From Leptotrichia sp. oral taxon 212 (GTDB lineage: Bacteria; Fusobacteriota; Fusobacteriia; Fusobacteriales; Leptotrichiaceae), in the NCBI RefSeq assembly GCF_001274535.1, contig NZ_CP012410.1:124001-188000 (forward strand): a stretch of 64,000 nucleotides of DNA, written 5' to 3'. The stretch's first letter is position 1, and the number at the start of each line of letters is the position of its first letter. The notes under the pieces were generated by a model, which was given only the letters and a program-made list of their open reading frames with translations, had not been told where the DNA came from and did not search any database. Below are positions 1 through 64,000 of this stretch, piece by piece. Made by a program: the position numbers and the translations under genes.

Positions 1-108
1 TACAAACATTGATGTAATAAGGGGCAGTGACATATTGATTATAAGTTTGTTAATGGGCATGGTTCCCATTTTGTTTTCTTTTATAATTGTTTCTTTTTCT
101 TTATTCAT
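1..108 (-). CDS. MATE family efflux protein, N-terminal fragment
   Basis: The minus strand opens with ATG at 106-108 and stays open for 36 codons to the window edge. The N-terminus is a short charged stretch, then Met-Gly-Thr-Met-Pro-Ile-Asn-Lys-Leu-Ile and a hydrophobic start with Ser-Leu-Pro-Leu. This arrangement is common at the N-terminus of MATE (NorM-like) multidrug/sodium antiporters of Clostridia and Fusobacteria. An AAAGGAAAA ribosome binding stretch lies upstream. Only the first helix begins here, so the family call rests on a short match and the substrate cannot be judged. Confidence 0.6.
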   Translation of the reverse strand, partial: MNKEKETIIKENKMGTMPINKLIINMSLPLITSMFV

Positions 109-146
109 TACCAATTTTCCTTTCTTTTTCTATTTAAAATAAAAAT

Positions 147-172
147 AATACGGCACATGGCTGTATTATCTC
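147..172 (-). terminator. Possible hairpin with T-rich tail upstream of the MATE gene
   Basis: The arms TAATAC and GTATTA surround an 11-base loop. On the minus strand the hairpin is followed by a TTATTTTTATTTT run, as in an intrinsic terminator or attenuator ahead of the MATE start. The stem is short, so this is a weak call. Confidence 0.3.
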
Positions 173-310
173 TTCAGTATAAATATTATAGCAGAATTTA
201 TCCTATTTTTAAAGAAAAGAATTTTTAAAAGAAAATTATTATTGCATTTACAGTTATAATGAAAGTATAATGTAGTTAATTGTAAATAAAACTTGCAGGG
301 AGATGATTTT

Positions 311-1039
311 ATGAAAAAAATAAATGAAAATGAGCTTAGTATGAAAAAATTCTATGACACAATAGCAGATAAATATGATTATATATTTCCTTTATCTCCT
401 ATGCAGAAAAAATTTCTGGATGAGGAAATAAAAGGAAAAAATATACTCGATGTGGGAGCTTCCACAGGAAAAGTTACCGAATACCTTTTGGGAAAAGGAT
501 TTCATGTATATTCGCTTGATATTAACGAAAGGCTTATAAATAAAGCTGCCCAGAAAGGCATTTCCGTTGTAAATATGAATATGCTGGACATTGATAAGCT
601 GGAAAAGTTTGATACGATAATAAACATAGGGAATACACTTCCTCACTTAAACAATAATGAAGAAATTTATGAGTTTCTTGAAAAAGCTTACAACCAGCTT
701 AATGTTGCTGGGAAATTTATTATCCAGATTATAAATTTTTCTAAATTTGTAAAACAGAAGGATGAAAATAATTTTCTGGGGACACTTCCTCTAATAAAAA
801 ATGAAAATGTAAAATTTGACAGATTTTATTATCTGAATGATGAAAATAATATTATTTTTAAAACAATTTTAGACGATAATATAGAAAATAAAGAAATACT
901 TTTAAATATTACTTATAATGAGTTAAAAGGTTATTTTGAAAAAATTGGATTTAGAAATATAAAGGTATATGGCGGGTTTGATAAATCGGTATTTGATATT
1001 GATAAATCAACTCCGCTTGTAATGACAGGGGAGAAATAA
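311..1039 (+). CDS. Class I SAM-dependent methyltransferase
   Basis: A 242-residue protein with a Rossmann-type methyltransferase fold. Motif I, Asp-Val-Gly-Ala-Ser-Thr-Gly, is at about residues 47-53. A Tyr-Ser-Leu-Asp-Ile acidic motif II follows, and then an Asn-Ile-Gly-Asn-Thr-Leu-Pro-His segment in the position of motif post-II/III. Similar proteins methylate small molecules; the substrate is not evident. ATG at 311 is preferred over the in-frame TTG at 293 because AGGGAG lies at a proper distance before 311. The LysR gene follows after 19 bases, so the two may be co-transcribed. Confidence 0.75.
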   Translation: MKKINENELSMKKFYDTIADKYDYIFPLSPMQKKFLDEEIKGKNILDVGASTGKVTEYLLGKGFHVYSLDINERLINKAAQKGISVVNMNMLDIDKLEKFDTIINIGNTLPHLNNNEEIYEFLEKAYNQLNVAGKFIIQIINFSKFVKQKDENNFLGTLPLIKNENVKFDRFYYLNDENNIIFKTILDDNIENKEILLNITYNELKGYFEKIGFRNIKVYGGFDKSVFDIDKSTPLVMTGEK

Positions 1040-1058
1040 AAACTATTAGGAGAAAAAA

Positions 1059-1973
1059 ATGACACTACAGCAGTTAAGATATGTGGTTACAGTCGCAGAA
1101 AAAGGAACTCTGAGTGATGCGGCAAAGGAACTGTTTATTTCACAGCCGGCATTGACCAAGGCAATAAAGGAATTGGAAGATGAAATGAATATATCAATTT
1201 TCAACAGGACAAATAAAGGAGTAATTGTTTCCCATGAAGGAGACAGATTTCTCGGGTATGCAAGACAGGTTCTGGAGCAGACAGACTTGCTGGAGGAACA
1301 GTACAAAAAAGGAAACAATATAACAAGAAGATTTTCTGTATCTACCCAGCATTATTCCTTTGCTGTAAATGCCTTTGTAGATGTAATCAAAAAGTTTGGA
1401 GAAAACAAATACGATTTTACATTGCGTGAAACCCAGACAAATGAAATTATAGAAGATGTAAGCAAAAGAAAAAGCGAAATAGGAATCCTGTACACTTCAG
1501 GTGCAAATAAAATTGTAATTGAGAAGATGATAAAGAGAAATGATTTGAAATTTACAGAATTATTTACAGCAAAGCCGCATGTATTCATCAGTTCCAATCA
1601 TCCTCTTGCAAAGAAAAAAATTATAAATCTGGAAGATTTGAAAGACTATCCTTATCTGTCTTTTGAGCAGGGAGATTATAATTCCTTCTATTTTTCAGAA
1701 GAAATATTAAGTACAATTGATAGGGATAAAAACATAAAGGTAAGGGACAGGGCAACATTGTTTAATCTGGCCATTGGACTCGACGGATATACTGTAAGTA
1801 CCGGAATAATCAATAAGGAGCTGAATGGAGAAAATATTATTGCCAGACCTCTTAAAGTAAATGAGTATATAAAAGTAGGGATTATAACACAGAAAAATAT
1901 TGAACTGAGTATATATGCAAAGGTTTATGTAGAAGCTTTGAAGGAGCATTTGAAATATACGGAAATTCTTTAA
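1059..1973 (+). CDS. LysR family transcriptional regulator
   Basis: A 304-residue LysR-type regulator. The winged HTH occupies residues 1-60, with the recognition region Ser-Gln-Pro-Ala-Leu-Thr-Lys-Ala-Ile near residue 28. A periplasmic-binding-like effector domain spans about 90-300. AGGAG lies six bases before the ATG. It is 300 bases upstream of metE in the same direction. MetR and related LysR proteins control metE in other bacteria, so a methionine or sulfur role is a reasonable inference, but the effector domain does not identify the ligand. Confidence 0.85.
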   Translation: MTLQQLRYVVTVAEKGTLSDAAKELFISQPALTKAIKELEDEMNISIFNRTNKGVIVSHEGDRFLGYARQVLEQTDLLEEQYKKGNNITRRFSVSTQHYSFAVNAFVDVIKKFGENKYDFTLRETQTNEIIEDVSKRKSEIGILYTSGANKIVIEKMIKRNDLKFTELFTAKPHVFISSNHPLAKKKIINLEDLKDYPYLSFEQGDYNSFYFSEEILSTIDRDKNIKVRDRATLFNLAIGLDGYTVSTGIINKELNGENIIARPLKVNEYIKVGIITQKNIELSIYAKVYVEALKEHLKYTEIL

Positions 1974-2043
1974 GATATACTATATTAATATGAATTTTTC
2001 TCTTTTTAATTTTGAAATTATTATATCTAACTGTATATAGAAT

Positions 2044-2153
2044 GAGGCTGTCTCAAAATAGCAAAAATATAAATGCAATATATGAAAACTATATTTTTTC
2101 ATTTACTATTTTACATTGTAAAATTTTAAATTTTCTTTTTGAGACAGTCCCTT
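2044..2153. repeat. Short inverted-repeat element (MITE-like)
   Basis: The 11-base arm CTGTCTCAAAA at 2048-2058 is matched by its exact complement at 2137-2147, about 80 AT-rich bases apart, with partial pairing beyond (GAGG against CCCTT). Similar GGGACTGTCTCAAAA ends occur on IS1182-type and related insertion sequences. There is no ORF inside. It is either a non-autonomous transposon relic or a long terminator for the LysR gene. Flanking target duplications are not clear. Confidence 0.5.
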
Positions 2154-2207
2154 ATTTTCAAAAATTGATATAATTTAAAGTTATAGCGAACTAAAAAATA
2201 AATGTAT

Positions 2208-2236
2208 TTTACAGGAGTCTCATATTTGTATATAAT
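2208..2236 (+). promoter_or_regulatory. Promoter of metE
   Basis: TTTACA (2208-2213), a 17-base spacer and TATAAT (2231-2236) lie 39 bases before the metE start. A second AT-rich TATAAT-like box is at about 2168. No S-box, T-box or cobalamin riboswitch is visible in this leader. Confidence 0.6.
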
Positions 2237-2274
2237 TGCTTCATAAAATAAATAGAAAATAAGGGAGATAAATT

Positions 2275-4563
2275 ATGAAAACAGCAATTATAGGATATCC
2301 AAGGATTGGGGAAAATAGGGAATTAAAATTTGCAATAGAGAAGTATTGGAAAAATGAAATTACAGAAAATGAACTTCTGAAAATAGCTGAGGAGATTAGA
2401 AGAAATCAATGGTTAAAACAGAAGGAAGAAAAAATTTCATTTATTCCGGGAAATACATTTTCATTTTATGACGGAATACTGGATACAATAATCCTGTTAA
2501 ATGCAATTCCAAAGCATTATAGAGATTTAGGATTAAATGAACTGAATACATATTTTGCAATTGCGAGAGGTTATCAGGGGGAAAAAGGGGATGTAAAAGC
2601 TCTTTCAATGAGAAAATGGTATAATACAAACTATCATTATATGGTGCCTGAATTAGATGATTATGCAAAAATTAAATTAAATGCAGATAAGATATTTAGT
2701 GAGCTTGAGGAAGCTGAAAAATTAGGAGTAAATACTCATCCATCAGTAATTGGACCATTTACATTTTATAAATTGGCTAAAACAACGGGAAATAAAGATA
2801 AAAAAGAATATTTAGGTGATATTGTAAATGTTTATGTAAAATTATTGGAAAAATGTAATGAAAAAAATATAGAATGGGTTCAAATTGAAGAGCCGCAGTT
2901 GGTGACAGATCAGACAGAGGAAGATATAAAGCTATTTGAAGAAGTTTATACAGAAATTTTAAAAAATAAGAAAGATGTAAAAGTTCTGCTTCAGACATAT
3001 TTCGGAGATGTGAGGGATTGCTATGGAATAATAACAGGACTTGATTTTGATGGGATAGGGCTTGATTTTACTGAAGGAAGAAAAACAGAAAAATTAATAG
3101 CTGAAAACGGATTTCCAAAAGATAAAGTTTTATTTGCAGGAGTTGTAAATGGGAAAAATATTTGGAAATGTGATTACAGAAAAGTTTTAAATATATTGAA
3201 TAACTTAAAGGGAAAGGTTGAAAATGTAGTAGTAACGACGTCTTGTTCTTTGCTTCATGTACCTTATACTTTGAGAAATGAAAAAAAATTATCAGAAAAT
3301 ATATTAAGACATTTCTCGTTTGCTGAGGAAAAATTATCAGAATTAAAAGAGTTGGGAGAATTAAGTCAAATTCTTTGGGAAAATTCTCTGGAAAAGGCAC
3401 AGGAAAATGAATTTTATGTAAAAAATCAGGAAATCATAACTTCTGAAAGAGGCATGGAAGACAAGGAAGTCAGAGATAAAGTTGAAAAATTGACGGATAA
3501 TGATTTTATAAGAAAAGGTACAAGAAAGGAAAGACAGAAAATTCAAAGGGAAGAGTTGAATATTCCTTTACTTGCAACAACTACAATAGGTTCTTTTCCT
3601 CAGACAAAGGAAGTGAAACTGAATAGAAGTAAGTTTAGAAAAGGTAAAATTAGCAAAGAAGAATATGATAAAAATGTATTTAACTTCATAAAAGAATGTA
3701 TTGAATTGCAGGAAAAAATTGAACTTGATGTGCTTGTGCATGGAGAATATGAAAGAAATGACATGGTTGAATTTTTTGGAGAAAATCTGGCAGGATATGT
3801 ATTTACAGAAAAAGCGTGGGTTCAGTCTTATGGAACAAGATGTGTAAAACCACCAATAATTTTTGGAGATGTAAAAAGAACAAAACCAATTTCAGTTCTA
3901 TATTCTGAATATGCTCAGAAATTAACTGAAAAACCTGTTAAAGGAATGCTTACAGGGCCTGTAACGATACTGAACTGGTCATTTCCAAGGGAAGATGTGT
4001 CATTAAGCGAGATGGCATTCCAGATTGGACTTGCTATACGTGAAGAAGTACTTGATCTGGAAAAGGCAGGAATAAGAATAATACAGATAGATGAAGCTGC
4101 ACTCAGGGAAAAGCTTCCTTTAAGAAAGGAAGACTGGCATAAGGAATATCTTGACTGGGGATTGAAGGCATTTAGACTTTGTCACAGTGGAGTAAAGGTG
4201 GATACACAAATTCATACACATATGTGTTATAGCCAGTTTGAGGATATAATAAAAGACATTGACAATATGGATGCTGATGTTATAACATTTGAAGCTTCAA
4301 GATCAAAATTGACAATTCTTGATTTCCTAAAAGAAAATAACTTTGAAACAGAGGTAGGTCCTGGAGTTTATGATATTCATTCTCCTAGAGTACCTTCAGT
4401 TGAAGAAATTGTAGCAGCTTTAGAAATAATGGTTAAAAAAATTGGAAAAGAAAAGTTATGGGTAAATCCAGACTGTGGATTAAAGACAAGAGGAATTGCA
4501 GAAACTGTAAAAAGTTTGGAAAATCTTGTTAAAGCTACAAAAATTGTGAAAAGTGGATTATAA
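2275..4563 (+). CDS. metE: Cobalamin-independent methionine synthase
   Basis: 5-methyltetrahydropteroyltriglutamate-homocysteine S-methyltransferase, 762 residues, the usual MetE length with two fused barrel domains. It transfers the methyl group of methyl-THF-polyglutamate to homocysteine in the cytosol. Zinc ligands of the C-terminal domain are visible: His649 and Cys651 in Thr-His-Met-Cys-Tyr-Ser, and Cys734 in Asn-Pro-Asp-Cys-Gly. GGGAG precedes the ATG. Keeping a B12-independent enzyme beside a near-complete B12 pathway suggests use when cobalamin is short, but no riboswitch controls it here. Confidence 0.95.
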   Translation: MKTAIIGYPRIGENRELKFAIEKYWKNEITENELLKIAEEIRRNQWLKQKEEKISFIPGNTFSFYDGILDTIILLNAIPKHYRDLGLNELNTYFAIARGYQGEKGDVKALSMRKWYNTNYHYMVPELDDYAKIKLNADKIFSELEEAEKLGVNTHPSVIGPFTFYKLAKTTGNKDKKEYLGDIVNVYVKLLEKCNEKNIEWVQIEEPQLVTDQTEEDIKLFEEVYTEILKNKKDVKVLLQTYFGDVRDCYGIITGLDFDGIGLDFTEGRKTEKLIAENGFPKDKVLFAGVVNGKNIWKCDYRKVLNILNNLKGKVENVVVTTSCSLLHVPYTLRNEKKLSENILRHFSFAEEKLSELKELGELSQILWENSLEKAQENEFYVKNQEIITSERGMEDKEVRDKVEKLTDNDFIRKGTRKERQKIQREELNIPLLATTTIGSFPQTKEVKLNRSKFRKGKISKEEYDKNVFNFIKECIELQEKIELDVLVHGEYERNDMVEFFGENLAGYVFTEKAWVQSYGTRCVKPPIIFGDVKRTKPISVLYSEYAQKLTEKPVKGMLTGPVTILNWSFPREDVSLSEMAFQIGLAIREEVLDLEKAGIRIIQIDEAALREKLPLRKEDWHKEYLDWGLKAFRLCHSGVKVDTQIHTHMCYSQFEDIIKDIDNMDADVITFEASRSKLTILDFLKENNFETEVGPGVYDIHSPRVPSVEEIVAALEIMVKKIGKEKLWVNPDCGLKTRGIAETVKSLENLVKATKIVKSGL

Positions 4564-4636
4564 AAGTGTTGCCAAGTATACTTTTAACAGAATTTGTGAT
4601 AATTTTATAAAATGAAAAATAAGGGAGTCGATAAAT

Positions 4637-5779
4637 ATGTGTACAGTAAATGCACCACATAGACATGATACAGTAGGAAGTTTTTTGAGAACTGAAAGAC
4701 TGAAAAAAGCAAGAAAAGATTTTGAAGAAGGAAATATAAACGGGGAAGAATTAACAAAAATTGAAGATGAGGAAATAAAGAAAATTGTAGATAAACAGAT
4801 TGAACTTGGTTATACGAGTGTGACTGACGGGGAATTCAGACGTAGTTACTGGCATCTGGATTTTTTCTGGGGATTTAATGGAATAGGTCATATCCATGCT
4901 GATAAAGGATATGAATTTAATGGAGTAATTACTCGTGATGATACAGCAATTGTTACAGGAAAAATCAGTGGTGAAAATCATCCGTTTGTAAAGCATTATA
5001 CATTTTTAAGGGATCTGGTAAAAGATAAAGGAAATGTTGAAGCAAGGCTTACAATACCTGCACCTGCACAGTTTTATGCTGAACTTGTAAGAGAAGATAA
5101 GCATGTGGAGGCATTGCTGAAGGTTTATCCGGATTTTAAAGGACTGGAAGATGATATTGTAAATGCTTATAAGACTGTTATAAATGATTTGTACAGAGAA
5201 GGTCTTAGAACTTTGCAGATTGATGACTGTACATGGGGATGTCTTGTAGATGATAACTTTATTGAGTCATTTATTGAAAAAAGTGACAGGGATAAGGAAG
5301 TAATCAGACGTGAATTTGCAGAAAAATTTTTAAATATAAATAACAGGGTATTTAAGAATAATCAGGAAGATTTAGTAATAAATACACATGTATGTCGTGG
5401 TAATTATGATTCCACATGGTTTGGCCAAGGAGGGTATGACAAGGTTGCCGATGAACTTTTTGGTAAAGAAGATGTAAATGCCTATTATTTGGAATTTGAT
5501 ACAGAAAGAGCTGGAACTTTTGAATCACTTGCGAAGGTATCAGGAGATAAGAAAGTTGTTCTGGGGCTTGTAACTTCCAAAAATCCTACATTGGAAGAAA
5601 AGGAGACAGTAATTTCACGTATAAAGGAAGCTTCAAAATATATCCCGCTGGACAGGTTGTATCTAAGCCCTCAATGTGGATTTGCTTCAACTGAAGAAGG
5701 AAACAGACTTACTGAAGAAGAACAGTGGGCAAAGCTTAGATTCATTAAGGAAATTGCTGATGAAGTATGGGGAAGTTAG
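4637..5779 (+). CDS. MetE-like methyltransferase (YxjG/YxjH type)
   Basis: A 380-residue single-barrel protein of the C-terminal MetE superfamily. It starts with the family-typical Arg-His-Asp-Thr-Val-Gly-Ser-Phe-Leu-Arg. It keeps His and Cys of the zinc site in Asn-Thr-His-Val-Cys-Arg and a second Cys in Ser-Pro-Gln-Cys-Gly-Phe. Relatives such as Bacillus YxjG/YxjH are putative methionine synthases acting on homocysteine or related thiols. It is probably co-transcribed with metE (73-base gap, own GGGAG). The exact methyl donor is unknown. Confidence 0.85.
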   Translation: MCTVNAPHRHDTVGSFLRTERLKKARKDFEEGNINGEELTKIEDEEIKKIVDKQIELGYTSVTDGEFRRSYWHLDFFWGFNGIGHIHADKGYEFNGVITRDDTAIVTGKISGENHPFVKHYTFLRDLVKDKGNVEARLTIPAPAQFYAELVREDKHVEALLKVYPDFKGLEDDIVNAYKTVINDLYREGLRTLQIDDCTWGCLVDDNFIESFIEKSDRDKEVIRREFAEKFLNINNRVFKNNQEDLVINTHVCRGNYDSTWFGQGGYDKVADELFGKEDVNAYYLEFDTERAGTFESLAKVSGDKKVVLGLVTSKNPTLEEKETVISRIKEASKYIPLDRLYLSPQCGFASTEEGNRLTEEEQWAKLRFIKEIADEVWGS

Positions 5780-5797
5780 TGAAAAATAGTTAATGTA

Positions 5798-5842
5798 AAA
5801 AAGAAGAGTAGAAGAATTGTTTTTTCTGCACTTCTTTTTATT
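5798..5842 (+). terminator. Intrinsic terminator after the metE pair
   Basis: AAAAAGAAG (5798-5806) pairs with CTTCTTTTT (5831-5839), and further inner pairs (AGT/ACT, AGAA/TTCT) extend the stem. The descending arm ends in a T run. Confidence 0.7.
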
Positions 5843-6038
5843 GTAAAATTTAAAAATAATGTAAAAATTGCTCAATGCATTAAAGAAAATCTAAAAATTT
5901 AATGTGTAATGCTGAGTTCGGTCATTCATTGATGTGCCATGTCATTTTTACATTTTCTAATAAACATTGCTTTTTGAAAATATGTGAGGTATACTATTTA
6001 CGTAATTTCATTAAAGATATAAATAATGGAGAAGAGAT

Positions 6039-7622
6039 ATGGCTAAAAATATGATACAGGAGTTAAAGGATGTACAGCAACTGAAATCAAGAAGAAGAAA
6101 TATTTTTTTAATTTTTTTATGTTTATTGATTGGAATGATAGCAGGAGGAATTGTTGTCCTCTATACAGTTCTACTTGAAAAATCGTCACATCTGAGAAAT
6201 TCATTTTTTGAAGAAATAACACCTTTAAGGATGATTACAGGGCTGGCAGTTTTTATACTGCTGGGACTGGCTGTCCAGTTTATGCTGGAAAAGTATCCGT
6301 TAATTGGTGGAAGCGGAATACCTCAGGTAAGCGGACTTTTACAGAAAAAAATAAAATTTAACTGGTTTCCGGAACTGATAACTAAATTTTTTGGAGGAGT
6401 TCTGGCAATAGGTACCGGAATGTCAATGGGAAGGGAAGGTCCTTCGATTCATCTTGGAGCACTTGTAGGAGAAGGTATAAAAAAGATTTTCAGAATGTCA
6501 GAAGTGGAAGAAAAATATCTTGTTACATGTGGTGCGAGTGCAGGAATATCAGCTGCATTTAATGCTCCACTTGCAGGAACGGTATTTGCACTGGAGGAAC
6601 TGCACAAGTTCTTTTCTCCGTTGCTTCTGATTTGTGTACTGGTAGCAAGCGGGAGTGCTAATTATGTTTTAAGGCTTATTCTAGGTTCAGAAACAACTTT
6701 TCAGTATAATTTTATTCAGCCTAAAACTACATCGCCGATATTTACATTAATAATAACAGTGGTTTTTGCACTGGTTATAACAATTTCAGGAAAAGCATTT
6801 TCATTCTTTCTTGTGTATTTTCAGAAAAAATATAAGAATATAAAGATGAATAAATATTTAAGAATATCAGTTTTTATGGTCATACCATTTCTTATAGCGG
6901 TATTTTTTAAGGATGTTACTGGAGGAGGACATCAGCTAATAGTCCGTATGTTCAAGGAAAATTCAGCTTTGAAAATATTGTTTCTGATATTGTTTATTAA
7001 GTTTTTTTACACAATGCTGTGCTATGGAACAGGATTTCCCGGAGGAATATTTTTTCCAATGCTTGTTATTGGAGCACTGATAGGGAAAATATATGGTGAA
7101 ATACTATATACATATTTTTCAGTATCTCCGGAATTTATAGTGCATTTTATGCTGCTTGGAATGGCCGCATATTTTACGGCAGTAGTAAGGGCGCCAATAA
7201 CGGGAATTATTCTTATTCTGGAAATGACAGGAAATTTTTCCTATCTGTTCATGCTGATTATCGTAGTTACAATGACTTATGTTTTAACGGAACTGTTTAA
7301 AATGGAACCAATTTATGAGATATTGTTTGAAAATATGTTTGCAGGAAAAAAATTAAAGACAGATAATCCGGAAGAGGAAGATAGGATAGTAACACTGCTC
7401 ATCCATGTCGGAATAAATTCGGAATTTGAAAATAAGAAAATAAAGGAACTGGATTTGCCAAAGACATTGCTTATTGTAAGTGTAAGGGCAAATGGAAAGG
7501 AAACTATTCCTGATGGTGAGACAGTTCTGAAAAGTGGAAATCAGCTTGTAATAATGACTACATACAGGACAGCAAGTGAATATGCATCAAAGCTGAAGGA
7601 TGATGCGGCAAAAATAGTTTAA
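6039..7622 (+). CDS. ClC family chloride channel/antiporter with C-terminal RCK_C domain
   Basis: A 527-residue ClC protein with about ten hydrophobic helices. The selectivity motif Gly-Ser-Gly-Ile-Pro is at residues 91-95. The Gly-Arg-Glu-Gly-Pro motif carries the gating glutamate at residue 133. A Gly-Phe-Pro-Gly-Gly-Ile-Phe-Phe-Pro segment comes later. Retention of the gating Glu, and of an acidic pair in Leu-Glu-Glu-Leu, fits a chloride/proton exchanger. The last 80 or so residues look like a TrkA-C (RCK_C) regulatory domain. It acts in the membrane in pH or chloride homeostasis. Confidence 0.9.
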   Translation: MAKNMIQELKDVQQLKSRRRNIFLIFLCLLIGMIAGGIVVLYTVLLEKSSHLRNSFFEEITPLRMITGLAVFILLGLAVQFMLEKYPLIGGSGIPQVSGLLQKKIKFNWFPELITKFFGGVLAIGTGMSMGREGPSIHLGALVGEGIKKIFRMSEVEEKYLVTCGASAGISAAFNAPLAGTVFALEELHKFFSPLLLICVLVASGSANYVLRLILGSETTFQYNFIQPKTTSPIFTLIITVVFALVITISGKAFSFFLVYFQKKYKNIKMNKYLRISVFMVIPFLIAVFFKDVTGGGHQLIVRMFKENSALKILFLILFIKFFYTMLCYGTGFPGGIFFPMLVIGALIGKIYGEILYTYFSVSPEFIVHFMLLGMAAYFTAVVRAPITGIILILEMTGNFSYLFMLIIVVTMTYVLTELFKMEPIYEILFENMFAGKKLKTDNPEEEDRIVTLLIHVGINSEFENKKIKELDLPKTLLIVSVRANGKETIPDGETVLKSGNQLVIMTTYRTASEYASKLKDDAAKIV

Positions 7623-7682
7623 AATATTTTGGAGAGAAAATATGATTTGGGAAAATAACTAAAAAATTATGTCAGGAGAAAA

Positions 7683-8441
7683 ATGATAAAAAAACAGAAA
7701 ACTTTTTTAGTGAAGGGACTATCCCTCATATTTTGGATAATATTATGGCAGATTATTGCCGGTAAAATAAATCAGGAACTGCTTCTGGCGTCGCCTCTGG
7801 CTGTACTGAAGCAGACTGTGACCTCTGCTTTTGAACGGAACTTCTGGGAAAGAGTACTTTTTTCCTATTTTCATATAATGTCAGGATTTTTCATTGCAAT
7901 ATTTACAGGAATCATACTAGCAGTGCTGTCGTATAATTTTAAGCTGATAAGGATACTGCTTCATCCATTGATTGCTTCCATAAGGTCTGTACCAACTGCA
8001 GCTGTGATAATACTGTTCCTCATATGGACAGACGTCAAAAATCTTTCTGTTATGGTTTCAGTATTTATGACACTTCCAATAATTTATGTAAGTATTCTCA
8101 AAGGTCTGGAAGAGGTGGATAAAAATCTTCTTGAAATGGCAAAAGTTTTCAGAATAACGGCATTAAAAAAGATAATTTACATTTATATATCCCAGATAAT
8201 ACCCTATTTTGAGTCAGGAGGACTTAATGCCCTTGGAATAGCGTGGAAATCAGGGATTGCGGCAGAAGTAATAGGAATTCCGACAGGCTCAATAGGAGAA
8301 ATCCTGTACGAGTCGAAAGTCTATCTGAATACGGTAAGCCTGTTTTCATGGGCAATTGTGATTATTATACTTGGATTTATAAGTGAGAAGATTTTCGTAT
8401 GTCTTATAAAACTTTGCATGAGAAAGATAGAGGGAAGATAG
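7683..8441 (+). CDS. ABC transporter permease, NitT/TauT type
   Basis: A 252-residue integral membrane protein with about six helices and a BPD_transp_1 domain. The EAA-like loop (Leu-Glu-Met-Ala-Lys-Val-Phe, about residues 150-175) contacts the ATPase. It is the first gene of a compact permease-ATPase-binding protein operon. The closest known groups carry nitrate, sulfonates, taurine or thiamine precursors; nothing here fixes the substrate. The ATPase gene begins two bases after its stop, which indicates translational coupling. Confidence 0.85.
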   Translation: MIKKQKTFLVKGLSLIFWIILWQIIAGKINQELLLASPLAVLKQTVTSAFERNFWERVLFSYFHIMSGFFIAIFTGIILAVLSYNFKLIRILLHPLIASIRSVPTAAVIILFLIWTDVKNLSVMVSVFMTLPIIYVSILKGLEEVDKNLLEMAKVFRITALKKIIYIYISQIIPYFESGGLNALGIAWKSGIAAEVIGIPTGSIGEILYESKVYLNTVSLFSWAIVIIILGFISEKIFVCLIKLCMRKIEGR

Positions 8442-8442
8442 T

Positions 8443-9015
8443 ATGATCAGAATAAGAAATCTTTCAAAAAAATATGGAGAAAACGTTGTTTTTGAAAACA
8501 GGTCATTTGACCTTGAGGAAAGAAAAACAATAGCAATTATGGGAAAATCAGGCCTTGGAAAAACTACTCTTCTAAGAATATTGATGGGTCTTGAAAAGTA
8601 CGATGCAGGCAGCATTGAAGGAATGGAAAATAAGAAAATAAGTGCAGTCTTCCAGGAAGACAGGCTTTGTGAAAATCTTTCGGCAGTAACAAATGTTGCC
8701 ATTGTATGCGAAAAGAATGTTACTTTGCAGGAAATAAGAAAAGAACTGGAAAATATAGGTCTTTCAGGGAGTACAGAAAAGCCTGTAAGAGAACTTAGCG
8801 GCGGAATGAAAAGAAGGGTGGCAATAATAAGAAGCATTATGGCTGATTCAGATATTGTAGTATTTGATGAGCCTTTTAAGGGACTGGATGTGGAAACCAG
8901 AAAAACTGTTATTGAGTATCTGAAGGAAAAATTAAAGGACAGAACAGTTATAATGGTGACACACGATATAGATGAAGCTTTGTCATTAAACTGCAAAATA
9001 ATAAACTTAAAATAA
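8443..9015 (+). CDS. ABC transporter ATP-binding protein
   Basis: A 190-residue nucleotide-binding subunit. Walker A Gly-Lys-Ser-Gly-Leu-Gly-Lys-Thr-Thr is at residues 34-42. The signature Leu-Ser-Gly-Gly-Met is present, Walker B ends in Phe-Asp-Glu-Pro, and the switch is Val-Thr-His-Asp. It is about 50 residues shorter than usual SsuB/TauB proteins, ending soon after the switch histidine. All catalytic motifs remain, so it is probably functional. It should energise the adjoining permease. Confidence 0.9.
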   Translation: MIRIRNLSKKYGENVVFENRSFDLEERKTIAIMGKSGLGKTTLLRILMGLEKYDAGSIEGMENKKISAVFQEDRLCENLSAVTNVAIVCEKNVTLQEIRKELENIGLSGSTEKPVRELSGGMKRRVAIIRSIMADSDIVVFDEPFKGLDVETRKTVIEYLKEKLKDRTVIMVTHDIDEALSLNCKIINLK

Positions 9016-9032
9016 TGAAAGGTGTGATGTAG

Positions 9033-10061
9033 ATGAAAAAGAAATTTTTCAATGTTTTTGCACTTATAATGGTGCTTGTATTTACAGTTGTCAGCTGTGG
9101 TGAAAAGAAAGAGGAAAAAAAGCAGGACACGCAGGTAAAACAGGAAGTGAAAAAGGAAGATGGTGTTATAAGAGTTGCCGCAATAAAAGGGCCTCCTGCA
9201 ATGGGACTTGTCAAGCTATTTGCAGATAACGAGGAAGGAAAGACTCTAAACAAGTACAACACTAAAATAGTGAATACGCCTGATGAAATAGCTGCATTGG
9301 TTGGAAAAGGGGAAGTAGATATTGCTTCAATCCCTTCAAATCTGGCTTCAGTTTTATATAACAAGACAGGGGGAAAAATTCAGACGGCTTCAATAATAGC
9401 CTTTGGAATACTCTATATTGTAGAAAATGGTGGAGAAACAGTAAAAAGTGTGAAAGATTTAAAAGGAAAAACAATATATCTGAACAGCAAAGGGTCAACA
9501 CCTGAAGTAGTATTGAATTATGTCCTGAAAGGAAACGGACTTGAACCTGGAAAGGATGTCAAGCTGGAATTTAAGTCAGAAGCTGCTGAAGTTGTGAGTG
9601 CAATATCTAACGATCCGAAAGGAATTGCTCTTCTACCTCAGCCTTTTGTCACAGTGGCACAGGCTAAAAATCCTAATTTGAGGGTAGCATTTGCATTGGC
9701 TGATGAATGGGATAAAGTTCCAGGTACTAAAAAAGGTTCACAAGTAGCAGGAGTAATAGCCTTTAATAAGGAATTTGCAGAAAAGAACCCTGAAAAAGTG
9801 GCAAATTTTCTGAAGGAGTATGAACAGTCAGTAAAATACCTTAATGAGAATGTAGATGAGGGAGCAAAACTACTTGGAAAATATAATATAATTCCTGAAC
9901 CTATAGCTAAAAAGGCAATACCAGCGACCAAAGTTACTTTTGTTGCAGGAGAAGAAATGAAGGAAAAAATTTCTGAATATTTGAGAATCTTACATGAAGG
10001 AAACCCAAAAATAATCGGTGGAAAAATTCCTGGCGATGACTTCTATTATATTCAGAAATAA
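9033..10061 (+). CDS. ABC transporter substrate-binding lipoprotein
   Basis: A 342-residue NMT1/SsuA-like binding protein. The N-terminus is a lipoprotein signal: Met-Lys-Lys-Lys, a hydrophobic core and the lipobox Val-Val-Ser-Cys, with the acylated Cys near residue 23, then a Lys/Glu-rich tether. The mature part has two lobes typical of NitT/TauT solute receptors, with Val-Lys-Asp-Leu-Lys-Gly-Lys-Thr-Ile marking a domain start. It captures the ligand for the preceding permease and ATPase. The ligand is unknown. Confidence 0.88.
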   Translation: MKKKFFNVFALIMVLVFTVVSCGEKKEEKKQDTQVKQEVKKEDGVIRVAAIKGPPAMGLVKLFADNEEGKTLNKYNTKIVNTPDEIAALVGKGEVDIASIPSNLASVLYNKTGGKIQTASIIAFGILYIVENGGETVKSVKDLKGKTIYLNSKGSTPEVVLNYVLKGNGLEPGKDVKLEFKSEAAEVVSAISNDPKGIALLPQPFVTVAQAKNPNLRVAFALADEWDKVPGTKKGSQVAGVIAFNKEFAEKNPEKVANFLKEYEQSVKYLNENVDEGAKLLGKYNIIPEPIAKKAIPATKVTFVAGEEMKEKISEYLRILHEGNPKIIGGKIPGDDFYYIQK

Positions 10062-10072
10062 GATAATGATTA

Positions 10073-11197
10073 ATGAAAATTGAAAGACAGAGTAAAAAAG
10101 ATATGAAAAAAAACATATTTTCAATAAAATTTTATTATAGACCTGAAATATCTTATGAAGACTGGATTTTAAAAGTATATGTTGATGATAGAAATATTTG
10201 TGAATTTACAGTTGATGGCAGAATAGAAGAAGATACAGGTAACTTAATATTTTTATCTGACTGGTTTAAAAATAATTTAAAATTTATTCTAAATAAAAAT
10301 GATGAATTTCCACTAGCAGTAGATGGGAATTCAGGAATTGAAATAAGAAAAAAAGCCTATGCCATTGGAATTAAGGAAAATAAAGAAATTGAATGGTTTG
10401 AAGCTGTTCATGAATGGAGTGAACGACATTTGTGGACTTTTTCAGGGCTTGAAATGATATATCCGGATGTAATGTTTAGAAGAATTGAAAACAAGATAGA
10501 AATTTCATGGGATAGTAGAAATAAATATACAGATAATAAAAATTACAAAATTGAATTTACTTATCCAAAAGGAAGTTTTTTTGTAAATACGGAAAAATTC
10601 GAAAAAGAAGTTCTATCTTTTATTGATAGAATAGAAAAAGTTGTAAAAATTATATCAGAAAAAATGAAATCGGTCTTTAATGGGAAATATATTGACAGTA
10701 GTTATTTATACAAAAGAGTAAGTAAAGATTCTCTTCAGAGAAATTTTTTAGAAGAAATAAATAAATCAGGATACAATTTTAATTCAATATATGATTTGAT
10801 GCTATTGAATGAAAAAGATAAAAATATAGTTTCCATTTTCTTAAAATATTTAAAATTATTTGAACTGGATATCAAAATGCATTTAGTAAGATTCTTAGGA
10901 GTTAAAGGTTTTGTCGGTGCCAGTAAATTTCTTTTGGAAGAATTTCATAAAACAGAAGATTTTGATTACAGATTTGCAATAGCAAATACATTATCTTTAA
11001 TACAGGATGAAAATATACTGGAAGATTTAATAGAAATAGTAGAAAATAGAATGTATGGAGAAGCACGAATTCCAATTATCTATAGACTTCATAAATTCAA
11101 AAATTTTCAGTTGGAGAAAGTTCTGATAAAATTATTAAATGATAAGGAAGTTTCAAAAATAGCAGAATATTCATTGAATAAGTTAAAAAATATTTAG
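10073..11197 (+). CDS. Hypothetical protein with HEAT-like C-terminus
   Basis: A 374-residue soluble, acidic protein of unknown function. The first 200 residues form a Trp- and Tyr-rich beta-type domain. The last 110 residues are helical, with repeated Leu/Ile spacing resembling HEAT repeats (Leu-Lys-Leu-Phe-Glu-Leu, then Phe-Asp-Tyr-Arg-Phe-Ala-Ile-Ala-Asn). There is no signal peptide. The start is uncertain: ATG 10073 or ATG 10103, neither with a good ribosome binding site. Its composition is AT-richer than the transporter genes before it. It could be an immunity-type or scaffold protein, but that is a guess. Confidence 0.55.
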   Translation: MKIERQSKKDMKKNIFSIKFYYRPEISYEDWILKVYVDDRNICEFTVDGRIEEDTGNLIFLSDWFKNNLKFILNKNDEFPLAVDGNSGIEIRKKAYAIGIKENKEIEWFEAVHEWSERHLWTFSGLEMIYPDVMFRRIENKIEISWDSRNKYTDNKNYKIEFTYPKGSFFVNTEKFEKEVLSFIDRIEKVVKIISEKMKSVFNGKYIDSSYLYKRVSKDSLQRNFLEEINKSGYNFNSIYDLMLLNEKDKNIVSIFLKYLKLFELDIKMHLVRFLGVKGFVGASKFLLEEFHKTEDFDYRFAIANTLSLIQDENILEDLIEIVENRMYGEARIPIIYRLHKFKNFQLEKVLIKLLNDKEVSKIAEYSLNKLKNI

Positions 11198-11210
11198 AAA
11201 ATTAAAAAGC

Positions 11211-11257
11211 AAAAAACGATATCTATTTAACATAAGTTTTATAAATATCGTTTTTTT
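11211..11257. terminator. Bidirectional intrinsic terminator
   Basis: AAAAAACGATAT (11211-11222) pairs with ATATCGTTTTTT (11245-11256). It separates the plus-strand hypothetical gene from the convergent hydA and has A and T runs suited to both directions. Confidence 0.75.
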
Positions 11258-11320
11258 ATAATTTTAGGTGAGGTAATTAATTAGAAATTAAAATATTAAT
11301 TTTTATATAGCATATAAGTT

Positions 11321-13084
11321 TTAAATCTTACTTTTTTCAAAATAACGTGTATGAAGCAGTTCGTGAGCATTGTGGCTCATAGGTTTATCAAAATATGCTT
11401 CATATAGACGTTTTATGTAAGGGTTTTCATGAGATTTTCTCAATGTTTTGGAAGTATCTTCCGAATTGATTACAGATATTCTTTTCTTGAGAATTTCAGT
11501 ATCTCCATGGTGATAAGGCTGTCCACCTCCTCCAATGCATCCACCTTTACATGCCATAATTTCTATTGCATGATAATGAGATCTTCCTGCCCTTATTTCA
11601 TTAAGAAGCTTTCTTGCTTCACCAAGACCATGAGCAATTCCTATCTTTAAATCAAGATCTCCTACTTTTACATCTGCACTTCTTACGCCTTCAAGTCCTC
11701 TTACTTCCTTGTAATCTATCTTTTCAAGGCTTTCTCCTGTATACCAGTCAGCAGCAGTTCTCAAAGCGGCTTCTATAACTCCTCCAGTTCTTCCGAAAAT
11801 TACTCCAGCTCCTGTAGATTCACCAAGAGGTTTATCGAAGTCATCATCTTCAAGTGCCTGGAAGTTTATATTTGCGTATTTTATAAGTCTTGCAAGTTCC
11901 CTTGTAGTTATTACGATATCTGTATCATAATTTCCATCTTTTGAAAACTCTTCCCTGTCAGCCTCATATTTTTTTGCAAGACATGGCATTACAGAAACTA
12001 CTACAAGATCCTTTCTGTCAACTCCTAATTCCTTTGTGTATATATTCTTTGCAACAGCAGAGAACATCTGCATTGGTGATTTTGCAGAAGAAGGAATGTC
12101 CAGAAGATCAGGGAAATTATGTTCAAAGAAATTTACCCATGCCGGACAGCATGAAGTAAGCAGAGGTAATTTTACAGTTTTATCTCCTGCCTTATATCTA
12201 GTCAGTCTGTCAAGCAGTTCAGAAGCTTCTTCCATTATAGTCAAGTCTGCGGCAAAATCTGTATCAAATACTTTATTGAATCCAAGTTTTCTAAGAGCTG
12301 CAACTAGTTTTCCAGTAACACGTGTACCTGCAGGATATCCAAATTCTTCTCCCAAGGCAGTTCTTACTGCGGGAGCAGTTTGAACAATTACTGTTTTTTT
12401 AGGGTTTGCAAGAGCGGCAAGAACATCCCATGTTGCATCTCTTTCAACGAGAGCTCCTGTAGGACACACAGCAACACACTGTCCGCAGAAAGTACATACT
12501 GAATCTTTAAGATCCATTTCAAGGGCCGTAGAAACAACAGCATTAAATCCTCTGTCAATTGCTGAAAGAACACCAACAGTCTGCACTTCATTACACATAG
12601 TTTCACAACGTCTACACATTATACATTTATCTCTGTCACGTATAATCGCTTTTGAGGCATCTTTTCTGTAAGTTGATTCCTTACCTTTATATTTTATTTC
12701 TCTTAAACCAAAAGATATGGCAAGACTTTGCAATTCACATTCTCCTGATTTCTGGCAAGTCAGACAGTCTTTAGGATGATCTGAAAGCATAAGTTCCAGA
12801 ACTGTTTTTCTGGAGTTCAGCACCCTTATAGTATTAGTACGGACTTCCATTCCTTCAAATACAGGAGTGGAACATGCCGGAGCAAGGTTGCCTTTTCCTG
12901 TTACTTCAACAACACAGACTCTACATGAAGCAACTTTACTTACACATCCGAAATCGTTTAAATTAAGATAACATAATGTAGGAATATTTATACCTACCTC
13001 TTTTGCGGCCATATGTATCGTAGTTCCTGCCGGAACCTGTACATGTTTATCATCTATTGTAATATTTACCATTTTTTTATCCAT
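11321..13084 (-). CDS. hydA: [FeFe]-hydrogenase catalytic subunit HydA
   Basis: A 587-residue iron hydrogenase large subunit. The N-terminal [2Fe-2S] cysteines are 38, 54, 57 and 71. The His103/Cys107/Cys110/Cys116 cluster comes next, then two [4Fe-4S] motifs at Cys154-164 and Cys197-207. The H-cluster motifs are Thr-Ser-Cys-Cys-Pro-Ala-Trp (310-316), Met-Pro-Cys-Leu-Ala-Lys and Met-Ala-Cys-Lys-Gly-Gly-Cys. It makes or oxidises H2. With HydB and HydC it should form the cytosolic trimeric NADH/ferredoxin-linked complex. The start is preceded by AAAGGAG. Confidence 0.95.
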   Translation of the reverse strand: MDKKMVNITIDDKHVQVPAGTTIHMAAKEVGINIPTLCYLNLNDFGCVSKVASCRVCVVEVTGKGNLAPACSTPVFEGMEVRTNTIRVLNSRKTVLELMLSDHPKDCLTCQKSGECELQSLAISFGLREIKYKGKESTYRKDASKAIIRDRDKCIMCRRCETMCNEVQTVGVLSAIDRGFNAVVSTALEMDLKDSVCTFCGQCVAVCPTGALVERDATWDVLAALANPKKTVIVQTAPAVRTALGEEFGYPAGTRVTGKLVAALRKLGFNKVFDTDFAADLTIMEEASELLDRLTRYKAGDKTVKLPLLTSCCPAWVNFFEHNFPDLLDIPSSAKSPMQMFSAVAKNIYTKELGVDRKDLVVVSVMPCLAKKYEADREEFSKDGNYDTDIVITTRELARLIKYANINFQALEDDDFDKPLGESTGAGVIFGRTGGVIEAALRTAADWYTGESLEKIDYKEVRGLEGVRSADVKVGDLDLKIGIAHGLGEARKLLNEIRAGRSHYHAIEIMACKGGCIGGGGQPYHHGDTEILKKRISVINSEDTSKTLRKSHENPYIKRLYEAYFDKPMSHNAHELLHTRYFEKSKI

Positions 13085-13100
13085 AATATCTGCTCCTTTA

Positions 13101-14945
13101 CTAAGCTCTGTCTATTGCACTGAACCTGCATGTACTATAACAAGCTCCACATTTTATACAGGCATTCTGATTTATTTCATGTCTAACTTTTACTTGTCCA
13201 CTTATACAGCTTACAGGACATACTCTTGAACATGCGGTACATCCTATACATTTTTCATTAATCATGTATCTTACTAAATCAGTACATTTACCTGAAGGAC
13301 ATTTTTTGTCCCTAACGTGAGCAACATATTCATCCCAGAAATTGTGCATAGTTGATAATACAGGGTTCGGAGCAGTTTGTCCTAATCCACAGAGTGAAGT
13401 ATCCTTAATTACATGTGATAATTCAAGAAGCTTATCCAGATCTTCCTCAGTTCCGTTTCCGGAAGTTATTTTTTCAAGAAGTTCCAGTAGTCTCAAGTTA
13501 CCTATTCTACAAGGCGTACATTTTCCACATGATTCATCAACTGTAAAGTCAAGATAGAATTTTGATACGGAAACCATACAGTCATCTTCATCCATAACTA
13601 TCATTCCACCTGACCCCATCATAGATCCTTTTTCCTTTAAAGTGTCAAAATCAATAGGAGTGTCAAGATCTTTTGCAGTTAGACAACCTCCTGAAGGACC
13701 TCCTGTCTGGACAGCCTTAAAGGCCTTACCATCCTTGATTCCACCACCAATTTCATATATAACTTCCCTGAGGGTAGTTCCCATAGGGATTTCTATTAAT
13801 CCTATATTGTTTATTTTTCCTGCAAGGGCAAAAACTTTTGTTCCTGGCGAACTTTTTGTTCCCATATTTTTAAATACACCTTCTTCATCATTTATGATGA
13901 ATGGAATATTTGCAAATGTTTCGACATTATTTACATTTGTAGGTTTACCCCAGTAACCGCTTTCAGCAGGGAACGGAGGTTTTGTAGTAGGTTCTCCCCT
14001 TTTACCTTCCATAGAATGGATAAGAGCAGTTTCTTCTCCGCAGACAAAAGCACCTGCACCGTATTTTATCTCTATATCGAAGTTAAATCCTGAATTAAAT
14101 ATATTTTCTCCAAGAAGTCCTCTTTCTTTTGCGGCTTTTATTGCCATTTGAAGGATTTTTACAGCAAGAGGATATTCAGCCCTTATGTATACAAGACCTT
14201 TATTTGCACCTATGGCATATCCACATATTGCCATGGCTTCTACTATTGAATGGGGATCTCCTTCCAGAATTGCCCTGTCCATAAAAGCTCCAGGATCTCC
14301 TTCATCTGCATTGCAGACTACATATTTCTGATCAGCTTTGTTGTTGAGGGCAAACTGCCATTTCATTCCTGTAGAGAATCCACCACCACCACGACCTCTG
14401 AGGCCTGAATCTTTTATGATATCAACTACTTCCTGGCTTGTCATTCTCACAGCTTTTTCAAGAGCTTTATACCCTTGATGATAGATATAGTCATCTATAT
14501 CTTCAGGATTGATTGAACCGCAGTTACGTAAAGCTATTTTTCTCTGTTTTTTGTAAAAATTAATCTGGTCTGAATTTTGTATTGTCTCTTTTGTGATAGG
14601 GTCTTTATATAAAAGTTTCTTAACTGTTTCATTTGTAATTAGGTCTTTTGCTACTATTTCGTCCACATCATCAGGAGTAACTTCTGCGTAAAATGTATTA
14701 TCAGGCATTATCTTAACAATAGGGCCTTTTTCACAGAAACCAACACAACCTGTCTTAACAATTCTTATTTCACTTTCTAAACCAAGTTCTTTAACTTTAT
14801 TCTGTAGATTTTCCAATATCTTATCGTTACCGGAAGACATACATCCTGTCCCACCACATACTATAACTTCCTTCCGATAAGTTCTATTATTCTCCACATC
14901 TGTTATGATTTTATTTAAATCATTTTCAGAAGTTATTCGTAACAT
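13101..14945 (-). CDS. hydB: Hydrogenase flavoprotein subunit HydB (NuoF-like)
   Basis: A 614-residue NADH-binding subunit. It has an N-terminal thioredoxin-like [2Fe-2S] domain with Cys-Gly-Gly-Thr-Gly-Cys. The NuoF core has the glycine-rich Gly-Arg-Gly-Gly-Gly-Gly-Phe FMN/NADH loop and the Glu-Ser-Cys-Gly-Lys-Cys-Thr-Pro-Cys iron-sulfur site. The C-terminus has two 4Fe-4S ferredoxin motifs. It shuttles electrons between NADH, ferredoxin and HydA. The start at 14945 is preferred because the in-frame ATG at 14960 is itself part of the GGAGGG ribosome binding site. Confidence 0.93.
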   Translation of the reverse strand: MLRITSENDLNKIITDVENNRTYRKEVIVCGGTGCMSSGNDKILENLQNKVKELGLESEIRIVKTGCVGFCEKGPIVKIMPDNTFYAEVTPDDVDEIVAKDLITNETVKKLLYKDPITKETIQNSDQINFYKKQRKIALRNCGSINPEDIDDYIYHQGYKALEKAVRMTSQEVVDIIKDSGLRGRGGGGFSTGMKWQFALNNKADQKYVVCNADEGDPGAFMDRAILEGDPHSIVEAMAICGYAIGANKGLVYIRAEYPLAVKILQMAIKAAKERGLLGENIFNSGFNFDIEIKYGAGAFVCGEETALIHSMEGKRGEPTTKPPFPAESGYWGKPTNVNNVETFANIPFIINDEEGVFKNMGTKSSPGTKVFALAGKINNIGLIEIPMGTTLREVIYEIGGGIKDGKAFKAVQTGGPSGGCLTAKDLDTPIDFDTLKEKGSMMGSGGMIVMDEDDCMVSVSKFYLDFTVDESCGKCTPCRIGNLRLLELLEKITSGNGTEEDLDKLLELSHVIKDTSLCGLGQTAPNPVLSTMHNFWDEYVAHVRDKKCPSGKCTDLVRYMINEKCIGCTACSRVCPVSCISGQVKVRHEINQNACIKCGACYSTCRFSAIDRA

Positions 14946-14992
14946 AAAATTTCCCTCCATCTTTACAGCTATGTAAAATATAGCCCTTCATT

Positions 14993-15472
14993 CTAATATT
15001 CTGCTAAAATTTTTGCTACATCTCCAGGTTTCACTTTCTGATAAACTTTCTCTCCAACAAGAACAACAGGAGCTATCGCGCAGGCACCTACACATCTTAG
15101 TGCATCCATAGAAAATTTTCCATCATATGTTGTTTCGCCAGGTTTTATTTTCAGATGTTTTTCAAATTCTTCCAGTACTTTATCAGCTCCTTTAACATAA
15201 CATGCTGTTCCCATGCATACTGAAATAGGATGTTCTCCTTTCGGAATCATTGTAAAGTAAGAATAAAAACTGACTACACCATAAACATGGGCTAAAGATT
15301 CATCCAGCTGTTCAGCAATAAATGCCTGCACATCTGAAGGCAAGTATCCGAATATACTTTGTGCTTTATGTAGAACGGAGATTAAAGCACCTTCCTTTGT
15401 GTCCATTGAATCAATAAAATCTTTCAGTTCTTTAAAGCCCTGATCTTTTATTTTATTAGTACAGTTACACAT
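14993..15472 (-). CDS. hydC: Hydrogenase [2Fe-2S] subunit HydC (NuoE-like)
   Basis: A 159-residue thioredoxin-like ferredoxin subunit. The four cluster ligands are Cys86, Cys91, Cys127 and Cys131 in the usual NuoE spacing. It is first in the hydC-hydB-hydA operon, with AGGAGG before its ATG. In bifurcating hydrogenases this subunit joins HydB in electron transfer. Maturation genes hydE, hydF and hydG are not in the window. Confidence 0.92.
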   Translation of the reverse strand: MCNCTNKIKDQGFKELKDFIDSMDTKEGALISVLHKAQSIFGYLPSDVQAFIAEQLDESLAHVYGVVSFYSYFTMIPKGEHPISVCMGTACYVKGADKVLEEFEKHLKIKPGETTYDGKFSMDALRCVGACAIAPVVLVGEKVYQKVKPGDVAKILAEY

Positions 15473-15512
15473 TTTTTTCCTCCTTGCTTTTAAAAGTGTT
15501 TTGTATATTTTA

Positions 15513-15540
15513 ATTATACCTCGCTTTTATTGCTAGTCAA
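15513..15540 (-). promoter_or_regulatory. Promoter of hydCBA
   Basis: On the minus strand TTGACT (15535-15540) is separated by 16 bases from TATAAT (15513-15518), about 40 bases before the hydC start codon. Confidence 0.65.
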
Positions 15541-15813
15541 TAAATTATAAAAATCACTTGTTTTTTGTAAATGCAATTATATTCTTTTTTTCTTAAATAT
15601 AAAGGGTTTGATATTGTTATTTTTACAAGGAATTATTTTTCAATTGATAATCAAATATTTTGAAATTTAGCTATTTTAAAATAAAACAATAATAGAACTT
15701 TATAAAAATAACTATATAATATATGGTATTTTCTAAATATAAATGAACTTAAAAAAAATAATAAAAACAAAATTTCTTATGAAATTGTAAAAGATAATTT
15801 TATAAAAATGTGG

Positions 15814-15909
15814 TATAATAGTAATACTTTGATTAATATTAATAAAAAATATGAAAAAACAAAAAATATTCGATTTATAATTTGATTTTTTCATTTTTCA
15901 GAATATAAT
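15814..15909 (+). promoter_or_regulatory. Promoters in the long leader of the mgtC-like gene
   Basis: The 592-base gap 15473-16064 is extremely AT-rich. It holds an extended -10, TGGTATAAT (TATAAT at 15814-15819), and a second candidate, TTGATT (15882-15887) with 16 bases to TATAAT (15904-15909). The rest of the gap shows no gene beyond the tiny leader ORF listed separately. Confidence 0.45.
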
Positions 15910-15948
15910 AATAGGGACATAATAAAAATTAGAAATTTAATTGAATGG

Positions 15949-15979
15949 AAGGAGGGAATAATTGATTATTTTATTGTAA
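15949..15979 (+). other. Strong ribosome binding site with a five-codon ORF in the mgtC leader
   Basis: AAGGAGGG (15949-15956) is followed at normal spacing by TTG ATT ATT TTA TTG and a stop at 15977-15979. Such a strong site with almost no ORF suggests a leader peptide or a relic. It sits about 85 bases before the mgtC-like start. Confidence 0.3.
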
Positions 15980-16064
15980 ATGTTAAATATATTTTAAATT
16001 AAAAAACCGAATTGACATAAAAAAGAAAATTTAAAAATTACAGAATAACAGAAGGAGAATTTAA

Positions 16065-16814
16065 ATGATTGGAATGGAAATAATTGACGAAGTTTTAAAA
16101 AATGGCTTTGCGGAAAGCCTGACAGTGAAAGTAGTATCATTAAGGCTGCTGCTGGCAGTAATTTTTGGAGGGATAGTAGGTTATACTAGGGAAAGAAACA
16201 ATAAACCTGCAGGTTTCAGAACACATATACTGGTATGTTTTGGAGCGGCTATAATATCAATGGTGCAGGATCAGCTGAGACTGGACATTATGGAACTTGC
16301 ACGGGCAAATGCCGAAGTGGCATCAGTAGTAAAGACGGATTTGGGAAGACTTGGAGCACAGGTTGTCAGCGGAATAGGATTTTTAGGTGCAGGGAGCATA
16401 ATGAAGGAAAAAGGTGAAACTGTAGGTGGAATGACCACTGCTGCAGGAATATGGGCAACAGGCTGTGCAGGTCTGGGAATAGGATGGGGATTTTATAATC
16501 TTGCTTTTCCGGCAATAGTGTTTATGCTTTTAATACTGGTTTTCTTTAAAAAATTTGAATCTAAAATTGAAAAAAAGATTGTGTCATTAAATTTTGAAAT
16601 AAAATTTTTAAATGAAAAAGATTATGAAAAAGGAATTGTCGATGTATTTGAAGTCATAAGCAAGAAACTTATAAGAATAATTCAGATAAATAAGCACCGC
16701 GTTGATGATACAGTCTTTCTTACAGTAAATATAGAAGAAAGCGTAATAAACGTATCCGATGTAGTTACTGCACTTTCGGCATTGAAGAATGTGGAGTATG
16801 TGAAGAACAGCTAG
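16065..16814 (+). CDS. MgtC/SapB family membrane protein
   Basis: A 249-residue MgtC-like protein. The N-terminal two-thirds hold four to five membrane helices with the family motif Gly-Tyr-Thr-Arg-Glu and Gly-Phe-Arg-Thr-His. Gly-Ile-Gly-Phe-Leu-Gly-Ala-Gly comes next, and Thr-Thr-Ala-Ala-Gly-Ile-Trp-Ala-Thr later. The C-terminal 80 residues form a soluble ACT-like domain. Relatives affect magnesium homeostasis and ATP synthase activity in some bacteria. GAAGGAGAA lies before the ATG. No M-box riboswitch could be recognised in the leader. Confidence 0.85.
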   Translation: MIGMEIIDEVLKNGFAESLTVKVVSLRLLLAVIFGGIVGYTRERNNKPAGFRTHILVCFGAAIISMVQDQLRLDIMELARANAEVASVVKTDLGRLGAQVVSGIGFLGAGSIMKEKGETVGGMTTAAGIWATGCAGLGIGWGFYNLAFPAIVFMLLILVFFKKFESKIEKKIVSLNFEIKFLNEKDYEKGIVDVFEVISKKLIRIIQINKHRVDDTVFLTVNIEESVINVSDVVTALSALKNVEYVKNS

Positions 16815-16876
16815 GGGAAGAAAGCAAATTATAAAATATTTATTAATTAGATTTATAATAAAATAAGGAGAAAAAT

Positions 16877-17197
16877 ATGGCTTCCAATAAAGAATATCTG
16901 GATTTTATACTGGATCAGCTGACAGGGCTGGAAGGTATAAGTTACAGGGCAATGATGGGCGAATACATACTGTACTATAAAAATAAAGTTATTGGAGGGT
17001 TATATGATAATAGATTTCTCTTAAAAATAACAGAATCGTCAGAAAAATTTATGCCAGATGCTAAAATAGAAATACCTTATGAAGGGGCAAAAGGGATGTT
17101 ATTAGTTGATGATTCTGAAAATAAAGAACTTCTGGCAGAACTGTTTGAAAAAATGTACGAGGAGCTGCCAATGCCTAAAATAAAAAAGAAGAAATAA
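16877..17197 (+). CDS. TfoX/Sxy N-terminal domain protein
   Basis: A 106-residue protein matching the TfoX_N domain: an N-terminal helix, then Met-Met-Gly-Glu-Tyr-Ile-Leu-Tyr-Tyr and Gly-Leu-Tyr-Asp-Asn-Arg. In gamma-proteobacteria TfoX/Sxy promotes competence. Stand-alone N-domains are widespread and of unknown role. AAGGAG precedes the start. The C-terminus is a lysine run. It lies between the MgtC-like and DKNYY genes, possibly co-transcribed with the latter (19-base gap). Confidence 0.75.
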   Translation: MASNKEYLDFILDQLTGLEGISYRAMMGEYILYYKNKVIGGLYDNRFLLKITESSEKFMPDAKIEIPYEGAKGMLLVDDSENKELLAELFEKMYEELPMPKIKKKK

Positions 17198-17216
17198 AAA
17201 AGGAGAATTATTACAA

Positions 17217-17861
17217 ATGAAAAGCATAAGAAGAGTAATTTTTTATTTATTGATTACAATACCTCTATTTTCTGATTACCACATTAATAATGGTAAAATT
17301 TTTTATGGAAATGATAAACTTGAGAAAGAAAGATTTGTCACTGAAATGAAAAGTATAAAAGATGTTGATGTCACAACATTTAAAAGGCTTACAGCCCTCT
17401 ATGCAGTGGACAGTGAAAAAGTATACTATAAAGGGGAAGCGGTAGAAGGGATAGACAGGAATTCTTTTGAAATAATAAGGCTTGACCTGGCAAAGGACAA
17501 GGACAGCCTTTATTTTGGAAATAATAAGTTGGATATAAGCTCAAAAGGTTTTTCTTTTTTAGGAAATATTTCAAATGCACCATCAGCACAGGTTGGAATA
17601 AATACAAGCGTATATTTTAAGAATTTTGAAAGCATTTATTATGCTGTTTTTGATATAGAAAAAAATAAGGTAATCAAGATAAAGAAAATAGAAAATGCTG
17701 ATAAAAACAGCTTTAAATCCTTAAGGAATGATTTTGCAATGGATAAGGGAAGTGTATACTACAAAGGGGAAAAGCTGGAAGGAGTGACTTACGGTCAGAT
17801 AGAAATTCTGGAAAAATCAGATAAGGTAGATGACAGAAAAGTTCCAGGATATAGGAAATAA
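17217..17861 (+). CDS. Secreted DKNYY-repeat protein
   Basis: A 214-residue protein with an N-terminal hydrophobic signal segment (residues 1-22). It contains at least two DKNYY-type repeats, seen as Asp-Ser-Glu-Lys-Val-Tyr-Tyr-Lys-Gly near residue 62 and Asp-Lys-Gly-Ser-Val-Tyr-Tyr-Lys-Gly near residue 178. A less clear repeat lies between them. The family is abundant in Fusobacteria as surface or periplasmic beta-rich proteins without known function. It is preceded by AAGGAG. Confidence 0.75.
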   Translation: MKSIRRVIFYLLITIPLFSDYHINNGKIFYGNDKLEKERFVTEMKSIKDVDVTTFKRLTALYAVDSEKVYYKGEAVEGIDRNSFEIIRLDLAKDKDSLYFGNNKLDISSKGFSFLGNISNAPSAQVGINTSVYFKNFESIYYAVFDIEKNKVIKIKKIENADKNSFKSLRNDFAMDKGSVYYKGEKLEGVTYGQIEILEKSDKVDDRKVPGYRK

Positions 17862-17948
17862 AGGAAGATTTAACAACATAGAACATAAACAAAAGCTGGA
17901 AATTATAAAATATGACAGAACAGTTAAAAATATAACGAGGGGGAAAAA

Positions 17949-19348
17949 GTGGGAATAAAAGATTATCTTGGAGAAACAACTTTATACGAGAAAAAAGAAA
18001 AGATAGAAAAGAATAAAGTAAAAAATTGGCTAAAAACAGTAAGTGCATTTGCAAACGGAAAAGGTGGAGCGTTAATTTTTGGAATAAATGATAATGATGA
18101 AATTATTGGATTGGAAAGTTACAAAAAGGACTCAGAATTTGTAAGTGAGAAAATAAAGACACAGATAGACCCGATTCCAAATATAGAGATAGAATTTATA
18201 AGGGAAAAGGATAAATATCTGCTTTTGGTTCAAGTTTATTCAGGAAATCAAACTCCTTATTACTATGTTGGAAATGGATCAAGACAGGCATTTGTAAGAA
18301 TTGGGAATGAAAGTGTAACTGCAAAGAATCATGAACTTAATAACTTAATTTTAAAAGGATGTAATCAGACATATGACAGTGTCAGTTCAAATATTGACTA
18401 TGAGAAAGCATCATTTTCTAAATTAAAAGCAAGTTATTATCAGAATACAAAACAAGAATTTTTAAATTCGGATTTTGAATCATTTGGTTTGTTAAAAGAA
18501 GGAAAATTAACTAATGCAGGAGCATTGTTAGCAGATGAAAAATTATTGTATCAGTCAAGAATATTTTGTACAAGGTGGAATGGACTTGATAAAACTTCCG
18601 GAAGAATGGAAGCACTTGATGATATTGAAGTAGAAGGAAGTATACTGTATCAGTTAGAAGAAGTTTTGAGATTTATAAGAGTGAATAATAAAAAAATGTG
18701 GAAAAAAACAGAAAATAGACGCATAGAAATGCCCGATTATCCTGAAAGAGCTATACAGGAAGCTCTGGTAAATGCAATTATACATAGAGATTACAGTATA
18801 GTCGGAAGTGAAATACATGTAGATATTTATGATAATAGACTGGAAATTTATTCTCCAGGAGGAATGTTTGATGGAACTTTTATTCAGGAAAGAAATACAG
18901 ATACAATTTCTTCTAAAAGAAGAAACCCTATAATTGCAGACTTATTTGCTCGAATTCACTTAATGGAAAGACGTGGAAGCGGTTTAAAGAAAATCCGTGA
19001 TGATTTTAAGAATTCTTTTAACTATACAGAAGAAAAAGCTGTTGAATTTTTTTCAGATTTTAATGAATTTAGAGTGATAATGAAAAATTTGAATTATAGT
19101 TATATTGAAAAGAAAAAGAAAAAAAGACAGTAAGTAAAACAGAAACTAAAAAAAGAAAAAATTTAGAAATACAAATAAAACAAATAATTGAATTTGTTGA
19201 AAAAAATAATGAAATTACAAGGATAGATTTAGAAAATATGTTAAATATAAAAGAAAGCCGTGCGAGAGAATTATTAAGATATTCAGTAGAAAATAACATA
19301 TTGGAAAAATTAGGGAAAACGAGAAATATAAGATATGTAAAAAAATAG
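17949..19348 (+). pseudogene. AlbA_2 (Schlafen AAA_4) ATP-binding regulator, frameshifted
   Basis: The GTG-start ORF after GAGGGGG encodes 394 residues to a stop at 19131-19133. It has an N-terminal AlbA_2 domain (Ala-Phe-Ala-Asn-Gly-Lys-Gly-Gly near residue 34). The HATPase_c-like region has Ala-Leu-Val-Asn-Ala-Ile-Ile-His-Arg-Asp and Gly-Ser-Gly-Leu. The missing winged-helix C-terminus (Ile-Thr-Arg-Ile-Asp-Leu-Glu-Asn-Met and on) is intact in the -1 frame to a stop at 19346-19348. The shift falls in a poly-A tract (seven As at 19119-19125), consistent with loss of one A. The complete paralogue at 49012 keeps this C-domain in frame. It may be phase-variable, a sequencing error or truly broken. 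Confidence 0.75.
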
Positions 19349-19350
19349 AA

Positions 19351-19415
19351 CCGTCGGAAAAAACCGTCGGAAAAAACCGTCGGAAAAAACCGTCGGAAAA
19401 AACCGTCGGAAAAAA
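19351..19415. repeat. Five tandem copies of a 13-base unit
   Basis: The unit CCGTCGGAAAAAA occurs five times without a mismatch, right after the frame-shifted stop of the AlbA_2 gene and just before a terminator. Thirteen is not a multiple of three, so copy changes would alter any reading frame passing through. Confidence 0.95.
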
Positions 19416-19417
19416 TT

Positions 19418-19448
19418 AAGCAACGATTTCTTAATGATTTCGTTGCTT
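19418..19448. terminator. Terminator between convergent genes
   Basis: AAGCAACGA (19418-19426) and TCGTTGCTT (19440-19448) form a nine-pair stem with a 13-base loop between the AlbA_2 gene and the minus-strand secreted protein. Confidence 0.65.
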
Positions 19449-19480
19449 AAAATTATTGATTATTTTTGTATTTTGATAAT

Positions 19481-19894
19481 TTAATTTGTTATAAGATTGC
19501 AAAGTTTTTTGTTATCTGAAATACGATATAAATCCATTTTAGGTCTATTTTTTTTATCAAACGAATAAGATAGTTTGTAATTTGAAAAAACTTGTGTTTT
19601 GTCACTCAAGTTTGTAAAATAGATAGAATTTTCATTTTCTTTTACTTCGTAATCTAATTGTGAAAGTTCAAGCGAAACTTTTCCTGTTTTTAATGCTGCA
19701 CGATTATCCAATATGCTAACTGAAATAGACGGCTTGCCATTTTCATTCAAGAATTTTATATAAGTAAGTCCCTTAAAAGTTCTGTCAACAGAATAAGAAC
19801 ATCTCCAAAGTTCTTTGGATATTATATCAATATCAGAATTAGAGAAACTTAAGCTAAAAGTTAGTAAAAACAATGCAAGTATAATTTTTTTCAT
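19481..19894 (-). CDS. Small secreted hypothetical protein
   Basis: A 137-residue protein with a clear signal peptide (Met-Lys-Lys-Ile, a Leu/Phe-rich core, cleavage near residue 18 after Ser-Phe-Ser). The mature part is beta-rich with two Cys, at Glu-Leu-Trp-Arg-Cys-Ser and Lys-Leu-Cys near the end, which could form a disulfide. AGGAG lies before the ATG. The family is not recognised. A similarly sized secreted gene occurs at 61422-61772 on the same strand. Confidence 0.65.
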   Translation of the reverse strand: MKKIILALFLLTFSLSFSNSDIDIISKELWRCSYSVDRTFKGLTYIKFLNENGKPSISVSILDNRAALKTGKVSLELSQLDYEVKENENSIYFTNLSDKTQVFSNYKLSYSFDKKNRPKMDLYRISDNKKLCNLITN

Positions 19895-20017
19895 AAAATC
19901 ACTCCTGAATAATAAATTTTGTATATTTTATAATATTTTTTTATAAAAATCAATAAGAGAAACTATATCTAAAATTTTACATTACTTTTGGAAGTAAATA
20001 TATTTTGAAAAAATTTT

Positions 20018-20167
20018 ATGAATAGAACGATAAAAGAAAGAATGAAAATTTTGACAAATCATAAAAAATATGTAAACATAGAAATTGAAAAGTAGCAAAA
20101 ATATTTACAAAATCTTGATGATAAAATCGAGATTTATGAGAGTTTTTTAAAAAGTAATAGAGGTTAG
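20018..20167 (+). pseudogene. Small ORF interrupted by an in-frame TAG
   Basis: The frame from ATG 20018 encodes 25 residues, a TAG at 20093-20095, then 23 further sense codons to a stop at 20165-20167. The product would be a short charged helical peptide. It lies directly before another decayed small gene. There is no recognisable family. It is probably a remnant. Confidence 0.35.
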
Positions 20168-20181
20168 AAGGAGAAAAAAGG

Positions 20182-20400
20182 ATGAAAAAAAATTAATAAA
20201 ACTGTATTAAGTGGTGTAATGATAGCAATTTTAATCTATTTTTTGTATAAAATTTTTACAGAAACAGATGAGAATACAACAATGTTTGCGCCAACAGCAC
20301 GGGAAGTGCACATTTTCTGTACAGCCTCTATACAATCGGAGTATTTTTTAGTGACAAAGTTAAGAAAATACTAGATAGAATAAAATTTAAAAGAAAATAG
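20182..20400 (+). pseudogene. Decayed small membrane protein gene
   Basis: A GAAGGAG site is followed by ATG and eight As. Removing one A opens a frame with Ile-Asn-Lys-Thr-Val-Leu-Ser-Gly and a membrane helix (Met-Ile-Ala-Ile-Leu-Ile-Tyr-Phe-Leu). A second shift near 20320 is needed to reach a Lys/Arg-rich end (Ser-Asp-Lys-Val-Lys-Lys-Ile-Leu) and the stop at 20398-20400. Two frame breaks mark it as a pseudogene of a roughly 70-residue membrane protein. Confidence 0.5.
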
Positions 20401-20422
20401 TGATCTTTTTTGCAAATCCAAT

Positions 20423-20451
20423 TTGTTTATGACGTTTTTATCTGTTATAAT
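20423..20451 (+). promoter_or_regulatory. Promoter of the cobQ operon
   Basis: TTGTTT (20423-20428), 17 bases and TATAAT (20446-20451) lie 80 bases before cobQ. No cobalamin riboswitch is visible in the leader. Confidence 0.6.
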
Positions 20452-20531
20452 TACTTTAATAAGAACAGATAAATCATTTATAAACTGATTGGAAATTTTT
20501 TTATATAAATTTAAAAGTAGGGGTAGAGTTT

Positions 20532-22070
20532 ATGAGAAGAAATCATAAAAATATAATGCTAATGGGAACAGGGTCAAATGTAGGGAAAAGTATAATGGCG
20601 GCAGGACTTTGCAGAATATTTTATCAGGATGGCTACAGAGTATCTCCTTTTAAATCACAAAATATGGCACTAAATTCATATATTACAAAAGATGGAAAGG
20701 AAATGGGAAGGGCGCAGGTGGTACAGGCTGAAGCTGCAAATATTGAACCGGAGTCTTTTATGAATCCTGTTTTGCTGAAACCTACAACAGACAGGAAATC
20801 CCAGGTTATTGTAAATGGGAAAGTATATAAAAATATGGATGCAAGGGAGTATTTTGCCTACAAGCATAATCTGAAAAAGGATATAATGGCAGCATATAAT
20901 CACATAAGAAAAAATTTTGATATATGTGTACTCGAGGGGGCAGGAAGTCCGGCAGAAATTAATCTGAAGGAAGATGACATAGTAAATACAGGAATGGCTG
21001 AAATGGCTGACTCACCAGTACTTCTGGTTGCGGATATAGACAGGGGTGGAGTATTTGCCGCCATATATGGAACAGTTATGCTCCTTGAGGAAAATGAAAG
21101 AAAACGTATAAAAGGTGTAATTATAAATAAATTCAGGGGAGATAAAAGTCTTTTAACTTCAGGAATTGAAATGATAGAAAAATTGACAGATATTCCGGTA
21201 ATTGGAGTTGTACCCTTTGTTCCTCTTGGAATTGAAGAGGAGGACAGTCTTGGAATAGACAAATACAATGAAAAAAGAGAAGAGAAAATAAGGATATCGG
21301 TTATAAAGCTGAAACATATATCAAATTTTACTGATATTGATGCGCTTAGCCACTATAATGATGTTTCATTGAAGTATGTAACAAAAAGTTCAGAACTGGG
21401 AAATGAAGACATTATTATAATTCCAGGCTCTAAAAATACGATAGAAGATATGAAAGACCTGATTGAAAAAAATATAGGCAGGGAAATAGTAAGGATTGCC
21501 AGAAAAGGCACTCCAGTTTTTGGAATTTGTGGAGGATTTCAGATGCTGGGACAGAAAATAATGGATCCGGAAAAAGTGGAATCCAATCTTAAGGAGATTT
21601 CAGGACTGGGGTTATTGGATATTGAAACTGTCATGAAGACAGATAAAATTACAACCCAATACAGAAATACAATAAAGAATGCTTCAGGAATACTTAAAGG
21701 AACGGAAGGCATGGAAATAAAAGGCTATGAAATACATCAGGGATACAGTTACCTTGTAAATGAAAAAAGTGAAGAAAATAATAACTCAGAAAATATATTG
21801 AAAAAAGATACAGGCTGCCTTTTTGGTGATGAAAAATTGAAAGGGGCAGTAAAAGGAAATATTGCAGGTACATACATTCATGGAATATTCGATAATTCAG
21901 AGTTTACTAATCATTTTCTTAATGAAGTCAGAAAACTTAAGGGGTTTGACAGAATAGATGACAACTTCAGTTACAGCGACTACAAGAACAGGGAATATGA
22001 CAAACTGGCAGAAGTTCTGAGGGAAAATCTGGATATTAAGAAAATATATGAAATAATGGGATGTGAATAA
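20532..22070 (+). CDS. cobQ: Cobyric acid synthase
   Basis: The 512-residue glutamine-dependent amidase (CbiP/CobQ) converts adenosylcobyrinate a,c-diamide to adenosylcobyrate. The N-terminal P-loop-like Gly-Thr-Gly-Ser-Asn-Val-Gly-Lys-Ser is near residue 12. A Glu-Gly-Ala-Gly-Ser-Pro motif follows near residue 135. The C-terminal GATase1 domain has nucleophile Cys333 in Gly-Ile-Cys-Gly-Gly-Phe and a late Tyr-Ile-His-Gly. It heads a cobQ-cbiB-unknown-cobD operon and overlaps cbiB by eight bases. Confidence 0.95.
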   Translation: MRRNHKNIMLMGTGSNVGKSIMAAGLCRIFYQDGYRVSPFKSQNMALNSYITKDGKEMGRAQVVQAEAANIEPESFMNPVLLKPTTDRKSQVIVNGKVYKNMDAREYFAYKHNLKKDIMAAYNHIRKNFDICVLEGAGSPAEINLKEDDIVNTGMAEMADSPVLLVADIDRGGVFAAIYGTVMLLEENERKRIKGVIINKFRGDKSLLTSGIEMIEKLTDIPVIGVVPFVPLGIEEEDSLGIDKYNEKREEKIRISVIKLKHISNFTDIDALSHYNDVSLKYVTKSSELGNEDIIIIPGSKNTIEDMKDLIEKNIGREIVRIARKGTPVFGICGGFQMLGQKIMDPEKVESNLKEISGLGLLDIETVMKTDKITTQYRNTIKNASGILKGTEGMEIKGYEIHQGYSYLVNEKSEENNNSENILKKDTGCLFGDEKLKGAVKGNIAGTYIHGIFDNSEFTNHFLNEVRKLKGFDRIDDNFSYSDYKNREYDKLAEVLRENLDIKKIYEIMGCE

Positions 22071-23025
22071 ATTGATACTTGTAATAAAAATATGGATTGC
22101 CTATGTACTTGATCTGATATTTGGTGATCCACAGAATATTATTCATCCTGTGCAGGTTATAGGAAAAATGATAAGTTCAGGAGAAAAATACCTATTAGGG
22201 AAAAGACACGAATCAGACAGGAAATATAAATTTTTTGCAGGAATGATACTCAACATTACAGTAATTTCAGTAACTTATGCAGTGACTTATCTGATTTATA
22301 AATCTTCAGAAAATTCAATAATATTTACGGTTGCTGAAATTTATCTAATGTATACTATATTTTCAATAAATTCACTTGCAAGAGAAGGGAACAGGGTTTA
22401 CAATATACTGAAGGAAGGAAACATAGAGAGGGCCAGAAAAGACCTGTCGTATCTTGTGTCCAGAGATACAGGGACAATGGATGAAAAAATGATTATAAGA
22501 AGTACAATGGAAACAATTTCTGAAAATACGGTTGACGGAATAGTTGCCCCCATGCTGTATATGTTTCTGGGTGGACTGCCGCTATCAATAACATATAAGG
22601 CAATAAATACCTTTGATTCAATGGTCGGATATAAAAATGAAAAATATATGGATTTCGGTAAATTTTCTGCAAAGCTTGATGATGTGGCAAATTTTATTCC
22701 TGCTAGAATAACAGGAATTTTAATAGTAATAGCAAGTATGATTTTAGGATATGATTATAAAAATTCCCTAAAAATATTCATAAGGGACAGGAAAAATCAT
22801 AGCAGTCCCAATTCCGGCCATGCTGAAGCGGGTGTGGCAGGAGCGCTGGGAGTACAGTTTGGCGGAAGGGTTTCCTACTTTGGAAAAGAAGTTGACAAAC
22901 CTGTTATAGGAGATAAAGCAAAGGACTTTGAACTGGAAGATATTAAGAAAAACATAAAAATAATGTATGCTGCAAGTTTTTTGAGTCTAGTAGTGTTTTC
23001 GGTAATCTTTGAGGGGATGATGTAA
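22063..23025 (+). CDS. cbiB: Adenosylcobinamide-phosphate synthase
   Basis: A 320-residue integral membrane protein of the CbiB/CobD family that joins aminopropanol phosphate to adenosylcobyrate. Family marks are Asp-Leu-Ile-Phe-Gly-Asp-Pro near residue 20, His-Pro-Val-Gln, and Asn-Ser-Gly-His-Ala-Glu-Ala-Gly-Val-Ala-Gly-Ala-Leu-Gly near residue 250. The start is GTG inside the end of cobQ; a TTG nine bases on is the alternative. Its partner enzyme CobD is two genes downstream. Confidence 0.93.
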   Translation: MNKLILVIKIWIAYVLDLIFGDPQNIIHPVQVIGKMISSGEKYLLGKRHESDRKYKFFAGMILNITVISVTYAVTYLIYKSSENSIIFTVAEIYLMYTIFSINSLAREGNRVYNILKEGNIERARKDLSYLVSRDTGTMDEKMIIRSTMETISENTVDGIVAPMLYMFLGGLPLSITYKAINTFDSMVGYKNEKYMDFGKFSAKLDDVANFIPARITGILIVIASMILGYDYKNSLKIFIRDRKNHSSPNSGHAEAGVAGALGVQFGGRVSYFGKEVDKPVIGDKAKDFELEDIKKNIKIMYAASFLSLVVFSVIFEGMM

Positions 23026-23193
23026 AGGAGAAGGAAATAAGATATATTGGATATAGTGAAAATTTATGGTTTTCATCAAATAAAAGCAAAAAATATGTAA
23101 TTAAATGATTAAAAATTTTCAAAAATGTTTTGCTGAAATTAAAGACATCGAAATGAAAAAACTATATAATAATTTTTAGGAGATTTAGAAAAA

Positions 23194-23847
23194 ATGAAGA
23201 ATGAATATGATAAAAATGATGATGAATTAATAGAAAGATATAAAAATGAAAATTTAAAAATTTATAATTATAAAGGAATAACGTTAGGAGATAGCATAGA
23301 AAAAATTTATCCTCTTATGAAAATTTATCATACAGAATATCGTAGAGATGATAGAAGAGAAGGATATAACTTAACAATTGAAATAGAAAATTCATATATT
23401 TACATAGACATATATTCAAGAAAAGTAGTGGAAATAGAAATCTACGATGAAAATTATTCATTAGGCGAATTTAAAGTTGGAAGTGAGATGACAACTGAAT
23501 TATGTGAAAAATACGATCTTTTAGATGTAGATGATGTAGATACAGGGGAAATATACTATTATCCTGAAAAAGGTTTTATGCATGCAGAATTTTGTGTAAA
23601 TCCTGAAGATGTTATATCAAAAATAAATAAAATAACTTTTTCTATAGATGTGGAAATTCCTTCAGAAAATAATGTGGAAGATGCTTTAAAAGCCAAAAAA
23701 ATAGAAGATATCTACTATTCACTATATAATTTTGGAGAAATAGAAATAGAAATTGAAAATAAGGAAATTATTGGAAAATTAGAAGGAAGTATATTTAAAT
23801 TTGATTTATTGAGTGGTAATTTAAAAAATATTGAAATTAAAAAATAA
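23194..23847 (+). CDS. Hypothetical acidic protein inside the cobalamin operon
   Basis: A 217-residue soluble, very acidic protein rich in Glu, Ile and Tyr. There is no signal peptide, helix or P-loop. The pattern Gly-Ile-Thr-Leu-Gly-Asp-Ser-Ile-Glu-Lys near residue 30 resembles the start of small beta-rich repeats seen in uncharacterised immunity-type proteins. It is AT-richer than its neighbours and sits with 168- and 94-base gaps between cbiB and cobD, which suggests a later insertion. It does not look like the missing CobU. Confidence 0.5.
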   Translation: MKNEYDKNDDELIERYKNENLKIYNYKGITLGDSIEKIYPLMKIYHTEYRRDDRREGYNLTIEIENSYIYIDIYSRKVVEIEIYDENYSLGEFKVGSEMTTELCEKYDLLDVDDVDTGEIYYYPEKGFMHAEFCVNPEDVISKINKITFSIDVEIPSENNVEDALKAKKIEDIYYSLYNFGEIEIEIENKEIIGKLEGSIFKFDLLSGNLKNIEIKK

Positions 23848-23941
23848 GAAATTAGAATAAAAATGAATTTGATTTTAAAGAAAATTCAGACTAAATAGTT
23901 AAAATATTTTTATTAATCTAAGTTTTATATAAGGAGACAAA

Positions 23942-25114
23942 ATGGATTTTCATGGTGGAAATATTTATAAAATATTCAGGGAAAAAAATATAAAGAAAAT
24001 ACTGGATTACAGCTCAAATATAAATCCATACGGAATACCTGAAAGTTTAAAGAAAAGAATAACTGAAAATCTTGAAATCCTTGAGAGATATCCGGATCCT
24101 GACTACATTGAACTTAGGCAAAAGCTGGCTCATCTGAATAAAGTTGATGTGTCTAATATCATATTAGGCAATGGGGCAACAGAAATTATATTTTTATTTA
24201 TGGAGGTAATAAATCCCCAAAAAGTATTGATAGTGTCTCCTACATTTGGAGAGTATGAGAGGGCAGCAAAGGCAACAGAAAGAGTGAAAGATTCAAGTAT
24301 CCTGGGGAATTCTAATAAAAAAAAGGATGATGAAAAGAGTTCTGGAAAACAAAAAATAGAGATAGAATATTTTGAAGTTAAGGAAAATGATGATTTTAAG
24401 CTGAATATAAACAATTTGAAAAATGAACTTGCGAAAAAATATGATTTGCTGATAATATGCAATCCTAATAATCCCACAGGAAAATTTTTGAAACTGGATG
24501 AAACTGAAGAAATACTAAAAGAATGTAACAAGTATAATACAAAACTGTTTATAGATGAAGCATTTATAGATTTTCTGAAAGATGGGATGAAGGAAAGTAT
24601 TATAAATACTAAGGAAAATAAACAGAATTTGTTTGTAACGAGAGCTTTTACAAAATTTTTTGCTATTCCTGGCCTTCGTCTAGGTTATGGGATATATTTT
24701 GATAAAAAGCTTGAAAAGGGAATATCTGAAAAAAAAGAGCCATGGAGTGTAAATAATATTGCTGAAATGGCAGGATTGACAGTGCTTGATGATACGAAAT
24801 ATATAGAAGAAACATTAAAATGGATAGAAGAAGAAAAAATATATATGTATGAAAAACTGAATAAAATTTCAGGAATAAAGGTTTATGAAACAGAAGTAAA
24901 TTTTATTGCCGGAAAAATAGATGAGAAGCTGTTTTCAGAAGGACTGAATGTAAAGATACTAAGGGAAAAAATGCTTGAACAGGGTATACTTATAAGGGAT
25001 GCTTCAAATTTTAAATTTCTGGATGAAAGGTTTTTCAGGCTGGCAATAAAGAATAGAAAAAATAATGACAGGGTTATCGAGACTTTGAAGAAAATATTCG
25101 ATGATTTTATTTGA
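23942..25114 (+). CDS. cobD: L-threonine-O-3-phosphate decarboxylase
   Basis: A 390-residue PLP enzyme of the HisC/CobD class. It opens with His-Gly-Gly-Asn, typical of CobD, then Asp-Tyr-Ser-Ser-Asn-Ile-Asn-Pro. The PLP lysine is in Arg-Ala-Phe-Thr-Lys-Phe-Phe, with Gly-Leu-Arg-Leu-Gly-Tyr after it. It makes (R)-1-aminopropan-2-ol phosphate for CbiB. A Lys/Ser-rich insert near residues 117-142 makes it longer than the usual 360. HisC is the alternative reading, but the context supports CobD. AAGGAG precedes the ATG. Confidence 0.9.
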   Translation: MDFHGGNIYKIFREKNIKKILDYSSNINPYGIPESLKKRITENLEILERYPDPDYIELRQKLAHLNKVDVSNIILGNGATEIIFLFMEVINPQKVLIVSPTFGEYERAAKATERVKDSSILGNSNKKKDDEKSSGKQKIEIEYFEVKENDDFKLNINNLKNELAKKYDLLIICNPNNPTGKFLKLDETEEILKECNKYNTKLFIDEAFIDFLKDGMKESIINTKENKQNLFVTRAFTKFFAIPGLRLGYGIYFDKKLEKGISEKKEPWSVNNIAEMAGLTVLDDTKYIEETLKWIEEEKIYMYEKLNKISGIKVYETEVNFIAGKIDEKLFSEGLNVKILREKMLEQGILIRDASNFKFLDERFFRLAIKNRKNNDRVIETLKKIFDDFI

Positions 25115-25140
25115 AATTTATTACACACCCGAAAGAATAC

Positions 25141-25169
25141 TTGACATTTATGAAAATATTCATTATCAT
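25141..25169 (+). promoter_or_regulatory. Strong promoter overlapped by a Fur-box-like sequence
   Basis: TTGACA (25141-25146), 17 bases and TATCAT (25164-25169). Bases 25149-25167 match the 19-base Fur consensus at 14 positions by my alignment. No gene follows; the transcript would run only to the terminator at 25260. Confidence 0.5.
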
Positions 25170-25175
25170 TTTTAT

Positions 25176-25268
25176 GATTAAAGAAAGTATCCCGCTACTA
25201 TTAAAGGTGGAGCATTAAAGTATGGGAATGTCTCATAAGGATAATTTTATGAGACATTCCTCTTTTAA
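25176..25268 (+). ncRNA. Candidate small RNA of about 90 nt
   Basis: The transcript is predicted from the promoter at 25141-25169 to the perfect hairpin at 25225-25260 with its TCTTTT tail. It contains no convincing ORF; a 23-codon frame from 25222 runs through the hairpin. It is inferred from signals only. Confidence 0.35.
25225..25266. terminator. Strong terminator between cobD and gpmA
   Basis: GGAATGTCTCATAA (25225-25238) pairs without mismatch with its complement at 25247-25260 around an eight-base loop, and TCTTTT follows. It serves the convergent gene ends and would end the candidate small RNA. Confidence 0.85.
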
Positions 25269-25954
25269 AATAATTCGGGCGCAGAAATTATTTCAAGATT
25301 TTCATTAATTTCAAAAATTAAAGGCTTTCCTGTAGGAAGATTTAATTCCAATATTTTTTTATTATCAATTTTTAACAGATACTGTATTAAAGCCCGTAAG
25401 CTGTTTCCGTGGGCGGCTACAATTACATTTTTTCCTTTTTCTATTTCCTTTGAGATATGTGAATCCCAATATGGAAGTACCCTGTGGATTGTGTCTTTCA
25501 GGCTTTCTCCTCTAGGACATTCATCAACAGGAATATTTTTATATCTTTCCTGAAATAGAGGATAGTTTTCTTTGTCATCAGTGCTTATCAGTGGAGGAGC
25601 CACATCAAAACTTCTTCTCCATATGTGGACCTGTTCATCACCATATTTTTTAGCAGTTTCAGCCTTATTCAGCCCTTGTAGTGCCCCATAATGTCTTTCA
25701 TTGAGTCTCCAAGTTTTATAAACAGGGATATATAGCTGGTTAATTTCTTCAAGTATGTAGTTCAAAGTCTTGATTGCTCTTTTCTGAAAAGACGTAAAGG
25801 CAATATCGAAAACATATCCCAGTTCTCTTAAAGATTTTCCTGCAGCTTTTGCCTCATTTACACCCTTTTCAGTCAGGTCGACATCAACCCATCCTGTAAA
25901 TCTGTTCTGAAGATTCCATTCACTTTCCCCATGTCTTACAAGTACTAGTTTCAT
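25265..25954 (-). CDS. gpmA: 2,3-bisphosphoglycerate-dependent phosphoglycerate mutase
   Basis: A 229-residue dPGM that interconverts 3- and 2-phosphoglycerate in glycolysis. The N-terminal phosphohistidine motif [12 protein letters not shown] is followed by Gly-Trp-Val-Asp-Val-Asp-Leu-Thr. Glu-Arg-His-Tyr-Gly-Ala-Leu-Gln-Gly and the second catalytic His in Ala-Ala-His-Gly-Asn-Ser complete the site. The start at 25954 has AGGAGGT upstream; the longer frame from 25987 lacks one. It is a housekeeping gene on the opposite strand inside the cobalamin region. Confidence 0.95.
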
Positions 25955-26071
25955 AAAAATACCTCCTATGTGTAAAAATTTAATCATAATAGATATTGTC
26001 TATATACTTTTATTATATACCTATCAGATAAAAAAATAAAGTAATAGGGTAGAAATCTAAAATAAATATGG

Positions 26072-26077
26072 TATAAT
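26072..26077 (+). promoter_or_regulatory. Extended -10 promoter of hemC
   Basis: TGGTATAAT, with TATAAT at 26072-26077, lies about 100 bases before hemC. No clear -35 is seen. Confidence 0.4.
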
Positions 26078-26177
26078 CTTAAAGCATCAGTTATTTCGGA
26101 AGGAAAGAATCAGAATAGCTAAAACATCCGTAATAACAGCCATACAGAGAAAATTACAGAAGGAATTGTGAAAACAG

Positions 26178-27125
26178 ATGGAAATAAATGAAATAACAAT
26201 TGGAACAAGGGGGAGTATCCTGGCTCTTGTACAGGCAAAAAAAGTGAAAAAAATGCTAACTGAGAAATATGAGGAATTAAGAAAAAGGAATGATTTTAAT
26301 GGTATAAAAGGATTTGATAAAAATTTTCCATTAAAAGTAAATCTGGAAGTCATAACTACAAGCGGAGATAAAAATCTGAAAGACTTTGCCAAGATGAAAA
26401 AAGCTATACAGAAGGATCTGTTTGTAAAGGAAATAGAAAAGGAAATGATTGAAAATAAAGTAGATCTGGCGGTGCACTCCTTAAAGGATATGCCTTTGCG
26501 TACTCCTGAAGGATTGTTGAATGCATGTTTTCCCATAAGGGAGGATAACAGAGATGTGCTTGTTTCAAGAAATGGACTAAAATTAAAGGAATTACCTGAA
26601 AATTCGATAATTGGTACAGGAAGTTACAGAAGGGAAAAAGAAATTCTGAATTTAAGAAAAGATATACAGGTAAAGCCTATACGTGGAAATATTCATACAA
26701 GGCTGAAAAAACTTGATGACGGAGAATATGATGCAATTGTCCTTGCGGCTGCAGGACTGAAAAGGGCAGAACTGGAGAACAGAATAACGGAATATTTCGA
26801 TGTTGATACTTTCATGCCTGCACCAGGACAGGGAATACTATGTATCCAGTGCAGGGAGAATGATGAAAGGATAAGGGGGCTGCTGGAAATAATAAATGAC
26901 AGGGAAGTTACACTGATGTGTGAAGCCGAGAGGGAATTTTCCAGAATTTTCAATGGAGGATGTCATACACCTATAGGATGTTCTTCGGTTATTGAAGGGG
27001 ATATATTGAAATTAAAGGGAATGTACAGTAAAAATGGTAAAAGAATATTTAAGCAGGTGGAAGGTGACAAAAATCAGGCAAGGGAACTTGCAGAAAAATT
27101 GGCCGGGGAGATAAGAAATGAATAA
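26178..27125 (+). CDS. hemC: Hydroxymethylbilane synthase
   Basis: Porphobilinogen deaminase, 315 residues. It polymerises four porphobilinogens into hydroxymethylbilane for heme, siroheme and corrin. Seen are Gly-Thr-Arg-Gly-Ser at the N-terminus, His-Ser-Leu-Lys-Asp-Met-Pro near residue 100, and Cys262 (in Gly-Gly-Cys-His-Thr-Pro-Ile-Gly), which binds the dipyrromethane cofactor. An insert near residues 32-50 gives a charged loop. The ribosome site GGAATTG is weak. It overlaps cobA-hemD by eight bases. Confidence 0.95.
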   Translation: MEINEITIGTRGSILALVQAKKVKKMLTEKYEELRKRNDFNGIKGFDKNFPLKVNLEVITTSGDKNLKDFAKMKKAIQKDLFVKEIEKEMIENKVDLAVHSLKDMPLRTPEGLLNACFPIREDNRDVLVSRNGLKLKELPENSIIGTGSYRREKEILNLRKDIQVKPIRGNIHTRLKKLDDGEYDAIVLAAAGLKRAELENRITEYFDVDTFMPAPGQGILCIQCRENDERIRGLLEIINDREVTLMCEAEREFSRIFNGGCHTPIGCSSVIEGDILKLKGMYSKNGKRIFKQVEGDKNQARELAEKLAGEIRNE

Positions 27126-28623
27126 TAAAGGGAAAGTCTACATTGCCGGTGCAGGATGTGGAAATGAAGGGCTTATAACGGTAAAACTTAAAAATGTGCT
27201 TGAAAAGACAGAATGTGTAATTTATGACAGGCTTGTAAATGAAAGCATACTGCAATATGTGAAGCCTGCTGCAGAACTTATCTATATGGGGAAGGAAAAT
27301 ATGGAAGGGGGAGAACTGCAGAAACAGATAAATGAAATGATAGTGAAAAAAAGTGTGGAAGGACTGACGGTATTAAGGCTTAAAGGAGGAGATCCTTTTG
27401 TGTTTGGGCGTGGCGGTGAGGAAATAGAAGCACTTATAGCAGAAAATATAGATTTTGAAGTAATTCCAGGAATAAGTTCGGCAATTGCTGTTCCTGCATA
27501 TGCCGGAATACCTGTAACACACAGGGGAATAAATACTTCCTTTCATGTGTTTACAGGACATACAAAAAAAGATGGAAATGAGCATGATTATCCGACTATT
27601 GCAAAACTCGAAGGAACTCTCGTTTTTCTAATGGGGCTGGGAAATCTTGAAAAAATTGTAGCGAATTTACTGAAATACGGGAAAAATCCCAATACTCCGG
27701 CTGCTGTCATAAAAAACGGAACAACTGCAAAACAGGAGACATATACAGGAACGTTAAGGGCAATAGTGGACACTGTCAAGGAAAATAATGTCAAAGCGCC
27801 AGTTATAATTATAATTGGTGAAGTGGTAAACTTGAAGAAAAAAATGAAATGGTTTGAGAATATGCCATTATTTGGGAAAAATATACTGGTTACAAGAAAT
27901 AGGGATAAACAGGAGGAAATTACAGATAAAATTATTGAACTTGGAGGCCAGGCCATAAATATTCCTTTTATAAATATAGAATATCTTGATTTTGAAATGC
28001 CTGACCTTTCGAAATACAGTACTCTTTTGTTTAACAGCCTGAATTCGGTAATTGGATTCATGAGGAAGATAGAGGATATGAGGGTGCTGGGGAATCTTAA
28101 AATAGGCGTTGTAGGAAAAAAAACAGATGAAGAAATGAAAAAATATAGAATAATTCCGGATTTTTATCCCAAAGAGTATACTGTTGCAAAACTTGCGGCT
28201 GAAAGTGTAAACTTTACAGAAGAAGGAGAAAATATATTGTTTATAGTATCTAACCTTTCTCCTGTAAATGAAGAAAAATATACAGAATTATACAATAGAA
28301 ATTATGATAAGCTGGTAGTGTATAATACGCATAAACTGAAAATTGACAGGAAAAAAGCAGAAAAATATGTAGAGGAAAGTGATATATTGATGTTTCTGAG
28401 TTCATCAACTTTTGAATCTTTTGCTGACAGTCTTCATTTAAGTGACAATAATGAGATAAAGGAAATATTGAGTAAAAAAATACTTGCTTCAATAGGTCCT
28501 GTCACTACAAGAACTATAGAAAAATATGGACTGAAAGTAGGAGTGGAAGCTGAAGAATATACTGAAAACGGTCTTCTTCTGGCAATTCTTGATAAAACTG
28601 CTTCAAAAAAATTGGATATATAA
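27118..28623 (+). CDS. cobA-hemD: Uroporphyrinogen-III C-methyltransferase/uroporphyrinogen-III synthase fusion
   Basis: A 501-residue fusion. Residues 1-245 are SUMT (CobA), which makes precorrin-2, with Arg-Leu-Lys-Gly-Gly-Asp-Pro-Phe-Val-Phe-Gly-Arg-Gly-Gly-Glu-Glu near residue 82. Residues 250-500 are HemD, which cyclises hydroxymethylbilane. The first SAM motif reads Gly-Ala-Gly-Cys-Gly-Asn-Glu-Gly, where the family usually has Gly-Pro-Gly-Asp-Pro. That is a notable substitution, though the rest of the methyltransferase is well kept. The fusion and hemC overlap support channelling from PBG to precorrin-2. Confidence 0.93.
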   Translation: MNNKGKVYIAGAGCGNEGLITVKLKNVLEKTECVIYDRLVNESILQYVKPAAELIYMGKENMEGGELQKQINEMIVKKSVEGLTVLRLKGGDPFVFGRGGEEIEALIAENIDFEVIPGISSAIAVPAYAGIPVTHRGINTSFHVFTGHTKKDGNEHDYPTIAKLEGTLVFLMGLGNLEKIVANLLKYGKNPNTPAAVIKNGTTAKQETYTGTLRAIVDTVKENNVKAPVIIIIGEVVNLKKKMKWFENMPLFGKNILVTRNRDKQEEITDKIIELGGQAINIPFINIEYLDFEMPDLSKYSTLLFNSLNSVIGFMRKIEDMRVLGNLKIGVVGKKTDEEMKKYRIIPDFYPKEYTVAKLAAESVNFTEEGENILFIVSNLSPVNEEKYTELYNRNYDKLVVYNTHKLKIDRKKAEKYVEESDILMFLSSSTFESFADSLHLSDNNEIKEILSKKILASIGPVTTRTIEKYGLKVGVEAEEYTENGLLLAILDKTASKKLDI

Positions 28624-28712
28624 TTTTTTCATTTTATTTTCAGTTTAAAATGATACAATCCATACATAAAATAAATTCAAAAATGAGATTACAGAAAGAG
28701 GTAGGTAAATAG

Positions 28713-29258
28713 ATGAAAAAAACATTTTTATTAGCAGGAATATTAGCAGTGTCAGTTTTAGGAATGGCAGAAACATCAGCTAAAGCTGCAGGCCAGGGAG
28801 CTGCTGGAAAAGAAGCTGTTATAACGGTGAAAAAAGTAGAAAATGATCCGGAGGCAGTAGCATTAAATTTTATTAATGCCTACTATTTTAATTTACTTGA
28901 AGGGATAGATGACAGCAACTGGTTTGAGGCACAGCCTCTTACTGATAATTTTAAGAAGATATATAGAAATCAGGAAAAAGCCATAAAAATGTCGGAGCAG
29001 ATTTTAGATGGTAAAAAAATAAGTAAAGCAAACCAGGAATTTGTCAGAAAATATTCAGTAGATTATATTCCTATATTTGGTGCAACAGTATTTTATTTAG
29101 ATGAATATTCAGTTTTTGGAATGGAATCATATGATCAGAAAACAGGAATTGTTACTTTGAAAGATGAAAAAACAGGAATAGAATTACCTGTAAAAGTAGT
29201 GAAAGTTAAAGGGAAATGGCTAATAGAAGGAGCAGGAACTGTAAATATTCCCAACTAG
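28713..29258 (+). CDS. Secreted hypothetical protein in the cobalamin region
   Basis: A 181-residue protein with a signal peptide (residues 1-20, ending Gly-Met-Ala-Glu or later at Ala-Lys-Ala). An Ala/Gly/Lys linker follows, then a domain beginning Glu-Ala-Val-Ala-Leu-Asn-Phe-Ile-Asn-Ala-Tyr-Tyr. That domain resembles small NTF2/DUF3828-like extracytoplasmic folds. It has its own ribosome site (AGAGGTAGG). Its place between cobA-hemD and cobT may be chance. Function is unknown. Confidence 0.55.
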   Translation: MKKTFLLAGILAVSVLGMAETSAKAAGQGAAGKEAVITVKKVENDPEAVALNFINAYYFNLLEGIDDSNWFEAQPLTDNFKKIYRNQEKAIKMSEQILDGKKISKANQEFVRKYSVDYIPIFGATVFYLDEYSVFGMESYDQKTGIVTLKDEKTGIELPVKVVKVKGKWLIEGAGTVNIPN

Positions 29259-29283
29259 AATAAAAATATAATAAATATAACTG

Positions 29284-29309
29284 TATGAGAGCTTGAAATT
29301 GCTCTCATA
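29284..29309 (+). terminator. Hairpin after the secreted protein gene
   Basis: TATGAGAGC (29284-29292) and GCTCTCATA (29301-29309) form a perfect stem with an eight-base loop. The tail (TTTAGTT) is only moderately T-rich. Confidence 0.55.
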
Positions 29310-29362
29310 TTTAGTTACAATATAAATATTAAATAAAGTATGACAAGGAAGAGGAGATTGTT

Positions 29363-30436
29363 TTGCGTTATTCAAAAATTCTGGATGAAACAATAAAAAA
29401 CATAGTACCTTCCAGCAGGGAAAGAATGGTGGAAAAGGAAAGGGAGCTGAATTCACTTCTGAAAACACCGAAAGGACTTGGGAAACTTGAAGAACTGGCA
29501 ATACAGATTGAAGGAATAAAGAAGGACTACAGACCTGAAAAGAAAATAGTTATTGTAATGGCGGCAGACAATGGAGTGGAAAGGGAGAAAGTCAGCAAAT
29601 CAGAGAGAATCATTACCCAGTATGTGGTGGAAGCCATGCTGCAGGGAAAATCCTCCATAAATGCCCTTGGAAAAACTTTTGGAGCAGACATTGAAGTTGT
29701 TGATCTTGGAATAGATGAATCTGAGGACACAGAAGGGGAAATAAATCTTACAGGGATTATAAATAGAAAGCTTATGAAAGCAGGAACACGCAACATTGTC
29801 GAAGGTTCTGCAATGGACTACATCACAGCTGTAAAAGCTGTAGAAACAGGGATAGAAATAGCTGATATTTTTGCTAAAAAGGAATATAATCTTTTTGCCA
29901 CAGGAGAAATGGGTATAGGAAATACAACTACAAGCAGTGCAGTACTGAAGGTTCTTACTGATCTGTCACTGGATGATATTACAGGATATGGAAGTGGAAT
30001 AGATGAAAAAACTCTTGAGCATAAAAAGAATGTCATACAAAGAGCGATTGATGTGAATAATGGTAAAGAAGGTATAGACACTTCTGATATTATAGATGTA
30101 CTGTCAAAGGTTGGAGGACTTGATATTGCAGGAATAGCAGGAATATATCTTGGATGTGCAAAGAACAGTATTCCAGTTGTAATAGACGGTTTTATTTCAT
30201 CGGTGGCGGCGTTATGTGCATACAGGCTGTGTGAGAATGTAAAAGACTATATGATTCCTTCCCATATGAGTGAAGAGCCTGGAATGAAATATATCATAGA
30301 AGAACTGGGAATGGAGCCGTTCCTTTTTATGAATATGAAACTGGGGGAAGGGACGGGAGCTGTAATGATGTTTCCTGTAATAGAAGCGGCATGTAATATA
30401 GCACGTACAGTCAGAAAATATCCTGAAGTGTGGTAA
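29363..30436 (+). CDS. cobT: Nicotinate-nucleotide-dimethylbenzimidazole phosphoribosyltransferase
   Basis: A 357-residue CobT. It transfers phosphoribose from nicotinate mononucleotide to the lower-ligand base, giving alpha-ribazole phosphate. Family marks are Thr-Pro-Lys-Gly-Leu-Gly-Lys-Leu-Glu near residue 33, Met-Ala-Ala-Asp-Asn-Gly-Val, Gly-Glu-Met-Gly-Ile-Gly-Asn-Thr-Thr, and the late Lys-Leu-Gly-Glu-Gly-Thr-Gly-Ala with the catalytic Glu. A TTG start is chosen because GAGGAG lies eight bases upstream. It heads the cobT-cobC-cbiJ-pncB-cobS-sirC-hemB run. Confidence 0.94.
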   Translation: MRYSKILDETIKNIVPSSRERMVEKERELNSLLKTPKGLGKLEELAIQIEGIKKDYRPEKKIVIVMAADNGVEREKVSKSERIITQYVVEAMLQGKSSINALGKTFGADIEVVDLGIDESEDTEGEINLTGIINRKLMKAGTRNIVEGSAMDYITAVKAVETGIEIADIFAKKEYNLFATGEMGIGNTTTSSAVLKVLTDLSLDDITGYGSGIDEKTLEHKKNVIQRAIDVNNGKEGIDTSDIIDVLSKVGGLDIAGIAGIYLGCAKNSIPVVIDGFISSVAALCAYRLCENVKDYMIPSHMSEEPGMKYIIEELGMEPFLFMNMKLGEGTGAVMMFPVIEAACNIARTVRKYPEVW

Positions 30437-30454
30437 AGAAAAGGGAGTAAGAAA

Positions 30455-31102
30455 ATGAGCAGAAATTGTAATAATAAAGACAAAGAGACTTTAAAATTAT
30501 ACATTGTAAGGCATGGGGAAACAGAATGGAATGTAATTAAAAGATTTCAGGGACAGTTAAATACTCCATTAACGGAAAAAGGAATGGAGAAATTAAGGGA
30601 AACAGGAAAAAATCTTGAAAATGTCCTGTTTGAAGAGGTTTATACAAGTGAACTGGAAAGGACAGTAAACTCTGCAGAGATAATTTTAAGTGAAAACAGG
30701 GGATATAAAAATAAAAAACTGAAGCTGAAAAAACTTGCAGAATTAAATGAAGTTCATTTTGGAGTATGGCAGGGATTGAAGTATGAAGAAGTTTTTTTGA
30801 AATATCCTGAGGAGGCAAATAATTATTTTTATAATGTGAAGAATTATAAGGCTGAAAATGTAGAGGCTGAAAACCTGAAGGATGCCCTGGAAAGATTTTT
30901 AAGGGGAATAAATAAAATTCTTGATAGCCATAAGTCAGGAAATATACTAATAGTAACTCATGGGACGGTATTTGAAATGTTTATAAATTATGTGGGAAAC
31001 AGCAGTATATTTGATATTGATGAAAGAACTCTTATGGGTAACGGGGATTATAAGATTTTCTGCTATGAAAATGGAAAATTTCAGGAGGAAACGGATAAAT
31101 GA
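30455..31102 (+). CDS. cobC: Histidine phosphatase family protein, probable alpha-ribazole phosphatase
   Basis: A 215-residue phosphatase with the Arg-His-Gly-Glu-Thr-Glu-Trp-Asn catalytic motif near residue 20. It also has Thr-Pro-Leu-Thr-Glu-Lys-Gly, Glu-Val-His-Phe-Gly-Val-Trp-Gln-Gly and a second His in Val-Thr-His-Gly-Thr. The position between cobT and cbiJ indicates CobC, which removes phosphate from alpha-ribazole phosphate or adenosylcobalamin phosphate. By sequence alone a PhoE/Gpm-like phosphatase is possible. GGGAG lies before the ATG, and the end overlaps cbiJ by four bases (ATGA). Confidence 0.85.
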   Translation: MSRNCNNKDKETLKLYIVRHGETEWNVIKRFQGQLNTPLTEKGMEKLRETGKNLENVLFEEVYTSELERTVNSAEIILSENRGYKNKKLKLKKLAELNEVHFGVWQGLKYEEVFLKYPEEANNYFYNVKNYKAENVEAENLKDALERFLRGINKILDSHKSGNILIVTHGTVFEMFINYVGNSSIFDIDERTLMGNGDYKIFCYENGKFQEETDK

Positions 31103-31887
31103 TATGGATAATAGGTGGCACAAAGGATTCAAGGGAAATATTTGAAAAACTTATGGAAGAGACTGACAGGAACATACTTGTCAGTACGGCAACAGAATAT
31201 GGCGGAAAACTTCTGGAAGAATATATCAGAAAAAATAAAGACGGCAAAAGGAAACTGAAGGTAATATCTGAAAGGCTGAATGAGGAACAGATGAAGAAAC
31301 TTATCCAAAAAGAAAGTATAAACCTGATTGTAGACGCCAGTCATCCCTATGCTGTAAATGTAAGCAATTCTGTAATAAAAGTGACAGATAAGATGAATCT
31401 GAAATATATAAGATTTGAAAGGGAAATGCTTGACTACGGCAGTGAAAATGTAAAAAAATTTGATTCTGTCATTGATGTTACTGAATTTGTCAGAAAAATG
31501 GAGGGGGAAAATATACTGAGTACCCTCGGTTCGAACAATTTGGAAGAAATAAAACCTATGGGAGAAAAAAATAATCTTTACGTAAGAATACTTCCTACAG
31601 TGGATTCTGTAAGAAAAGCTGAAGAACTTGGCTATCTTCCATCAAAAATAATCGCAGTACAGGGGCCTGTAAGTAAAGTGCTTAACAGGGCAATGCTTGA
31701 ATCCTATAAGATAGATTATCTGATAACAAAGGAAAGTGGAGCAACAGGCGGAGAAAAGGAAAAGATAGAAGCCTGCAGGGAATACGGAACAACAGTTCTT
31801 GTAGTGAAGAGACCTTATATTGATTATGGAACAGTTTACTATGAAATTGATAATCTGGTAAAAGATGTAAAAAATTTAATGTTTTAA
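31099..31887 (+). CDS. cbiJ: Cobalt-precorrin-6A reductase
   Basis: A 262-residue CbiJ/CobK that reduces the macrocycle of cobalt-precorrin-6A with NAD(P)H. The N-terminal Ile-Gly-Gly-Thr-Lys-Asp-Ser-Arg-Glu loop is typical. Asp-Ala-Ser-His-Pro-Tyr-Ala near residue 77 and the C-terminal Thr-Lys-Glu-Ser-Gly-Ala-Thr-Gly-Gly are family signatures. The ATGA overlap with cobC indicates coupling. Confidence 0.93.
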   Translation: MIWIIGGTKDSREIFEKLMEETDRNILVSTATEYGGKLLEEYIRKNKDGKRKLKVISERLNEEQMKKLIQKESINLIVDASHPYAVNVSNSVIKVTDKMNLKYIRFEREMLDYGSENVKKFDSVIDVTEFVRKMEGENILSTLGSNNLEEIKPMGEKNNLYVRILPTVDSVRKAEELGYLPSKIIAVQGPVSKVLNRAMLESYKIDYLITKESGATGGEKEKIEACREYGTTVLVVKRPYIDYGTVYYEIDNLVKDVKNLMF

Positions 31888-31945
31888 CAGAAAATAGAAG
31901 TGCAGTGAATACAGAATAATATAAAAATACAGAATGAGGTTATTT

Positions 31946-33331
31946 ATGGACAGATTTTTTAAGTTTTTAAATTCTGACAGGTATCAGTATACTGAAAGTG
32001 AAATATATCTGGAAAATAGTATGCAGAATCAGATAGCTATTTTTGATGTATTTTTACGCACCCAAAATAAAAATGACTATGCTATAGTCTATGGTATATC
32101 TGATGTGCTGGAGCTGATAGAAATACTGAATGAGACATCTTATGAAGACAGGAAAAAATATCTGTCAGAATTATCAGATAATGAAAATTTTATAGAATAT
32201 ATGTCCAATATGAAGTTTACAGGGTCGATAAGGGGAGTAAGAGATGGTGAGATTGTTTTTTTTAATGAGCCTATTCTTACAGTTACAGCACCTCTGATTC
32301 AGGGAAAAATACTGGAAACGCCAATTTTAAACGTACTGAACTATCAGATACTTACAGCGACGGTAACATCGAAAATTATACAGGCAGCCAAACACAGGGA
32401 AGTCCTGTTTTTTGGAACCAGAAGAGCGTCAGGCTTTGAGGCTGCAATGTCTATGGTAAAAGCCTGTTTCATAACAGGATGCGCATCCCATTCAAACCTT
32501 ATGGGCGAGTACTTTTATAATTTGAAAAGTACCGGAACGATGACACATGGATTCATTCAGAGCTTCGGTATGGATAAAGATTCAGAATACAGGGCTTTTA
32601 ACCAGTTCATAAAAACATATAGAAATAAAAAATATCCTTTAATAATGCTGATTGATACATATGACACAATGGAAAGTGGTATAATATCTGCAATAAGGGC
32701 ATTCAGGGATAATGGAATAAATGATGGATATGAAGGATTATATGGAATTAGGATAGACTCAGGAAATCTGGAAGAATTATCAAAAAAGTGCAGAAAAATT
32801 TTAAATGAAAAGGGGTTCTACAGGGCAAAAATAATTCTCACAGGAGGGCTTGACGAGAAAAAAATGAAAGAGCTTATAGAAAATGGTGCAGAAGTTGATA
32901 TATTCGGGGTAGGAGATGCCATTGCACTGCCTGAAAAGGAAATAAGCACTGTATATAAAATATCTAAAATTGGGGAAAATAATGTAATGAAAATTTCTAA
33001 TGAAGAGCAGAAAACTTCACTGCCTGGAAGCAAGATACTGTACAGAGTTTATGAAAATGATGATTTTTCAGATGTCATAATGCTTGAAAAAGAAAGACCT
33101 GAAGAGAAAAATGCAGAAAAACTGACAATCGATTACATAAAAGGGGGAGAAAAAATTGAAGAAAACTGCCGATTGCTGACTATGGAAGAAGCCAAAAGAT
33201 ATTATGAGGGCAATCTTACATATCTGAGAAAAATATATAGCGAAAAAGAAAAAGGAAACAGGGTGAATCTTTCGGGAAATTTAAAAAATCTCAAGGAAAA
33301 TCTTATGAAAAGAAAAAAAGTTGATATTTGA
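31946..33331 (+). CDS. pncB: Nicotinate phosphoribosyltransferase
   Basis: A 461-residue type II NAPRTase that makes nicotinate mononucleotide from nicotinate and PRPP. Seen are Thr-Arg-Arg-Ala-Ser-Gly-Phe-Glu-Ala, His-Gly-Phe-Ile-Gln-Ser-Phe, Leu-Ile-Asp-Thr-Tyr-Asp-Thr, and Ile-Arg-Ile-Asp-Ser-Gly-Asn-Leu. The start at 31946 is preferred since the ATG at 31934 carries the GAGG ribosome site. Its place among cob genes suggests it supplies the CobT substrate as well as NAD synthesis. Confidence 0.92.
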   Translation: MDRFFKFLNSDRYQYTESEIYLENSMQNQIAIFDVFLRTQNKNDYAIVYGISDVLELIEILNETSYEDRKKYLSELSDNENFIEYMSNMKFTGSIRGVRDGEIVFFNEPILTVTAPLIQGKILETPILNVLNYQILTATVTSKIIQAAKHREVLFFGTRRASGFEAAMSMVKACFITGCASHSNLMGEYFYNLKSTGTMTHGFIQSFGMDKDSEYRAFNQFIKTYRNKKYPLIMLIDTYDTMESGIISAIRAFRDNGINDGYEGLYGIRIDSGNLEELSKKCRKILNEKGFYRAKIILTGGLDEKKMKELIENGAEVDIFGVGDAIALPEKEISTVYKISKIGENNVMKISNEEQKTSLPGSKILYRVYENDDFSDVIMLEKERPEEKNAEKLTIDYIKGGEKIEENCRLLTMEEAKRYYEGNLTYLRKIYSEKEKGNRVNLSGNLKNLKENLMKRKKVDI

Positions 33332-33386
33332 CTAATATATTTTTATAATATTAAATATATAAAAGATAAGTTAGAAGGAAAATGAA

Positions 33387-34115
33387 ATGATAAAAGGATT
33401 TATAATTTTATTACAGTTTATGACAAGAATTCCTATTCCTGTAAAAATTGAATATGATGAGGAAAAACTGGGAAAATCGATAAAATATTTTCCGCTGGTG
33501 GGACTGATAATAGGCTTTTTTCTATTTACAGTAAATTTTTTTGCAGGAAAAGTCATAGAAAACAGACAGATTACAGCAATAGTTGTAATAATGGCAGAAA
33601 TACTGATAACAGGACTCATACATATTGACGGTCTGGCAGATACCGCTGATGGACTTTTCAGCTATGCAGGAAAAGAAAAAATGCTTGAAATTATGAAGGA
33701 TTCCAGAATAGGAACAAATGGAACGGTGGCACTTATACTGTATTTTCTCGCAAAGACGGTATTTTTATCAGGAGTGAAGCCTGAATATATTCTTCTTTAT
33801 CCAATAATTTCAAGAATGTCTACATCAATAAATGCGGGACTGGGAGAGTATGCCAGAAAAAAAGGCATGAGTAACGAAATAATTGAGAAAAATGATAAAA
33901 AGGATGCGGTTATTTCTATTCTTATAACGGCAGTACTATCCTTTGTAATATTGGGATTGAAGGGACTGATTGTTTTAGCATTAGCGATATTGTTCATACT
34001 TTTTTTCATGAAAAATGTAAAGAAAAAAATAGATGGAATAACAGGGGATACAATGGGAGCATCCCTTGAAATTACAGCAATAATAGTCCTGTTTGCAGGA
34101 ATAATATTGAAATAA
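33387..34115 (+). CDS. cobS: Adenosylcobinamide-GDP ribazoletransferase (cobalamin synthase)
   Basis: A 242-residue membrane protein with about six helices. Met-Thr-Arg-Ile-Pro-Ile-Pro sits near the N-terminus. Ile-His-Ile-Asp-Gly-Leu-Ala-Asp-Thr-Ala-Asp-Gly-Leu-Phe is near residue 76, and Lys-Asp-Ser-Arg-Ile-Gly-Thr-Asn-Gly follows. It joins GDP-cobinamide and alpha-ribazole at the membrane, the last step of the lower-loop assembly. GAAGGA lies before the ATG. Confidence 0.95.
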   Translation: MIKGFIILLQFMTRIPIPVKIEYDEEKLGKSIKYFPLVGLIIGFFLFTVNFFAGKVIENRQITAIVVIMAEILITGLIHIDGLADTADGLFSYAGKEKMLEIMKDSRIGTNGTVALILYFLAKTVFLSGVKPEYILLYPIISRMSTSINAGLGEYARKKGMSNEIIEKNDKKDAVISILITAVLSFVILGLKGLIVLALAILFILFFMKNVKKKIDGITGDTMGASLEITAIIVLFAGIILK

Positions 34116-34153
34116 TATACAAAAATATAAAAAATTAGTTGAAGGAGAGGATT

Positions 34154-34645
34154 ATGTTTTTTCCATTATTTGTAAATATTGAAAATAAGGAAGTATTGAT
34201 TATCGGTGGGGGAAAAATAGGTGGAAGGAAAGCGCAGACTTTAAAGGAATATGGAGGAAATGTTACTGTGTATTCTGAAAAAGTTACTGAAGATACAATA
34301 CTGGAAGATGAAAATATAAAAGTAGTAAATAAAAACGTATCAGACGATGAAACAGAAATAAGGGAACTTGTAAAAAAATATTTTCTTGTGGTGGCTGCTA
34401 CAGATGATACGGAATTAAATGACAGGATATCACATGTATGTATGAGTGAAAATATTCTTGTAAACAATGTCTCTTCAAAGACTGAAATGAATTCCATGTT
34501 TGGGGCAGTTGTGAAAAATGATGAGTTTCAGATAGGGATAGGATCCTATGGAAAAAGCTGCAGAAGATCGAAGGCATTAAAAGGAAAAGTGCAGCAGATT
34601 ATAGATGAGATTTCGAAAACAGAAAAAGAGGTTGAAAATGTATAA
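34154..34645 (+). CDS. Precorrin-2 dehydrogenase (SirC/CysG N-terminal type)
   Basis: A 163-residue NAD-dependent enzyme that oxidises precorrin-2 to sirohydrochlorin. The Rossmann motif Ile-Ile-Gly-Gly-Gly-Lys-Ile-Gly-Gly-Arg-Lys follows Pro-Leu-Phe-Val-Asn-Ile, with Val-Ala-Ala-Thr-Asp-Asp and a short helical C-terminus. The methyltransferase half of CysG is absent, so CobA must supply precorrin-2 and CbiK the cobalt. GGAGAGG supports ATG 34154. It overlaps hemB by eight bases. Confidence 0.88.
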   Translation: MFFPLFVNIENKEVLIIGGGKIGGRKAQTLKEYGGNVTVYSEKVTEDTILEDENIKVVNKNVSDDETEIRELVKKYFLVVAATDDTELNDRISHVCMSENILVNNVSSKTEMNSMFGAVVKNDEFQIGIGSYGKSCRRSKALKGKVQQIIDEISKTEKEVENV

Positions 34646-35609
34646 AAGACACAGAAAATTGAGAAACAGCAGTGCGATAAGAAATTTAGTCAAAAATATT
34701 TATCTTGAAAAAGGAGATTTGATATATCCTATTTTTATTGAAGAAGGGGAAAATATAAAAAGGGAAATTAATTCAATGCCCGGAATTTTCAGATATTCAA
34801 TCGACAGGATTGATGAAGAGATGGAAGAACTGAAAAAACTTGGAATAAGTTCCATATTGCTGTTTGGGATACCTTTACATAAGGATGAGTGCGCTACGGA
34901 AGGGTATAATGAAAATGGGGTCATTCAGAATGCGATAAGATATATAAAGAAAAAATATCCTGAATTTTTAGTCATTGGAGATGTATGCTGCTGTGAATAT
35001 ACAAGTCATGGACATTGTGGAATACTTGATGAAAAGGGAAATGTGAAAAATGATGAAACTCTGGAAGTACTGTCAAAAATAGCATTGTCCTATGCAAAGG
35101 CAGGTGTGGACATAGTGGCACCTTCAGATATGATGGACGGAAGAGTAAAAAAAATATCACAGGTTCTTTCAGAAAATGGATTTAAAAATATCCCGGTTAT
35201 GTGCTATTCCATAAAGTATTCATCTTCATTTTATGGACCTTTCAGGGAAGCAGCAGGCTCAGCACCAAAATTTGGAGACAGAAAGTCCTATCAGATGGAT
35301 TTCAGATATTCAGGAGATGCACTGAGTGAAGTGGAAGCGGATCTTATGCAGGGGGCGGACATGGTAATAATAAAGCCTGCTATGGCTTATCTGGATATAC
35401 TTTATAAAATCAAGGGAAATTTTGGAGTTCCTGTTATAGCCTACAGCGTTTCGGGAGAATATTCCATGATAAAGGCTGCGGCAATTAATGGCTGGATAGA
35501 TGAAAAAAGTATAGTCATGGAACAGATGTATGCTTTTAAAAGGGCAGGAGCAAATGCAGTAATAACTTATTTTGCAAAGGATGTGGCACGATATCTTGAT
35601 GAGGGATAA
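34638..35609 (+). CDS. hemB: Delta-aminolevulinic acid dehydratase (porphobilinogen synthase)
   Basis: A 323-residue HemB that condenses two aminolevulinates to porphobilinogen. The metal site Asp-Val-Cys-Cys-Cys-Glu-Tyr-Thr-Ser-His-Gly-His-Cys-Gly has the cysteine pattern of zinc enzymes. The two active-site lysines lie in Ile-Lys-Pro-Ala and Met-Ile-Lys-Ala-Ala. ATG 34638 (Met-Tyr-Lys-Arg-His-Arg) is chosen over the longer in-frame start for its AGAGG site and family-typical N-terminus. hemA and hemL, needed for aminolevulinate, are not in the window. Confidence 0.95.
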   Translation: MYKRHRKLRNSSAIRNLVKNIYLEKGDLIYPIFIEEGENIKREINSMPGIFRYSIDRIDEEMEELKKLGISSILLFGIPLHKDECATEGYNENGVIQNAIRYIKKKYPEFLVIGDVCCCEYTSHGHCGILDEKGNVKNDETLEVLSKIALSYAKAGVDIVAPSDMMDGRVKKISQVLSENGFKNIPVMCYSIKYSSSFYGPFREAAGSAPKFGDRKSYQMDFRYSGDALSEVEADLMQGADMVIIKPAMAYLDILYKIKGNFGVPVIAYSVSGEYSMIKAAAINGWIDEKSIVMEQMYAFKRAGANAVITYFAKDVARYLDEG

Positions 35610-35662
35610 TTTTTAAAAATCAATATATAGGAGATGAAAAAACTATATTTATTTCATTTATT

Positions 35663-35802
35663 ATAATTTTACTTATATAAAACAGTCATTCATTAAGAAA
35701 AAATCAAAAACTCGCCAAAGGCTCAGACATTGATTTTTTTTAAATTCATTTCCTGTTTTATATTGTAAAATTCTAAATAATTCATAAATATAGTTTTTTA
35801 CT
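35663..35802. repeat. Intergenic palindromic repeat, copy A
   Basis: Fills much of the 306-base gap between hemB and cbiK. Outer arms (ATAAAACAG and CTGTTTTAT) and inner arms (AAAAAATCA and TGATTTTTT) make a long imperfect hairpin with a tip holding CTCGCC and GGCTCAG. About four-fifths of its bases match copy B at 41015-41157 by eye. Confidence 0.8.
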
Positions 35803-35831
35803 TATATTGATTTTTATAAAATAAATAGTAC

Positions 35832-35860
35832 TTGTATGTATTTCAAAAATAAAATATAAT
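35832..35860 (+). promoter_or_regulatory. Promoter of cbiK
   Basis: TTGTAT (35832-35837), 17 bases and TATAAT (35855-35860) lie 56 bases before cbiK. Confidence 0.55.
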
Positions 35861-35915
35861 AGAATTACAATAATATCTGAAAGGAGGCTGCATAATATTT
35901 TGTGCAGAGAAAATT

Positions 35916-36668
35916 ATGGAAAAAGCGATTCTTGTAACGAGTTTTGGGACTTCACATAGGGATACGAGGGAAAAATGTCTTGATGTGATAGAAAACAAAG
36001 TAAAGGAAAAATATGGACAGGAAAAGGTTGAAAGAGCCTACACTTCAGGAATTATAAGAAGGATAATAGAAAAAAGGGAAGGAATTCATATATATGATCA
36101 GAAGGAAGGTCTGGAAGCTTTGAAAAATAAAGGATATAACGAGATAATAACAATGTCTCTGCATATTCTTGGAGGAATTGAATATTCCAAACTTGATAGC
36201 AGCTATGGTGAAGTAACGGAACCTCTTTTAAAAACAGAGGAAGATTATGTGAAAATCGTAAATAATGAGGAATTCAACAATTTAGAAGGAAATGATGCAA
36301 TTGTATTTATGGGACACGGGACAGAAAGTGCCGCAGACAGCGCATATCAGAAATTGCAGGAGGAATATATAAAAGCCGGAAAAAACAATATTTTTGTAGC
36401 TACTGTCGAAGGAGAAGTAACCATTGAAGATGTTATTGCAAAGCTGAAAACAGGAAATTACAAGAGAATATTATTAAAACCTTTTATGATAGTGGCAGGA
36501 GATCATGCAAAAAATGATATGGCTTCAGATGAGGAAGATTCATGGAAAACGATGCTTAAGAATGAAGGTTATGAAGTGACGGCATTATTAAAGGGAATGG
36601 GTGAATATGAATTTATCCAGAAAATGTTTATGGATAAACTTGAAAAAGTATATAAAAATAAAAATTAG
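35916..36668 (+). CDS. cbiK: Sirohydrochlorin cobaltochelatase
   Basis: A 250-residue anaerobic cobalt chelatase of the CbiK class, inserting Co2+ into sirohydrochlorin. The N-terminus has Thr-Ser-Phe-Gly-Thr-Ser-His. Metal-binding histidines are in Leu-His-Ile-Leu-Gly-Gly-Ile-Glu and in Met-Gly-His-Gly-Thr-Glu. Gly-Asp-His-Ala-Lys-Asn-Asp-Met follows. It is cytosolic, without the signal peptide some CbiK proteins have. It is a monocistronic unit between repeat copy A and the riboswitch. Confidence 0.95.
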   Translation: MEKAILVTSFGTSHRDTREKCLDVIENKVKEKYGQEKVERAYTSGIIRRIIEKREGIHIYDQKEGLEALKNKGYNEIITMSLHILGGIEYSKLDSSYGEVTEPLLKTEEDYVKIVNNEEFNNLEGNDAIVFMGHGTESAADSAYQKLQEEYIKAGKNNIFVATVEGEVTIEDVIAKLKTGNYKRILLKPFMIVAGDHAKNDMASDEEDSWKTMLKNEGYEVTALLKGMGEYEFIQKMFMDKLEKVYKNKN

Positions 36669-36749
36669 ATAGATTTAAAATAAGTTCTAAATTTATTTCT
36701 ACTTTTATTTTATTGGCTTGAGTATTATATAATAAGAAAAATATTACTC

Positions 36750-36776
36750 TTGACAAATTTAAAAAAGTGTTATACG
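36750..36776 (+). promoter_or_regulatory. Promoter of the riboswitch-cbiMNQO unit
   Basis: A perfect -35, TTGACA (36750-36755), is followed by TATACG (36771-36776) at a rather short 15-base spacing, a few bases before the riboswitch. Confidence 0.45.
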
Positions 36777-36784
36777 ATTAATGA

Positions 36785-36955
36785 AATTATAGGTGTTTTT
36801 TTAAACTTAATAAGGAAATCGGTTAAAATCCGATACAGCCCCCACTACTGTGAAACAGACGAAAGTACATAAGACCACTGAAATATTTGATATATTTTGG
36901 GAAGGGTACGAGTAGGATGAAGTTAGTCAGGAGAATTGCCTAATAATTTTATATA
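36785..36955 (+). ncRNA. Cobalamin riboswitch
   Basis: Conserved elements appear in order: ATAGGTG at the start, a small hairpin ATCGGTTAAAATCCGAT, the core ACAGCCCCCACTACTGTGA, a purine-rich arm ending GGGTACGAGTAGGA, and the B12 box TCAGGAGAATTGCC at about 36927-36940. It senses adenosylcobalamin-type ligands and should lower expression of the cobalt transporter operon when B12 is plentiful. Confidence 0.93.
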
Positions 36956-37069
36956 AAATTTTCTGGGAAGGGAAGATTTAATATACATCAATAAAAATAA
37001 ATCAATAGTGATTTATTCCATGGAATGATATTATTATGTAATGCTAAATAATAATATGGATTTTGACGT

Positions 37070-37101
37070 GTATTGAATTCGGCTTTGGCTGATTTTTTTT
37101 T
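37070..37101 (+). terminator. Riboswitch expression-platform terminator
   Basis: A short stem TCGGC/GCTGA with TTTG loop, extended by AT pairs, is followed by nine Ts about 40 bases before cbiM. It is placed as the OFF-state terminator of the riboswitch. Competing pairings between 36960 and 37070 are likely but were not resolved by eye. Confidence 0.6.
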
Positions 37102-37141
37102 AAATTCATCTAAAATTAAATAAACCATGGAAGGAGAAAAA

Positions 37142-37849
37142 ATGAAAAAGAAAACATTACTATTTTTAGTTTTAACAGGAATGCTGTTAATAGGCGTAAA
37201 TACTTATTCAATGCATATTATGGAAGGTTTTTTACCTTTAAACTGGGTTATGGTATGGTTTGCTGTGTGTATTCCATTCTGGATTATAGGAATAAAAAAA
37301 CTTCAGACTGTTTCTAAAGGAAGCGTACAGGATAAAATGACACTTGCATTGGCAGGGGCATTCATATTTGTACTGTCAGCATTAAAAATCCCGTCAGTTA
37401 CAGGAAGTTCGTCTCATCCAACAGGAGTAGGACTTTCAGCTATACTATATGGACCTTTTGTAACTTCCATTCTTGGAACTATTGTATTAATATTTCAGGC
37501 AGGACTGCTTGCTCATGGAGGATTTACAACTCTTGGAGCAAATGCATTTTCAATGGCAATAGCAGGTCCTGTTGTATCATATCTGATTTATAAGGCACTT
37601 GCTAAAAAGAACAGAACAGTTGCAATATTCCTTGCTGCGGCAATAGGAGATCTTGCCACATATGTAGTTACATCTTTTCAGCTGGCATTTGCATATCCGT
37701 CACCTGAAGGCGGAATAATTGTCTCATTCATTAAATTTGGAATAGTGTTTGCGGTAACTCAGATTCCTCTTGCTGTAATTGAAGGACTTCTCACAAATGT
37801 AGTGATGAACATACTTGAAAAATATAACGTAAAAGGGGTGGAAGCATAA
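37142..37849 (+). CDS. cbiM: Cobalt ECF transporter S component CbiM
   Basis: A 235-residue substrate-specific membrane subunit. After the leader Met-Lys-Lys-Lys and a hydrophobic core, the mature N-terminus Met-His-Ile-Met-Glu-Gly-Phe-Leu-Pro follows Thr-Tyr-Ser. That His-containing N-terminus binds Co2+. [11 protein letters not shown] lies near residue 89. Start 37142 has GGAAGGAG upstream; the earlier in-frame ATG at 37127 only overlaps that site. It is controlled by the cobalamin riboswitch. Confidence 0.96.
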
Positions 37850-38151
37850 TGTCGGAAAATAAAAACGGAAGTGTATTTAAAAAGAATTTTATTTTAATAA
37901 TTATAATATTTTTAATAGGTGTTGCTCCTTTGCTTTTTATAAAATCTGAATTCGGTGGATCTGACGGTGAAGGGGAAGAAGTGATAAAAACAATAAAACC
38001 TGATTATGAGCCATGGGCCAACAGCTTAATAGAACTGCCTGGAAGTGAAACTGAAAGTCTGCTGTTTGCATTGCAGGCGGCAATAGGTGCAGGAGTTATA
38101 GGATATGTGTTAGGTTATTTCAAAGGTGAAAGAAAAAATGCTGATAGATAA
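37849..38151 (+). CDS. cbiN: Cobalt transport protein CbiN
   Basis: A 100-residue accessory subunit with two membrane helices (residues 10-28 and 72-90) and an extracytoplasmic loop containing Tyr-Glu-Pro-Trp. CbiN couples metal loading to CbiM. It begins at the last base of cbiM (ATAATG) and overlaps cbiQ. Confidence 0.93.
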   Translation: MSENKNGSVFKKNFILIIIIFLIGVAPLLFIKSEFGGSDGEGEEVIKTIKPDYEPWANSLIELPGSETESLLFALQAAIGAGVIGYVLGYFKGERKNADR

Positions 38152-38830
38152 AATATCCTACACAAATCCGTTAAAAGATATAAATCCCGGAATAAAATTT
38201 ATATTATCAATAACAACATTAATATTTTTACTCTATACTGGAAGTAAGATGGTATTTATTTTTAATTTAGTACTGTTTAATCTACTTCTTCTGTTTGCTG
38301 TGAAGGTGAAAATAGGTGATTTGTTAAAGCTGAATTTTATTCCGGCTTTATTTATTTTAACAACTGTAGTTTCACTGCTGCTGATAAAGGCAGACATATG
38401 GACGTTTCTGTTACGTTCATTTTCTTCAATAGCAGTAGTGTATTTTCTAATCTGTTCTACACCTGTCATAGATTTAGATTATATATTTGAAAAACTGAGA
38501 TTCCCAAAAATATTCAGGGAAATATTTTTATTGATTTACAGATATATATTTCTATTATTTGACAATAAGGAAAAACTACAGAATGCACAAGAAGTAAGGC
38601 TTGGATACAGCAATTTTAAAAATGGCATGAAGTCATTTCCAATGCTTGTAGTTGCCATATTGAAAAAAACATATTACTATAACATGAATTCTATAAAGGC
38701 TGTAGAATCAAGAATGGGAAAGGAATTTATCTTTTCCCGCCGGAAATATAAAAAAATTGGGTTTGAAGTAATTTTAGTAATAATAATATTTGCAATAAAC
38801 TTATATCTGGTGGTAAAATATAATGCTTAG
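38138..38830 (+). CDS. cbiQ: Cobalt ECF transporter T component CbiQ
   Basis: A 230-residue membrane coupling subunit starting Met-Leu-Ile-Asp-Lys-Ile-Ser-Tyr, with Thr-Asn-Pro-Leu-Lys and Asn-Pro-Gly-Ile-Lys-Phe. The cytoplasmic helices carry Ala-Gln-Glu-Val-Arg-Leu-Gly-Tyr and Ala-Val-Glu-Ser-Arg-Met-Gly, equivalent to the Ala-Arg-Gly motifs that dock the ATPase. AAGGTGA lies before ATG 38138; a GTG at 38126 is the alternative. It overlaps both cbiN and cbiO. Confidence 0.92.
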   Translation: MLIDKISYTNPLKDINPGIKFILSITTLIFLLYTGSKMVFIFNLVLFNLLLLFAVKVKIGDLLKLNFIPALFILTTVVSLLLIKADIWTFLLRSFSSIAVVYFLICSTPVIDLDYIFEKLRFPKIFREIFLLIYRYIFLLFDNKEKLQNAQEVRLGYSNFKNGMKSFPMLVVAILKKTYYYNMNSIKAVESRMGKEFIFSRRKYKKIGFEVILVIIIFAINLYLVVKYNA

Positions 38831-39629
38831 ACTTGAAAATATAACCTTTTCATATGATGAAGAAACAGAAGCCCTGAAGGATGTTACTTTGAATATAGAA
38901 AAAGGTAAGAAAACATTATTTCTTGGGGAAAATGGCTCAGGAAAATCAACGTTATTTTTAATAATGAACGGGCTTTTAAAGGCACAGAAAGGAAATGTGT
39001 ATTTTGAAGGCGAGAAAATAAAACATAAGAAAAAAGATCTGGAAGAGTTAAGAAGAAAAGTAGGGATAATTTTTCAGGACCCTGAAATACAGATATTTGC
39101 CCCTTTAGTTTTTCAGGAAGTGGCGTACGGGCCTGAAAATCTTGGTTATTCTCCAGAAAAGGTGGAAGAAAAGGTAAACAGGGCAATGAAGGAAATAAAT
39201 ATAGAAGATTTGAAGGACAGACCTTGCCATCATTTGAGCTATGGACAGAAAAAAAGAGTTTCAATAGCTGCAATTACTGCAATGGAACCTGAACTGCTTA
39301 TTCTTGATGAGCCTACTGCGTGGCTTGATTCTAAAAATACAAAAAGAGTATCAGAAATTCTGGATAATTTTTCTAAAGCAGGGAAAACAATGGTAGTATC
39401 AACACATGATACGGATTTTGCCTATGAATTTGCTGATTATATCTATGTCCTTGATAAAGGAAAAATTATTAGGCAAGGGAACAGGGATGAAGTTTTTGAG
39501 GATTTTGAATTTTTAAAAAAATTAAATTTAAATATTCCAAATATACTGAAAATAAAAAGTTACCTCAAGTATAAAAATCTTGACGAAAACGAATATTATA
39601 AATTTCTGGAGGAAAAAAACTTGTTATGA
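38823..39629 (+). CDS. cbiO: Cobalt ECF transporter ATPase CbiO
   Basis: A 268-residue ABC ATPase. Walker A is Gly-Glu-Asn-Gly-Ser-Gly-Lys-Ser-Thr near residue 38. The Q-loop is Phe-Gln-Asp-Pro-Glu, the signature Leu-Ser-Tyr-Gly-Gln-Lys-Lys-Arg, Walker B Leu-Leu-Ile-Leu-Asp-Glu-Pro-Thr-Ala-Trp-Leu-Asp, and the switch Ser-Thr-His-Asp. It powers CbiMNQ cobalt uptake and overlaps cbiQ by eight bases and cbiA by four. Confidence 0.95.
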   Translation: MLRLENITFSYDEETEALKDVTLNIEKGKKTLFLGENGSGKSTLFLIMNGLLKAQKGNVYFEGEKIKHKKKDLEELRRKVGIIFQDPEIQIFAPLVFQEVAYGPENLGYSPEKVEEKVNRAMKEINIEDLKDRPCHHLSYGQKKRVSIAAITAMEPELLILDEPTAWLDSKNTKRVSEILDNFSKAGKTMVVSTHDTDFAYEFADYIYVLDKGKIIRQGNRDEVFEDFEFLKKLNLNIPNILKIKSYLKYKNLDENEYYKFLEEKNLL

Positions 39630-40969
39630 AAAAAATACTCATATCAGGAACAATGAGCGGCAGCGGAAAAACCACAGTAAGCAGTATACTAATGTCAGCT
39701 TTTGAAAATGTGGCCCCCTTTAAAGTGGGGCCTGACTATATAGATCCTGGATATCATGAACTTTTTACAGGAAATAAGTCTCATAATCTGGATGCCTTCA
39801 TGTTTGATGAGAAAACGTTGAAACATATATTTGACACAGGCTCAAAAGGTAGAAATATAGCAATAACTGAGGGAGTTATGGGACTTTATGACGGAGTTGG
39901 GCATGAAAAGGACAATTTCAGTACTGCACATCTGTCAAGAATTCTTGATATTCCAATAATTCTTGTAGTTAATGCAAAAGGGATTTCTACAAGTATTGCG
40001 GCAGAAATTCTTGGATTTAAATTATTTGATGAAAATGTTAAAATAAAGGGAGTTATTTTAAACAATGTTTCTTCTGAAAAACTGTATTTAAACCTGAAGA
40101 AAGCGATAGAACAATTTACCGGGATAGAGTGTGTAGGATATCTGCCAAGAAATGAAAAACTTTCTGTGGAAAGTAGACATCTGGGATTAAAGCAGGCTTT
40201 TGAACTGAAAGGCTCAAAAGAACTTGAAGAAAAGAAACAGATTTTTAAGGAAATTGCAGAAAAATGTCTGGATTTAGAAAGAATATATGAAATAGCTGAA
40301 GAATTTGAACCTGAAGGAAAAATGAGCAGCTTTGAACTGATAAAAGATTTGAAAAATAAATATAAGGGAAAACGTATAGGAATTGCTAAGGATGGGGCAT
40401 TTTCATTTTATTATGAATCCAATCTTGAATTGATGAAATTTTCAGGACTGGAATTAGTAGAATTCAGTCCAATAGAAGATGAAAAAATACCTGAAAACCT
40501 TGATATGATTTATCTTGGCGGAGGCTATCCTGAACTTTACTGGAAAAAGCTATCTGAAAATATTTCCATGAAGGAAAGCATAAGACAGGCTTATGAAAAT
40601 GGAATAAAGATTTACGCAGAATGCGGAGGATTTATTTATCTGACAGACAGGCTGAATTTACTGGATGGAAACAGTGGAATTTTTTGTGGATTGATAGATG
40701 TGGAAATTTCTATGAAAAACAGACTAAATATCGGAAGATTTGGCTATATAAATATAAAAACTGAGAATGGAATTTGTACAAAAGGACATGAATTTCATTA
40801 TTCCGAGATTTCTGTAGATAATGAAAAAGGAAAATTTTATAAAATAGAAAAAAACGATGGAAGAAATTGGAATTGTGGATATAGGAAAAAGAGCCTGCTG
40901 GCAGGATATCCACATATTTCTTTCTATTCAAATATAGAATTCTTCAAATATTTAATAGAGGAATTGTAA
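39626..40969 (+). CDS. cbiA: Cobyrinate a,c-diamide synthase
   Basis: A 447-residue glutamine amidotransferase that amidates side chains a and c of cob(II)yrinate. The P-loop Gly-Thr-Met-Ser-Gly-Ser-Gly-Lys-Thr-Thr is near residue 8. Lys-Val-Gly-Pro-Asp-Tyr-Ile-Asp-Pro-Gly and the GATase nucleophile in Tyr-Ala-Glu-Cys-Gly-Gly-Phe also fit. It is the last gene of the riboswitch operon, directly coupled to cbiO (ATGA). Confidence 0.95.
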   Translation: MKKILISGTMSGSGKTTVSSILMSAFENVAPFKVGPDYIDPGYHELFTGNKSHNLDAFMFDEKTLKHIFDTGSKGRNIAITEGVMGLYDGVGHEKDNFSTAHLSRILDIPIILVVNAKGISTSIAAEILGFKLFDENVKIKGVILNNVSSEKLYLNLKKAIEQFTGIECVGYLPRNEKLSVESRHLGLKQAFELKGSKELEEKKQIFKEIAEKCLDLERIYEIAEEFEPEGKMSSFELIKDLKNKYKGKRIGIAKDGAFSFYYESNLELMKFSGLELVEFSPIEDEKIPENLDMIYLGGGYPELYWKKLSENISMKESIRQAYENGIKIYAECGGFIYLTDRLNLLDGNSGIFCGLIDVEISMKNRLNIGRFGYINIKTENGICTKGHEFHYSEISVDNEKGKFYKIEKNDGRNWNCGYRKKSLLAGYPHISFYSNIEFFKYLIEEL

Positions 40970-41014
40970 TAAAAAATTATTGAGAAAATAAAAAATGATA
41001 TTTATTTACTTTAC

Positions 41015-41157
41015 AAAATTTTACTTATTTAAAACAGTCATTTATTAAGAAAAAATCATAAACTCGCCTAAAGACTCAAACAATGATTTTTTCTAATATT
41101 CATTTCCTGTTTTATCATTCTAAAATTTTGAATAAATTCATAAATATCATTTTTCAT
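41015..41157. repeat. Intergenic palindromic repeat, copy B
   Basis: Second copy of the element at 35663-35802, in the same orientation, in the gap between cbiA and cbiC. The outer arms AAAACAG/CTGTTTT, inner arms AAAAATCAT/ATGATTTTT and the tip CTCGCC are kept. Differences in the tip (GGCTCAG to GACTCAA) partly spoil its small stem. Confidence 0.8.
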
Positions 41158-41165
41158 ACTATAAT
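41137..41165 (+). promoter_or_regulatory. Possible promoter of the cbiC operon at the end of repeat B
   Basis: TTCATA (41137-41142), 17 bases and TATAAT (41160-41165) lie 34 bases before cbiC. The -35 lies inside the repeat. Confidence 0.4.
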
Positions 41166-41198
41166 TAAATATAAATAACAGGAGGAATATAAGAAATT

Positions 41199-41843
41199 AT
41201 GTCATACATTAAAGATCCTAAGGGTATAGAAGTAAGAAGTTTTGAAATAATAACAGAAGGTCTGGGAAACAGGGCAGATCACTTTGCTGAAAATGAAAAA
41301 CCTATTGTAAAAAGGCTTGTACATACAACGGGAGATTTTGGATATGCAGATATTACGGAATTTCATAATGATGCGGTAAATTCTGCCATGAAAGCGATAG
41401 AATCAGGATGTAAAATATACTGTGATACAAATATGATTGTAACAGGACTTAATAAAATGGGGCTTGCAAAATTCGGATGTTCAGCATACTGCCTTGTAAA
41501 TGATGAGGAAGTTGCTAAAGAAGCCAGGGAAAGAGGAATTACAAGATCCATGGTTGGAATAGAGAAAGCTGTAAAAGATAAGGATACGAAAATTTTTCTG
41601 ATAGGAAATGCACCGACAGCACTGTTTAAACTTCTTGAAGAAATAAGCAAGGAAGGTGCGGAAAAACCTCAACTGATTGCAGGAGTGCCTGTGGGATTTG
41701 TCGGATGCCCTGAATCGAAGGCGGCACTTTCAGACTATGATGTTCCCTTTATAAGAACCAACGGAACAAAAGGTGGAAGTACAGTAGCTGTAGCAGTCCT
41801 GCATGGAATACTGTACCAGATGTTTGAAAGGGAGAGATATTAA
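41199..41843 (+). CDS. cbiC: Cobalt-precorrin-8 methylmutase
   Basis: A 214-residue CbiC that moves the C11 methyl to C12, giving cobyrinate. The active-site His lies in Val-His-Thr-Thr-Gly-Asp-Phe near residue 43. Asp-Thr-Asn-Met-Ile, Gly-Asn-Ala-Pro-Thr-Ala, Val-Gly-Phe-Val and the end motif Gly-Thr-Lys-Gly-Gly-Ser-Thr-Val-Ala-Val-Ala are all present. AGGAGG precedes it by the usual distance. It heads the cbiC-D-E-T run. Confidence 0.95.
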   Translation: MSYIKDPKGIEVRSFEIITEGLGNRADHFAENEKPIVKRLVHTTGDFGYADITEFHNDAVNSAMKAIESGCKIYCDTNMIVTGLNKMGLAKFGCSAYCLVNDEEVAKEARERGITRSMVGIEKAVKDKDTKIFLIGNAPTALFKLLEEISKEGAEKPQLIAGVPVGFVGCPESKAALSDYDVPFIRTNGTKGGSTVAVAVLHGILYQMFERERY

Positions 41844-41873
41844 AAATGAGATGGAAAGGGAAGGGTGAATTAA

Positions 41874-42998
41874 ATGGAAGAATATCTCTATTTTCGTGGT
41901 AAAAAGCTAAGATATGGCTACACTACCGGAAGTTCAGCAACAGCAGCCACAAAGGCGGCACTGATGTATCTTCTTGATGATGGTAAACATGATATACCTG
42001 AAGTGACAATTAAACTTCCCTCAGGAAATTCCCTTACAATTAATGTAAATTCATTGGAAAAAAAGGAAAACAGCGTTCTGGCATCTGTTATAAAGGACGG
42101 AGGGGATGATCCGGATGTTACCCATGGTCTGGAAATTTATTCAAAGGTGAGCTTACGGAACGATTCAAAAATAAATATTTTTGGTGGAACAGGAGTGGGA
42201 AAGGTTACTAAAAAAGGGCTTCCTGTCGCACCAGGGAATTCAGCAATAAATCCTGTGCCTTTAAAGATGATAAGGGAAACAGTGGAAGAGATATTGTCTG
42301 AAGGATTTGGTGCAGATGTGGAAATATCTGTGCCTAAGGGGGAAGAAACTGCAAAAAAGACATTAAATGCAAAACTGGGAATTATTGGAGGAATATCAAT
42401 ATTGGGAACAACTGGAATAGTAAAGCCCATGTCGGAAGAATCATGGAAAAGTTCTCTTGCAATAGAGCTGAAACAGTCAATAGCAGAATATGACAGTAAT
42501 GAAGCTGTATTTCTGTTCGGAAACAGGGGAAAAAGTTATCTGGAGGATAATTTTACCCAGAGAGCTGGACAGGGGATAATAATAAGCAACTTTGTAGGAT
42601 ATATGTTTGACAAGGCATGCGAATATCAAGTCAGAAAAGTATACTTTATTGGGGAACTGGGAAAGTTTGTAAAAGTTGCAGGAGGGATATTTCATACACA
42701 CAGCAGGGTTTCCGATGCAAAAATGGAAATACTTACGGCAAATGCACTGCTTGTGGAGGAAAGTACAGAAAACATGAAGAAAATAATGGCTTCAAATACG
42801 ACTGAGGAAGCTACAAAATATATTGAAAAGACGGAAGTTTACAGTCTACTGGCTGAAAAAGCGAAACAGAAATGTGAGGAATACTGCAGAAGAAATGGCT
42901 GGGACATGGAAGTTGAAACTCTTATCATTTCTGCTGAAAAAGAAGTCCTTGGAAATAGCAGGCATTTTTTTGATAATTTTAAAAGAAAACGTAAGTAA
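41874..42998 (+). CDS. cbiD: Cobalt-precorrin-5B C1-methyltransferase
   Basis: A 374-residue CbiD. N-terminal Arg-Tyr-Gly-Tyr-Thr-Thr-Gly-Ser-Ser-Ala-Thr-Ala-Ala and Lys-Asp-Gly-Gly-Asp-Asp-Pro-Asp-Val-Thr-His-Gly near residue 74 are family signatures. The Gly-Thr-Gly-Val-Gly-Lys-Val-Thr loop and a C-terminal Gly-Lys-Phe-Val-Lys-Val-Ala-Gly-Gly region follow. It methylates C1 with SAM in the anaerobic pathway. Confidence 0.95.
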   Translation: MEEYLYFRGKKLRYGYTTGSSATAATKAALMYLLDDGKHDIPEVTIKLPSGNSLTINVNSLEKKENSVLASVIKDGGDDPDVTHGLEIYSKVSLRNDSKINIFGGTGVGKVTKKGLPVAPGNSAINPVPLKMIRETVEEILSEGFGADVEISVPKGEETAKKTLNAKLGIIGGISILGTTGIVKPMSEESWKSSLAIELKQSIAEYDSNEAVFLFGNRGKSYLEDNFTQRAGQGIIISNFVGYMFDKACEYQVRKVYFIGELGKFVKVAGGIFHTHSRVSDAKMEILTANALLVEESTENMKKIMASNTTEEATKYIEKTEVYSLLAEKAKQKCEEYCRRNGWDMEVETLIISAEKEVLGNSRHFFDNFKRKRK

Positions 42999-43029
42999 CA
43001 TAAAAATAAATTGAAAAAACAGGTGAATC

Positions 43030-43677
43030 ATGAAAATAAATGTAGTAGGCTTAGGTCCAGGAAATATAAAATATATTTCTGCCGCTGGAATTGAGTGTAT
43101 AAAGGAAGCAGAAATTTTAGTTGGAAGTGCAAGGCAGCTTTCAGATTTGAAAAGTATTATTTCAGAAGAACAGGAAATATATATTTTAGGCAAGCTGGGA
43201 GAACTTGTAACTTATTTGAAGGAAAATATTGGGAAGAAAATAACGGTTATTGTGTCGGGGGATACGGGATATTACAGCTTAGTACTTTATCTTTCAAAAA
43301 ATTTATCTAAAGATATTCTGAACATTATTCCTAATATATCGTCTTACCAGTACCTATTTTCCAGACTGGGAGAAAACTGGCAGAATTTCAGGCTCGCAAG
43401 TGTACACGGCAGGGAATTTGATTATGTCAAAAATATAAATGATAAGGATTTTGCAGGATTGGTACTGCTTACAGATGATATCCAGAATCCTTATGAGATA
43501 ACAAAAAAATTATATGATAACGGAATACGGGGTGTAACAGTAATAGTCGGAGAAAATTTATCTTATGATGATGAAAAGATAACTATACTCGAAATAGAAG
43601 ATTATGAAAAATTAAACAGGAAATTTGATATGAATGTACTGGTTTTAAAGAAAGGCGAAAATTATGCACATATATGA
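43030..43677 (+). CDS. cbiE: Cobalt-precorrin-7 C5-methyltransferase
   Basis: A 215-residue methyltransferase of the precorrin class. It has Gly-Leu-Gly-Pro-Gly-Asn near residue 6, Val-Gly-Ser-Ala-Arg-Gln, Val-Ser-Gly-Asp-Thr-Gly-Tyr and Ser-Val-His-Gly-Arg. It methylates C5 and works with CbiT, encoded by the next gene in a 14-base overlap. Confidence 0.94.
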   Translation: MKINVVGLGPGNIKYISAAGIECIKEAEILVGSARQLSDLKSIISEEQEIYILGKLGELVTYLKENIGKKITVIVSGDTGYYSLVLYLSKNLSKDILNIIPNISSYQYLFSRLGENWQNFRLASVHGREFDYVKNINDKDFAGLVLLTDDIQNPYEITKKLYDNGIRGVTVIVGENLSYDDEKITILEIEDYEKLNRKFDMNVLVLKKGENYAHI

Positions 43678-44227
43678 TAAGGAATTTACACAGATAGAAT
43701 TACCGATGACAAAGCAGGAAATAAGGGCAGTTTCCATTGCGAAACTCATGTTGAAGCCTGATTCTGTCCTGATTGATGTGGGAGCGGGGACAGGAACGAT
43801 AGGAATAGAGGCTGCAACCTATATGCCACAGGGAAAAGTTTATGCAATAGAAAAGGAAGAAAAGGGATTAAATACAATAAAACTGAATGCAGAAAAGTTT
43901 AATCTTACTAACTTTGAGTTAATTCATGGAAAGGCACCTGACGCCATTCCGGATATTCCTTATGACAGAATGTTTATCGGCGGATCAACTGGAGGAATAG
44001 AGGAAATTATAAATCACTTTTTAACTTATGCGAAAGATAAAGCCATACTTGTTATTAACTGCATTACACTTGAAACACAGGCTAAATCTCTGGAAATTTT
44101 AAAGAAAAAAGGCTTTGAGGATATAGAAGTTGTTACGGTTACTGTCGGCAGGGCAAAAAAAGTAGGACCATATACTATGATGTATGGAGAAAATCCTATC
44201 TGTATAATTAAGGTTGTGAAGAAATAA
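43664..44227 (+). CDS. cbiT: Cobalt-precorrin-6B C15-methyltransferase (decarboxylating)
   Basis: A 187-residue class I methyltransferase with Asp-Val-Gly-Ala-Gly-Thr-Gly-Thr-Ile-Gly-Ile-Glu near residue 38 and the family-typical Gly-Gly-Ser-Thr-Gly-Gly near residue 105. It decarboxylates the C12 acetate and methylates C15. It is separate from, but overlaps, cbiE. Confidence 0.94.
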   Translation: MHIYDKEFTQIELPMTKQEIRAVSIAKLMLKPDSVLIDVGAGTGTIGIEAATYMPQGKVYAIEKEEKGLNTIKLNAEKFNLTNFELIHGKAPDAIPDIPYDRMFIGGSTGGIEEIINHFLTYAKDKAILVINCITLETQAKSLEILKKKGFEDIEVVTVTVGRAKKVGPYTMMYGENPICIIKVVKK

Positions 44228-44260
44228 AAGATGGTAAGACCTCGTTTATGATTTTTTAAA

Positions 44261-44355
44261 TTACAGATTATACTCCTTAAAAAAATTAAAATTCTAAAAT
44301 TTACGGAATATACTCCTGAAATTATAAAAATTTATAAAAAATAGGATTGTATTCC
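44261..44355 (+). promoter_or_regulatory. Iterated operator-like motif before the AAA ATPase
   Basis: TTACAGATTATACTCCT (44261-44277) recurs as TTACGGAATATACTCCT (44301-44317), 15 of 17 bases equal and exactly 40 bases apart. A third related copy lies inverted at 44343-44355, just upstream of the ATPase promoter. The spacing suggests binding sites on nearly one face of the helix. Confidence 0.45.
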
Positions 44356-44362
44356 ATAAAAA

Positions 44363-44391
44363 TTGATTTTTGAATAAAAAAGGGGTATAAT
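44363..44391 (+). promoter_or_regulatory. Internal promoter of the AAA ATPase gene
   Basis: TTGATT (44363-44368), 17 bases and TATAAT (44386-44391) lie 24 bases before the ATPase start, giving it its own expression within the cbi operon. Confidence 0.6.
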
Positions 44392-44414
44392 TTATAAGGA
44401 AATGAGGTGTTAAA

Positions 44415-45659
44415 ATGATAAGGATAGATAGAAAAGAATATTTAGATTTTTTAGTAAAATCAAAAGACAGACAGATAATAAAGGTTGTGTCTGGTGTAAG
44501 AAGATGTGGAAAATCCACTCTTTTTGAGATATATAAAGATTTTCTGCTTGAAAATGGAGTTGCAAAAAATCAGATTATATCTATAAATTTTGAAGATATG
44601 TATTATGAAGAACTTACAGATTACAAAAAACTTTACGAATATATAAAATCTAAAATGATTGAAAATAAAAGGAATTATATATTTTTAGATGAAATTCAGC
44701 ATGTGGATAAATTTGAAAAAGTTGTAGACAGCCTTTTTATAAAAGAAAATACAGACTTGTATATAACAGGCTCTAATGCCTATTTTATGTCAAGCGAGCT
44801 GGCAACCCTTTTAAGTGGGCGTTATATAGAACTGAAAATGTTGCCTTTATCATTTAAGGAGTATTATCAGACTAAATTAGAATATGAAAAAATGGAGCAA
44901 AAGGAAAATAGAATATCAAAAACACTTATACAATATTATAATGAATATATAGTAAACAGTTCGTTTCCTTATACTTTACAATTAGACAGTGATTTGAAAA
45001 ATATACATGAATATTTAAGTGGAATATATAACTCTGTGCTTTTAAAAGATATAGTTGCAAGATTGAAAATTTCAGATGTAATGAGACTTGAAAGTGTTGT
45101 TAAATATATATTTGATAATATCGGTAATTTGACTTCGCTTTCAAAAATAGCGAATACCTTAACCTCAATGGGAAGGAAAACGGATGCAAAAACCATTGAA
45201 AAGTATATTAGAGGGCTTACTGACAGTTTACTTGTGCATGAAGTTAGTAGATACAATATAAAAGGAAAAGAATTCCTGTCCACATTATCAAAATATTATG
45301 TTACTGATTTAGGACTTAGACAGATGATTTTAGGTAATAGAAATATAGATACGGGGCATATACTGGAAAATATAATCTATCTCGAACTGCTTAGAAGAAA
45401 AGGCAATGTATATGTCGGACAGTTTGATAAAAATGAAATTGACTTTGTTGTTATTAATTCAAATGAAATTGAGTATTATCAGGTCGCTTTGACTGTCTTA
45501 GATGAAAATACTTTAAAAAGGGAATTGGATGCCTTTAAAAATATTAAGGATAATTATCCGAAGTATCTTATAACTTTAGATGATGTAATGGTAAATACTG
45601 GCTATGACGGAATAAAGATTGTAAATGCTCTGGAGTGGTTGTTGGAAGGGAAAAAGTAA
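44415..45659 (+). CDS. AAA ATPase with DUF4143 C-terminal domain
   Basis: A 414-residue protein. Walker A Gly-Val-Arg-Arg-Cys-Gly-Lys-Ser-Thr is near residue 26. Walker B Ile-Phe-Leu-Asp-Glu-Ile-Gln is followed by Ile-Thr-Gly-Ser-Asn-Ala sensor-like residues. The C-terminal DUF4143 has Glu-Ile-Asp-Phe-Val-Val and Tyr-Tyr-Gln-Val-Ala, resembling a PD-(D/E)XK nuclease core. The family is widespread and unassigned. It separates cbiT from cbiL and has no evident corrin role. The cbiL start lies on its last base. Confidence 0.85.
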   Translation: MIRIDRKEYLDFLVKSKDRQIIKVVSGVRRCGKSTLFEIYKDFLLENGVAKNQIISINFEDMYYEELTDYKKLYEYIKSKMIENKRNYIFLDEIQHVDKFEKVVDSLFIKENTDLYITGSNAYFMSSELATLLSGRYIELKMLPLSFKEYYQTKLEYEKMEQKENRISKTLIQYYNEYIVNSSFPYTLQLDSDLKNIHEYLSGIYNSVLLKDIVARLKISDVMRLESVVKYIFDNIGNLTSLSKIANTLTSMGRKTDAKTIEKYIRGLTDSLLVHEVSRYNIKGKEFLSTLSKYYVTDLGLRQMILGNRNIDTGHILENIIYLELLRRKGNVYVGQFDKNEIDFVVINSNEIEYYQVALTVLDENTLKRELDAFKNIKDNYPKYLITLDDVMVNTGYDGIKIVNALEWLLEGKK

Positions 45660-46375
45660 TGACTAACAAATTTTATGGAATAGGTGTCGGAGTTGGAGAT
45701 CCTGAGGAGATAACTCTGAAAGCGGTAAATACCTTAAAAAAATTAGATGTGGTAATATTGCCTGAAGCTAAAAAGGATGATGGCAGTGTGGCCTATGAAA
45801 TAGCGAAACAGTATATGAAGGAAGATGTGGAAAAGATTTTTGTAGAATTTCCCATGTTAAAATCACTTGAAGAAAGGGAAAGTGCAAGAAAAAAGAATGC
45901 AAAAATAGTTCAGGATTTATTAGATGAAGGAAAGAATGTAGGATTCTTAACTATTGGCGATACAATGACATACAGCACTTATGTGTACATTTTAGAGCAT
46001 TTGCCAAAGAAATATCCAGTTGAGACAGTTCCAGGGGTTTCATCATTTGTTGATATGGCCTCAAGGTTTAATTTTCCTCTTATGATAGGAGATGAAACGT
46101 TAAAGGTCGTGTCGCTTAATAGGAAAACTGACATTGAATCTGAACTGGAAAATAATGACAATATAGTTTTTATGAAAGTCAGCAGAAATTTTGAAAAATT
46201 AAAACAGGCACTTGTAAAAACGGGGACAATAGATAAAATCATTATGGTTTCAAACTGCGGTAAGGAAAATCAGAAGGTTTATTATGATATAAAAGATTTA
46301 GTTGAAGATGATATTCCATATTTTACAACGATGATTGTTAAAAAGGGTGGATTTGAAAAGTGGAGAAGAGACTAA
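45659..46375 (+). CDS. cbiL: Cobalt-precorrin-2 C20-methyltransferase
   Basis: A 238-residue SAM enzyme with Gly-Ile-Gly-Val-Gly-Val-Gly-Asp-Pro-Glu-Glu-Ile-Thr-Leu-Lys-Ala at the N-terminus, Gly-Asp-Thr-Met-Thr-Tyr-Ser-Thr-Tyr and Val-Pro-Gly-Val-Ser-Ser-Phe. It adds the C20 methyl that is later lost in ring contraction. The start at 45659 (TAATG overlap with the ATPase stop) has GAAGGGA upstream; the longer frame from 45635 does not. Confidence 0.94.
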   Translation: MTNKFYGIGVGVGDPEEITLKAVNTLKKLDVVILPEAKKDDGSVAYEIAKQYMKEDVEKIFVEFPMLKSLEERESARKKNAKIVQDLLDEGKNVGFLTIGDTMTYSTYVYILEHLPKKYPVETVPGVSSFVDMASRFNFPLMIGDETLKVVSLNRKTDIESELENNDNIVFMKVSRNFEKLKQALVKTGTIDKIIMVSNCGKENQKVYYDIKDLVEDDIPYFTTMIVKKGGFEKWRRD

Positions 46376-46416
46376 GAAATAATTATTTATAAAATTAATA
46401 TAAATAGGGGGTTAAA

Positions 46417-46913
46417 ATGGGTAAAATTGAAAAAGGAATTGAGAGTAGTATGGTTTATTTGCAAATCAAAGAATTAATGAAAAATGCAAGGAAATAGGTA
46501 TCCGTAAAGATTAATAATATTCTTGTGTAGACTTATTAGGAAATTGGGAAAATCATTATAGAAGATGAGCAGAAAAATAATGAGAGAGCGGAATATGGGA
46601 AAAAAATTTTAAAAGAATTGTCAAATTTACAAAATATGAGGCAATTTTATTTGAAGTATCCAATTTGCCAGACAGTGTCTGGAAAATTGAGCTGGTTCCA
46701 TTATTGTGAGATTCTGAGTATATCCGATGATAAAGAAAGAGCGTTTTATGAAAGAGAAATGCACTAGGTGGACTTTCTAATCAGATTTTTGTTTCAAAAT
46801 ACACGTTGTATATTCCTAATAAGGAAGTGCTTGAAAATGAGGTGGAAAAAGTTTTGAGGGAGTATAATAAGAAAATAAAATTAAAAGGAATAGAGAATGA
46901 TAATTATGAATAA
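46417..46913 (+). pseudogene. DUF1016 / YhcG-type PDDEXK nuclease remnant
   Basis: The stretch carries several stops and frame changes. In pieces it gives Ile-Ile-Glu-Asp-Glu-Gln, Glu-Arg-Ala-Glu-Tyr-Gly-Lys, Asn-Leu-Gln-Asn-Met-Arg-Gln-Phe-Tyr, Leu-Ser-Trp-Phe-His-Tyr-Cys-Glu-Ile-Leu, Phe-Tyr-Glu-Arg-Glu and a final Tyr-Ile-Pro-Asn-Lys-Glu. These follow the order of DUF1016 proteins, including the end. Large parts are deleted compared with the usual 330-residue protein. It overlaps the HxlR start. Confidence 0.7.
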
Positions 46914-47235
46914 AAAAGAATTACCGAAGTGTTCTGTTGAAATAACACTTTCTTTAATTTCTAATAAATGGAAAATACTTATAATAAGAGATTTACTCGA
47001 TGGAACAAAAAGATTTGGAGAGTTGAGAAAATCTATAAATGGAATTTCTAATAAAGTTTTGACATATAATTTGAGAGAAATGGAGGAGGACAATCTTCTT
47101 ATAAGAAAGATTTATCCTGAAGTTCCTCCAAAAGTTGAATATTCTCTTACTGAAACAGGTCACAGCTTAAAGCCGATACTGGAGAGTATGGACAAATGGG
47201 GTGTAAATTACCGAGAAAAAACAAAATACGAATAA
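46906..47235 (+). CDS. HxlR family transcriptional regulator
   Basis: A 109-residue winged-helix regulator. It shows the family N-terminus Lys-Cys-Ser-Val-Glu-Ile-Thr-Leu-Ser-Leu-Ile-Ser-Asn-Lys-Trp-Lys and then Asp-Gly-Thr-Lys-Arg-Phe-Gly-Glu-Leu. The mid motif is Ile-Ser-Asn-Lys-Val-Leu-Thr-Tyr-Asn-Leu-Arg-Glu-Met-Glu. The lone Cys near the start is the residue used for thiol or electrophile sensing in some relatives. Start 46906 is favoured over 46897. It faces the flavin-type gene, its likely target. Confidence 0.88.
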   Translation: MNKKELPKCSVEITLSLISNKWKILIIRDLLDGTKRFGELRKSINGISNKVLTYNLREMEEDNLLIRKIYPEVPPKVEYSLTETGHSLKPILESMDKWGVNYREKTKYE

Positions 47236-47255
47236 CTGAAATTGTATCAAATTAA

Positions 47256-47669
47256 TTATGGTTTTTCGATTTTAAAATTTTCATTGGTATAAGTTTTTAA
47301 ATCAAAAGTCCTGATTTCTTCTACATTAATATAAAAAAGTTCAAAAATAGGATTGTCAGGAGTTTTAAAAAGTTCTTTTATTGCTGGATATTCATTTAAA
47401 ACTCTTGTTTTAAGATCAATATCATCAGTAAAATGAATATTTCCATTTACAGATATAAAAGATAAATAGTCTTCTGAATGAGAGAGAAAAGAAACGTAAG
47501 GACATTTTTTTAACTGTTTATAAACGTTTTTATTATTTGTAGTTGCAAGATATACTTTGTTTTTCTCAGAAAACAGATACTGAAAAATTCTTGTTTTAGG
47601 TTTGCTATCATCGAGTGTAGCTAAAATTCCGTAAGAGTTTTCTTTTAATATTTTATTATAATCAATCAT
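47256..47669 (-). CDS. Pyridoxamine 5'-phosphate oxidase family protein
   Basis: A 137-residue split-barrel flavin-binding type protein beginning Met-Ile-Asp-Tyr-Asn-Lys. Family marks are Gly-Ile-Leu-Ala-Thr-Leu-Asp, Pro-Lys-Thr-Arg, Val-Tyr-Leu-Ala-Thr-Thr-Asn-Asn-Lys, and Val-Asn-Gly-Asn-Ile-His-Phe. Such small proteins bind FMN, F420 or heme; the reaction is unknown. GGAGG supports the start at 47669 rather than 47684. The divergent upstream region holds a promoter with a palindrome. Confidence 0.82.
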   Translation of the reverse strand: MIDYNKILKENSYGILATLDDSKPKTRIFQYLFSEKNKVYLATTNNKNVYKQLKKCPYVSFLSHSEDYLSFISVNGNIHFTDDIDLKTRVLNEYPAIKELFKTPDNPIFELFYINVEEIRTFDLKTYTNENFKIEKP

Positions 47670-47700
47670 TTTAATTTCCTCCAAATATAATTTATTTCGA

Positions 47701-47746
47701 GTTAGCTAACTGTGTTAATTATAATTTAAAATAGAAAAATTGTAAA
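47701..47746 (-). promoter_or_regulatory. Promoter and palindromic operator of the flavin-type gene
   Basis: On the minus strand TTTACA (47741-47746), 17 bases and TATAAT (47718-47723) are followed by the perfect palindrome GTTAGCTAAC (47701-47710) at the expected transcription start. This position suits repression, probably by the neighbouring HxlR protein. The rest of 47747-48106 holds only the short ORF listed next and decayed-looking AT-rich DNA. Confidence 0.6.
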
Positions 47747-47915
47747 GAAGGCACAATTTTATTACAAGGTAACAAGATGGTAACTTTAGGAAGGGCAAAA
47801 TGTTATATTAAATTTTATTTATCAAATAACAATGTGTGGCTTATGAAATATGTAGGAAGTAAATATTTGATATTTGAAAAGCAAAAATAGTTAAAAAATA
47901 ATAATTTATAATTTG

Positions 47916-48032
47916 ATGAAAAACAAAAAAATAGAAAAAATAAATGTTGAAAAACTTGATAAAATATCCATCTATCTTGAAAATGGGAAAGTCTGGGAAG
48001 CATTTTTTAAGAAGGATAAAAAATATATTTGA
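47916..48032 (+). CDS. Possible 38-residue peptide or gene fragment
   Basis: ATG 47916 to TGA 48032 encodes a Lys-rich peptide with Ile-Ser-Ile-Tyr-Leu-Glu-Asn-Gly-Lys-Val-Trp-Glu-Ala-Phe-Phe. No clear ribosome binding site is seen. It may be the tail of a lost gene. Confidence 0.2.
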   Translation: MKNKKIEKINVEKLDKISIYLENGKVWEAFFKKDKKYI

Positions 48033-48106
48033 ATACAGAAATATCAGTAAGTTTTGAAATAAATGAAATATTATAAAAATAGAAAATAAAAAAAAGAGGT
48101 AATTTT

Positions 48107-48868
48107 ATGGAAAAAGTTAACTTCATAGGAGCAGGTCCTGGGGATCCGGAATTGATAACTGTAAAAGGGCAGAGAATAGTAAAAGAGGCAGATGTAATTA
48201 TTTATGCAGGTTCATTAGTTCCGAAAGAAGTTATAAATTGTCATAAGGATGGAGCGGAAATTTATAATTCTGCTTTCATGTCATTGGATGAAGTTATAGA
48301 TGTTACAGTAAAAGCGGTAAAGGCTGGGAAAAAAGTTGCCAGAGTTCATACGGGAGACCCTGCAATTTATGGGGCTCACAGGGAACAGATGGATATGCTT
48401 GATAAGTATGGAATAGAATATGAAGTTATTCCGGGAGTAAGTTCATTTTTAGCGGCAGCTGCGGCAATAAAAAAGGAATTCACATTGCCTAATGTTTCAC
48501 AGACGGTCATCTGTACAAGAATAGAGGGAAAGACCGCTGTTCCTGAAAAGGAAAAGCTGGAAAGCCTGGCTGAACATAGGGCTTCCATGGCAATATTTTT
48601 ATCAGTTCAGATGATAGATAAAGTTGTAAAAACATTGTCAACTTCCTATCCGTTGACAACTCCTGTGGCAGTTGTCCAGAAGGCAAGCTGGCCAGATCAG
48701 AAAATAGTTTTTGGAACGCTTGAAACAATAGAACAGAAAGTAAAAGAGGCAGGAATAAACAAAACTGCCCAGATACTTGTTGGAGATTTTTTAGGAAATG
48801 AATATGAAAAATCAAAATTGTATGATAAATATTTTACCCATGAATACAGAGAGGGAATAAAGGAATAA
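48107..48868 (+). CDS. cbiF: Cobalt-precorrin-4 C11-methyltransferase
   Basis: A 253-residue CbiF/CobM. It opens with Phe-Ile-Gly-Ala-Gly-Pro-Gly-Asp-Pro-Glu-Leu-Ile-Thr-Val-Lys-Gly. Tyr-Ala-Gly-Ser-Leu-Val, Thr-Gly-Asp-Pro-Ala-Ile-Tyr-Gly-Ala, Ile-Pro-Gly-Val-Ser-Ser, and a Cys-Thr-Arg-Ile-Glu-Gly segment follow. It methylates C11 of cobalt-precorrin-4. AGAGGT precedes the ATG. Confidence 0.95.
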   Translation: MEKVNFIGAGPGDPELITVKGQRIVKEADVIIYAGSLVPKEVINCHKDGAEIYNSAFMSLDEVIDVTVKAVKAGKKVARVHTGDPAIYGAHREQMDMLDKYGIEYEVIPGVSSFLAAAAAIKKEFTLPNVSQTVICTRIEGKTAVPEKEKLESLAEHRASMAIFLSVQMIDKVVKTLSTSYPLTTPVAVVQKASWPDQKIVFGTLETIEQKVKEAGINKTAQILVGDFLGNEYEKSKLYDKYFTHEYREGIKE

Positions 48869-48923
48869 ATTTCTAATAATTACAGTAATAAATTATTGAA
48901 ATAAATAAAAAAATAGAAAATTA

Positions 48924-48993
48924 CATCGCATTTTTACGATGCAAATCAGACGTAAAAATTTATGTCGCATTTACGACTGATTTATGATATAAT
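48924..48993 (+). promoter_or_regulatory. Multi-palindrome operator and promoter of the AlbA_2 gene
   Basis: Three palindromes overlap. CATCG/CGATG lies at 48924-48941. AAATCAG-A-CGTAAA (48943-48956) pairs with TTTACG-A-CTGATTT (48970-48983). GTCG/CGAC lies at 48964-48977. A -10 TATAAT is at 48988-48993 with only a weak -35. The repeated CGCATTT(TT)ACG core points to a dedicated repressor, plausibly the AlbA_2 protein itself. Confidence 0.6.
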
Positions 48994-49011
48994 TTTTCTT
49001 GGAGGGATAAT

Positions 49012-50265
49012 ATGAAAGAAAGCAGAGAACTAAAATTAAAATCAACAGTAACAAACACTTTTTTAAAAACAGTCAGTGCCTTTGCCAACTACAATTCAGG
49101 AAAAATTATATTTGGTGTTGATGATACAGGAAAAATTACTGGTTTAAAAAATATAGAAGAACTTTGCTTGGATTTAGAAAATAAAATTAATGATAATATA
49201 AATCCTAAGCCAGATTTTAAATTTATAAAAGATAATAAAAAAAATATAATAACTCTTATAGTTGAGGAAGGAATGAACAAACCCTATCTTTATAAGGGAA
49301 AAGCATACAAAAGAAATGACACATCAACAGTTGAAGTTGATAAAATCGAATTGAATAGATTGACATTATTAGGATTAAATCAGTATTATGATGAATTAAA
49401 AGCCAGAAATCAGGATTTAGAGTTTAAGATTCTGAAAAAAGAACTGGAAGAAAAATTATCTTTAAAAAGTTTTTCAAAAGATGTTTTAAAAACTTTGAAT
49501 TTATATGATGATAAAAATGGCTATAATAATGCTGCTGAACTATTTGCAGATGAAAATAGCTTTTCAGGAATTGACATTGCAAAATTTGGTAAAAATATAG
49601 ATGAGATTCTGGATAGGAATTTATTTGTAAATATATCTATTATTTCACAATATCAGAAATCTCTGAAAGTTTTCAGCAGATATTACAAATATGAGCAAAT
49701 TTCAGGTTCAGAAAGAATTGAGAAAGAGATTATACCGGAAAAGGCCTTTAGGGAAGCAATTGCAAATGCTTTAATCCATAGGACTTGGGATGTAAATTCA
49801 AATATAAGGATATCAATGTATGAAGATAAGATAGAAGTTGCATCTCCAGGAGGATTGCCTGTGGGAATAAGTAAAAAAGAATATTTACACGGTCAAATTT
49901 CACAACTTAGAAATCCTGTCCTTGGAAATATATTTTTTAGGTTAAAATATATTGAAATGTTTGGAACAGGTATAAGAAGAATAAATGAAAGTTATAGAGA
50001 TTTTGCCATCAAACCGAATTTTGAAATTTTTGAAAACTCAATCAAAATAACTTTACCAATAATTGAAACTAAATTATTTCTGACAACAGATGAAAAAACA
50101 ATAATGAATATTCTGGAAAAAGGAAATATATTATCAAGTGGTGAAATTTTAGAGATGACTGAATTTAAGAAGGACAAACTGAACAGACTATTAAAAAGTT
50201 TAATTCAGAAAAATTATATTGCTGTTACAGGAAAAGGCAGGGGAACTAAGTATTTTAAGAGATAA
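49012..50265 (+). CDS. AlbA_2 (Schlafen AAA_4) ATP-binding putative regulator
   Basis: A 417-residue complete member. The AlbA_2 domain is at about residues 10-120, with Ala-Phe-Ala-Asn-Tyr-Asn-Ser-Gly-Lys. The HATPase_c_4-like domain has Ala-Ile-Ala-Asn-Ala-Leu-Ile-His-Arg-Thr-Trp and Phe-Gly-Thr-Gly-Ile-Arg-Arg-Ile. The C-terminal winged helix covers about 350-417. It is likely a DNA-binding regulator, perhaps of itself. It lies between cbiF and cbiG without an obvious corrin role and is a paralogue of the frameshifted gene at 17949. Confidence 0.85.
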   Translation: MKESRELKLKSTVTNTFLKTVSAFANYNSGKIIFGVDDTGKITGLKNIEELCLDLENKINDNINPKPDFKFIKDNKKNIITLIVEEGMNKPYLYKGKAYKRNDTSTVEVDKIELNRLTLLGLNQYYDELKARNQDLEFKILKKELEEKLSLKSFSKDVLKTLNLYDDKNGYNNAAELFADENSFSGIDIAKFGKNIDEILDRNLFVNISIISQYQKSLKVFSRYYKYEQISGSERIEKEIIPEKAFREAIANALIHRTWDVNSNIRISMYEDKIEVASPGGLPVGISKKEYLHGQISQLRNPVLGNIFFRLKYIEMFGTGIRRINESYRDFAIKPNFEIFENSIKITLPIIETKLFLTTDEKTIMNILEKGNILSSGEILEMTEFKKDKLNRLLKSLIQKNYIAVTGKGRGTKYFKR

Positions 50266-50314
50266 AAGGCTATACTGGCAGTCAGATAAAGGACTCAGAT
50301 AGAAAGGAAAATTC

Positions 50315-51325
50315 ATGAAATTAGCATTTTGGACTGTAACCAGAGGTGCGGGAAATATTGCGAGAGAATATAAGGAACAATTACAGGGGCATTTAAAAGG
50401 TTATGATATAGATGTTTTTACATTGAAAAAATATGATGTAGAAAATACAATTCAGATAGAGGATTTCACTGCCAATATAAATGAAAAATTTTCCTGGTAT
50501 GACGGACATATTTTCATAATGGCAAGCGGAATTGTAATTAGAAAGACAGCGGGACTGATTGGAACAAAGGATAAGGATCCTGCTGTACTTTTAATAGATG
50601 AGGGAAAACATTTTGTAATTTCCCTTTTATCAGGGCATTTAGGTGGAGCAAATGAGCTGACGTATTTACTTGCGGGGACTCTAAATCTTATTCCTGTTAT
50701 TACGACGAGTTCAGATGTTACAGGGAAAATAGCAGTGGATACCATATCTCAGAAATTAAATGCAGAGCTTGAAGATTTAAAATCAGCAAAAGATGTAACT
50801 TCTCTTATTGTGAATGGGCAAAAAGTGAACGTACTTTTACCTGAAAACGTTAAGGTGAATGGCAAAAACTCAGCAGACGGCTTTATTCTAGTTTCAAATA
50901 AGAAAAATATTGAATACACCAGAATTTATCCTAAAAACTTAATTTTGGGTATCGGGTGTAAGAAGGATACAAAAGCGGAGGATATTTTATCTGCCATTGA
51001 AGACTGTCTAAATAAAAATAATTTAGATATAAAATCAGTTAAAAAAATTGCGACTGTTGATGTAAAGAAAAATGAGAAGGGATTAATTGATGCCGCTAAA
51101 TCTTTAAATTTAGACTTAGAAATAATCTCAAGGGAAGAAATAAAAAAAATTCAGAACCAGTTTGAAGGTTCGGATTTTGTAGAAAAAAATATTGGAGTGA
51201 GGGCGGTATCAGAACCTGTTGCACTGCTGGCTTCATCACAGGAAGGGCATTTTATCGAGATGAAGGCAAAATACAACGGAATAACGATTTCAATATATGA
51301 AGAGGAGCTAAAAATATATGAGTAA
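50315..51325 (+). CDS. cbiG: Cobalt-precorrin-5A hydrolase
   Basis: A 336-residue CbiG that opens the delta-lactone of cobalt-precorrin-5A and releases acetaldehyde. It has Met-Ala-Ser-Gly-Ile-Val-Ile-Arg near residue 69, Leu-Leu-Ser-Gly-His-Leu-Gly-Gly-Ala-Asn-Glu near residue 108, and a C-terminal domain starting Leu-Ile-Leu-Gly-Ile-Gly-Cys-Lys-Lys. Length is typical. GAAAGGA precedes it, and it overlaps cbiH by eight bases. Confidence 0.94.
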   Translation: MKLAFWTVTRGAGNIAREYKEQLQGHLKGYDIDVFTLKKYDVENTIQIEDFTANINEKFSWYDGHIFIMASGIVIRKTAGLIGTKDKDPAVLLIDEGKHFVISLLSGHLGGANELTYLLAGTLNLIPVITTSSDVTGKIAVDTISQKLNAELEDLKSAKDVTSLIVNGQKVNVLLPENVKVNGKNSADGFILVSNKKNIEYTRIYPKNLILGIGCKKDTKAEDILSAIEDCLNKNNLDIKSVKKIATVDVKKNEKGLIDAAKSLNLDLEIISREEIKKIQNQFEGSDFVEKNIGVRAVSEPVALLASSQEGHFIEMKAKYNGITISIYEEELKIYE

Positions 51326-52058
51326 TGGAAAAATTTATGTGGTGGGTATAGGGCCTGGAAAAAAGGAAAATATGACATTCAGGGCATATGAAGCAATGGA
51401 GAATAGTGATATAATAGTAGGATATAAAACTTATGTGGATTTGGTGAAGGAATATTATCCTGGAAAAGAGATGAAAAGCTCCGCAATGACAAAGGAAGTG
51501 GACAGATGTACAGAAGTACTTGAACTGGCAAGACAGGGGAAAACAGTCAGTCTTATAAGCAGCGGTGATGCAGGAGTTTATGGTATGGCGGGAATTATGC
51601 TGGAAATTGCCGATGAAGATATGGAAGTTGAGGTAATACCTGGAATAACTGCCACTAATGCTGCTGCAGCTATTGCAGGAGCACCGATAATGCACGATTA
51701 TGCTACAATAAGTCTGAGTGATCTGCTGACTGACTGGGAGCTGATAAAAAAAAGGCTTGAACTTGCTGCGCAGGGAGATTTTGTTGTGAGTATTTATAAT
51801 CCTAAAAGCAGAGGAAGGGTCACACAGATAGAAGAAGCAAGGGAAATAATGATGAAATATAAGCCTAAGTCAACTCCTGTGGCAATAGTAAGAAATGCAG
51901 GAAGGGAAGATGAAAGATATGTTCTGACTACTCTCGATGAAATGCTCAATCACGAGATAGATATGCTTACAATAGTGTTAATTGGAAACTCAAATACATT
52001 TGTAAAGAATGGGAAGATAATAACTCCAAGAGGATATGAAGGGAAATATGATTATTAA
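51318..52058 (+). CDS. cbiH: Cobalt-precorrin-3B C17-methyltransferase
   Basis: A 246-residue ring-contracting SAM enzyme. It starts Val-Val-Gly-Ile-Gly-Pro-Gly, with Val-Gly-Tyr-Lys-Thr-Tyr-Val-Asp, Ser-Ser-Gly-Asp-Ala-Gly-Val-Tyr-Gly, Ile-Pro-Gly-Ile-Thr-Ala, and Ser-Leu-Ser-Asp-Leu-Leu. It methylates C17 during contraction to the corrin. GAGGAG supports the start. Confidence 0.95.
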   Translation: MSNGKIYVVGIGPGKKENMTFRAYEAMENSDIIVGYKTYVDLVKEYYPGKEMKSSAMTKEVDRCTEVLELARQGKTVSLISSGDAGVYGMAGIMLEIADEDMEVEVIPGITATNAAAAIAGAPIMHDYATISLSDLLTDWELIKKRLELAAQGDFVVSIYNPKSRGRVTQIEEAREIMMKYKPKSTPVAIVRNAGREDERYVLTTLDEMLNHEIDMLTIVLIGNSNTFVKNGKIITPRGYEGKYDY

Positions 52059-52114
52059 AATAAAATATACGATTTAAAAAATTATTGAAATAAATATACT
52101 GTATGAGGAGAACA

Positions 52115-53359
52115 ATGAATAAACCTATAGATGAAAAGCTAAGAATACTTAGTGATGCCGCGAAATACGATGTTTCATGTTCTTCCAGCGGAAGCGGCAG
52201 AAAAAATACAAATAACGGCTTAGGTAATGGGGCTATCAGTGGTATATGTCACTCATGGTCGGCAGATGGAAGATGTGTTTCCCTGCTTAAAATACTTATG
52301 ACCAATTATTGCATATATGACTGTAAATACTGTATTAGCCGTAAAAGTAATGATATTGAAAGGGCAATACTTACTCCTGATGAGATTGTAAGGCTGACTA
52401 TAAACTTTTACAGAAGAAACTATATAGAAGGACTGTTTTTAAGCTCAGGGGTAATAAAAAATGCAGACTATACAATGGAGCAGATGATTGCTGTGGCTAA
52501 GAAACTCCGACTGGAGGAAAGATTTAACGGATATATTCATATGAAAGTAATCCCGGGGGCAAGCAGGGAACTTATCCATGAAATGGGACTATATGTAGAC
52601 AGAGTTTCGGTAAATATAGAACTTGCTGAAAGCAAAGCGCTCAAACTTCTTGCGCCTGATAAGAAACCTACCGATATTTCAACATCAATGGGGCTTATAC
52701 GTAAAAATCAGATTCAGAATATAGAAGAAAAGAAGCTGTTCAAAAGTACTCCTTCTTTCATTCCGGCAGGTCAGACAACACAGATGATAATAGGTGCAGG
52801 TGGGGAAAGTGATTATGCGATACTAAGTAAAAGTGAAAATCTTTATAAAAATTTTGATTTGAAAAGAGTATATTATTCTGCCTATGTTCCTATAAATAAA
52901 TCAGGAATTCTGGCAAATGCAGATGCTGTACCTATGATAAGGGAACACAGGCTTTATCAGGCTGACTGGCTGTTAAGATTCTATGATTTCAAGGCAGGGG
53001 AAATACTTGATGAGAAGAATCCCTTTATTGACCCGCTTCTTGACCCGAAGGCAAACTGGGCTGTCCAGAACTGGCATCTTTTCCCTATAGAAATAAACAG
53101 GGCTTCATACAAGGATCTTCTTAGAATTCCTGGAATAGGAGTAACTTCGGCAAAACGTATAGTAATGGCCAGAAAATACAGCATAATAAAGTATGAACAT
53201 CTTAAAAAATTAGGAGTAGTAATAAAGAGGGCAAAATATTTTATTACTGTAAATGGGGAATTTCTAGGATTTAGGAAGGAAAGTCCTGAACTTATAAGAA
53301 ATGCCCTGATAGAAAAGGAAAAAATGGCAATGCAGCAGATGAAACTTTTTAATATCTAG
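52115..53359 (+). CDS. Putative DNA modification/repair radical SAM protein
   Basis: A 414-residue radical SAM enzyme of the TIGR03916 type. The cluster motif Cys-Ile-Tyr-Asp-Cys-Lys-Tyr-Cys (CxxxCxxC) is near residue 69. The C-terminus has a helix-hairpin-helix, Leu-Leu-Arg-Ile-Pro-Gly-Ile-Gly-Val-Thr-Ser-Ala-Lys-Arg-Ile, typical of DNA contact. The substrate is not known; a role in nucleic acid repair or modification is the family annotation. GAGGAG supports ATG 52115. It is paired with the next gene. Confidence 0.88.
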   Translation: MNKPIDEKLRILSDAAKYDVSCSSSGSGRKNTNNGLGNGAISGICHSWSADGRCVSLLKILMTNYCIYDCKYCISRKSNDIERAILTPDEIVRLTINFYRRNYIEGLFLSSGVIKNADYTMEQMIAVAKKLRLEERFNGYIHMKVIPGASRELIHEMGLYVDRVSVNIELAESKALKLLAPDKKPTDISTSMGLIRKNQIQNIEEKKLFKSTPSFIPAGQTTQMIIGAGGESDYAILSKSENLYKNFDLKRVYYSAYVPINKSGILANADAVPMIREHRLYQADWLLRFYDFKAGEILDEKNPFIDPLLDPKANWAVQNWHLFPIEINRASYKDLLRIPGIGVTSAKRIVMARKYSIIKYEHLKKLGVVIKRAKYFITVNGEFLGFRKESPELIRNALIEKEKMAMQQMKLFNI

Positions 53360-53417
53360 CCTTGTCACATCTGAAGGAAAGGAGAATGTACAGGAGCTGT
53401 CTGAAAAACGGGGAAAT

Positions 53418-54179
53418 ATGTATTTCAGGCAATCTTATACAGAAAAAATGCCGAATTATTATTATGATGGAAGTTTTGACGGACTGCTGACAGTCATTTA
53501 TATGGCATATGAGGACAGGAAAAGTAAGGCACTCAGGGTATACTCTGAAACGGAACAGCTCATACTGGAATTTGATGATATCCATATCATGACTGATTTT
53601 TCAAAAGCCAGACGTGTGGAAAAGAATATATGTGAAAAACTGTCGCAGGATTTTTTAAATAAAATGCGTACCTGCTTTCTGTCATGTTATAAAAATAAGG
53701 ATACAATAATAGTACATACAGTATACAAGGCATTAAAACAGGGAGAGGAGATTCTGAATTCCCTTGATGAGCATGCTTTTCGGATGAACCGGCTTATAAA
53801 ACAGGTTCTGAGTGAACGGCATAAATATCTGGGAGTATTAAGGTTTAGAGAAATGAAAGACGGAACAATGTTTTCTACGATTGAGCCCAAAAATAATGTT
53901 CTTCCTGCTCTGATTTCCCATTTCAGGAACAGAATGAAAAAAGAAAAATTTGCAATTTTTGATAAGGAAAGAGAAATGATAGCTTACTATGATACAGAAA
54001 AAGTTGAAATTTTCTTTGTTAAGTCCCCTGAAATTGAGTGGAGCGATGAAGAAATGGAATATTCTGAGCTTTGGAAAACCTTCCATAAGAGTATTTCCAT
54101 AAAGGAAAGGGAAAATAAGAAACTTCAGCAGAGCAATCTTCCAAAATATTACTGGAAACATCTTGTGGAGGATATGTAG
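53418..54179 (+). CDS. TIGR03915-type partner of the radical SAM DNA protein
   Basis: A 253-residue DUF4130-type protein starting Tyr-Tyr-Tyr-Asp-Gly-Ser-Phe-Asp-Gly-Leu-Leu-Thr. It has Arg-Met-Asn-Arg-Leu, Gly-Val-Leu-Arg-Phe-Arg-Glu and Ser-His-Phe-Arg-Asn-Arg in the middle. This family almost always sits beside the radical SAM gene and is annotated as a putative DNA metabolism or uracil-glycosylase-like protein. The conserved pair here strengthens both calls. The reaction is unknown. Confidence 0.85.
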   Translation: MYFRQSYTEKMPNYYYDGSFDGLLTVIYMAYEDRKSKALRVYSETEQLILEFDDIHIMTDFSKARRVEKNICEKLSQDFLNKMRTCFLSCYKNKDTIIVHTVYKALKQGEEILNSLDEHAFRMNRLIKQVLSERHKYLGVLRFREMKDGTMFSTIEPKNNVLPALISHFRNRMKKEKFAIFDKEREMIAYYDTEKVEIFFVKSPEIEWSDEEMEYSELWKTFHKSISIKERENKKLQQSNLPKYYWKHLVEDM

Positions 54180-54270
54180 AAAGTTTAAAATAATGTATAT
54201 TTTTAGCTATTACCTTTAGAAATATAGAATTAAAGAGACAGGTAAATAAAAATTTACAAGGGAGAAAAAA

Positions 54271-54804
54271 ATGAGATATGTACTACTGCTTCGTGGAATA
54301 AATGTTGGTGGGAAAAATAAAGTATCAATGAATGATTTAAAAATGAATATAGGCGAACTGGGATATCAAAATGTAGTTACATACATTAATAGTGGAAATG
54401 TAATATTTGATACAGATGATAATATAGAAACTGTCAAAATTAAAATAGCAGAAATGTTAAAAAATGTTTTCTTTCCTGTTCAACATGTTATAGTAACAAG
54501 AGAAGAATATCTGGAAGAAGTTTCAAATCTTCCGGAATGGTGGAATGAAACACTTGCAAGAAGAGATGTTCTTTTTTATAGTGATGAGGTTGACTATGAA
54601 AAATTAAAAGCCCGAATAAATGAAATGCCTCTTCATGATGAAATTGTATATTTTGGCAGAAAAGCTGTATTTTGGGGGAAATATACAGAAAAGGAATATT
54701 TACGTACTTCATATCATAAGTTACTTATGAAAGAAAAGTTTTATCCTATGCTTACGATACGTAATGAACGAACATTCAAGAAATTAGGAGAAATGCTAGG
54801 GTAA
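54271..54804 (+). CDS. DUF1697 domain protein
   Basis: A 177-residue protein with the DUF1697 N-terminus Leu-Leu-Arg-Gly-Ile-Asn-Val-Gly-Gly-Lys-Asn, then Tyr-Ile-Asn-Ser-Gly-Asn-Val-Ile-Phe and a C-terminal Thr-Ile-Arg-Asn. It is a common cytosolic protein of unknown function. AAGGGAG precedes the ATG. It begins the accessory stretch of single small genes. Confidence 0.88.
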   Translation: MRYVLLLRGINVGGKNKVSMNDLKMNIGELGYQNVVTYINSGNVIFDTDDNIETVKIKIAEMLKNVFFPVQHVIVTREEYLEEVSNLPEWWNETLARRDVLFYSDEVDYEKLKARINEMPLHDEIVYFGRKAVFWGKYTEKEYLRTSYHKLLMKEKFYPMLTIRNERTFKKLGEMLG

Positions 54805-54972
54805 CTCCCATTATTATAATTGAAATGAAATGTATTTTTAGCTGTCACCTTTCAGCTAAGAATAGATAATTCAGAGATGAATTTAAAATACAGGGAGAAT
54901 ATTACCAGAATAAATGATAAGAAAATAGAGATGAAATCAAAAAATATATTAAAACTTAAGGAAGTGAATAAT

Positions 54973-55455
54973 ATGCTTCGTATAGAAAAGATAAATGGGA
55001 AAAATGTATGGGAAATACTTAAATTACGTGTATCAGAATCGCAAAAAGAGTTTGTCGCCACAAATGATGTCAGCATTATTGAAGCATACACTACTATCAC
55101 AGCAAATGGATTTGCATTTCCATTTGGTATTTATGATGGCAAAACTCCTGTTGGATTTATGATGATTGGTTATGATTCGGCTGATTATTGGGAGGATACA
55201 CCAGATATAGCAAGAGAAAACTATAGTCTATGGCGTTTGATGATTGATGAAAATTATCAGAAAAAAGGATTTGGTAGGGAAGCCGTTGCTCTTGGACTGG
55301 ATTTCATTAAATCATTCCCTTGTGGTAAGTCTGAGTGCTGCTGGCTTTCTTATGAACCGGAGAATGAAGTTGCCCGTCAGCTGTATCGTTCGTTTGGATT
55401 TGTTGAAACTGGAGATATGGTTGGAGGAGAAATCATTGCTGTACTGAAACTTTAA
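54973..55455 (+). CDS. GNAT family N-acetyltransferase
   Basis: A 160-residue acetyltransferase starting Met-Leu-Arg-Ile-Glu-Lys. The CoA-binding Gln-Lys-Lys-Gly-Phe-Gly-Arg-Glu-Ala is near residue 98, and Asn-Glu-Val-Ala-Arg-Gln-Leu-Tyr-Arg-Ser-Phe-Gly-Phe closes the fold. It resembles the spermidine/small-amine acetyltransferase group (BltD/SpeG-like). The frame is open from 54877, but AAGGAAG supports ATG 54973 and the earlier 32 codons look non-homologous. Confidence 0.85.
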   Translation: MLRIEKINGKNVWEILKLRVSESQKEFVATNDVSIIEAYTTITANGFAFPFGIYDGKTPVGFMMIGYDSADYWEDTPDIARENYSLWRLMIDENYQKKGFGREAVALGLDFIKSFPCGKSECCWLSYEPENEVARQLYRSFGFVETGDMVGGEIIAVLKL

Positions 55456-55559
55456 GACAAGTGCAAGGTTCAACAGCTATTTAAAAAAATAATTTTTTCA
55501 GTACAATATTAAAAGAAAAATATAAATAAAAAAACAAAAATTGAAAGAGGTGTTTATTT

Positions 55560-55712
55560 ATGAAAATATTAAAAAAACTATGGGATATGCTACCGGAAGG
55601 ACGTCCTGTTTGAGTGCCCGGACCTGCGGAGTGGGGAATAGAACAGGAAGAAGATAAGAAAAGTAATGAAAACTTAAAGGAAAAGGATAAAGAAAAAGAA
55701 TCAGAAAAATAG
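55560..55712 (+). other. Small ORF with an in-frame UGA (possible recoding or decay)
   Basis: AGAGGTG is followed by ATG 55560, 17 codons ending Pro-Glu-Gly-Arg-Pro-Val, and TGA at 55611-55613. The same frame then continues for 32 codons (Val-Pro-Gly-Pro-Ala-Glu-Trp-Gly, then a Glu/Lys-rich tail) to TAG 55710-55712. Around the TGA the DNA is unusually GC-rich, with a GGACGTCC palindrome just before it. It could be a UGA-decoded peptide, a 17-residue peptide, or a gene with a fresh nonsense mutation. Confidence 0.4.
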
Positions 55713-55733
55713 ATGAAATTTTTTGGAGGACTT

Positions 55734-56207
55734 ATGGAATTTACGATAAAGGAAATAACTGATAAAAAGGAAAAGGAAATAATATCCAGAGATATATTGA
55801 ATGATCTTCCGGAATGGTTCGGTATGCCGGAAAGCACAGAAGAATATATTAAAGATTCACAGGATAAACCATTTCTAGCGTGCTTTATTGATAATGAGGC
55901 AGCTGGTTTTGTTGTATTAAATGCTACAAGTAAGGACTGTGCAGATATTTTTGTAATGGGAATTAAGAAAAAATATCATCGTATGGGTGCAGGCAGAAAA
56001 CTGAATGATGCCTATGAAGAAATGGCAAAAAAACTTGGATATACATATTCACAGGTAAAGACAGTTAAAATGGGTCACTATAAAGAATATGATATTACTA
56101 ATCAATTTTATATATCCATGGGATATAAGGAATTAGAATGCTTTCCAACCTTGTGGGATGAATGGAATCCTTGTCAAATCTATATAAAATATATTGGAGG
56201 GAAATAA
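55734..56207 (+). CDS. GNAT family N-acetyltransferase
   Basis: A 157-residue acetyltransferase starting Met-Glu-Phe-Thr-Ile-Lys. It contains Leu-Pro-Glu-Trp-Phe-Gly-Met-Pro-Glu-Ser-Thr-Glu-Glu-Tyr near residue 27, typical of one GNAT subgroup. The CoA loop is His-Arg-Met-Gly-Ala-Gly-Arg-Lys, with Phe-Tyr-Ile-Ser-Met-Gly-Tyr later. GGAGG lies four bases before 55734; ATG 55713 is possible but lacks a site. It directly follows the UGA-interrupted ORF. Confidence 0.82.
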   Translation: MEFTIKEITDKKEKEIISRDILNDLPEWFGMPESTEEYIKDSQDKPFLACFIDNEAAGFVVLNATSKDCADIFVMGIKKKYHRMGAGRKLNDAYEEMAKKLGYTYSQVKTVKMGHYKEYDITNQFYISMGYKELECFPTLWDEWNPCQIYIKYIGGK

Positions 56208-56333
56208 CTAAGAATTTGAAGATATAATGTGACTATAAAGAGATTGTAAAATATTTTTATTCTGACTTTACTATGAAATTATTCATAAATACATAGACAG
56301 TACTTATGTTATATAATGAAGGAGGAATTTATT

Positions 56334-56690
56334 ATGAAAAAAATATTTACTGCGATTATTTGTATTTTATTATTTATGTCTGTTTTTGTAAGCTGCGGGA
56401 ATAAAACTTCAAAAGAAGAAAATCAGCCAATATATATCGGTGATAACTCAAAAGTAATACAGGTAGTATCAGAGCTTCCGTTTCCAAAAGGAATGAAATA
56501 CTATTCAATTGAAATTCAATCTAAAACAGAACCATACGAACTGAAAGTATTTGTAAATTATAATGAAAATAAGACAGAAGGTTTAAAGCAATGTGCAGAT
56601 AAGGCTTTTAAGAAAATATCTAACATGGGTGTAATAAGTTTTTACAATAAAGCTGACGGTAATCTTATTGAATCATTTAATAGGGAATAG
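56334..56690 (+). CDS. Small lipoprotein
   Basis: A 118-residue protein with a lipoprotein signal: Met-Lys-Lys-Ile, a hydrophobic core and the lipobox Val-Phe-Val-Ser-Cys-Gly. The mature part is short, mixed alpha/beta and unrecognised. AAGGAGG supports the start at 56334 over 56316. It is likely anchored in the inner leaflet or cell envelope. Confidence 0.72.
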   Translation: MKKIFTAIICILLFMSVFVSCGNKTSKEENQPIYIGDNSKVIQVVSELPFPKGMKYYSIEIQSKTEPYELKVFVNYNENKTEGLKQCADKAFKKISNMGVISFYNKADGNLIESFNRE

Positions 56691-56728
56691 AAAATTTTTT
56701 GTATTTTGCGAAGGGAGAATATTGATTT

Positions 56729-57103
56729 ATGTTTTCAATATTAGGTGCAGTATTATTTGGAGTTATAGCAATTATGACAGTTCTTGTTGCCTGCGGTTTG
56801 CCTCTGGGCGAATTTACAATGGGTGGACAACATAAAATCTTACCTAAGAACTTTAGAGTTATGGCAGTCATTTCAGTGGCTATCCAAATTTTTGCAATGA
56901 TAATTATTTTGCAAGCCGGAGGTTTTATTCCCTTATGGCTGCCTTTTAAGGTTACTAAATATATTTGTTTCTTCTTTGCTGCTTACCTATCTTTGAATAC
57001 TATTATGAACATGATTTCAAAAAGTAGGAAAGAAAAATATGTCATGACTCCGCTTTCACTTATAGTCGGAATATGTTTTTGGATAACGGCATTTCAGATG
57101 TAG
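56729..57103 (+). CDS. Small membrane protein
   Basis: A 124-residue protein with four predicted hydrophobic segments (residues about 3-22, 46-66, 70-90, 105-122). It has a Gly-Gln-His-Lys-Ile-Leu-Pro loop. AAGGGAG precedes the ATG by 13 bases, slightly long. The family is not recognised. It is followed closely by another membrane gene. Confidence 0.65.
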   Translation: MFSILGAVLFGVIAIMTVLVACGLPLGEFTMGGQHKILPKNFRVMAVISVAIQIFAMIIILQAGGFIPLWLPFKVTKYICFFFAAYLSLNTIMNMISKSRKEKYVMTPLSLIVGICFWITAFQM

Positions 57104-57159
57104 TATGTAAAATGAGGATAATCTATAGTACATCAAATTGGGATTTGTGGAGGTGCAAT

Positions 57160-57714
57160 ATGAAGTTGAAAACATACGACAAAATTTTTGGAATTTTGTT
57201 TGCAGTTGCAAGCATAGCGATTATTGTTCTCTTTTTTTCAAGTAATGATTTTTTTGAATGGACATTTGCACGACATCGTAATATCTTGAGCTGGTACATT
57301 CGACCGTTATTTATTATCCCGATTGTATTAGGAGCATTTAAGAAATCCTATACTATGATTTTTGCTTCAATTTTTTGCTTATTTACAAGTATGTTCTGGT
57401 TTTCAGAGCCAGCAAAAGTAGATGAAAATGTCATTGAATTTCTAAAATTTGAAAAGGTTTATTTGACTACCAGTTGGACTGCAGACAAAGTATTTGTAGT
57501 TGTTGCTGTAATACTTTTCTTTGCATTTTTGATTTATACTACATGGAACAGAAAATGGAAATGGCTTCTGTTTGTTATTGTCATCAGTGCTTTATTTAAA
57601 GTTGTTCATAGTGTTATTTTTAGTGGAAATAGTGGATTATCAATAGTCAAACCAGCAATTTTAGGAGTGATTATATGCGCATTAGCAATTTGGCTTCTCA
57701 TCAAGAAAAGATAA
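57160..57714 (+). CDS. Multi-pass membrane protein
   Basis: A 184-residue protein of about six hydrophobic helices with a charged mid loop (Glu-Pro-Ala-Lys-Val-Asp-Glu-Asn-Val). ATG 57160 has a GGAGGT site; the longer frame from 57073 overlaps the previous gene and begins with a non-membrane stretch. Function is unknown. Confidence 0.65.
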   Translation: MKLKTYDKIFGILFAVASIAIIVLFFSSNDFFEWTFARHRNILSWYIRPLFIIPIVLGAFKKSYTMIFASIFCLFTSMFWFSEPAKVDENVIEFLKFEKVYLTTSWTADKVFVVVAVILFFAFLIYTTWNRKWKWLLFVIVISALFKVVHSVIFSGNSGLSIVKPAILGVIICALAIWLLIKKR

Positions 57715-57794
57715 ATAAATTCCAGTTTACAAAGAAAAGACAAAATAGATTTCTGAGAAAATATCTACAATAAAGCTGGAGGTGTATTGTTAAT

Positions 57795-58286
57795 TTGAAA
57801 AAAACTATGAAACAAAAATTGACTAATTTAGCTGTTGGAGAATTAGTGGCGGTAGTAGTATTCTGGATAAATTTTTTCCTCTTCAAAAAATTGATTATTA
57901 CTACAAAATCTCTAATTTCTATTTCTTTCTTCTTATTTATACTAAGTTTTATTCTTGTACAGGGATCTATTTTTTGGTGTATTTTGATAAAAAGGATTTC
58001 AAAACCAGGATTTGCTGCAAAATATACAGGCAAGATTTACAATAAACTAAAGATATTAGATGTAATTTTGCTATGTATGGGAGTCCTAGTGATAATATTA
58101 AATTACAGTACGTTTTTTACAATGATTGTCTCTTTTGCTATTTGGATATTTGCTGTGATAGAGTGGGTAAATTACTATAAATTACAATTATCCTACAGTC
58201 TTAATCCTGTCGTTTTATTAAAATACATACTGCAGAGGAAATTAAGAAAGAGTAAAATAGCAAATGAAATTGATAAATCCATATAA
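57795..58286 (+). CDS. Small membrane protein
   Basis: A 163-residue protein with four hydrophobic helices and a basic C-terminus ending Lys-Leu-Arg-Lys-Ser-Lys. A TTG start at 57795 is chosen because GGAGGTG lies ten bases upstream; ATG 57807 is too far from it. The three membrane genes 56729-58286 may be one unit. No family could be named. Confidence 0.6.
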   Translation: MKKTMKQKLTNLAVGELVAVVVFWINFFLFKKLIITTKSLISISFFLFILSFILVQGSIFWCILIKRISKPGFAAKYTGKIYNKLKILDVILLCMGVLVIILNYSTFFTMIVSFAIWIFAVIEWVNYYKLQLSYSLNPVVLLKYILQRKLRKSKIANEIDKSI

Positions 58287-58336
58287 AAAATGAATAGGTA
58301 TCAATAGAAAATTTTTTGATGCAGCAGGAGGAAAAA

Positions 58337-58846
58337 ATGTTTATCAGACCAATAACATTGGATGATGTTGAAAATTTTTACCATATGATGTGCTGGCTTG
58401 ATGAAGAAACTGAATATATGATGTATGAACCGGGTGAACGTCAGCTTAAGTCAAATAATCTGGATGATTTAAAAGAACGTATCGAAGTTGCAGTTTTGGG
58501 AGAAGATTTTCTGATGGTTGCCGTAAATGATAATGAGGAAATTGTAGGATACATATGGGCAGAAAGAGGAAAAATGAACCGTATTTCACATACAGCATAT
58601 ATTATTACAGGAATTCGTAAGGCATATCATCGGAAGGGGATAGGAAGCGAATTTTTTAATATGCTTGATGAATGGGCAGGAGAAAACGGGATAGTGCGTT
58701 TAGAATTAACAGTCGAATGTGTAAATACAGGGGCAAAACTTCTGTATGAAAAACATGGATTTAAAATGGAAGGGATAAGGCCGAAATCCATGAAAGTCAA
58801 TGGAAGGTTCGTTGATGAATATTATATGGGAAAAATTCTTGACTGA
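58337..58846 (+). CDS. GNAT family N-acetyltransferase
   Basis: A 169-residue acetyltransferase starting Met-Phe-Ile-Arg-Pro-Ile-Thr. The CoA loop is Tyr-His-Arg-Lys-Gly-Ile-Gly-Ser near residue 99, and Leu-Tyr-Glu-Lys-His-Gly-Phe-Lys-Met-Glu-Gly near residue 141 is typical of the RimJ/PhnO-like family. GGAGG supports ATG 58337. It is the third GNAT in 4 kb. Confidence 0.85.
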   Translation: MFIRPITLDDVENFYHMMCWLDEETEYMMYEPGERQLKSNNLDDLKERIEVAVLGEDFLMVAVNDNEEIVGYIWAERGKMNRISHTAYIITGIRKAYHRKGIGSEFFNMLDEWAGENGIVRLELTVECVNTGAKLLYEKHGFKMEGIRPKSMKVNGRFVDEYYMGKILD

Positions 58847-58901
58847 TAATTTTCATTTTATTAAATAATTGATAATTAAACTTGAAATTTTAGGGAAGTA
58901 A

Positions 58902-58937
58902 AAGCAGTATTCTTATACTTCTCTTTTTTCTTTTTCA
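58902..58937 (+). terminator. Terminator after the GNAT gene
   Basis: AGTAT (58906-58910) and ATACT (58915-58919) form a stem with a TCTT loop and outer AG/CT pairs, followed by CTCTTTTTTCTTTTT. Confidence 0.55.
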
Positions 58938-59010
58938 GCTAATAGAATTTCATAGTTCTATTCTGTATATACTGTAATTACTTATGTTGTACACTTTTTA
59001 AAATAGACAC

Positions 59011-59039
59011 TTTACAATACCTAAAAGGTATGTTATTAT
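59011..59039 (+). promoter_or_regulatory. Promoter with embedded palindrome before the PadR gene
   Basis: TTTACA (59011-59016), 17 bases and TATTAT (59034-59039). The palindrome ATACC-TAAAA-GGTAT fills 59017-59031 between the two boxes, where a bound repressor would block polymerase. The PadR protein is the likely ligand. Confidence 0.6.
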
Positions 59040-59062
59040 AAGGTATATATAGGAGGTGTATT

Positions 59063-59668
59063 ATGGATAAAATAATTTTAGGAATTTTAATGTTACATCG
59101 AATGACGGCTTACGAACTTCGAAATTTTATTAAAAATAATTTTAAATCTATGTATAGTGACAGCCTGGGAAGTATCCAGGCAGCTCTTAAAAAACTGTTT
59201 GAACTTGAAATGGTTACTTTTGAGGAGCTTGTTGAAAAGGGAGTAAATAAAAAAAGATATTCAATAACAGAAGCAGGACAGGAAACATTGATTGAGTGGA
59301 TAAAAATTCCTATCAATACTTCAAAAACAAAAAATTATGATTTTGGGAAACTTTTTTTCATGGGGTATGTTTCAAAAAAAGATCAGAAAACTCTTATTGA
59401 TAAAATTATTCTTTCTCTGGAAGAGGAATATGAGGCGCTTAAAAAATTAAAGGAATCAATAGATGTAGAAGAAGAAAGTGAGGAAATAGAAAAATATCTG
59501 CTTGCAGATATGGAATATAAGGATAGAATTAAAAATCTGGATAAAGGAAAAGAATTAATTGAGAATATCAGAGAAATCAGTAAATTTACATTAGCTACCT
59601 TAGACTATGGAATTGATGTTACTGCTTTCAATATAGAGTGGTTTAAAAAACTGAAGAAAAAAATATAA
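59063..59668 (+). CDS. PadR family transcriptional regulator
   Basis: A 201-residue regulator. The PadR winged helix (residues 1-85) has Met-Thr-Ala-Tyr-Glu-Leu-Arg, Ser-Leu-Gly-Ser-Ile-Gln-Ala-Ala-Leu-Lys-Lys-Leu and Lys-Arg-Tyr-Ser-Ile-Thr-Glu-Ala-Gly. A long helical Vir_act_alpha_C dimer domain covers residues 90-190. AGGAGGTG precedes the ATG. It probably represses itself and the CPBP protease gene 80 bases downstream. Confidence 0.88.
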   Translation: MDKIILGILMLHRMTAYELRNFIKNNFKSMYSDSLGSIQAALKKLFELEMVTFEELVEKGVNKKRYSITEAGQETLIEWIKIPINTSKTKNYDFGKLFFMGYVSKKDQKTLIDKIILSLEEEYEALKKLKESIDVEEESEEIEKYLLADMEYKDRIKNLDKGKELIENIREISKFTLATLDYGIDVTAFNIEWFKKLKKKI

Positions 59669-59747
59669 CTTTGAAAATTTATTGTTACATAGCTTAAATA
59701 CATTATGCATTTTATTTTAAATAAAATGTTATATGAGGTGAAATGGA

Positions 59748-60629
59748 ATGAATGATATAAATAGGATTAAACGAAATATAGTTATTTTTACAATTTTTAT
59801 TACAATCTGTGGATGGATAGGATATTTTATTGATAAATTAACAGGGCAGGCACATTATGAAAATATAGGCACAGTGACAGGTAATAATGGCTCGCCGGGA
59901 TTGCTTATATGGCTTGTATCTCCGTTAATCTGCACAATAATACTGCGTACTTTTGCAGGTGACGGATGGAAAAATACAGGATTTTCATTTAATTTTAGAA
60001 ATAATAAAAAAATGTATTTAATAAGCTTTCTGATATATCCTGCTGTTACTTTAACTGTTCTTTTGTCGGGATTAGTAACAAAAGGTATCAGATTTTCCAT
60101 TGTGAATATTGGAATAACAGCCTATATTGGAATTCTGCTTACACAGATTATTTCCCAGTTTATAAAAAATATATTTGAGGAATCAGTCTGGAGAGCCTAT
60201 CTTACAAATCAGCTGCTAAAACTGAAACTGTCTGATTTAAAAATATATCTTCTTGCGGGAGGTATATGGTGGGTCTGGCATTTGCCATACATTATGATAT
60301 TTCTCTCTGAAAGTGAAATACAAAGTACTCTGCCGGTCAGCAGACTGACATTTTTTCTGATTGGAACAGTAGTAGTTACATGCTGGACAGTTATATATAC
60401 AGAAATTTTTAAAGTTACTAAATCTATGTGGCCATCAGTTATTATGCACACTATGGAAGATGCAGTGATAAATCCGTTACTTTTATTAGGAATTGTTTCT
60501 GTGGAAAAAAGTCAGGCATTTCTTTTTTCGCTTTCAGTGGGTATAATTCCGACAATTCTTTATCTGATAGTGGGACTATCAATCAGAAGATGGAGAAAAA
60601 AACAGGAGAAATCTTTACATAATCAGTAG
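59748..60629 (+). CDS. CPBP family intramembrane glutamic protease
   Basis: A 293-residue membrane protein of about eight helices. The catalytic motif Glu144-Glu145-x3-Arg149 (Glu-Glu-Ser-Val-Trp-Arg) is followed by His in Trp-Trp-Val-Trp-His-Leu-Pro and His in Val-Ile-Met-His-Thr. Relatives process prenylated proteins or act in bacteriocin self-immunity. GAGGTGAAA precedes the ATG. PadR upstream suggests an inducible stress or antimicrobial response. Confidence 0.85.
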   Translation: MNDINRIKRNIVIFTIFITICGWIGYFIDKLTGQAHYENIGTVTGNNGSPGLLIWLVSPLICTIILRTFAGDGWKNTGFSFNFRNNKKMYLISFLIYPAVTLTVLLSGLVTKGIRFSIVNIGITAYIGILLTQIISQFIKNIFEESVWRAYLTNQLLKLKLSDLKIYLLAGGIWWVWHLPYIMIFLSESEIQSTLPVSRLTFFLIGTVVVTCWTVIYTEIFKVTKSMWPSVIMHTMEDAVINPLLLLGIVSVEKSQAFLFSLSVGIIPTILYLIVGLSIRRWRKKQEKSLHNQ

Positions 60630-60693
60630 TCCTCTTTATGGAGAACAGGAAGATTTTTAACAGAAAAAATAAAAACTTATGGAGATGATAGTT

Positions 60694-61281
60694 ATGAAAA
60701 TGATTGATAAAATTAAAGAGATAGAAAAATATGTTTGCAGTAACTTTGAAGAACTGGATTTAGACGATCCTGTTGAAGAAGGTTATTTTGAAACATATGA
60801 AAATATATCAGGGGTGTGTCAGGATGATTTTGCATTTTTTGAGAAAAAATTTGATATTGTACTGCCTGATGATTTCAAGGAACTCTATAAATACAAAAAT
60901 GGGAGCGGATTCTTTTTTGTGTTGCCGGCTGTTATTGATAAAAGAGAAATGGCGTTTCGCCTAATGAGTTTACAGGAAATAGAAAATTCAAAAAAAATTT
61001 TTCAGAATAGAGATGCTTTATTATCTGAGTTTCCTGAATATTTCACGGTTCAGGATATTGAAAAAATGAATGACAACAGAATAAAACCATATCTTTTTAA
61101 TAGGAAATGGTTTCCATTTGCAGAGTATTGTGACAGCTGTTATCTGATGCTGGATTTAGATCCTGATAAAGACGGGAAGAAAGGGCAGATAATCTGTTAC
61201 ATTCATGACCCTGATGAGATAGTTTATGCGGCTTCGAATATTACAGAATTGGTTTCTAAAATATTTGAGGAAATTAGTTAA
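60694..61281 (+). CDS. SMI1/KNR4 (SUKH) family protein
   Basis: A 195-residue soluble protein. The SUKH core shows Phe-Glu-Lys-Lys-Phe-Asp-Ile-Val-Leu-Pro-Asp-Asp-Phe-Lys-Glu-Leu-Tyr-Lys near residue 48, then Asn-Gly-Ser-Gly. Trp-Phe-Pro-Phe-Ala and Leu-Asp-Leu-Asp-Pro come later. SUKH proteins are often immunity proteins of polymorphic toxin systems. No toxin gene is adjacent, so it may be an orphan. GGAG favours ATG 60694 over 60679. Confidence 0.8.
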   Translation: MKMIDKIKEIEKYVCSNFEELDLDDPVEEGYFETYENISGVCQDDFAFFEKKFDIVLPDDFKELYKYKNGSGFFFVLPAVIDKREMAFRLMSLQEIENSKKIFQNRDALLSEFPEYFTVQDIEKMNDNRIKPYLFNRKWFPFAEYCDSCYLMLDLDPDKDGKKGQIICYIHDPDEIVYAASNITELVSKIFEEIS

Positions 61282-61421
61282 GTGTGTGAAAAAATCGATA
61301 ACCACAAGAATTCTAAGCTTAATAAGCTTTGTCGGGTTATTGATTTTTTATTTATTTTGTAAGATTATTTTTTTATTTCATTTTTTGCACGCTACACATA
61401 TAAAGCTATTTTTATGTAAAA

Positions 61422-61772
61422 CTAATGCAGCATTTCGCATTCTCCTTCAATATTAGTAGGATAAATTAGTAAATTACCTGTATTATGATCTATATCTGCA
61501 CAGTAGTTACTCTTCTTTGAAAAAACTTCTTTTTCAGGTATTACAGCATTTTTTTTATACTTGGAATAAGTTCTGTGAACTTTGATATTATTATATTTTG
61601 TATCGTTAATAAGACATGACTTATATGTAGTTAAAACTGTTAAAAAATAAGGATCATAAGTCTTTTTCAAAATTTTTCCCCGTCCTTCGCAATATCCTGA
61701 TGTAATTTTTTCTGTTCCTGTCATATTAAATGAACAAAATAAAATTCCTAATAAAAGCAATATTCTTTTCAT
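61422..61772 (-). CDS. Small secreted hypothetical protein
   Basis: A 116-residue protein with a signal peptide (Met-Lys-Arg-Ile, Leu-rich core, residues 1-19). The mature part has four to five Cys (Gly-Tyr-Cys-Glu-Gly-Arg, Lys-Ser-Cys-Leu, Tyr-Cys-Ala-Asp, Glu-Cys-Glu), suggesting disulfides. GGGGAAA lies before the ATG. The family is not recognised. It faces the SUKH gene. Confidence 0.62.
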   Translation of the reverse strand: MKRILLLLGILFCSFNMTGTEKITSGYCEGRGKILKKTYDPYFLTVLTTYKSCLINDTKYNNIKVHRTYSKYKKNAVIPEKEVFSKKSNYCADIDHNTGNLLIYPTNIEGECEMLH

Positions 61773-61982
61773 TTCAGATTTCCCCTTTCAGAATAATTTT
61801 TTAATAAATTTCCTAAACTTAAATATTTCGCATCTTAGTTTTCTGTCTAATATAATTATAGCTTATATTTTTGAAAAAAGAAGAGGAATGCTGTAAATAA
61901 AAATTACAAAAAAATATAAACAGACAGAAACTGTCCTTCATGAAAAGTATAATATGGAAAATAATACAAGGAGATGAGAATT

Positions 61983-63095
61983 ATGAATAATTTAAACCTG
62001 ACTAAGAATGATGCCTTTTATTCAGAAAATTTTGATGACGAGATATTTATGCACTGGATGCTAAAGTGGCTTGTGATTGATACGCAAGGAGATAAGAGTA
62101 AAACAGCTTTAAAGAATATGGTAAAAAAATTTATTGAAGAGACTACGGGAGAAAAACTGGATACAGAAGAGATTGAAATATATTTTGCAGGTTCTTTTGA
62201 TAGCCTTATATATGGCGATACTATTATTCAGAGACTTTTAAGTGATTCATCAATTTTATTGATTTTAAATAGACAAGATAAGAAGGCAAGGAAATATCTA
62301 TATTTTAGAAATTATTTTGATGACGAATATTCGGAAGATTTTTTAGAGTATAGGGGAAAAATATTTAGATTACTTAAAAAATATGAAAATTTAGAAGATG
62401 ATGAGGAAGAAAAAATTAAAATTGTACATTTTACACATGAAAAAGTATCCAGATATGTTCGTGAAGAAATTGGAGAAACAACGGTTGTATATGACAGGGA
62501 AGATTTTCTGAAATTGTTTGAAACTTTTGGAAAAGATATAGATGACAGCATATTTGACAGCTATTATAACTATAAGAAAATAAATAGGAAGGATTCAGTA
62601 GATGATATAAAGGAAATTGTAGATTTACATGATATTCTACAAAAATATATAGAAACAAAGAATGATAAATATGATGTTTATAAGAATTTTACTTACATGG
62701 AATGGGTTAAAGATGAATTTTTTCTGCAATTTACATATACCAGAGATGAAGATTTGAATCCGATTGAAGTGATTGAATTGTGTTACTATACTTTGGAATC
62801 TCTGGAAGACGGTTTTTTAAAATTAATGCAGGATGAGTTAAAAGAAGTATTTGATGATTTTAAAATAATTGAAGAATTCTATCGCAGAAGAGAGAAACTT
62901 GCATTAATGTATATGAAATTTAATAAGGACACTACATTAAAGGAAATAGAGAAAAAAATAGACGAAATAATCGAAAAATTAGAGAAGTATAATAAACAGA
63001 ATGAAAGTTTGGATATAAGAAATGAGTATGCTGACATGAGATATAGGAGAAAGAAATCAAAACCTAAAATAAAAAGAGTATCAATTCGCCGTTGA
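61983..63095 (+). CDS. Hypothetical charged protein with coiled-coil C-terminus
   Basis: A 370-residue soluble protein rich in Asp, Glu, Lys and Tyr. The N-terminal half is mixed alpha/beta (Tyr-Phe-Ala-Gly-Ser-Phe-Asp-Ser-Leu near residue 64). Residues about 270-345 are strongly helical and probably coiled-coil. The end is very basic (Arg-Arg-Lys-Lys-Ser-Lys-Pro-Lys). GGAGATGAG supports ATG 61983. There is no recognised domain. The WYL regulator follows after 62 bases and may control it. Confidence 0.6.
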   Translation: MNNLNLTKNDAFYSENFDDEIFMHWMLKWLVIDTQGDKSKTALKNMVKKFIEETTGEKLDTEEIEIYFAGSFDSLIYGDTIIQRLLSDSSILLILNRQDKKARKYLYFRNYFDDEYSEDFLEYRGKIFRLLKKYENLEDDEEEKIKIVHFTHEKVSRYVREEIGETTVVYDREDFLKLFETFGKDIDDSIFDSYYNYKKINRKDSVDDIKEIVDLHDILQKYIETKNDKYDVYKNFTYMEWVKDEFFLQFTYTRDEDLNPIEVIELCYYTLESLEDGFLKLMQDELKEVFDDFKIIEEFYRRREKLALMYMKFNKDTTLKEIEKKIDEIIEKLEKYNKQNESLDIRNEYADMRYRRKKSKPKIKRVSIRR

Positions 63096-63157
63096 CAAAA
63101 AGCAAAATCAAAGATATAATTAAGTAAAATATAAAAATATACAAAGGCTTAGTTATA

Positions 63158-64000
63158 ATGGAAAAAATTAAAGATTCAGAAGGAAAAATATTTAGAATAC
63201 TAAAAATGATAAAGAGGTTAGAGCAGAAAGAAGTATTAAATGGAGAAAATCTGGCAAATGAATTTAATGTTGATGTAAAAACAATACAGAGGGATATAAA
63301 AACTTTAAGAGATTATCTTTTTGAGGAAAGTGATTCAGATATAGAATATTCCAGAGCTAAAAATGGATATTACCTGAAAAGTAATGATAAGAAATCCCTT
63401 ACAAATGAGGAAATCTTGGCTATAAGTAAGATAATACTTGAAAGCAGGGCTTTTAATAAAGATGAAACTGATAATCTGATAGACAAGTTGATTAATCAGA
63501 TGTCAGGGAATGACAGGAATCTTATAAAAGACCTGATAAGCAACGAAAAATTTAATTATATTCCTCTGCAGCATGGAAAAGATTTGCTTTCAGTTATATG
63601 GAATTTGGCACAGAGCGTAAAAAATCAGAAATGGCTTTGCTTAAATTACATTACGAAAAGCAATGAAGGCAGAAAATACAATGTAAAACCTTTATCCATA
63701 ATGTTTTCAGAATATTATTTCTATCTGATTGCATATATTGAAGACAAGGAAGAATATCCTGCTATTTTCAGAATAGACAGAATTACTGAAATAAAGGATA
63801 TAAATAAAAAATTTAAGATTAACTATTTGGAAAAATTTAAAGATGGAGAATTTAGAAAATATATACAGTTCATGCATTCAGGGCCTCTCACAAAAATAAA
63901 ATTCAGATATAGGGGTTATCTTGAATATGTTCTGGACAGATTTCCAACAGCAGAAGTGTTGTCTGAAGAAGTGGTTGGAAAAGGGAATTCAAGCTATACG
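63158..64000 (+). CDS. WYL-domain transcriptional regulator, partial
   Basis: An ORF from ATG 63158 open to the window end (281 codons). The N-terminal DeoR-type HTH has Asn-Gly-Glu-Asn-Leu-Ala-Asn-Glu-Phe-Asn-Val-Asp-Val-Lys-Thr-Ile-Gln-Arg-Asp-Ile-Lys. The WYL region begins near residue 155 with Leu-Asn-Tyr-Ile, Tyr-Tyr-Phe-Tyr-Leu-Ile-Ala-Tyr and Phe-Arg-Ile-Asp-Arg-Ile. WYL proteins bind nucleic acids or nucleotides and often regulate defence genes. The C-terminus lies beyond the window. No strong ribosome site is seen. Confidence 0.85.
   Translation, partial: MEKIKDSEGKIFRILKMIKRLEQKEVLNGENLANEFNVDVKTIQRDIKTLRDYLFEESDSDIEYSRAKNGYYLKSNDKKSLTNEEILAISKIILESRAFNKDETDNLIDKLINQMSGNDRNLIKDLISNEKFNYIPLQHGKDLLSVIWNLAQSVKNQKWLCLNYITKSNEGRKYNVKPLSIMFSEYYFYLIAYIEDKEEYPAIFRIDRITEIKDINKKFKINYLEKFKDGEFRKYIQFMHSGPLTKIKFRYRGYLEYVLDRFPTAEVLSEEVVGKGNSSYT

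Follow-up and report, generated by a model that had tools for sequence, protein, structure and literature searches.

A candidate mini-selenoprotein gene with an in-frame UGA in a genome of the Leptotrichiaceae

Cys/TGA pairs of bacterial selenoproteins, in which the Sec-encoding UGA aligns with Cys in Sec-minus relatives, have been described (PMC12013277, PMC1794560) and are mostly redox enzymes with UxxC/CxxU-type motifs. The mini-gene analyzed here displays the same alignment, but its product is an orphan of 50 residues whose only U/C stands in RPV-U-VP. It would share UGA recoding with SelA/SelB/SelC/SelD with the bacterial selenoprotein families in Table 1 of the 2026 inventory (PMC13188914). 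No RPxUVP motif was seen in the first part of the table or by term search of the inventory, and neither Leptotrichia nor Fusobacteria are mentioned in its main text. Also close is a small Leptotrichia protein encoded directly after holA, which belongs to the same family as the mini-gene product (56-67% identity over the full length, same start and end) and has Cys at the UGA position. This Cys form is found in genomes without SelB and at another locus than the UGA form of the source genome.

The reading frame and its homologues

The window is the whole stretch of 64,000 nucleotides that was analyzed, and positions refer to it unless a contig is named. The frame starts with ATG at 55560, meets TGA (55611-55613) after 17 codons, continues for 32 sense codons and ends with TAG at 55710-55712 (Table 1). 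Its translation is MKILKKLWDMLPEGRPV-U-VPGPAEWGIEQEEDKKSNENLKEKDKEKESEK and its ribosome site is AAAGAGGTG. An earlier note on this DNA had described a good ribosome site, 17 codons, the UGA and 32 open codons, and each of these features is present in the sequence.

Table 1. Features at the mini-gene locus (window positions)
Feature	Position	Strand	Evidence or remark
Shine-Dalgarno region GAAAGAGGT	55544..55552	+	kept as AAAGAGGTGT in Leptotrichia homologues
Candidate mini-selenoprotein gene, 50 codons with a UGA in frame	55560..55712	+	homologues in 10 Leptotrichia genomes span the UGA; stop aligned
GGACGTCC palindrome, part of the E-G-R-P coding sequence	55599..55606	+	alignment with homologues
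Predicted RNA structure, non-consensus SECIS candidate	55604..55648	+	folding statistics; spacing outside the consensus
UGA codon 18, where the family has its single invariant cysteine	55611..55613	+	Cys in 11/11 homologous copies
Next gene, GNAT-type acetyltransferase	55734..56207	+	family assigned by eye; start probably at 55734, with 55713 as the alternative

A six-frame search of 149 genomes including the source genome matched the 50-codon frame across the UGA in ten Leptotrichia genomes, with 11 homologous copies (E-values 7e-17 to 9e-13) since one genome had two. The carriers, among them Leptotrichia hongkongensis and Leptotrichia sp. oral taxon 879, all come from this single genus, which is not that of the source genome but belongs to its family; three Leptotrichia genomes were without a copy. 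Profile searches of 98 genomes of the phylum and of 389 genomes, which included the phylum set, added no homologues beyond the same set, and the 389 genomes held no distant homologues outside the two genera and only one UGA-bearing sequence; weak matches at E > 0.03 were rejected. No family for the 50-residue protein was identified in Pfam or NCBIfam, no homologue was detected in viral contigs, plasmids and phages, and Rfam gave nothing at 55560-55712. A DUF2138 match at E 0.07 was below the cut-off and chance-like, and YbdD/DUF466 (KCU-star) was considered and dropped for want of resemblance. Judged by these searches, the mini-gene family is small, orphan and confined to two genera.

The homologues share the start, the ribosome site, an aligned stop and mostly the length, and invariant residues flank the UGA on both sides (M.ILKK.W..MLPEGRP.[C/U]VP.P..WG..QE..K). 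The Cys at the UGA position is the sole cysteine of the protein in the homologues, and it is encoded by TGT in the ten copies read at the DNA level. In one homologue (L011) the tail is frameshifted. The second copy in the genome with two (G029 C1:204496-204636) follows the first at a distance of about 2 kb; its N-terminus is altered and its tail is longer. Matches at E 1e-12 to 1e-17 from 10 other genomes run across the UGA and agree in start, ribosome site and end, which identifies the 50-codon frame as a real gene and more than chance.

In comparisons with nine Leptotrichia homologues, pN/pS was 0.28-0.37 upstream of the UGA (codons 2-17) and 0.25-0.44 downstream of it (codons 19-42), so that differences on either side were mostly synonymous (about 0.3-0.4). 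For codons 19-34 alone, which offer few sites, pN/pS reached 0.80 in two comparisons. The 32 codons after the UGA contain no frameshift and no further stop. Conservation downstream of the UGA, on which the earlier note had made recoding depend, is clear, and the substitution pattern shows protein-level selection on this part over most of the divergence; the age of the UGA is not given by pN/pS.

Selenocysteine machinery and genomic context

The source genome is a single contig of 2,444,904 bases (99.5% complete). It encodes SelB (344 bits, above the curated cut-off) and a tRNA-Sec (selC) with a UCA anticodon (tca; 72.8 bits). The genes selA, selB, tRNA-Sec, selD and a yedF-like gene form one cluster outside the 64-kb window, their names, except that of SelB, being assigned by eye from translations. 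The earlier note had found no sel genes in the window; selA, selB, selC and selD are elsewhere in the genome. It had also counted a sense codon in relatives together with a lack of sel genes against recoding, and what was found is a sense codon in the relatives and a full sel set in the genome. SelD begins with MDGKKLSMIVCGG-UGA-NSKIGPGAL (CGG-U-NSKIGPG), and a UGA-bearing SelD was detected in all of the SelB-plus genomes of the family (6/6). One in-frame UGA is present in GrdA of the source genome, and each of its three GrdB genes has an in-frame UGA followed in frame by GTCTRCGAT. With this machinery and these genes, the source genome counts as one that uses selenocysteine.

SelB was identified in six of the 33 genomes of the family, and in none of the Leptotrichia genomes carrying the Cys form. 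In the other Sec-using genomes of the family a profile search detected no mini-gene. Because the Cys-form Leptotrichia genomes are without SelB and the source genome has the Sec machinery, the UGA of the mini-gene occurs only where it is decodable, a pattern that comes from a single UGA-bearing lineage. By this distribution the Cys/UGA pair of genes matches the Sec-minus/Sec-plus pair of lineages.

The source-genome mini-gene sits between two acetyltransferase genes. The downstream one starts 22 nt beyond the stop of the mini-gene and is not a shared neighbour in Leptotrichia. In the source genome holA is located at C1:828154-829130 and is followed by an ABC-transporter-like gene, with no mini-gene. 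Because the locus differs, after holA versus between acetyltransferases, the mini-gene has been moved, or gained, in one lineage.

Some further observations concern the neighbouring sequences. The holA gene (DNA polymerase III delta) of the source genome (C1:828154-829130) is broken at A-rich runs into two overlapping frames, and that of L. hongkongensis (L048 4841-5826) is likewise split at another place; either sequencing indels or real frameshifting would account for this. The sequence beyond holA and the mini-gene varies by Leptotrichia species and encodes small uncharacterized proteins, and an IS-type transposase lies near the mini-gene region in L. hongkongensis (L048). Within the window, a cobalamin riboswitch was detected at 36774-36957 (82.8 bits) and cobalamin-biosynthesis-like genes near 50315-52058.

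RNA structure around the UGA

The DNA around the UGA is rich in GC compared with its surroundings, as the earlier note had stated: 55% in 56 nt (55600-55655) versus about 31% in 200-base windows there. The note had taken a palindrome and CCG/CGG pairing as signs of constraint at the RNA level. Both exist, the pairing being that of 55618-55620 with 55627-55629, but the palindrome is accounted for by protein coding, because it is part of the conserved Glu-Gly-Arg-Pro and common to most Cys homologues (in L009 it is broken to GGGCGTCC). On the alignment, the GC-rich GGACGTCC is thus a coding feature and gives no evidence of RNA constraint.

A scan with the consensus bSECIS model, which places the hairpin loop 16-37 nt after the UGA, found no fitting element in 55611-55660, in agreement with the earlier note, which had seen no convincing bacterial SECIS. 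The best mini-gene hairpin with its loop in that range had -2.8 kcal/mol and was unremarkable among random TGAs. GrdB displayed a regular hairpin, CGUUGC-GGU-GCAACG, with its loop 18 nt after the UGA, and the best hairpin energies in the three copies were -4.6, -8.5 and -7.1. GrdA is a known, experimentally verified selenoprotein family. The GrdA of the source genome resembles the mini-gene in having an in-frame UGA and a failed consensus scan; it differs in being a verified enzyme family, and no sequence similarity between the two was noted. Because GrdA scored only -1.2, at least one real case in this genome escapes the SECIS scan. The consensus features are typical of most, not all, bacterial SECIS according to the 2026 inventory (PMC13188914), and a consensus tool missed 13% of known selenoprotein genes in test genomes (PMC12013277).

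Another structure was predicted that includes the UGA itself. An 8-bp stem, UCCUGUUU/GAACAGGA (55604-55611 with 55641-55648), encloses an apical hairpin (CCCG/UGGG, CC/GG, loop UGC at 55625-55627), and the UGA lies inside this outer stem. The 56 nt around the UGA folded to -19.2 kcal/mol (z -2.9 against shuffles), a stability reached by 2/1000 random TGA sites of the 64-kb window, and were more stable than synonymous recodings at p about 0.007; these 56 nt were selected for the analysis once the fold had been seen. The Cys homologues showed no excess RNA stability over synonymous recoding (p 0.08-0.79), and the 45 nt from the UGA onward (55611-55655) folded no better than shuffles (z +0.31). 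The predicted structure around the UGA lends weak support to a SECIS reading.

The GrdA context UGA-ACGGCUGC-[AG]GGU-GCGAUGG is nearly identical in DNA, even at synonymous sites, between genera of the family, and it fits no consensus SECIS. This conservation suggests a SECIS type with short spacing in Leptotrichiaceae.

Evaluation of the readings and possible role

We regard the mini-gene as a candidate for a new, lineage-specific mini-selenoprotein, with a probability of about 0.7. We stop short of calling it an established selenoprotein, since no consensus SECIS was detected and the UGA form is known from a single sequence. The earlier note had proposed the UGA as a recoding candidate and had kept a recent nonsense mutation as a live alternative. 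The former gains from the Sec machinery, the invariant Cys in Sec-minus relatives and the downstream conservation, and lacks the consensus SECIS. The latter is weakened by the sel genes and the match with Cys, and draws strength from the same missing SECIS, so that Sec recoding is now better supported by the comparative data than a nonsense mutation.

The main competitor, which we consider unlikely though worth serious attention, is that a recent TGT-to-TGA mutation or a sequencing error cut a Cys protein to 17 residues and that the downstream codons have not yet decayed. A single base change suffices for this, and pN/pS, which does not date the UGA, leaves room for a recent event. The single UGA-bearing sequence, the absent consensus SECIS and the non-ancestral locus, at which acetyltransferase and orphan genes surround the mini-gene and its loss may do little harm, agree with it, as do the tolerance of the tail to change (L011) and the three Leptotrichia genomes without the gene. 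However, the sole stop hits the single invariant Cys, although 26-30 one-step nonsense mutations are possible per gene in the Cys homologues and only one of them falls on the Cys codon; it occurs in the only carrier of the gene that decodes Sec, the frame carries no other damage, and the RNA stability exceeds that of synonymous recodings (p 0.007). Far less probable is a true stop at the UGA, with the 17-residue MKILKKLWDMLPEGRPV as a leader peptide acting on the acetyltransferase gene: the RNA structure does overlap the UGA and that gene starts 22 nt after the end of the frame, but the homologues are full 50-residue proteins without such a downstream gene, the amino acids downstream of the UGA are conserved, and a terminator-like site was not found. 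A chance open frame, for which its shortness and high GC might speak, is practically refuted by conservation of the gene in 10 other genomes, where its start, ribosome site and end are the same.

If the mini-gene is a selenoprotein gene, translation would start at 55560 and continue through the UGA to the TAG at 55710, with SelB and Sec-tRNA(Sec) inserting selenocysteine at codon 18 instead of termination and the RNA structure at and after the UGA aiding this insertion. The protein would begin with a short amphipathic helix, hold Sec in a Pro-rich turn (RPV-U-VPGP..WG) and end in a charged helical tail; the structure prediction was of low confidence (pLDDT 59, pTM 0.19) and helices 3-9 and 30-49 are only suggested. 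Because Sec replaces the only cysteine of the family, it would most likely act as a single reactive selenolate, either in redox chemistry or in binding metal, and perhaps at the surface of the membrane, a role and location indicated solely by composition. That Sec is inserted, which element serves as SECIS and what the protein does biochemically are all inferred. There may be about an even chance that this is an undescribed family of very small selenoproteins (50 aa) whose only Sec stands in RPV-U-VPGP and is decoded through a non-consensus SECIS (short spacing or UGA in the stem), made or lost by a Cys/Sec switch between related genera differing in the Sec trait.

If true, the mini-gene would represent a new selenoprotein family whose size and motif are both unusual, and automatic annotation would cut its product to 17 residues or omit it. 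It would also provide a clean natural pair for Cys-to-Sec conversion, Cys without SelB versus UGA with SelB. The UGAs of GrdA and the mini-gene in Leptotrichiaceae, both in non-consensus contexts, would then help to define what the SelB of this group recognises.
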